Part shown: in pieces, positions 1 through 22,840 of the stretch
How positions within the stretch are numbered: the stretch's first letter is position 1
How the letters are laid out: the number at the start of each line of letters is the position of its first letter
IMG/VR virus record: IMGVR_UViG_3300021957_000330
Coordinates: 1 to 22,840 of that record
DNA: 22,840 nt
Direction: 5' to 3' (one strand)
From: a virus
Translations under genes and position numbers: made by a program
Notes under the pieces: model-generated
What the model saw: the letters and a program-made list of their open reading frames with translations, nothing else
The model's database searches: none
What the model was told of the DNA's origin: nothing

Positions 1-14
1 AACTCAAAAAAAAA

Positions 15-455
15 TCAAACCCTCTTTTCTTCAAACCTTAATGTATGTTCTCCTAGCATACTAAAGTAAGAAGTTTCAACTTTGTTTCCTTTAGAGAGGT
101 TATCAAAAGCCGTAAGCACTTGCAAATTCCAAGGCACATGCAAACCACAAAAATGGGGATGAATCAAAGGAAAGATATGATCTACATGGTCATCTTCGGC
201 GCTGGCGTATATTTTTTTTATTTTTTCTTTATTAAAATCAGAAAGGTTTATATTTGTTGTCCTTTTTCTTTTTCTTTGCGTTTTGTCGACGTAGTATTCT
301 TTATTTTTTTTGTAATGAGCCCGATTTGATTTGGCGGCTCTGAGTCTTTGTTGTTTTAACCATTTATGGGAAACCCATCTTTCTTTTTCCCCCCTGTATT
401 TATAAAACACAAGACTTTCATCAGAGGGGTTCAAATCTCCCATTTTATACCTCAT
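15..455 (-). CDS. HNH endonuclease
   Basis: A 146-residue protein with a C-terminal HNH-type nuclease core. His90-Val-Asp-His93 (DHVDHIFPL) is the beta-hairpin metal-binding His pair. It is followed by GLHVPWNLQVL (105-115), with the central Asn near 110, and by NLSKGNK (119-125), which supplies the last Asn/Lys part of the motif. This arrangement is typical of free-standing HNH enzymes in T4-like phages, which act as homing nucleases nicking or cutting phage DNA. The first 80 residues are very basic and probably contact DNA. A second ATG at 443 is preceded by GAGG at good spacing and may be the true start, which would shorten the protein by four residues. It follows a small gene and another HNH gene on the same strand, forming a nuclease island. 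Family is confident; target site unknown. Confidence 0.85.
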   Translation of the reverse strand: MRYKMGDLNPSDESLVFYKYRGEKERWVSHKWLKQQRLRAAKSNRAHYKKNKEYYVDKTQRKRKRTTNINLSDFNKEKIKKIYASAEDDHVDHIFPLIHPHFCGLHVPWNLQVLTAFDNLSKGNKVETSYFSMLGEHTLRFEEKRV

Positions 456-477
456 TTTTCTATAACATTAATATAAT

Positions 478-660
478 TCACTCAAACCATTTACCCTTAG
501 GTATATCTTTTTGTTTTTCGGCAAGTTCTTCGTTTGCTTCTATAATCATTTTTCTTTTCTGGTATGTGGTATGTTTGGGGTTCTTATTAGAATAAGAATG
601 TTTGCTTCTACCTCCTAGCTTATAAAAGTCTAGGGAATTTTTGGGTTTAAATTGTCTCAT
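478..660 (-). CDS. Small basic hypothetical protein
   Basis: A 60-residue, lysine-rich, hydrophilic protein with no recognisable domain, signal peptide or membrane segment. It begins MRQFKPKNSLDFYKLGG and ends IPKGKWFE. Its ATG overlaps the TGA of the upstream HNH gene by four bases (ATGA), so it is likely translated by reinitiation after that gene. Position between two HNH endonuclease genes suggests it belongs to the same mobile unit, but its role cannot be inferred. The coupling to its neighbour is the main evidence that it is real. Confidence 0.55.
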   Translation of the reverse strand: MRQFKPKNSLDFYKLGGRSKHSYSNKNPKHTTYQKRKMIIEANEELAEKQKDIPKGKWFE

Positions 661-1136
661 GTTTGTCTAAGCCTTTCGTGTTCTTCCCTATGGCAGTTAG
701 CACATAATAGAATACAGTTATCTAATTCCTTTTTGATTCTACTAAAAGTCCATCCTCTCATAGTGCTATAGTTAACATCTTTTATTGTGGGGTCAATATG
801 ATGGAACTCTAATGCTGCGTAGCATTTGTCGTATCCACAGTGTTGGCAACAACCACCGAGGAGTTTAATGGCCTTGATTCTTTTGTTTTTGCCATCCTTA
901 GCTGTTCTTTGGTTGTGGCATTTTTTGCATTTTTGTTTTTGGCGAGGGTAGAAGTTGTTTGGGTCTGATTCACCACAGTCTTCACACAAATGAGGCTTTT
1001 CAAATGATTGTATTGTGTTTAGGTTGTGTTTTTTTAACCAATATCTTACAGTAGTCTGGGATTTGCCTAAAGACTCTGCTATTTTGTGGCTAGAGTTCCC
1101 CTTTTTTATTTGTTTTTTTAAAATCTCTTTATCCAT
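657..1136 (-). CDS. HNH endonuclease with HTH and zinc-ribbon
   Basis: A 159-residue HNH nuclease from the chosen start. The N-terminus carries a helix-turn-helix (SSHKIAESLGKSQTTVRYWL, about 14-33), then a CxxC...CxxC zinc-binding stretch (CEDCGESDPN to KCKKCHNQR). The nuclease follows: CQHCGYDKC, the catalytic EFHHIDP, and LLCANCHREEH near the C-terminus. The four-cysteine plus HHxDP plus NCHRExH pattern is the classical zinc-stabilised HNH fold. The frame is open upstream to 1181, but ATG 1136 is preferred because it forms a TAATG overlap with the stop of the upstream membrane-protein gene, which suits coupled translation. The HTH probably gives site specificity, as in phage homing endonucleases. 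Confidence 0.85.
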   Translation of the reverse strand: MDKEILKKQIKKGNSSHKIAESLGKSQTTVRYWLKKHNLNTIQSFEKPHLCEDCGESDPNNFYPRQKQKCKKCHNQRTAKDGKNKRIKAIKLLGGCCQHCGYDKCYAALEFHHIDPTIKDVNYSTMRGWTFSRIKKELDNCILLCANCHREEHERLRQT

Positions 1137-1381
1137 TAATATATTAGTTGACTGATAAAAATACCAGTCGCTGTTCCACAACAGGCGCCTAGCGAGTAGG
1201 TTATTTTTTCGCTTAATTTAGAGAAAGCAATACCCTGTATATTAAAGCACCAAACAAAAGAAATAAGAAATCCCACAAAAATCGCACCCGCAATTTTACC
1301 GTTAGCTATTTGCCAAGTATTCAGGCACACGAGCGAAACCTGCATCCAGGCGTATATAAATCTTTTTATATTTTTATTCAT
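1136..1381 (-). CDS. Small integral membrane protein
   Basis: An 81-residue hydrophobic protein with two or three predicted membrane spans: about 10-22 (weak), 28-51 (GKIAGAIFVGFLISFVW and onward) and 62-80 (YSLGACCGTATGIFISQLI). It resembles small phage inner-membrane proteins, but I do not recognise the family; a holin cannot be claimed. The ATG is only nine bases after the encoded CCA end of the tRNA-Arg gene, and the stop overlaps the next start as TAATG. tRNA, membrane protein and HNH nuclease are therefore probably one transcript. Processing of the tRNA 3' end would leave a very short leader on this mRNA. Confidence 0.6.
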   Translation of the reverse strand: MNKNIKRFIYAWMQVSLVCLNTWQIANGKIAGAIFVGFLISFVWCFNIQGIAFSKLSEKITYSLGACCGTATGIFISQLIY

Positions 1382-1390
1382 TTTTAAAAT

Positions 1391-1465
1391 TGGTACTCCG
1401 ACCAGGATTCGAACCTGGAATAGCAGATTAGAAATCAGCGGTTATATCCCTTTAACTATCGGAGC
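1391..1465 (-). tRNA. tRNA-Arg(UCU)
   Basis: A 75-base cloverleaf on the minus strand. The acceptor stem GCTCCGA pairs with TCGGAGT (one G-T), followed by discriminator A and an encoded CCA. The D stem is GTTA/TAAC. The anticodon stem-loop is GCTGA-TTTCTAA-TCTGC with anticodon TCT and one T-T mismatch in the stem. The T arm CCAGG-TTCGAAT-CCTGG is perfect. It should read AGA/AGG arginine codons. Its 5' ten bases overlap the end of the nuclease-like gene, whose TAG stop is formed by tRNA positions 8-10. The 3' 25 bases recur at 2025-2049. Confidence 0.93.
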
Positions 1466-1980
1466 GTTTGTTTTTTATGCCAGTTCAAAAAAGTGTCAAT
1501 ATCCGCTAATTGATTATATTCGATTTCATATCTACTTTGATCATAAGTGAAATTATTGGTTTTGGTTCCAGCTTTCTTTAAGTCGGCTATTTTGAAAAAC
1601 TTTTTTTTGGATATAATGCCGCATATCCAAACAACGCTAAAATCATTCTTGACTCTACTGAAAATGTAGTAATCGGTGTCTCTATTTTTTTGCTCTTCAT
1701 ATAAGGTGGCACTATAATTAGACATTGGTTTGCTATTGCACCCTTGAGCTTTGGAATCTATTGTGTCTGAGTTTTTTAAAACAAAATCAACAGAATGACC
1801 TTCCGCATAAACTATATCTGTATAAGCGTTGCTAATTGCTGCTTCAGCTAAATAACCAGTTATTCTTTGTCTTTGTTTATTTAATCTGTGAGTGCCTGCA
1901 TGTCCGAACATTTCATAGAATTTTTTATTTCTTTGATTTGCTTCATCGAGCATAAATTTTGTAACTTCAACTTCTACCAT
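1456..1980 (-). CDS. PD-(D/E)xK-like nuclease, tRNA-associated
   Basis: A 174-residue protein starting at ATG 1980; the frame runs further upstream but would then translate tRNA-remnant sequence, so the longer form is rejected. A PD-(D/E)xK nuclease core can be read: Glu46 in GYLAEAAISNAY, Asp65 in SVDFVLK, and Asp76-x-Lys78 in TIDSKAQ, with suitable spacing and hydrophobic strands around them. Such enzymes include restriction and homing endonucleases; the exact activity here is inferred. The stop codon lies inside the 5' end of the tRNA-Arg gene, and just upstream of the start is a detached copy of the same tRNA's 3' end. This nuclease-plus-tRNA unit between near-identical 25-base repeats looks mobile. 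Family call is moderately sure. Confidence 0.6.
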   Translation of the reverse strand: MVEVEVTKFMLDEANQRNKKFYEMFGHAGTHRLNKQRQRITGYLAEAAISNAYTDIVYAEGHSVDFVLKNSDTIDSKAQGCNSKPMSNYSATLYEEQKNRDTDYYIFSRVKNDFSVVWICGIISKKKFFKIADLKKAGTKTNNFTYDQSRYEIEYNQLADIDTFLNWHKKQTLR

Positions 1981-2024
1981 AAGTGTGTATACTATTGCCC
2001 CAAAAATAAAAGTCAAGCTAAAAG

Positions 2025-2049
2025 TGGTACTCCGACAAGGATTCGAACC
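2025..2049 (-). repeat. tRNA-Arg 3'-end remnant (direct repeat)
   Basis: These 25 bases match the 3' end (T-loop, acceptor and CCA) of the tRNA-Arg at 1391-1415 in 24 positions and the same orientation. No 5' acceptor, D arm or anticodon arm can be found upstream of it, and the T stem is not restored, so it is a fragment rather than a gene. Together with the intact copy it brackets the PD-(D/E)xK-like nuclease gene. Confidence 0.8.
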
Positions 2050-2189
2050 GTTCGTCGCAAACCAACCGCCAAATCGGCTTGCTTTCTCTTTGTAAGGCGG
2101 TGAAAAAATTATTAAAGAACTATGCAATGTACTATGTGCTATTTTTGATGCTTGTAAGCAAAAAAACAAAAAATAGTGTAATTATTATT

Positions 2190-2531
2190 ATGGTCGATTT
2201 AAATGAAAATACAAATGTCAATATACCTTTAAGGAATTTATTGGCATTAATATTTGCAGTAGCTGTTTCTGTTACTGGATACGTGAATCTGACCTCGCGA
2301 ATTACTCAATTAGAACACAGTAGACAAATTACTAACGTCGAGGTATCAATGAATAGTGAATTCAGAGTCAAATGGCCTCGCGGTGAGTTAGGCGCTTTGC
2401 CAGCTGATGCTAATCAGGATCTTAGATTAAACTATATCGAGAAACGCTTAGAAATGGTTGATGGGCTTTCCCGCGAATTAGAAATTGAAGTTCATAAGGC
2501 TAAAGTTGAATCTGAAGTTATAGATAATTAA
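2190..2531 (+). CDS. Plus-strand single-span membrane protein
   Basis: A 113-residue protein and the only convincing plus-strand gene here. From ATG 2190 it has a short polar N-terminus, one membrane span at about 13-33 (NLLALIFAVAVSVTGYV), a region containing FRVKWPRGELGALPADA, and a charged helical C-terminus (about 75-110) likely to form a coiled coil. This layout resembles small membrane-anchored or virion-associated proteins of marine T4-like phages; I recognise the style but not a named family. The frame is open upstream to 2079, but those residues are low-complexity and overlap the divergent intergenic region. The stop is three bases from the tRNA-Ile2 gene, which is transcribed towards it. 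Confidence 0.7.
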   Translation: MVDLNENTNVNIPLRNLLALIFAVAVSVTGYVNLTSRITQLEHSRQITNVEVSMNSEFRVKWPRGELGALPADANQDLRLNYIEKRLEMVDGLSRELEIEVHKAKVESEVIDN

Positions 2532-2534
2532 AAA

Positions 2535-2609
2535 TGGTGGGCCCTGAGAATTACGATATCTCGACCTAACGATTATGAGTCGTTTGCTCTTCCTCTGAGC
2601 TAAGGGCCC
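2535..2609 (-). tRNA. tRNA-Ile2(CAU)
   Basis: A 75-base cloverleaf on the minus strand. Acceptor stem GGGCCCT/AGGGCCC is perfect and followed by A and an encoded CCA. D stem GCTC/GAGC and anticodon stem AACGA/TCGTT are perfect, with loop CTCATAA and anticodon CAT. The body closely resembles bacterial minor tRNA-Ile2, whose C34 becomes lysidine to read AUA, more than methionine tRNAs. The T arm is unusual: GAGAT-ATCGTAA-TTCTC has a T-T closing position, and A54/T58 in place of T54/A58. Whether it is charged and functional is uncertain, but three perfect arms argue for selection. Confidence 0.85.
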
Positions 2610-2610
2610 T

Positions 2611-3180
2611 AAAGTGTGAGGGAGTCGACCGCTACGCAGTCCTTATCCTCATTATCAACCCCCGCCGTCGCAGAGGAATTACAAACTCTATCAATAGTTA
2701 CCCAATAGATGACGTAGAGAAGTTACCTTGTATGACAAATGATCGATCTAACAGCATGCCGCTCAATCAACGCCTATTGCACAAGCCTCATATCCTAGTA
2801 CGTTCCACACTACATTTTCTATAAACACCAGACAAACCATACGGTTCTACTCATGTGTTAATGCCCCGTTATTGGAATGGTGGATCATTACCCAATACTT
2901 TTTCAAAAGCATTGGAACTATTAAATTTATCAGCAGTGGGTAATAGCCTACATTACTTACACTGCTGGATTCGTTAGCGTGCTTTCTTCACGATACCGAT
3001 TTGTGCGATCTATTATAGAGCGGTATAGTCTCTACTTTTACTCCTACATTTGTGCATCAATCAAAGGCTACGCTGATGAGTGGCATTAGGGATCAAGTTA
3101 AGAAATGCGACCTTGCTGCTGGCGATTCCGTTACATCAGAATCTTTAAGATAGGATTACCTATCACCAGCAAAACGCAAT
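2611..3180 (-). ncRNA. Candidate large structured RNA
   Basis: No plausible reading frame exists in these 570 bases, yet they are full of stable hairpins. On the minus strand: a three-way junction with outer stem TGCTGG/CCAGCA (3117-3175 region) enclosing GATAGG-TAAT-CCTATC (3149-3164) and GATTC/GAATC; ATACCG/CGGTAT (about 2991-3029); CAGCAGTG/CACTGCTG with inner GTAAT/ATTAC (2931-2967); a 10-base-pair hairpin with tetraloop TGAA at 2892-2915; AACC-GTAT-GGTT near 2840; and GACTGC-GTA-GCGGTC at 2627-2641. Several pairs are G-U on the minus strand but would be A-C on the plus strand, pointing to minus-strand transcription. It begins right after the stop of the 3486 gene and ends at the tRNA-Ile2. 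Length and tRNA proximity recall the large phage RNAs ROOL and GOLLD, but I cannot confirm family membership. Confidence 0.6.
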
Positions 3181-3486
3181 TTAGCCGATTGTTGGTAAGT
3201 CGATCTTAGTTGTATCGCGGGCTAGTTGAAGAGTGCCTCCTTCAACATCAACGACCTTGAACCCTTTACCGAGAAGTTCTTTGACATGAGTCTTATTGTA
3301 TGTAATGGCAAAGATGATATTGGTTAAGATCGGAGCAATACCGAGTAGAACTAGCTGGATGAGCACCGACTTCCAATCACCCCGACAGATTGCAGGGATT
3401 GGACAGAAGAAGAGCGTTGTCCATGAGATGCCGATTGGGGCTGTGACTTTGATACCAGTATTTGGGTTTTGCATGTGTAGTTTCAT
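3181..3486 (-). CDS. Small two-span membrane protein
   Basis: A 101-residue protein. A polar N-terminus is followed by a hydrophobic hairpin: about 20-34 (SWTTLFFCPIPAICRG) and 40-63 (VLIQLVLLGIAPILTNIIFAITYN). A soluble tail carries HVKELLGKGFKVVDVEG. The layout resembles short bacterial and phage membrane proteins in which a two-helix hairpin precedes a cytosolic tail; no function is known to me. The start at 3486 has no Shine-Dalgarno sequence and sits behind an unusual CAA-repeat leader; ATG 3474 is an alternative. A promoter at 3708-3736 would give a leader of about 215 bases and could also supply the structured RNA and tRNA-Ile2 downstream. Confidence 0.65.
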   Translation of the reverse strand: MKLHMQNPNTGIKVTAPIGISWTTLFFCPIPAICRGDWKSVLIQLVLLGIAPILTNIIFAITYNKTHVKELLGKGFKVVDVEGGTLQLARDTTKIDLPTIG

Positions 3487-3501
3487 AATCTATTGTATTT
3501 C

Positions 3502-3533
3502 GTTGTTGTTTTATGTTGTTGTTGTTGTTGTTT
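3502..3533 (-). repeat. CAA-repeat leader of the 3486 gene
   Basis: On the minus strand the bases just before the ATG at 3486 are runs of CAA/AAC: about six units, an interruption at 3511-3514, then three units. The tract is unstructured and lies where a ribosome-binding site would be. It is a microsatellite that can change length by slippage. A role as a translation-enhancing leader is an inference from other CAA-rich leaders. Confidence 0.6.
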
Positions 3534-3707
3534 GTATTAAAAAGTTGTCGTAGGTTTGTTTTAACGATGGCTACGTCCACCGAACTTATTAAAGAACAAA
3601 AAATTCTTTCTTGCCCCTCTCAACCGAAGTTGGATTGGACACCATTTTTACAAGACGTTTAACTCTAATTTGATATTTGGCTTAGAGAGCCATAACTGTA
3701 TTCTACT

Positions 3708-3736
3708 ATTATACCATACTTTATGGCAATTGTAAA
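3708..3736 (-). promoter_or_regulatory. Extended -10 promoter
   Basis: TTTACA (3731-3736) and TATAAT (3708-3713) with a 17-base spacer ending in TGG. The -35 lies inside the end of the 41-residue gene. It would drive the 3181-3486 gene and, by read-through, the structured RNA and tRNA-Ile2. Confidence 0.7.
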
Positions 3737-3846
3737 TAGTTATTTATGTTTTTTACTAGTATTGCTAATAAGCCAATTACAGCTGCACCAAATAGTGCCA
3801 TGAGTATCATGCTCATTGCTTCTTCTGCCTTATACGGATCTTTCAT
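3721..3846 (-). CDS. 41-residue membrane peptide
   Basis: A 41-residue product starting MKDPYKAEEAMSM with one strongly hydrophobic segment at about 14-31 (ILMALFGAAVIGLLAILV) and a short polar tail. The ATG follows the TAA of the upstream gene by two bases (TAATTATG). Operon-like packing, a clean amphipathic-to-membrane layout and lack of overlap with other genes support it. Function unknown; it could be a small inner-membrane protein acting on the host envelope. Confidence 0.55.
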   Translation of the reverse strand: MKDPYKAEEAMSMILMALFGAAVIGLLAILVKNINNYLQLP

Positions 3847-3848
3847 AA

Positions 3849-4019
3849 TTATCGTTTGATTGTTACCTTGGTGTGTGAGTTCTTCTTTAGCCACATCGTT
3901 CTTACGACTAAAGGGTTGTTATTACATGATGGGAGCATCCGCTTGAATGTTTCCCAGTCTGGTTTTGGTGCGCTTAGGGTTTCCCAAGCTTTCATTCTTT
4001 CGTTCGTGGTCATCGTCAT
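3849..4019 (-). CDS. Small conserved-looking protein
   Basis: A 56-residue basic, soluble protein starting MTMTTNERMKAWETLSAPKP. The second in-frame ATG (4013) is an alternative start. The region WETLSAPKPDWETFKRML looks helical and protein-like, with codon use similar to neighbouring genes. It starts one base after the GNAT gene's stop and ends two bases before the 41-residue gene, so the three probably form one operon. I do not recognise a family. Confidence 0.55.
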   Translation of the reverse strand: MTMTTNERMKAWETLSAPKPDWETFKRMLPSCNNNPLVVRTMWLKKNSHTKVTIKR

Positions 4020-4020
4020 A

Positions 4021-4458
4021 TTATACCTTTTTCTTTAATCGGTTACCGGTGATTGCTTCGCCGTGTGTAATTCCATTTGCTTTAAAAAACTTATTGCTAG
4101 TAGCGTGGTCGTATACTTCTACTCGACCAACGAGACTACACGCTTTCTCGAGAAGAAGTGTGCCGATTCCCTTTCTCCGTTGACGAGGCATCACATAGCA
4201 CTGAAAACCTTTACTTCGTCGAGCAGCATCTTTCTTGTATGCCATACCCCAACCAGTATATTTGCCGTCGCTATGAGCGAGAATAAGATATCCTTCGTCA
4301 TTCTTGAGGCATTCTTCTAGTTGTTGCTTGATCACGCTTGAGTCGTTGTATTCGTCAGACTTGAGTCCACGACTAAAGTTGTTCTTCATACAAAACTGAA
4401 GTGTAGCTGCCGGAGGCCAAACCTTTGAGAGGTCGTAGGTTTTAATGTATGTTTTCAT
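4021..4458 (-). CDS. GNAT-family N-acetyltransferase
   Basis: A 145-residue protein with the acetyl-CoA-binding motif A of the GNAT fold: strand FQCYVMPRQ followed by RQRRKGIGTLLLEKA (92-106), which matches R/Q-x-x-G-x-G/A and starts the long helix. A preceding strand pair (YLILAHSDGKYTGWGMAYKK) and the later VEVYDH..SNKFFKANGI (strand and helix, about 113-130) complete the fold. It transfers an acetyl group from acetyl-CoA to an amine; the substrate (protein, aminoglycoside or small molecule) cannot be told. It follows the 114-residue conserved gene by one base. Similar enzymes are common accessory genes in T4-like phages. Confidence 0.85.
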   Translation of the reverse strand: MKTYIKTYDLSKVWPPAATLQFCMKNNFSRGLKSDEYNDSSVIKQQLEECLKNDEGYLILAHSDGKYTGWGMAYKKDAARRSKGFQCYVMPRQRRKGIGTLLLEKACSLVGRVEVYDHATSNKFFKANGITHGEAITGNRLKKKV

Positions 4459-4459
4459 A

Positions 4460-4804
4460 TTAGTAATTTACTCCAGTCCAGCAGAGTCGTGTTTCAATAT
4501 CAGAATCATTGAATACACTTCCGCGGGCTTTGTTTCGAGCTGGTGAATTCCAGCTTGCTGCTTTCAAAATATCGCCGTATGCAAACTTCTTATCAGTTTC
4601 AACATTAACAATGAATGAGTGAACCGATCCGCCTTTGATGATTTTGATATACTTATTACCGACATCATACGCAATAGAATCTGCAAATTCTTCTCGCATT
4701 TCGACGGCGTGTTCTTCGTCTCCTCGCATAAAACGGCCATACTTAACTATCATTGCTTCGCGAACTCGATCAAGAGCTGATTCCATTTCTTTAGTAATTT
4801 TCAT
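4460..4804 (-). CDS. Conserved T4-like phage hypothetical
   Basis: A 114-residue protein from ATG 4804; the frame is open to 4876 but the extra residues overlap the upstream gene and do not look protein-like. An N-terminal helical half (KEMESALDRVREAMIVKYG) is followed by a beta-rich half containing KYIKIIKGGSVHSFIV and GDILKAASWNSPARNKARG, ending in CWTGVNY. I associate the GDILKAASW..PARN pattern with marine T4-like phage proteins of unknown function. It lies 16 bases after the 4821-5114 gene and one base before the GNAT gene. Confidence 0.7.
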   Translation of the reverse strand: MKITKEMESALDRVREAMIVKYGRFMRGDEEHAVEMREEFADSIAYDVGNKYIKIIKGGSVHSFIVNVETDKKFAYGDILKAASWNSPARNKARGSVFNDSDIETRLCWTGVNY

Positions 4805-4820
4805 AATATCAGTTTTATGT

Positions 4821-5114
4821 TTATGCAACTTTAGTGAGAAGTGAAGGAGACACGGACCAGCGTGCTGATCCTCCAACTACAATCTTAATCGTTTTTACAT
4901 TTACTTTTTGAATTACACCTTCGACGATTCGTCCTACTTTGTCGTGGAATGTTACAGTTTCACCTACGTGAAATTGAGAAGCTTCTTGAGCGCTGAGGGA
5001 CTTATTCCGCGCACTGTGTAATTTTGCGATTAGATTTAGATCGTTATCGTTCATTTTGCTGAAAAGATTTTCGAGCATTTGGCGTTCAGCTAGAGTGATT
5101 GTGTATTTTGTCAT
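4821..5114 (-). CDS. Hypothetical protein, SH3/KOW-like tail
   Basis: A 97-residue protein. The first half is helical (LAERQMLENLFSKMNDNDLNLI). The second half reads as a small beta barrel: FHVGETVTFHDKVGRIVEGVIQKVNVKTIKI (48-78), with the turn pattern of KOW or Tudor-like SH3 folds that bind RNA or protein. That reading is from pattern only. It begins two bases after a tiny basic ORF (TAATTATG) and is followed by the 114-residue gene. Confidence 0.65.
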   Translation of the reverse strand: MTKYTITLAERQMLENLFSKMNDNDLNLIAKLHSARNKSLSAQEASQFHVGETVTFHDKVGRIVEGVIQKVNVKTIKIVVGGSARWSVSPSLLTKVA

Positions 5115-5116
5115 AA

Positions 5117-5203
5117 TTATATAGTTTTGAGTTTAAACTTTAAGAGTATTCGTTGAAAAAGTGGAGTCTTACGTTGAAGGCGCGCTTTATAGCGATTAGT
5201 CAT
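5117..5203 (-). CDS. Possible 28-residue basic peptide
   Basis: MTNRYKARLQRKTPLFQRIL and eight more residues, very basic, with a TAATTATG junction to the next gene identical to that at 3846-3851. The packed position suggests a translated leader peptide or micro-gene, but no Shine-Dalgarno sequence is visible and the length gives little statistical support. Confidence 0.3.
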   Translation of the reverse strand: MTNRYKARLQRKTPLFQRILLKFKLKTI

Positions 5204-5213
5204 ATTACGTAAA

Positions 5214-5309
5214 TTAAGCAGGGATTGCAAGGCAGAGGCCGATGTATGCTACGAGGCCGACGATGAGACCGATTGTGGTACTTGCGAGGATTTCTTTTAA
5301 TGTTTTCAT
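5214..5309 (-). CDS. 31-residue membrane peptide
   Basis: MKTLKEILAS followed by a single hydrophobic span (about 11-30, TTIGLIVGLVAYIGLCLAI). It is the first gene behind a well-formed promoter (5334-5362) whose -10 is bracketed by an inverted repeat, which supports it being expressed. Function unknown; the layout resembles short phage inner-membrane peptides. Confidence 0.5.
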   Translation of the reverse strand: MKTLKEILASTTIGLIVGLVAYIGLCLAIPA

Positions 5310-5318
5310 AATATAGTG

Positions 5319-5354
5319 GGTTGGTATGATACTATTATACCATATATACCAACC
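5319..5354. promoter_or_regulatory. Inverted repeat around a -10 box
   Basis: GGTTGGTAT (5319-5327) and its perfect complement ATACCAACC (5346-5354) flank the TATAAT at 5334-5339. The spacing and placement are those of an operator that a dimeric regulator would occupy to block or bend the promoter. No regulator gene is evident in this window. Confidence 0.5.
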
Positions 5355-5362
5355 TGTGTGAA
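5334..5362 (-). promoter_or_regulatory. Extended -10 promoter
   Basis: TTCACA (5357-5362), 17-base spacer ending TGG, TATAAT (5334-5339). It heads the run of small genes from 5309 down to about 3721. The -10 is 24 bases from the first ATG, so this transcript has a normal short leader. Confidence 0.7.
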
Positions 5363-5397
5363 CCATTATTTTCAATCAATGGAGCCTTCAAGCCCTT

Positions 5398-5453
5398 AAG
5401 GTGTGCAAGTGATTGGCAGCCAATCACATTTAAATGCACTTTTATTACACCTT
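5398..5453. repeat. Nested palindrome
   Basis: Perfect core GTGATTGGC-A-GCCAATCAC (5409-5427) inside GCA/TGC and outer arms AAGGTGT (5398-5404) and ACACCTT (5447-5453). It fills the gap between the end of the PrimPol-like gene and the next promoter. No U-tract follows on the minus strand, so a standard terminator is not supported; a protein-binding site or RNA hairpin is possible. Confidence 0.6.
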
Positions 5454-5470
5454 TTACAAGCAATTGGTAG

Positions 5471-6415
5471 TTAACCACTTACACTACGAAGGGCAAAATC
5501 GATGGCTCGTTTGGCCTCAAGCCTCACAGGACGGGATTTGTACCATCCGCCGGTGTCCATATCAATCTCACGGACAAGTCTTTCAACCTCCTCAGGAGTG
5601 ATTGGATATCCTCGTCTAATGGAGTTTGCAGATATTGACATCATAATCTGATACATTTTTGAGTACCAGCCACCCTCACCAATGGTCATATATTCGTTAA
5701 TTAAAGTTTTATTGACAAATGGACAATCCCGGTATGAAGTCCACTTATAGGTGGTATTGGTGAGTTTGTTGAGTCTATACGCATCAAGCTGCTTTTGTAT
5801 AGCTTCAGGAAATTGAGATCCAAAACTGTTATTGATACCTTTATCGACGAAGGTGTGCTTCTCCATAAGCGTCTTTGGATCAAGTAATGGTGCTGTATGT
5901 GTGAAGATAAAGTTGTGAGCATTGGGATATTGTGCTGGAACATAATACATCCTACTCAAATCTTTAGTCTGCTTATCCCCAAGCGAATTGAATTCGGTGT
6001 TAAGCGCAAACCAGAAGTGGCGGATCTTATCTGCTGGAACTTCTTCAGTAAGTGGAAACACCACCCTAAACTTAGGATGCTCTTTGGTCGAGGATGCCGA
6101 TGAGTAGCAAATAAAGTAGTGATCTTTAAACACCTTTATTGCTTCTTCGAATGAGGTATCATACTCATCGACATCCAGTGCGGCCCATTTGGACCATTTT
6201 GTTACGTTTACGTTCTTACGCGTTTCACCGCTGACATACGCTGCTGGAGATATAAGCGGTGAACCTTTCTTGAATTCACCCTTCTTTGGTTTATAACCAG
6301 GCTGCGTTGACAAATCATACAATAACTTTTCGAACTTCTCAAGCGAGTCGAACGACATAGACTTATGAGTCTTATTGTCGAAGATGTTTTCGTAGATTGT
6401 AAGAGCGTAAGACAT
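5471..6415 (-). CDS. PrimPol-like (AEP-fold) replication protein
   Basis: A 314-residue protein that reads as an archaeo-eukaryotic primase-type polymerase domain followed by a helical region. Motif I is Asp81-Val-Asp83 in WAALDVDEYD; a candidate motif II is the CYSSASSTKEHPKFRVVFPL stretch with His113; motif III may be Asp152 in KDLSRMYYVP. The same order is found in PrimPol and related plasmid or phage replication proteins that make primers or bypass lesions. The C-terminal part (GGWYSKMYQIMMSISANSIR to RAIDFALRS) resembles the helical primase C-terminal bundle. It starts two bases after the MazG-like gene and shares its promoter at 6838-6866. The fold call rests on motifs only; catalytic activity is inferred. 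Confidence 0.55.
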   Translation of the reverse strand: MSYALTIYENIFDNKTHKSMSFDSLEKFEKLLYDLSTQPGYKPKKGEFKKGSPLISPAAYVSGETRKNVNVTKWSKWAALDVDEYDTSFEEAIKVFKDHYFICYSSASSTKEHPKFRVVFPLTEEVPADKIRHFWFALNTEFNSLGDKQTKDLSRMYYVPAQYPNAHNFIFTHTAPLLDPKTLMEKHTFVDKGINNSFGSQFPEAIQKQLDAYRLNKLTNTTYKWTSYRDCPFVNKTLINEYMTIGEGGWYSKMYQIMMSISANSIRRGYPITPEEVERLVREIDMDTGGWYKSRPVRLEAKRAIDFALRSVSG

Positions 6416-6417
6416 TT

Positions 6418-6828
6418 CTATTTAGCTAGATCACCGTGGTTTCCAACATGGCTTGGTGCTTCCCATCCTTCGGGCTTAATCAAATCTGGGAGTCCTAGCG
6501 GATTTGGTCTGCTTGGCTTTACCCCAACCTCTTTTGACATATTTGCTTTATGAACTTCGTCCCAAGCTTTATATGGATCTACACCAAGTGCGTCAAGTGT
6601 CCCAATGGCTACAACACACAAGTCAATTAGACCATCGACAACTTCTTCAGCATCGATTGGCTTACCTGTTTCAGCAGCATTTTCTGTTTCGCCCAATTCT
6701 TCTTGGAGGAAATCTAATCTAAAACGCAAGAATGTTCGTAGCATTACGCTATCGAAATTCTTTACGGCATCTCGCACACCAAATTTAGTATGCATTTCGT
6801 TTATATCTTTACACCAGTTATCACTCAT
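6418..6828 (-). CDS. MazG-like nucleotide pyrophosphohydrolase
   Basis: A 136-residue all-alpha NTP pyrophosphohydrolase. The metal-binding pair is visible: FLQEELGETENA (about 40-51, EExxE) and EEVVDGLIDLCVVAIGTL (61-78, ExxxD). DALGVDPYKAWDEVHKANMSK (79-99) is the typical third helix. These enzymes cleave (d)NTPs to (d)NMP and pyrophosphate; phage forms are thought to trim the nucleotide pool or lower alarmone levels. It is first in a two-gene operon with the PrimPol-like gene. The -10 box is only nine bases from its ATG, giving a predicted two- to three-base leader and no Shine-Dalgarno sequence. Confidence 0.85.
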   Translation of the reverse strand: MSDNWCKDINEMHTKFGVRDAVKNFDSVMLRTFLRFRLDFLQEELGETENAAETGKPIDAEEVVDGLIDLCVVAIGTLDALGVDPYKAWDEVHKANMSKEVGVKPSRPNPLGLPDLIKPEGWEAPSHVGNHGDLAK

Positions 6829-6837
6829 ATTCTATAT

Positions 6838-6866
6838 ATTATACCACAGTTTAGTTGTTTTGTACA
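6838..6866 (-). promoter_or_regulatory. Promoter of the MazG-like/PrimPol-like operon
   Basis: TGTACA (6861-6866), 17-base spacer ending TGG, TATAAT (6838-6843). It shares the extended AGGGTGTACAAAACA block with the polymerase promoter. Distance to the ATG is nine bases. Confidence 0.8.
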
Positions 6867-6868
6867 CC

Positions 6869-9343
6869 CTAAAAGAAGAACTGCTCAAGATCTGCTCGAG
6901 GTTCCGCTGACCACCCAATAGCATCAAGTATGATATTCATCGGATCAAGAAATGTTTTCGTAAATTGCAAATCATAGTCGATGTATTTATGGAGCTCTAA
7001 TTCTTCAGGGAGAAAGTCAGGGAACGCAACCACATTCTGTTGAATAGAATTGGGAATAAGCAAATACAAGAATTTTATCTTATCACCATTCTGAATAAGC
7101 GCGAATTGTTTATCCAATCCTCTCGCTTTCAGATGGTGGTTATACAATAGCGAACCTCTAACATGAATAGGTGTACCTTTAGTAAAGATGGTGCCAGGTG
7201 TAGCGTATTGTGTAATACTAGTCACACCTCGAGGGAACGCGATTTTATCAGGAGAAAGCGTTTTAAAATATTCTTTAAAGAGCGCGATTGCTTCTTGAGT
7301 CTTTTCTTCGCTGGACGTTACGATGACTTTGAACAAGTTTCTCATTGCATCGCGGCATGGCATAGGTGTAGAGGACTTTACGGATTCAAGACCCATGATC
7401 TTAATCTTAGGTTCAGCATATTGGACACCTTCATTATTATGCACGTTGAGTATGTAGCGTTTCTTTGCAGTCCAAATACCACGATCAGCAATAGCTTCCC
7501 TCTTCATAACCATACGATTTGAGTAAGCGTTAGTTCGTTCAGCGAATTGATCGAAGGCTTTGGCCAACATAGGTTCAATCGCTTTAGAACCAAACTCATC
7601 AAGAAAAGCAACAGGGTTATTAGGCTTGAACTTTTCAATTACGTCATTAACACCGATGTAAAGAGAATCAGTATCCATCGCGATAACACGATCTTTAGAT
7701 TCGCCGACAAAGTCATTAAGAAAGTTGTTGACGTTTGTTTCAGCATATTTGATAACCTCTTGGCCCGTCAGCGTAATGGCTGATGCAACACGAAGGTCGA
7801 AGTACCGAAAGTATTTATTGCCCATTGCGCCGTATAGACTATTAAGGAGAATCTTAATCGCGGTCTGGAGTGTTTCTAGGCGGGCGACTTGCGCAGAGGT
7901 TTGATTATATTCGGTGCGTCGGCGTTTAGATATCGTTTCAAGTTTTGTTTTTGCTTGAAGCATGTCGCCTTTAACAGTCACGCGTTTGCTATACAATTCT
8001 TCAACAATTTCTGGGATGATACCTTTCTTATCTTTACGAAAGACAGCGCCATTAGATGCTGTTGCACCGACTGCATTAGTGACACCAATCAATGTTTCAG
8101 GTGACATGTTATATTGGACAATTAAGTTGGGATACAGAGAATTCAAGTCAAAGGACATTACCCAATCGTGCATTCCAACATGCGGGTCTTTTACATAGCC
8201 GCCAGGAAACGCTGCGGTTTCTTTTATGACACTCGGCATAATAGTAATCCTTGACCGAGCTAGACGACGGAAGATAATCGAATCCCATATCGCGGTTGTA
8301 CCAAGAGTGTCTTGATAGTTTACACCTCCGAGGTATGCCATAGTCAATACCAGTGTAACAAGACCAAGTTTGTCTTCCATACGTTCGATGAGCTCGACAT
8401 CTTTGATATTGTAGTCGACGAACATTTGAAAGTTTGCGTCGTACAAATCACGCAGTGTACCAACTTCAGAGTAGTCAAGTTTCTTTTCACCCAGTACAAC
8501 ACTTGAAATGTGATTCAACGAGTACGATTCCTGATTGCCGTACGTATACGCGAACTTCTTAAAAAGTTCCATATAGTCAAGATGCTGAATACCCACGATA
8601 TCAAACGCAATTTGCTGGCGGCCTTGGACAAAGATTTCTTTACGTTCGATTTTGCGCCAAGGCGACAAGTTACGAACCTTTTCCTCGCTTAAGAGAAACG
8701 TCATGCGAGAGATCATATACGGAATGTCGAAAAAGCGTGTGTTCCAACCTGTAATAATATCAGGTGTATTATCGGGTTCAGCCCAATAATCAATGAATGC
8801 GGAAAGCATCGAAGATTCTTCAGTAAACTGACGGTATTCGATTTTAAGGTGTTTAAGTTCTGTGATTGCTTCATCGTAGGGTTTCATACCCCAAACACGA
8901 TAAGTGTCATCTTTTGAACTCTTGTAAGCAATAGTAAGAATCTGATTAACTGGATTGTCTACCTCAGGAAACCCATCTCCGTACGATGTTTCGATATCTA
9001 AAGAAGCTACATCAACTAAGTCACGGTGGTACGCGATTTCGTTAGGAAACTGATTTTGAATAAACGCAGGGACATGACGAGTGTTACCATATAAGCAAAA
9101 GTCAGGAACACCGTTATAGGACTTTTCAAATTCCTTTACCTCTTTCATTGAGCCAAACTGCAGCGGCTCGACAGGTGTGCCATCTAGAGCTTTCCAGTCA
9201 GTGGCACTTTTGTTTGACTTAAGATAAAGAGTTGGCTTGTACTTAATACGGTGACTTACTTTTTTTCCATCCGCATCATATCCGCGGTAAAGTAAGTTGT
9301 TGCCTAGTCTTTCGACGCTTGTGTAGAATCCGGTTAGTAGCAT
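6869..9343 (-). CDS. 43: DNA polymerase, family B (gp43)
   Basis: An 824-residue replicative polymerase with proofreading, homologous to T4 gp43 (898 residues). Exonuclease motifs: DIET at 116-119, NTRFFDIPY at 201-209, and YNIKD at 311-315. Polymerase motifs: SFDLNSLYP (397-405, motif A), KILLNSLYG (497-505, motif B) and MDTDSLY (556-562, motif C with the two catalytic Asp). The extreme C-terminus DLEQFFF is a probable sliding-clamp-binding peptide, in keeping with the gp45 gene nearby. It is preceded by its own promoter with TATAAT 11 bases from the ATG and no Shine-Dalgarno sequence. Unlike T4, where regA is adjacent, hsp20 and an ADP-ribosyltransferase gene separate it from regA. Confidence 0.97.
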   Translation of the reverse strand: MLLTGFYTSVERLGNNLLYRGYDADGKKVSHRIKYKPTLYLKSNKSATDWKALDGTPVEPLQFGSMKEVKEFEKSYNGVPDFCLYGNTRHVPAFIQNQFPNEIAYHRDLVDVASLDIETSYGDGFPEVDNPVNQILTIAYKSSKDDTYRVWGMKPYDEAITELKHLKIEYRQFTEESSMLSAFIDYWAEPDNTPDIITGWNTRFFDIPYMISRMTFLLSEEKVRNLSPWRKIERKEIFVQGRQQIAFDIVGIQHLDYMELFKKFAYTYGNQESYSLNHISSVVLGEKKLDYSEVGTLRDLYDANFQMFVDYNIKDVELIERMEDKLGLVTLVLTMAYLGGVNYQDTLGTTAIWDSIIFRRLARSRITIMPSVIKETAAFPGGYVKDPHVGMHDWVMSFDLNSLYPNLIVQYNMSPETLIGVTNAVGATASNGAVFRKDKKGIIPEIVEELYSKRVTVKGDMLQAKTKLETISKRRRTEYNQTSAQVARLETLQTAIKILLNSLYGAMGNKYFRYFDLRVASAITLTGQEVIKYAETNVNNFLNDFVGESKDRVIAMDTDSLYIGVNDVIEKFKPNNPVAFLDEFGSKAIEPMLAKAFDQFAERTNAYSNRMVMKREAIADRGIWTAKKRYILNVHNNEGVQYAEPKIKIMGLESVKSSTPMPCRDAMRNLFKVIVTSSEEKTQEAIALFKEYFKTLSPDKIAFPRGVTSITQYATPGTIFTKGTPIHVRGSLLYNHHLKARGLDKQFALIQNGDKIKFLYLLIPNSIQQNVVAFPDFLPEELELHKYIDYDLQFTKTFLDPMNIILDAIGWSAEPRADLEQFFF

Positions 9344-9354
9344 AATATTGGTAT

Positions 9355-9383
9355 ATTATACCATATATTAGCTGTTTTGTACA
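9355..9383 (-). promoter_or_regulatory. Promoter of gene 43
   Basis: TGTACA (9378-9383), 17-base spacer ending TGG, TATAAT (9355-9360), 11 bases before the ATG. The 17 bases CACTTTAGGGTGTACAA covering the -35 are identical to the plus-strand promoter at 21005-21021. Confidence 0.8.
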
Positions 9384-9394
9384 CCCTAAAGTGG

Positions 9395-9862
9395 CTATAG
9401 CTTTTGCCAATCTTCGCCTTTAATAGTCTTCACCTTTTTATTTCCGTCGAATCCTTCTTTCTTAAACGAAAATACACAAAGTTCTTCAAGCTTTCCATTC
9501 ATTGTGCGGTAAGCTCCGTCATAACCTTCTTTTAGTAGACGCAGTGTTTCTTCATCGCGGTATTGCCCAAACGGTAAATCGGTGTCCTTTGAGAAGATAT
9601 CGTCTTTATCCAAATTGTACGCATTCTTCAATTCAATCTTAAACTTTCTTTTAAAGCCTTTTGGCACAGCGAATTTTACGTCGTCTTCGTTACCAAAGAA
9701 GTAGAAGCCTTTACCTGAAAATCCATCATCATTTTCGCTTCCTTGTAAGGTTTCTTTGAATGGTGGCTCAAATTGTTTACGGGTGCCGTGCCATCCTTCG
9801 ATAAACAGCTTTTTGCCTTTTGCTTCTAATATATTTTTCGACGCTTCTATAAGATTTTTCAT
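9395..9862 (-). CDS. Predicted ADP-ribosyltransferase (ART-PolyVal-like)
   Basis: A 155-residue protein from ATG 9862; the longer frame to 9928 would cross a terminator-like hairpin and late promoter. It has the order of motifs of small phage ADP-ribosyltransferases: GWHGTRKQF (His25, NAD-binding), GFSGKGFYFFGNEDDVKFA (48-66, with the aromatic pair after GKG), GYDGAYR (113-119) and EELCVFSF (126-133, the likely catalytic Glu before a strand). Such enzymes move ADP-ribose from NAD+ to a protein or RNA; T4 uses unrelated-length ones (Alt, ModA, ModB) to modify host RNA polymerase and other targets. The target here is unknown. A TATAAATA late promoter lies five bases upstream, so it is probably made late and perhaps packaged. 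Confidence 0.6.
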   Translation of the reverse strand: MKNLIEASKNILEAKGKKLFIEGWHGTRKQFEPPFKETLQGSENDDGFSGKGFYFFGNEDDVKFAVPKGFKRKFKIELKNAYNLDKDDIFSKDTDLPFGQYRDEETLRLLKEGYDGAYRTMNGKLEELCVFSFKKEGFDGNKKVKTIKGEDWQKL

Positions 9863-9867
9863 ATAGC

Positions 9868-9875
9868 TATTTATA
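9868..9875 (-). promoter_or_regulatory. T4-type late promoter (ART gene)
   Basis: TATAAATA, the sequence recognised by gp55-type late sigma factors, five bases before ATG 9862. With T4 spacing the transcript would start at or next to the A of the ATG. Confidence 0.6.
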
Positions 9876-9895
9876 AAAAAAGTCCCCTTTACTTT
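9875..9895 (-). terminator. Weak terminator after hsp20
   Basis: On the minus strand AAAGT-AAAGGGG-ACTTT followed by four more T. The stem has only five pairs. A second hairpin, CACC-TTCG-GGTG with a stable UUCG loop (9939-9950), lies between it and the hsp20 stop and may aid termination or block exonucleases. Confidence 0.35.
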
Positions 9896-9975
9896 AGGTG
9901 AAAGAGGGAAAGACCATAGAAGTCTCAAGCGCCATCACCACCCGAAGGTGAGATAGGACGATCGCGAGAACATGA

Positions 9976-10416
9976 TTATTCAGTCAAGAACTCTGGATCG
10001 CCAGGAGCTGCTTGAAGAATTGTAAACTTCTTTGGCTGAAGTTCCTCAGGTACTTCTTTTTTTAAGAATACCGAGAGAATGCCATTGGTAATACTGACGT
10101 GTTCAACTCTAATATGCTCAGCAAGATCAAATTGCTTCTTGAACTTGCGTGTAGCAATACCCTTATGGATATATTCCTTATCGCTGTTGAGCGATACATT
10201 ATCACCTTCAATTGTAAGGATACTCTTTTCGAGTGTTACATCAAGATCTTTATCGTTAAAACCAGCAACAGCTAGTGCGATTTCAAAACTCGTATCGGTA
10301 TGCTTCACTACATTGTGAGGCGGGTAAGTCGAGTTGTTTGATTGAGTGCTTTCAAGTCTATCAAAGATAGAATCAAAACCAATTGTCCACGAACGTGGGA
10401 TTGTGTACTGTGTCAT
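9976..10416 (-). CDS. hsp20: Small heat-shock protein (Hsp20/IbpA family)
   Basis: A 146-residue chaperone with an alpha-crystallin domain at about 35-130. The N-terminus (SWTIGFDSIFDRLEST) resembles IbpA-type proteins; FEIALAVAGFNDKDLDVTLEKSILTIEG gives the core strands; GIATRKFKKQFDLAEHI is the conserved dimer segment; and GILSVFLKKEVPEE ends the domain. Hsp20 holds unfolding proteins for refolding; in marine T4-like phages it is a common core gene thought to help virion assembly. It has the only strong Shine-Dalgarno sequence I see in the window (AGGAGG at 10425-10430, eight bases from the ATG) and a roughly 90-base leader from a late promoter at 10512-10519 with two small hairpins. Confidence 0.95.
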   Translation of the reverse strand: MTQYTIPRSWTIGFDSIFDRLESTQSNNSTYPPHNVVKHTDTSFEIALAVAGFNDKDLDVTLEKSILTIEGDNVSLNSDKEYIHKGIATRKFKKQFDLAEHIRVEHVSITNGILSVFLKKEVPEELQPKKFTILQAAPGDPEFLTE

Positions 10417-10511
10417 TTATTGTTCCTCCTATTAGGCAGGGTTATGTTGGTGTGAGACCCCGAGGGCATCTCATTTAAAGTAACAGCGTGTTACCTCAAA
10501 ATTTAAAGGTT

Positions 10512-10519
10512 TATTTATA
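10512..10519 (-). promoter_or_regulatory. T4-type late promoter (hsp20)
   Basis: TATAAATA overlapping the last codons of regA. Initiation near 10506 would give a leader of about 90 bases carrying GTAAC/GTTAC and GAGA/TCTC hairpins and the AGGAGG ribosome-binding site. Confidence 0.65.
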
Positions 10520-10937
10520 CGCTTTTAACGTTTCCTATTGAATATTTTGATTGCAAATCCCACGCGTGCTTATCACGGTGCGAAATAATTTTAATTTGTC
10601 TCAAGGAAGTTTTAAGCTCAACCTGTAATTCATCCACTATTGTCAATAGGCCCCAATCAGATAAAAGAGTAACAATAGTATTTCTGCGTGCGGTATCATC
10701 CTCGCTGAAATTCGATGGTTTACCATCCAGCATAAAAAGTTCCTTAAAGTGTACAATGAAGTAACGGCCTTGTTTGTGAAGGATGTGACAACTTTGGAAT
10801 AACGTGTTGTGTTCTTTTTTCGAAGAAACTCCTATGCGTGTAAGAGTTTCTTTGATTTTAAGAAAGTCGTCTGGTTCATTAAGCAATACCTCCACCATGT
10901 CTGAAGGCTGCCAATCGGTTTTGTTGTGTGCATTCAT
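10515..10937 (-). CDS. regA: RegA translational repressor
   Basis: A 140-residue protein clearly homologous to T4 RegA (122 residues). Shared features include DDFLKIKETLTRIG, LFQSCHILHKQGRYFIVHFKE, the acidic EDDTARRNTIVTLLSDWGL, and the ending SKYSIGN. RegA is an RNA-binding protein that binds the start region of early mRNAs and blocks ribosome entry, including its own. The extra residues are an N-terminal MNAHNKTDWQPSDM segment. The gene lies after gp62, as in T4. A TATAAATA box (10962-10969) precedes it, and the sequence around its ATG resembles the T4 gene 44 RegA site. Confidence 0.95.
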   Translation of the reverse strand: MNAHNKTDWQPSDMVEVLLNEPDDFLKIKETLTRIGVSSKKEHNTLFQSCHILHKQGRYFIVHFKELFMLDGKPSNFSEDDTARRNTIVTLLSDWGLLTIVDELQVELKTSLRQIKIISHRDKHAWDLQSKYSIGNVKSV

Positions 10938-10950
10938 AATTTAACTCATT
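10935..10950 (-). promoter_or_regulatory. Candidate RegA-binding site at regA start
   Basis: AATGAGTTAAATTATG ends in the regA start codon. As I recall it, the T4 gene 44 RegA recognition element is AAUGAGGAAAUUAUG, which matches closely. It also contains a two-codon reading frame (ATG AGT TAA) just before the true start. Autoregulation is an inference. Confidence 0.4.
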
Positions 10951-10961
10951 TTGTAAATAAG

Positions 10962-10969
10962 TATTTATA
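10962..10969 (-). promoter_or_regulatory. T4-type late promoter (regA)
   Basis: TATAAATA in the short gap between gp62 and regA, with predicted initiation near 10956 and a leader of about 19 bases. It suggests that regA has late expression in addition to read-through from the gp44 promoter. Confidence 0.55.
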
Positions 10970-10980
10970 ACGCGTGCACT

Positions 10981-11418
10981 TTATACTTTGCCACCTTTGT
11001 TGAGACGAGCGTGTATTTGCTTAAGTTGTAATCTATTGAAAAGAGGATATACCGATTCAGCTTTTTCCTGTGAATAGTCGTATATCTTTTGAATAGCTTT
11101 AATGTCTTCTGTCAGCTTTGGTTTTTTATTCCATTTCGAGTATCTTTTCTTAGGAACAACGATATTACGGTAAAAATCATACTGCATGCGCGCGGGAAGC
11201 GAAGCGTGCATGTTCATTTCATTAGCAAATAGAACAGTATCTTTATAGTTGGATAGGCCGCGATTAATGATAAACGGCACGTACTGTTTGTCGGCTGCAT
11301 CAGGATTTGGTTTTTCGATAGAGTCGTCAGCGGTACAATCCAACAACAGGTGTTTGCCTTTACGGCCTTCGTTAATCGAGTTTAGAAACGTAAATGGTGT
11401 TAGCTTTTTTACTTCCAT
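10981..11418 (-). CDS. 62: Clamp-loader small subunit (gp62)
   Basis: A 145-residue protein from ATG 11418, related to gp62 of marine T4-like phages. Diagnostic stretches are TPFTFLNSIN near the start, YVPFIINRGLSNYKDTVLFANEMN, QYDFYRN, and KKRYSKWNKK. gp62 forms one arm of the gp44(4)-gp62(1) clamp loader, which opens the gp45 ring with ATP and places it on primed DNA. It is shorter than T4 gp62 (187 residues). Its start overlaps the end of gene 44 by ten bases, which should couple their translation and fix stoichiometry; the upstream ATG at 11448 is inside gene 44 and less likely. Confidence 0.9.
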   Translation of the reverse strand: MEVKKLTPFTFLNSINEGRKGKHLLLDCTADDSIEKPNPDAADKQYVPFIINRGLSNYKDTVLFANEMNMHASLPARMQYDFYRNIVVPKKRYSKWNKKPKLTEDIKAIQKIYDYSQEKAESVYPLFNRLQLKQIHARLNKGGKV

Positions 11419-12353
11419 TCTGATGATGCCATGATTTCGGTTAAGCACGCAACAGTATTAAGCTCTTTGTCTGCGACGAACGCGTTTTTAAATTGGTAAT
11501 CAGCAAGGATCAATATGATTGCAGGAATGGAGTGTGGACTTGCAAAATCGTAGAGTGTGTCATAGATTCTACGGAAGATGACCGATGAATCGATATCTGT
11601 GTTGTTAGTCACCCAAGCTCGCATATTTTTGAAGTCCTTTTCTTTTAGACAGTTGACTAGCGCAGCAATGTTTTGATCTGATAGACCAATTAGAATGTCT
11701 GAAGTAATTTCACCAGAAGATGAATAGCGTTGACATTCGTTAATTACTCGGCGCCAATCAGGAGCATAGCGCATAATCAATTCAGCAAGAATCTTATTAC
11801 TAAAGTCAACTTCTTCAGTAGTCAAAATAGTCTGCAAACGTTTCATAAACTGTGCAGCCAATTCAGCGAGTTGCTTTTTTGTGGTATTGAACTCAATCAC
11901 CGCACAACGAGAATGAAGTGGCTCGATGATGCGATTCTTAAAATTGCATGTAAGAATAAATCGACAGTTAGAACTAAACTCTTCAATAAAACCACGAAGT
12001 GCTGGTTGTGTTGATTGCGCATTTAAGTAATCAGCCTCATCAAGAATAACCACTTTATATTTACCGCCGTGCAATGACACGGTTGAAGCAAACTGTTTGA
12101 TCTTCGATCGCAAAACATCAATACCGCTTTCTTCAGAGGAATTGATAAGCATATAATCTAAATCGAGTTCGTTACACAGCGCTCGAGCGACGGTGGTTTT
12201 ACCCAAGCCTGCAGAACCCGTCAAAAGCATATTATGCATTTCACCGGAATCTACAATTTGTTGAAAAGTCTTTTTAAGACTTTGTGGAAGAATGCAATCT
12301 GCAATAGATTGAGGGCGGTATTTTTCACACCAAAGGAATTCGTTATCTGTCAT
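11409..12353 (-). CDS. 44: Clamp-loader ATPase large subunit (gp44)
   Basis: A 314-residue AAA+ ATPase of the replication factor C type. It has WCEKYRPQSIADCILP at the N-terminus, Walker A TGSAGLGKT (45-53), Walker B VVILDEAD (101-108), the sensor I region FILTCNFKN, and the HSRC arginine-finger motif (147-150) that senses the neighbour's ATP. Four copies with one gp62 load the gp45 clamp. It heads a gp44-gp62 operon with its own promoter; TATAAT is only seven bases before the ATG, so the mRNA may start at the initiation codon. Length and motifs match T4 gp44 (319 residues). Confidence 0.97.
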   Translation of the reverse strand: MTDNEFLWCEKYRPQSIADCILPQSLKKTFQQIVDSGEMHNMLLTGSAGLGKTTVARALCNELDLDYMLINSSEESGIDVLRSKIKQFASTVSLHGGKYKVVILDEADYLNAQSTQPALRGFIEEFSSNCRFILTCNFKNRIIEPLHSRCAVIEFNTTKKQLAELAAQFMKRLQTILTTEEVDFSNKILAELIMRYAPDWRRVINECQRYSSSGEITSDILIGLSDQNIAALVNCLKEKDFKNMRAWVTNNTDIDSSVIFRRIYDTLYDFASPHSIPAIILILADYQFKNAFVADKELNTVACLTEIMASSEWK

Positions 12354-12360
12354 AATGTAT

Positions 12361-12389
12361 ATTATACCATAGTTTACGGTATTTGTAAA
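12361..12389 (-). promoter_or_regulatory. Promoter of gene 44
   Basis: TTTACA (12384-12389), 17-base spacer ending TGG, TATAAT (12361-12366). The block TATAATATACATTATGA through the start codon is the same as in gene 45. Seven bases separate -10 and ATG. Confidence 0.8.
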
Positions 12390-12445
12390 TCAAAAAGGAA
12401 TAAGCAGTTTATCGTTGGACGACGTGCTCAGGTCGTGGCTTTCAA

Positions 12446-12709
12446 CTACTCAGAGGTTTCCTCAGTCACCTCTGCGCCAGGTGTAGTCGTTTCTTCTTCT
12501 TCTTTTGGCGTGTGGTATACCACAAACGCATGGACGCGATCGCGGATTGTACCAACAGAACTTAGTTCTTCCCCCTTAAACGTTCCACGCGATGATGCTA
12601 CGTCGATAATTTGTAGGATTGCGGCAAAGTCACCAAGGTTAACAATAGGTGCTTCGGGTGTAGTTTTTTCACTCATATTTTTAGGTTTGCTTTTAGGTCT
12701 ATTTGGCAT
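12446..12709 (-). CDS. Small conserved protein after the clamp gene
   Basis: An 87-residue protein with a basic N-terminus, a central conserved-looking helical part (NLGDFAAILQIIDVASSRGTFKGEELSSVGTIRDRV split across about 24-60), and an acidic threonine/glutamate-rich tail. A small protein of this style accompanies the clamp genes in marine T4-like phages; its function is unknown to me, and T4 has the unrelated RpbA at a similar place. It begins two bases after the gp45 stop; ATG 12676 is a plausible shorter start. It probably depends on gp45 transcription. Confidence 0.7.
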   Translation of the reverse strand: MPNRPKSKPKNMSEKTTPEAPIVNLGDFAAILQIIDVASSRGTFKGEELSSVGTIRDRVHAFVVYHTPKEEEETTTPGAEVTEETSE

Positions 12710-12711
12710 AT

Positions 12712-13395
12712 TTAAGCACTAGTATATGTAGAACTTTTCTCTAGAGCAATCCAATACTCAGCTGAAATAGTATTCTTACACGCCCAGTGCGAAATCAGCT
12801 TAGAACTTACAGAGACTTTGTAGTCTCCCGGAATAAGCTTAAGATTAGCAATCAAGAATTGAAAGTCAAAATCAGCGTCTACTTCATAACCACTACCAAC
12901 TTCGAGTTGATAGACATTAGAAGCTGAATTGTTTGGATCCTTTACTTCTAATAGAATTTTGTCGCTACCTGACTTCGTCGTGATTGAAACAACGGGGTGA
13001 CCTAAAGCGCTACCTGCTTTACGAATTTCACTGATCACAGATGAACAGAGATCTACTTCTACTTCTGCAGAAGGCATATTCACAGCACGCTCAGGTGCAG
13101 TAAGAATTGACTTATCTGCATAGCGGTAAGTCACCGAAGCTTTATCAGATTTAATCAAAACAGAATCATCACCAAACTCGAGAGTAGGATTTTCGATGAG
13201 AGAAAGAGCTGAAAGAAACTCGTTCAAATCATAAATGCCTACACTCTTTTCAAATGTTTCTGTGACTTCGCAAGAAGTCATGATATTCTTGGCTTCTGCG
13301 ATTGAGGTTAGTGTGTTACCTTCTTGGATAACGAGGTTCGGGTTGATAGCTGAAAAGTTTTTCAGCACTTCTAGTGTTTCTTTACTTATTTTCAT
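12712..13395 (-). CDS. 45: Sliding clamp (gp45)
   Basis: A 227-residue processivity clamp, nearly the same length as T4 gp45 (228). The N-terminus MKISKETLEVLKNFSAINPN, the VGIYDLNEFLSALSLIENP segment and the C-terminal IPGDYKVSVSSKLISHW align in order with T4 gp45. Three subunits form a ring round DNA that tethers gp43, and when loaded it also acts with gp55 and gp33 as the mobile enhancer of late transcription. Its promoter lies partly inside the end of the upstream DUF5664 gene, and the -10 ends seven bases before the ATG, predicting a leaderless mRNA. Confidence 0.95.
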   Translation of the reverse strand: MKISKETLEVLKNFSAINPNLVIQEGNTLTSIAEAKNIMTSCEVTETFEKSVGIYDLNEFLSALSLIENPTLEFGDDSVLIKSDKASVTYRYADKSILTAPERAVNMPSAEVEVDLCSSVISEIRKAGSALGHPVVSITTKSGSDKILLEVKDPNNSASNVYQLEVGSGYEVDADFDFQFLIANLKLIPGDYKVSVSSKLISHWACKNTISAEYWIALEKSSTYTSA

Positions 13396-13402
13396 AATGT
13401 AT

Positions 13403-13431
13403 ATTATAACATATTCTTATCGGTTTGTACA
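13403..13431 (-). promoter_or_regulatory. Promoter of gene 45
   Basis: TGTACA (13426-13431), 17-base spacer, TATAAT (13403-13408), seven bases from the ATG. It lies within the last codons of the DUF5664 gene. The spacer ends in TGT rather than TGG. Confidence 0.75.
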
Positions 13432-13706
13432 TGGTTAAATTCAATTAGAAACATAATACAACAAATAGCATGCGCGCCGTGGTGTATTCCAGTTTCGATG
13501 TCGTGTGTTTCACCTTTACGCAGTGCCCAAAGGTGGCGTTGAGCTGCGGCAAAATACCTATTGTCGAGATCGTCTAGTTCTTTCCAGTTGTCTCGATCGT
13601 ATTTCTTAGAACCAAACGTTAGTACCTTCGCCACATCGTCTAGTGCTTTAGGCGGAATTAGACTATAGTCTGGTTTTTCTGTATCGAATTTGATGCCGGT
13701 GCTCAT
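13404..13706 (-). CDS. dATP/dGTP diphosphohydrolase-like (DUF5664)
   Basis: A 100-residue protein with the signature of the family annotated as DUF5664 or dATP/dGTP diphosphohydrolase (MazZ-like): KPDYSLIPPKALDDVAKVLTFGSKKY, DNWKELDD, RYFAAAQRHLWALRKGE, and the metal-binding ETGIHHGAHAICCIMFLIEF. Members hydrolyse purine dNTPs and in some phages feed 2-aminoadenine synthesis. No purZ-like gene is in this window and the polymerase is family B, so nucleotide-pool control is the safer reading. Together with the MazG-like gene it gives the phage two alpha-helical NTP pyrophosphohydrolases. No Shine-Dalgarno sequence; a strong hairpin stands just upstream. Confidence 0.8.
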   Translation of the reverse strand: MSTGIKFDTEKPDYSLIPPKALDDVAKVLTFGSKKYDRDNWKELDDLDNRYFAAAQRHLWALRKGETHDIETGIHHGAHAICCIMFLIEFNHVQTDKNML

Positions 13707-13720
13707 ATTAAAAAATGTTG

Positions 13721-13750
13721 CCTATTCCCCAGGCTCCCCCGAGGAATAGG
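13721..13750 (-). terminator. Stem-loop before the DUF5664 gene
   Basis: CCTATTCC/GGAATAGG (8 pairs) with an inner CTC/GAG, followed after five bases by six T. It could terminate transcription of the CobS-like gene, but it ends only 14 bases before the next ATG and could equally be a leader element. Confidence 0.5.
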
Positions 13751-13771
13751 ACTTTTGGTTAGTTTATGACA

Positions 13772-13787
13772 TGCGGTCTCCACCGCA
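13772..13787 (-). other. Second stem-loop after the CobS-like gene
   Basis: A perfect TGCGGT-GGAG-ACCGCA hairpin seven bases after the CobS-like stop. There is no T-run behind it on the minus strand. It may protect the mRNA 3' end or act with the next hairpin. Confidence 0.5.
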
Positions 13788-13793
13788 AAATTA

Positions 13794-14933
13794 TTAAAAT
13801 GGTGTGAGTTCTGGTGTAATTTCACCCTCGATCACGATCTCTCCATCTTCAGTAAGTTGGCTCTCGTCAATCTTGGTGTAGAGATCTAGAAACGCTGTTC
13901 GTGTTTCTTCATCAAAGCGGCTGATACACATATTAATCGATTTCATACGATCTTCAAAGATTGAGAAGGTTTTGACAATGTGGCACAATCGGCGAGTAGA
14001 AATTACTTCTTCTACACCATCAGCATCGAAGGTTTTGCGGATTACATTAGACCATGCGATGAGCTTATCAGTAAACTCTTCATCTTCAACACCAAACTTT
14101 GACATATGCGCTAAGACAATCTTCTTCTCAATTGTTGGCTGAGGGAATGGTTGATCAATTACACAGACGAAGCGTTCAAGGAAGGCATCATCGATAATAG
14201 ATGCTGCAGTGAATCGACCATCGTCTGATCCACGACCTTTAGTATTCGCAGTTGCAATTACGTTGAATCCATTCGCTGGGCGAACCACTTCTCCAGTCTT
14301 CTTAAGGAGAATTGGATTGCCTTCGAGCACACCTTGAAGGCACATAATCTTGTTCGTGGCACGGTCAATTTCGTCAATGAGGAGGATACACCCACGCTCC
14401 ATTGCTTTAACGACTGGTCCTTTTTGGAAAACTGTTTCACCATCGATAAGTCGGAAGCCACCAATCAAATCGTCTTCGTCTGTTTCAGGGGAGATTTGAA
14501 CTCGAACATACTCGCGTTTAGCTTTTGCACACGCTTGTTCGATCATCATAGTCTTTCCATTACCAGATAAGCCTGAAACGTATGTTGGAAAAAACATATT
14601 AGACTTAATGATCTTCGTAATATTCGAGTACTCACCCCACTTAATATATGTTGGATCTACCGAAGGAACATAGACTTCGTCGCTTGAGACTGAAGTTACT
14701 CCTCTGAATGCTATATTAGCCATTGCTGTGGCAGGAATTTCTGGAGCTGCTGGAGCACTTACTGTAGGTGCTTCAAGTGAGTACACTCCACGCTTTACAC
14801 GATGGAGATCATTTAGTAGCTTGTAAGCTACCTTTGTGTCGACGCTGTTTTCTCCAGCGATCGTTAGAATTTCTTGGCGTGAGAAAGTTGCCTTTCCTGC
14901 TGCTGCGAGTAGTGATTTGAGTGAGTTTGTCAT
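13794..14933 (-). CDS. cobS: CobS-like MoxR-type AAA+ ATPase
   Basis: A 379-residue protein. An N-terminal winged-helix-like part (about 1-52, FSRQEILTIAGENSVDTK) and a linker rich in Pro/Ala precede the ATPase. Walker A is GLSGNGKT (121-128), Walker B CILLIDEID (182-190), with sensor region NVIATANTKG and an Arg-finger region FLERFVCV. It matches the MoxR/CobS group, annotated cobS in marine T4-like phages. True CobS works with CobN and CobT in cobalt insertion; phage copies lack CobN, so a protein-remodelling role with the adjacent VWA protein is more likely. It has its own promoter with a normal leader of about 26 bases. Confidence 0.9.
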   Translation of the reverse strand: MTNSLKSLLAAAGKATFSRQEILTIAGENSVDTKVAYKLLNDLHRVKRGVYSLEAPTVSAPAAPEIPATAMANIAFRGVTSVSSDEVYVPSVDPTYIKWGEYSNITKIIKSNMFFPTYVSGLSGNGKTMMIEQACAKAKREYVRVQISPETDEDDLIGGFRLIDGETVFQKGPVVKAMERGCILLIDEIDRATNKIMCLQGVLEGNPILLKKTGEVVRPANGFNVIATANTKGRGSDDGRFTAASIIDDAFLERFVCVIDQPFPQPTIEKKIVLAHMSKFGVEDEEFTDKLIAWSNVIRKTFDADGVEEVISTRRLCHIVKTFSIFEDRMKSINMCISRFDEETRTAFLDLYTKIDESQLTEDGEIVIEGEITPELTPF

Positions 14934-14966
14934 ATTTTTTGTTTAACCGTTGTTGAGTATAGCTAT

Positions 14967-14995
14967 ATTATACCATAGTTTGAGCGTTTTGTACA
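14967..14995 (-). promoter_or_regulatory. Promoter of the CobS-like gene
   Basis: TGTACA (14990-14995), 17-base spacer ending TGG, TATAAT (14967-14972), 33 bases before the ATG. Confidence 0.75.
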
Positions 14996-15010
14996 CCATT
15001 AATATCTTTA

Positions 15011-17257
15011 TTAGGCAATTGTTTCAGCAAATTTTGTCATAATAATCCGATTTTGACGGTTTTTGACGTTATGTTTAGCAAATTCACGAGCTAACTTGGA
15101 TTGTTCACTGCGATTGTCAGATAGAGATTTGTCGTTATTTGGCTTATAGGCAAACTCCTCATCTTTGATCTTGATATCTGAATTGAGGAGGAAGTACGAA
15201 TCATAACCAAAGCAGTTAAGTGCATTGAAGAAGCCATCCTTACCGTATTGCTTTATCCACCTTTTGGTGGTATCGCTGTAGTGTAGTTCTTTTGCAGATG
15301 AGTATGCCATAGACCGAAGGTGTTGTATAGCTGTTGCTTTACGTGAAGGTAAGTACCATCCAATGGTTGTTGCTCCAGTGATATCGCCTAACATCTTGGT
15401 GAATACTGGTGTTGCTCCGTTATGTGGAATACTGTATTGCTTTCCTGCAACAATTGTTGTAAATGATGGTGCGCAATAACGAACATTGGCAGGGAAACAC
15501 GAGTGTGATTCACCATCAGTGAGGAAAATCGCATTTGTCTTTTGGACACCGTGCTTTTTGTTGAACTTCTTTACCACGTGCTGTGCTGCTATAAGTGCAG
15601 CGTCTAATGGTGTACCGCCGAGGTGCTCGAACGGTGATAGACCATATTGAGAGAATGAGCCTGAATTTGAGAAGGAGATCTGATTGACCACTTGATCAAA
15701 CGCTATTTTGTATTCGGCTTTTGACATATCGCTCGAGAACAAGTTGGCAAGAACTAGATTCTTCATATCAAATTCGTATTCAGACTGTCCGACATCGATG
15801 TTGTCAAGAGAGTAGTTAGAAGTGAATGAATAGACTTCGAATGGAATACCAACCTTCTTGCAAAAGTGGACCAAATTGAGGGTATGCTCAAGGACATCTC
15901 TGAGTACGTGACTCATTGAGCCAGAGTAGTCAATAAAGAAGATCATTCCGTGGCTTTTAGCATCTGCCAACTTCATCGTTGTTTGGAAGATTTGATCATC
16001 GTACTTGTACTTGTGCAAGTTGTTGACATCCAAAGATCCACGACGAGATTCTTGTGCTCTTGAGTATTGATATGAAGCCTTGCGACGCTCGAACTCTCTG
16101 ACGAGAACTCCAACTTTCTTATTAAGATTCTTCTTAAATTCGATTGAGCGAGTCGCAACCAATTCTAAATACTCTTTATCATACGATTCAGCATCTCCGC
16201 ACGTGTTTGATCGCTGTGAAAGCACCGACTTATATGGGATGATGTGCTTTTCGATAGTGGTCTTTGTAGGCCATAAGCAAATTGCTGGAGTACGATTGCG
16301 GCCGTACATATCAGTTTTTTGTTCTTCGAGCGCATTTTCATCAAAAGACTTCATAGTCTCAGATTGATTAGTGAGATCGATATCCTCACCATTTGAGTCA
16401 GACTTCTCAGATGCACCTTGACTTGCTGATGGTGCTGCTGAATCAGATTCTTGATTAGACGGTGCTGTTTCAATTTCTTCAGTAGAGCCATCGTCTTCTA
16501 ATGCGTCAGTGACAGCTTGAGTGAAAGATTCTTCACCGTCGTCTTCAATATTATCTGCAGTAGTGTCGCCTGAGGACTCGTTCGGTGACTCGTCCACTGG
16601 GGTGTCTTCTGAAGTTTCGTCGCTATCACCTTTAGATTGTTCTTCTTCAGTTGATTGCTCGTCATCGTCTTGAGGTTGTTCCTCTTTCTTCTGATCATTC
16701 ATGAACTTCTTCACTTCGTGATAAAGCTTAACAACATCGTCAAAGGTTTCAGCTTGAAGGCATCGATCGAAAATGTCTTCTTCAATAATGTTAAGAGGAA
16801 CATCAACAAATGGTCCAACTTTAGCACGAAGATTCAAGCGATCTAAAAACGATAGTGTTGCAATATCTTTATCAGCGGTGCCGAAGAAGTCGGCTTCAAC
16901 GAGTTGCTTATATGCACCGTTGAAAATACGAGGCATGCCAGCATATTTAATCTTGATTAGACGCTCAATGCGGATGTCTTCGATGATGTTTAGAATATCG
17001 AAATTGCCACGACCTTCTTCCTCAATAAACTTTTCAAATTCTTCGTGGTTAGTATAAAGAGCGTGTGAGACTTCGTGGCCTACAAGCATATCATATACTA
17101 CCTTGCCCTTGTCTTTCCAAACTGGAAGGCCAAGCACACGATTTTTGACATCGAAATATGCGGTTGATAATGACTTACTGTGAGTGACAGTAATATTCTC
17201 GGTGGCCAATAATTTGGCTAGAGAGGACTGGTTTTGAAGGTCGAGTATTTTTTCCAT
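15011..17257 (-). CDS. CobT-like VWA protein with HEVSH motif
   Basis: A 748-residue protein in three parts. The N-terminal domain (1-190) has a zinc-peptidase-like HEVSH (61-65) followed by NIIEDIRIERL (90-100), which could supply a third ligand. A disordered Asp/Glu/Ser-rich linker spans about 190-305. The C-terminal part has a von Willebrand factor A domain: DYSGS (443-447), Thr549 in GGTPLD, and Asp581 in IFLTDGES form the metal-ion adhesion site. The N-acidic-VWA layout is that of CobT, the partner of CobS, encoded next door. VWA-MoxR pairs act as chaperone machines in which the ATPase remodels a VWA-selected client. Peptidase activity and client are unknown. Its promoter is 12 bases from the ATG. 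Confidence 0.8.
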   Translation of the reverse strand: MEKILDLQNQSSLAKLLATENITVTHSKSLSTAYFDVKNRVLGLPVWKDKGKVVYDMLVGHEVSHALYTNHEEFEKFIEEEGRGNFDILNIIEDIRIERLIKIKYAGMPRIFNGAYKQLVEADFFGTADKDIATLSFLDRLNLRAKVGPFVDVPLNIIEEDIFDRCLQAETFDDVVKLYHEVKKFMNDQKKEEQPQDDDEQSTEEEQSKGDSDETSEDTPVDESPNESSGDTTADNIEDDGEESFTQAVTDALEDDGSTEEIETAPSNQESDSAAPSASQGASEKSDSNGEDIDLTNQSETMKSFDENALEEQKTDMYGRNRTPAICLWPTKTTIEKHIIPYKSVLSQRSNTCGDAESYDKEYLELVATRSIEFKKNLNKKVGVLVREFERRKASYQYSRAQESRRGSLDVNNLHKYKYDDQIFQTTMKLADAKSHGMIFFIDYSGSMSHVLRDVLEHTLNLVHFCKKVGIPFEVYSFTSNYSLDNIDVGQSEYEFDMKNLVLANLFSSDMSKAEYKIAFDQVVNQISFSNSGSFSQYGLSPFEHLGGTPLDAALIAAQHVVKKFNKKHGVQKTNAIFLTDGESHSCFPANVRYCAPSFTTIVAGKQYSIPHNGATPVFTKMLGDITGATTIGWYLPSRKATAIQHLRSMAYSSAKELHYSDTTKRWIKQYGKDGFFNALNCFGYDSYFLLNSDIKIKDEEFAYKPNNDKSLSDNRSEQSKLAREFAKHNVKNRQNRIIMTKFAETIA

Positions 17258-17269
17258 AACTATGGATCT

Positions 17270-17298
17270 ATTATACCACAGTTACAGACGAAAGTAAA
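17270..17298 (-). promoter_or_regulatory. Promoter of the CobT-like gene
   Basis: TTTACT (17293-17298), 17-base spacer ending TGG, TATAAT (17270-17275), 12 bases before the ATG. Confidence 0.65.
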
Positions 17299-17353
17299 CC
17301 GCGAAGTGCTTTCCTTATAACACTATACGACTAAGTTGTTGATACTTAACTAC

Positions 17354-17563
17354 TTATGTTAGCACTTTTTTTGCTTGAGCTATAATTCGGTCAAAGGAGC
17401 CGTACTTAATACCAACAACATATGCATCTTTAAACGCTGGAGCAAGGGTTTTCACAAAATATGATTTAAACATTTGGCTATCCAGCTGTCGTGGATCATC
17501 CTTTGCACGCGCGCCTGCAAGCGCGATTATATTATTAGCTATATCGTTTCTATGCTGATCCAT
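17354..17563 (-). CDS. Small hypothetical after gene 46
   Basis: A 69-residue soluble, mostly helical protein (MDQHRNDIANNIIALAGARA, then SYFVKTLAPAFKDAYVVGIKYG). Its ATG lies inside the last codons of gene 46 with a 14-base overlap, so it is probably coupled to it and expressed with the gp55-gp47-gp46 operon. No family recognised. The ending is followed by about 55 bases before the CobT promoter. Confidence 0.6.
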   Translation of the reverse strand: MDQHRNDIANNIIALAGARAKDDPRQLDSQMFKSYFVKTLAPAFKDAYVVGIKYGSFDRIIAQAKKVLT

Positions 17564-19265
17564 CTTTTTTAATTTGGCTAAAGTTATTCACCTTTTCGAA
17601 TTCGATCTTTCGAGGAAACTTGCCTTCAAGTAGATCTTGTTTATGAGAGATTACGAATACATTAGTTTCTTTTCCAAGCGTATACAGAATCTTAAGCAAG
17701 TTATCTACTCCATCAGCGTCCATGCTTGAGTCAAATGTTTCGTCAAGAATAAGCAGATTTGTGTTTGCAGAGTTCTTCATTCTAGCAATTTGCCGCCAAG
17801 CGAAAAGAAGACTTAAGTCAATACGTTGCTTTTCGCCTTCAGAAAAAGAAGCATACGTGAATTCATCGCGATGACGAGACTTAATAGTTTCGTTGAATGA
17901 TTCGTCTAAATTAAATAAGACAAAGAAATCAAGGACTTGCAAGTATTGATTGATTAGCTTATTCATTACAGGAAGATACTGACGGATAACCTTTGTCTTA
18001 ATTCCCGTATCTCTTAGCAATTCGCTAATAGCATCGAGGTATGAACTTACTTTAGATTGTTCTGCTCTTAACGTGCTGAGGTCTTCACGTTTTTCGCGAT
18101 CGTTATTAAGCTTTTCTTCAGCTTCTTTCGTATCCTGAATTTCAACAACTTCTTCTAACGAATCTATTCTTTCGCGAAGGCCAGCGATTTTTACGCCGTT
18201 TTGGCGAATACTAGAATTGACCTCGTTCAAGTGAACTACTTTCTGATACAGATCATCTGCGGCAGACGTGATTTGGGTGATTTCATTCTTTACACTATAA
18301 TATGTATCACTTAAAGTCTTGGCCTTATGCTTACACGCGGTGTTCTTATCACTTTTCAGTTCGGCAGAAATAACTTGGGCACAGGTTGGACACGTATTGT
18401 TGTTATCGTAAAACTTTGCTTCGTCTACGACCTCGTCCATTTTAGCTTTAAGACTACTCTTTTCAAGTTCTAAGCGGCGGTTTTGAGATTGGTTATCTTT
18501 GTACGCCTGAGTAGCATCACCGAACTCGCTGTCGTACACTGATTGTAAAGAAGCATTGCTACTTTCTATTTCATTAATCTCGTCTTCAATACGCTTTACT
18601 TCTTTTTTGCGTTTTGACTCTTGAGTAGTATCAATCCTCTTCAGTTCAACCAAATGCTCGTTCTGCAACTTAATGGTTTCTTTTAGCAATTCCAATTGAT
18701 GATCGGTGTCATTCATTTGACTACGAAGAAGGCTTGTCTTCTCCTTAAGTACACCATTCATTTTTGTAAAGATACCAATGTCAAGTAGATCCTCAATCAC
18801 ATTGCGGCGCTGGTGTGATGGAAGCTGCATGAAAGGAATAAAGTTACTTGAGCCAAGTACCACAACCTGATGAAAAGACTTATGATTTAGCTTAAGAATG
18901 TTTTGCTCTAAAACCTTCTGATAATCGCGGCTATGTGATTCCTGATTAAGAAGCTTGCCATTACGATAGATCTCAAAGATATTGGGCTTCATACCACGAA
19001 CGATACGATACTTCAATTTGCCAATTTCAAATTCAACCGTGACTAAACACGCTTTGTTATTAATCGAATTGACCAGCTGTGGTTTATTGATACTGCGGTG
19101 TGGTTTGCCAAATAACGCATAGGATAACGCGTCTAACATCGTAGATTTGCCAGCACCGTTTGCACCAACGATAAGCGTTGATGGATCGCGATCAAGATAA
19201 ACGGTTGATTCGCTATTTCCGGTTGAAAGGAAATTTTGCCAAGTAAGTTTACGGAAAGTGAGCAT
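17550..19265 (-). CDS. 46: Recombination nuclease ATPase subunit (gp46, Rad50/SbcC-like)
   Basis: A 571-residue SMC-like ATPase. Walker A GANGAGKS (34-41) and Q-loop region NFIPFMQLPSHQRR lie N-terminal; two coiled-coil arms flank a zinc hook TCPTCA (291-296); the ABC signature SFSEGEKQR (473-481) and Walker B LLILDETFD (504-512) lie C-terminal. With gp47 it forms the Rad50-Mre11-type complex that resects DNA ends for recombination-dependent replication and helps degrade host DNA. Length is close to T4 gp46 (560). Its start shares one base with the gp47 stop (TAATG), a coupled junction. Confidence 0.97.
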   Translation of the reverse strand: MLTFRKLTWQNFLSTGNSESTVYLDRDPSTLIVGANGAGKSTMLDALSYALFGKPHRSINKPQLVNSINNKACLVTVEFEIGKLKYRIVRGMKPNIFEIYRNGKLLNQESHSRDYQKVLEQNILKLNHKSFHQVVVLGSSNFIPFMQLPSHQRRNVIEDLLDIGIFTKMNGVLKEKTSLLRSQMNDTDHQLELLKETIKLQNEHLVELKRIDTTQESKRKKEVKRIEDEINEIESSNASLQSVYDSEFGDATQAYKDNQSQNRRLELEKSSLKAKMDEVVDEAKFYDNNNTCPTCAQVISAELKSDKNTACKHKAKTLSDTYYSVKNEITQITSAADDLYQKVVHLNEVNSSIRQNGVKIAGLRERIDSLEEVVEIQDTKEAEEKLNNDREKREDLSTLRAEQSKVSSYLDAISELLRDTGIKTKVIRQYLPVMNKLINQYLQVLDFFVLFNLDESFNETIKSRHRDEFTYASFSEGEKQRIDLSLLFAWRQIARMKNSANTNLLILDETFDSSMDADGVDNLLKILYTLGKETNVFVISHKQDLLEGKFPRKIEFEKVNNFSQIKKDGSA

Positions 19266-20323
19266 TATATAGTGTCTATGGCTTGAGCTTCTGTGAAGAG
19301 CTCTTGCATCATTTTTTTAAGTATGTTAGAATTTAGAGTTGTTTCTGTGGCATCAATGTAGCTATTGAGAAGGGTAGGCGTATCATCTACTTTTACAGCT
19401 TCGTCTTCAACATTACTACCTGCGTATTCATCAAAGTTTTCGATAATTCTTACTTCATGTGGATCAAAGTCATACAATTTTTCCATGAACTTATCGAAGG
19501 CGTAAAGATCTTTCTTATTAGAAACAATGACTTTAATGTATGTACCTTCGATTAGTTCCTTTTCAATCGTTGGCTCAGCATCACTATCATAATAGATCTT
19601 TTGAAAAAGCACGTTTGTGTTACGCACTGGTGTGAGTTCGCGAGTAGATGTATCTAAAACATGAAAGTATTTTGGGTCTCCTGCGTCTGACCAACTCAAT
19701 TCGTACTGTGTACCGAGATAAGTGATATTGCCCTGTGTGCTCTTAGTGTGGTAATGACCAGAATAAACTGCCTCGTACCGATCAAAGAGTTCCATACCCA
19801 TTCCATGAGATTTGATAGGTGCATTGGCCATAAGTTTAAAACCTCCCAACTCCAAATGTCCCATAAGTATAGGAGCATTGGCGGTAGAAATAAAGTCCAT
19901 GCACTCTTCTCTATTGTCTGCACACATCCAAGGGACTAGAGCAACATCCAATTCATCGTACTTCTTTACAGCAGGATTCATATGAATATGAATACGGTCA
20001 GAATACTGTTTCAGTATTGTTTCAATTGAATTGAGCTCATTTGTGTTCTTGTAGTATACGTCGTGGTTTCCTGGGATAATATCCATGTGGATATCATACT
20101 CGTACAACTTTGAAATAAAGCTTTCATAGTTATGTTTAAGAACCTTATAGTTGACATACTTGCGGTGCTCGAAATAGTCACCTAAGTGCAAAATGTTCTT
20201 AATACCGTTTTTCACAAGATACGGAAAAAAGATTTCACTGTAGAACTTGTCTGAATAATCTAGAAAGATATCAGAACCGTTTTTAACACCACTATGTGTG
20301 TCATTCAAGATCGCGATCTGCAT
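19265..20323 (-). CDS. 47: Recombination nuclease subunit (gp47, Mre11/SbcD-like)
   Basis: A 352-residue metallophosphoesterase. Metal ligands appear in order: NDTHSG (Asp8, His10), HLGDYFEHRK (Asp49), GNHDVYY (Asn86, His87), GHLELGG (His156), and SGHYHTKS (His190, His192). It is the nuclease of the gp46/47 complex. The C-terminal 100 residues should bind gp46. Length is close to T4 gp47 (339). The gene lies six bases after gp55 in the same operon; no Shine-Dalgarno sequence is visible. Confidence 0.97.
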   Translation of the reverse strand: MQIAILNDTHSGVKNGSDIFLDYSDKFYSEIFFPYLVKNGIKNILHLGDYFEHRKYVNYKVLKHNYESFISKLYEYDIHMDIIPGNHDVYYKNTNELNSIETILKQYSDRIHIHMNPAVKKYDELDVALVPWMCADNREECMDFISTANAPILMGHLELGGFKLMANAPIKSHGMGMELFDRYEAVYSGHYHTKSTQGNITYLGTQYELSWSDAGDPKYFHVLDTSTRELTPVRNTNVLFQKIYYDSDAEPTIEKELIEGTYIKVIVSNKKDLYAFDKFMEKLYDFDPHEVRIIENFDEYAGSNVEDEAVKVDDTPTLLNSYIDATETTLNSNILKKMMQELFTEAQAIDTI

Positions 20324-20329
20324 GATATA

Positions 20330-20929
20330 TTAAATGAAGTTCTCCAAACCACCAACAATCTTCTTTTTTGCTCGTGTTTTCCGTTTTAGTTCTTTACCGA
20401 ACTCTTTAATCTTCTCATCACGTGTTCTAAATTGCTGTGACTTATACCGTACTCGATCAACAATGCTATTAGAATCGGCACAATCGCCACCATCCATAAA
20501 GGCATCTGCACCGGCGTGGTCGATGTACCTTTCTTTAATATCTTGTTGTTTCTTTTCTTTTGCGATACGACGGAGGAACGCAAAGTACGTAATTTGTGTA
20601 AAATACGCAAAAGCGTTGGGCAACCCTGTGCGTGTTGCTTTTTTTACATCGTAGTTCATAATCGCTTTAATGCAATTTTCTACTGCGTCCATAACCATTT
20701 CTTCACGGTAAGTGTACCCTACAAAGTTTGGTTTATGCGATAAGCCTTCAGCAATCTTAAGAAAACACCTACCGATATATTCAGTGATGATAGGTTCATC
20801 TTGCATTTTTTCACGAGCTTCATTTACGCTGGTAACGTAATCGACAACCGATTGAGAAAACTCTTTATTATTTACGTAGTGTGGTCTCTCTCTTGGTTTT
20901 AGTTTTTTCTTGGGAGTGTTCTTTTCCAT
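20330..20929 (-). CDS. 55: Late-transcription sigma factor (gp55)
   Basis: A 199-residue divergent sigma factor homologous to T4 gp55 (185 residues). PHYVNNKEFSQSVVDYV, KIAEGLSHKPNFVGYTYREEM, and NAFAYFTQITYFAFLRRIAKEKK follow T4 gp55 closely and form the region 2-like core that binds the RNA polymerase clamp and melts TATAAATA promoters. It has no region 4, as in T4, so late promoters need no -35 box. Matching TATAAATA boxes occur before regA, hsp20 and the ADP-ribosyltransferase gene. The C-terminus is long and basic. Its promoter is 11 bases from the ATG, and gp47/gp46 follow in one operon. Confidence 0.95.
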   Translation of the reverse strand: MEKNTPKKKLKPRERPHYVNNKEFSQSVVDYVTSVNEAREKMQDEPIITEYIGRCFLKIAEGLSHKPNFVGYTYREEMVMDAVENCIKAIMNYDVKKATRTGLPNAFAYFTQITYFAFLRRIAKEKKQQDIKERYIDHAGADAFMDGGDCADSNSIVDRVRYKSQQFRTRDEKIKEFGKELKRKTRAKKKIVGGLENFI

Positions 20930-20940
20930 AATTAGTACCT

Positions 20941-20969
20941 ATTATATCATATTTTTAGCATCTTGTACA
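20941..20969 (-). promoter_or_regulatory. Promoter of gene 55
   Basis: TGTACA (20964-20969), 17-base spacer, TATAAT (20941-20946), 11 bases before the ATG. It heads the gp55-gp47-gp46 operon. The spacer ends in TGA rather than TGG. Confidence 0.75.
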
Positions 20970-21014
20970 CAACAAAATATATAGAATAAAGTGTTAAAAA
21001 TCAGCACTTTAGGG

Positions 21015-21043
21015 TGTACAACTGCAACAGTATTTGGTATAAT
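21015..21043 (+). promoter_or_regulatory. Plus-strand copy of the phage promoter
   Basis: TGTACA (21015-21020), 17-base spacer ending TGG, TATAAT (21038-21043), all on the plus strand. It points into the 3' end of the 21068-21562 gene, which is on the other strand. No plus-strand gene follows, so it would make antisense RNA. Confidence 0.65.
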
Positions 21044-21067
21044 AATTAAAACCAAACAAGGGAACCA

Positions 21068-21562
21068 TTAGTTATCTTTAAACTTACTTCTCCATTCCTT
21101 ATGAATATCAGATAGAGGTTGATCAAAACCCATTCCCCAATCTTCTTCATAACTATCATTACCTTCTAAACAATCTAGATTATCAACTAGAGGATTAGAT
21201 ATTTGATTTAATACATCATCTATCTCTTCTTCACTAAGATTAAACTTAATTTGTTCTGACAAATAATACTTATGGTAATTAGATTTATAATTCAGTGGTG
21301 TTTCTGATCTAGCTATGATCTTATCTCCGACCAATTGAATAAGTTCATCATCATCAGATTCCAACCATGGAGTTAAATAGCTCTTACCAGTATTTATATC
21401 AGTTCTTAACTCCAGCGCTCCAGCGATGTAGAGAATATTGGTTTGTTCATCACAATCTATTTCTTCAGCCAGTATATAGGAACCATCGACTAATCGATAA
21501 CTCATGATTCCCCAATCGTTCAAATAGTCTTTAAGATCTTCTGATGGTTTAAACTCACTCAT
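21068..21562 (-). CDS. Acidic conserved phage protein, possible Sm-like fold
   Basis: A 164-residue acidic protein. After a short helix, YRLVDGSYILAEEIDCDEQT, NILYIAGALELRT, SYLTPWLESDDDELIQLVGD and KIIARSETPL read as the successive strands of a small beta barrel, similar in rhythm to Sm/Hfq-like domains (about 21-90). A helix and a very acidic tail follow (EEEIDDVLNQISNPLVD). I have seen proteins of this style in marine T4-like phages but know no function. Its ATG overlaps the helicase stop (ATGA), so the two are translated together. A plus-strand promoter just past its stop points antisense into it. Confidence 0.65.
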   Translation of the reverse strand: MSEFKPSEDLKDYLNDWGIMSYRLVDGSYILAEEIDCDEQTNILYIAGALELRTDINTGKSYLTPWLESDDDELIQLVGDKIIARSETPLNYKSNYHKYYLSEQIKFNLSEEEIDDVLNQISNPLVDNLDCLEGNDSYEEDWGMGFDQPLSDIHKEWRSKFKDN

Positions 21563-22840
21563 AACGGAACTTCATGTATTTTATAGTTGAACTTTTCTTT
21601 TGCATAAATTTTGACACGCTCAATAGCATGATTCAACGTGTAGTTCTTTTTCTTCTTCCACGCAAGATCATCAGCTAAATCGTAAATCGTAGTCCCTTGA
21701 CCGTCCTTTGTTTTACGCAGTCCACGACCAATTGATTGAAGAACTCTTATTTGTGATTTTGTTGGAGAGGCAAACATTATATTGTGTAGATTAACAATAT
21801 TTATACCCGTACTAAATGTTCCTACACTCGCAACAATAATTGCGTTCTTTTCCTTTTCTGTAATTGCACGAATTCTTTCACGCTCTTCTGCATTCACCGC
21901 GCCAGAAACAAAGAAGACTTTACGCCCTGTTCCTTTTAGTCTTTCGGTAAACATGTCATACAGCGGCTTACCATGTTTTTGAACCAAGTTATATAGCACT
22001 AGCGAATTACCTTGTTGATCGCACGTAAGATTCACGATAAACCTATTACGCTTTTCATGACTTACAATAAAGTCGATCTCATCTTGGTATTTGAGTCCTT
22101 TGCACTGCTTCTTCAATTCATCAGAGTATTTTAATACTAAACATTGTACTTCAAGCTGTGCTAATGTGTCTGAATCGATTAATTCTTTGGTAGTTGTTAC
22201 CTTATAGATAGGACCGAAGTTTCCTTCTAGCGTCATCTGATTTGCAACAGCATCATCAATAGTGCCAGTAGTACCTATACGAATACCAGCGTTAATCAAT
22301 CGATTCATGATCGTAGTCAAACTCTTCGCCTTAAAGGTATGAGCTTCATCACCCACAACCATACCGTATTGTAAGAACCACGATGCTGGTAATTTAATAG
22401 CACTTTGCCATGTAGTGATTACTACTGAATGCTCAAAGTTAATTTTTTCTTTACCTGAATAAATGCGGTGTACGTCTTCATTCACATCGAATTCGTCGTC
22501 CTTTAGAGAATATTGTTCAAAGTCTTTATACATCTGCTCAACAAGAGACGTAGTAGGTACTACCACCAAAACCTTTTTATCCATCTCATTCTCTAGATAA
22601 TGCCGCATTAGCATATAAATGATAAGAGACTTGCCTGAGCCTGTAGGTGATATTAAAATACACCTGCTGTTTTGTGTGGCGTGTATAAAGGCGTCTTGTT
22701 GGTAATCACGAGGCGAAATGACTTCACCGTTGTTTACGGTAATGACTTGCTCGTCAATAAACTTTTTCAAATCGACTGATTCCTGAAAGTTAACGTTCTT
22801 TAAAGAATCGTCATGTTTAAGTTCATACCCTCGTTCGTAA
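21559..22840 (-). CDS. uvsW: UvsW-type RNA-DNA/DNA helicase, 5' end cut
   Basis: A superfamily 2 helicase homologous to T4 UvsW (503 residues); 426 residues are visible. The frame is open to the window edge, and no ATG is needed at 22770, where the codon is TTG in mid-gene. Motifs in order: SPRDYQQDAF (Q-like), SPTGSGKS (Walker A), VVVPTTSLVEQM (Ia), VVGDEAH (motif II), GTTGTID (III), VFFVSGAVNAEERE (IV), VASVGTFSTGINI (V), and QSIGRGLRK (VI). In T4, UvsW rewinds and branch-migrates stalled forks and unwinds R-loops, switching replication from origin-primed to recombination-dependent. The end KEKFNYKIHEVPL also matches T4. The N-terminal DNA-binding part lies mostly outside. Confidence 0.93.
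   Translation of the reverse strand, partial: YERGYELKHDDSLKNVNFQESVDLKKFIDEQVITVNNGEVISPRDYQQDAFIHATQNSRCILISPTGSGKSLIIYMLMRHYLENEMDKKVLVVVPTTSLVEQMYKDFEQYSLKDDEFDVNEDVHRIYSGKEKINFEHSVVITTWQSAIKLPASWFLQYGMVVGDEAHTFKAKSLTTIMNRLINAGIRIGTTGTIDDAVANQMTLEGNFGPIYKVTTTKELIDSDTLAQLEVQCLVLKYSDELKKQCKGLKYQDEIDFIVSHEKRNRFIVNLTCDQQGNSLVLYNLVQKHGKPLYDMFTERLKGTGRKVFFVSGAVNAEERERIRAITEKEKNAIIVASVGTFSTGINIVNLHNIMFASPTKSQIRVLQSIGRGLRKTKDGQGTTIYDLADDLAWKKKKNYTLNHAIERVKIYAKEKFNYKIHEVPL

What the first reader, a model, noticed from the sequence alone, without database searches (positions are those of the whole stretch)
2611..3180. About 570 bases of non-coding DNA with dense hairpins: a candidate large structured RNA
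In a genome otherwise packed with genes, this stretch has no credible reading frame but has at least seven strong hairpins, including a three-way junction at 3117-3175, a 10-pair hairpin at 2892-2915 and a long interrupted hairpin at 2931-2967. It begins at the stop of one gene and ends at a tRNA. Known giant phage RNAs (GOLLD and ROOL) are of comparable size and are often found next to phage tRNAs. It could be a member, a diverged relative, or a new class.
Basis: partly seen in the sequence, partly recalled or inferred. Interest (0 to 1): 0.88.

Follow-up and report, generated by a model that had tools for sequence, protein, structure and literature searches.

The report
New modular phage RNA beside tRNAs
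A stretch without protein genes in a marine virus of bacteria encodes a real, previously uncatalogued structured RNA made of interchangeable modules, ending in a conserved 78-base knotted fold that recurs in dozens of related viruses, often right in front of a tRNA gene; what it does is unknown.

Summary
The non-coding, hairpin-dense stretch is real. It lies on the minus strand of a T4-like marine phage contig, between a 101-codon ORF and a tRNA-Ile2(CAU) gene. It is not GOLLD or ROOL: no Rfam family matches it or its homologues. IMG/VR homologues show the stretch is modular: four RNA units (E, D', A, C; 5'->3') that occur in other combinations, or alone, in related phages. The 3' unit, C (2611-2688), was found in 45 viral loci (34 distinct sequences in the final alignment), one copy per record even in contigs of 87-113 kb. 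It folds as a pseudoknot (P1, hp1, P2, hp2), with 97% of cells paired, 15 of 21 pairs changed on both sides, and covariation that survives a tree-aware null, including the pseudoknot helix. Unit A is a closed ~200-nt domain conserved in 13 aligned copies. In 17 of 45 loci C ends 2-5 nt before a tRNA on the same strand; elsewhere it lies between replication or nucleotide-metabolism genes. I propose a stable RNA cut from the tRNA precursor and acting in trans, analogous to T4 RNAs C and D (function unknown); structure is shown, function is inferred. New RNA family; mechanism open.

The parts
2611..2688 (-). Unit C: conserved 78-nt pseudoknot RNA. P1 2685-2688 with 2622-2625; hp1 2659-2676; P2 2647-2651 with 2617-2621; hp2 2627-2641. 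Near-invariant joins UUGUAAUU, UUGAUAA, AUAAGG.
   Evidence: Covariance model R1, 96.3 bits here; 34-sequence alignment, 97.0% of cells paired, 15/21 pairs with changes on both sides; tree-aware test.
2693..2922 (-). Unit A: multibranched domain closed by AAUAGUU/AACUAUU; includes a ~54-nt insertion (2814-2867) shared only with L118/L123/L140.
   Evidence: 13 homologues, 65 predicted pairs, 99.1% of cells paired against 33-46% when slid; few two-sided changes, so support is mainly consistency.
2931..3085 (-). Unit D': ends in the CAGCAGUG...CACUGCUG hairpin; homologous to L119/L121, L128, L137.
   Evidence: nhmmer E 2e-20 to 1e-21; alignment.
3086..3179 (-). Unit E: three-way junction (core about 3106-3178).
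   Evidence: MFE fold; core (unit positions 8-67) found in L155 about 1 kb upstream of its unit C with changes confined to a loop; a collection scan gave no other true member.
2535..2609 (-). tRNA with CAU anticodon (tRNA-Ile2-like) directly downstream of unit C; its 5' processing would set the 3' end of the RNA (inference).
   Evidence: ARAGORN and Rfam RF00005 53.4 bits; Ile2 assignment from sequence resemblance to E. coli ileX (own knowledge).
3181..3486 (-). 101-aa ORF (phrog_4915, unknown function) immediately upstream of unit E.
3708..3736 (-). Promoter-like TTTACA-17-TATAAT upstream of the ORF and the RNA; possible start of the transcript.
   Evidence: 11 of 12 matches with TG extension; the stretch 3707-3747 recurs in other phage loci.

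Best explanation
The stretch encodes one or more stable structured RNAs, co-transcribed on the minus strand with the phage tRNAs. SHOWN: unit C folds as a conserved pseudoknotted RNA (two helices whose 3' strands form one contiguous 9-mer, plus two hairpins in the loops), with near-invariant joining segments; unit A is a conserved closed domain; units are modular. INFERRED: the RNA is released by ordinary tRNA processing (RNase P cutting at the tRNA 5' end leaves about 7 nt after P2'; where a tRNA lies upstream its 3' processing frees the 5' end). INFERRED: it works in trans, as a folded scaffold whose invariant loops bind a protein, the ribosome or another RNA; the 5' units (E, D', A, or B/D in relatives) are optional adaptors. 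It would thus work like T4 RNAs C and D, stable RNAs of the T4 tRNA region, without detectable homology to them.
For: Homologues across IMG/VR viral contigs. Covariation: searches (28 seqs; 34 seqs), unit B, unit D, unit A consistency. A phylogeny-aware null written here gives significant pairs only inside the structure: C pairs 4-75 in P1 (E 0.003) and 60-68 in hp2 (E 0.027), 20-32 in hp1 at E 0.05, none outside among 2798 pairs; B pairs 110-134 (E 0.003) and pseudoknot 124-153 (E 0.007). G-U pairs occur on the minus strand, which fixes the sense strand. One convincing copy per record in 20 records, including contigs of 87, 89 and 113 kb, in many unrelated gene contexts: before tRNA-Met/Ile, Lys, Gln, Arg; near a gp44-like clamp loader; between DNA polymerase and a uvsX-like gene; after nrdA. 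That argues for a trans-acting RNA rather than control of one neighbour. In 17/45 loci a tRNA on the same strand starts 2-5 nt after C.
Against: No expression data. In 24 of 45 loci no tRNA is seen in the fetched stretch and in others it is distant, so tRNA processing cannot be the only route. Unit C follows CDS stops closely in some loci (L152, L178, L159) and precedes SD+ATG in others (L152, L177), which also fits a cis role. The window lacks unit B, which most relatives carry, so its copy may be a derived or partial version. P2 varies mainly in one divergent clade, so individual P2 pairs are not significant in the tree-aware test.
Confidence: 0.5

Rival explanations
1. Unit C is a cis-acting 3' module: a knotted end that blocks 3'->5' exonucleases or guides processing, attached to whatever RNA lies upstream (ncRNA units or mRNAs).
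For: C sits at the 3' side of different upstream units and shortly after CDS stops; P1' and P2' form one contiguous 3' strand; in L159/L165/L169 it lies between convergent genes.
Against: Only one copy per record, whereas a general stabiliser would be expected at many 3' ends; the long near-invariant single-stranded joins exceed what a mechanical block needs.
Confidence: 0.25
2. Unit C is a ligand-sensing or self-cleaving RNA (riboswitch or ribozyme) of a new class.
For: Pseudoknot with near-invariant unpaired joins; sometimes directly before SD and ATG (L152, L177); HDV-like theta ribozymes adjoin phage tRNAs (PMC10879173).
Against: No consistent downstream gene; no Rfam ribozyme or riboswitch match; helix order P1-hp1-P2-hp2-P1'-P2' lacks the P4 and J4/2 of HDV-like ribozymes.
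Confidence: 0.13
3. A diverged GOLLD or ROOL RNA.
For: Size, tRNA neighbourhood, conserved 3' and variable 5' part as described for GOLLD (PMC12286853).
Against: No match to either model in window or homologues; modules are shuffled and C alone is ~78 nt.
Confidence: 0.03
4. DNA-level element or recombination debris of a tRNA array (for example remnant tRNAs or a recombination hot spot), not a functional RNA.
For: Strong mosaicism between loci and a tRNA-Ser/C fusion in L067.
Against: Strand-specific G-U pairs and tree-aware covariation, including pseudoknot helices, need selection on RNA.
Confidence: 0.05

Closest known systems
Phage T4 RNA C and RNA D (species 1 and 2 stable RNAs)
   Same: Small RNAs encoded in the tRNA region of a T4-type phage, function unknown (PMC3014915; detected by Northern and classed as late RNAs, PMC9697503).
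   Different: No match of the unit C model in T4 (filters off on the T4 tRNA region, best 8.3 bits, E 0.67); other sequence and order.
GOLLD RNA (RF02032)
   Same: Large structured phage RNA near tRNAs with conserved 3' and variable 5' region (PMC12286853).
   Different: No model match; the conserved part is a 78-nt pseudoknot that can stand alone.
ROOL RNA
   Same: Encoded in phages near tRNA islands (PMC12286853); comparable length to the whole stretch (own knowledge).
   Different: No Rfam match; modular rather than one ornate fold.
HDV-like theta ribozymes of phages
   Same: Pseudoknotted RNA within a few nt of phage tRNAs (PMC10879173).
   Different: Helix order differs (no P4 or J4/2); no Rfam hit; cleavage not tested.

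Membership tests
GOLLD (RF02032) | Match to the family covariance model | tested here: not met
   No match at E<=10 in the window; none over threshold in 9 homologous loci.
GOLLD (RF02032) | Conserved 3' part, variable 5' part, near tRNAs | tested here: met
   a resemblance of layout only.
ROOL | Match to the family covariance model | tested here: not met
   All 4227 Rfam families scanned, no hit.
T4 RNA C / RNA D | Sequence and structure homology | tested here: not met
   Unit C model scores at most 8.3 bits on the T4 tRNA region, filters off. Units A, B, D, E were not modelled against T4.
T4 RNA C / RNA D | Stable RNA made during infection | not testable with these tools
   No transcript data.
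HDV-like (theta) ribozyme | Nested double pseudoknot with P4 and J4/2 | tested here: not met
   Helix order; no Rfam hit.
HDV-like (theta) ribozyme | Self-cleavage at a tRNA end | not testable with these tools
   Needs an in-vitro cleavage assay.
tmRNA | Match to tmRNA models | tested here: not met
   ARAGORN and Rfam: none at this element; a separate tmRNA exists in L129.

The most novel reading that the evidence does not exclude
Unit C is the core of a new class of trans-acting or catalytic phage RNA, with a fold unlike any in Rfam, carried by T4-like marine viruses in their tRNA arrays together with exchangeable adaptor domains, perhaps to act on the host's ribosomes or RNA processing.
Probability: 0.25. 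Interest if true: 0.88.

Novelty: new variant of a known kind. Interest (0 to 1): 0.72.

Why it matters
Structured RNAs next to phage tRNAs (T4 RNA C/D, GOLLD, ROOL) still have no known function. This adds an uncatalogued family with a compact, well-supported core of about 78 nt, small enough for mutational and structural work, and a modular design that shows which part is indispensable. It also shows that T4-like marine phages exchange non-coding RNA modules the way they exchange genes.

Tried and rejected
GOLLD/ROOL and all other Rfam families. Protein-coding: no ORF over 40 aa, and homologue indels are not multiples of 3. Finding homologues through the neighbouring 101-aa ORF failed; DNA polymerase and helicase loci gave only L003/L086, L026 and a remnant in L067; DNA patterns from conserved segments worked. 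Isolated phages: blastn with the window, with a unit B+C consensus, with the L129 version and with L177 found no homologue; the unit C model found none in Melnitz, C48C1, KVP40, two Zobellviridae and two cyanophages. GTDB genomes: 12 pattern hits lack P2/hp2 and score 13-25 bits, judged chance. Pattern for unit E: 79 hits, judged coding sequence or chance except L155. Intrinsic terminator: rejected as the general role, since no terminator-like site was found and tRNAs follow within 2-5 nt. Group I intron: helix order does not fit (own knowledge); not tested beyond Rfam. Complementarity of UAAGG and GUAAUUCC to 16S rRNA was noticed but is near chance level and is not claimed.

Full report
Setting. 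The window is a 22.8-kb IMG/VR contig of a T4-like marine phage: DNA polymerase (6869-9343) resembles that of Kyanoviridae phages (best isolate C48C1, 48% aa). Two tRNAs lie at 1391-1465 and 2535-2609, both minus. The finding lies between the second tRNA and a 101-aa ORF on the same strand.

Observation. No frame in 2611-3180 exceeds 40 aa. The minus strand folds better than 99 of 100 shuffles (z -2.47), the plus strand less so (z -1.57). No Rfam family matches at the gathering threshold or at E<=10 in window 2400-3300, apart from the tRNA and weak sub-threshold noise. The GOLLD model alone is negative (no control genome rang over the cut-off there, so that call has no positive control).

Homologues. 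Loci fetched through DNA polymerase showed 319 nt of the region at 97.5% identity in L003, at a different genomic position (upstream of a clamp-loader-like gene instead of beside a tRNA). Patterns from the two best conserved segments, and then broader ones, found dozens of loci. The alignments revealed modularity: unit C in nearly all; A, B, D, D' and E in varying subsets; in L157 D follows C; L146 and L153 keep only C, L148 only D and C; the window has E-D'-A-C and lacks B. None of the units is in Rfam in the homologues examined.

Unit C. In 28 sequences the model P1-hp1-P2-hp2-P1'-P2' has 97.4% of cells paired, against 41-53% when partners are slid. Divergent members added later changed P1 to CACU/AGUG and CUCC/GGAG and P2 to ACUGG/CCAGU, GUUGG/CCAAC, UGCUGA/UCAGCA and UAAGG/CCUUA. 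In the 34-sequence alignment A7, 15 of 21 pairs show two-sided changes. That alignment was fitted to a model that held hp1, P2 and hp2 but not P1, so the P1 result is free of that bias. It is a home-made stand-in for R-scape, not R-scape itself.

Other units. Unit B: hairpin with loop pseudoknot, significant pairs 110-134 and 124-153. Unit D: five pairs with two-sided changes. Unit A: 65 pairs, 99.1% of cells paired, but only three pairs with two-sided changes, so its fold is consistent rather than proven. Unit E: a clean three-way junction with one homologue, L155.

Copy number and context. One convincing copy per record in 20 records, including contigs of 86.9, 89.0 and 112.8 kb; none in T4. 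Of 45 loci, 17 have a tRNA starting 2-5 nt after the modelled end, all on the same strand; three more (L125, L129, L156) have a tRNA further downstream. Other contexts: before a clamp-loader-like gene, between DNA polymerase and uvsX-like genes, after nrdA with nrdB downstream (L178), after a peroxiredoxin gene facing a convergent gene. In L117/L127 the end reads CACACCA-UUUUA, like the CCA-UUUUA ends of neighbouring tRNAs.

Interpretation. Covariation and strand-specific G-U pairs establish RNA-level selection on the minus strand. A single copy with shifting neighbours favours a trans-acting RNA over a switch for one gene; the fixed spacing to tRNAs suggests release by tRNA processing. Neither step is demonstrated. 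T4 RNAs C and D are the closest functional parallel; their roles are unknown (PMC3014915) and they were Northern-validated as late RNAs (PMC9697503). GOLLD shares the layout of conserved 3' and variable 5' parts near tRNAs (PMC12286853) but not the sequence or structure model. My confidence that C is a selected RNA structure is about 0.97; that it acts in trans as a stable RNA, about 0.5.

Limits. Searches of isolated phages by DNA similarity could miss divergent members; the covariance model was run on only eight isolates.

Noticed in passing
window 3707-3747 (-): Promoter-like TTTACA-17-TATAAT (11/12, TG extension) whose 41-bp surroundings recur at about 79-86% identity in L005, L006, L059, L068, L079-L081: likely a conserved phage promoter.
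   Followed up: partly
window 2535-2609 (-): tRNA with CAU anticodon (Ile2-like) has an unusual T loop (AUCGUAA instead of UUCRANY); the same tRNA occurs in L116.
   Followed up: no
L116 6961-7043, L131 1845-1927: ARAGORN reports a tRNA with a four-base anticodon (ccat) in these tRNA arrays.
   Followed up: no
L129 4895-5291 and 6839-6875: The tRNA array also holds a tmRNA with a long tag (GNGNVIDFNAEMQRLAQEGEILLAQEASLLAA) and an abiF RNA match.
   Followed up: no
L067 1-66: A tRNA-Ser-like 5' part is fused to the 3' end of unit C through the shared GCGGTCGA, a likely recombination junction.
   Followed up: partly
L123, L125, L126, L067: Another repeated non-coding unit ('F', GGCCTTATGGCTGATCCCCAAAGCC...) accompanies these arrays.
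   Followed up: no
window 2079-2531 (+): A plus-strand ORF (phrog_20984) converges on the tRNA from the other side, against the prevailing minus-strand genes.
   Followed up: no
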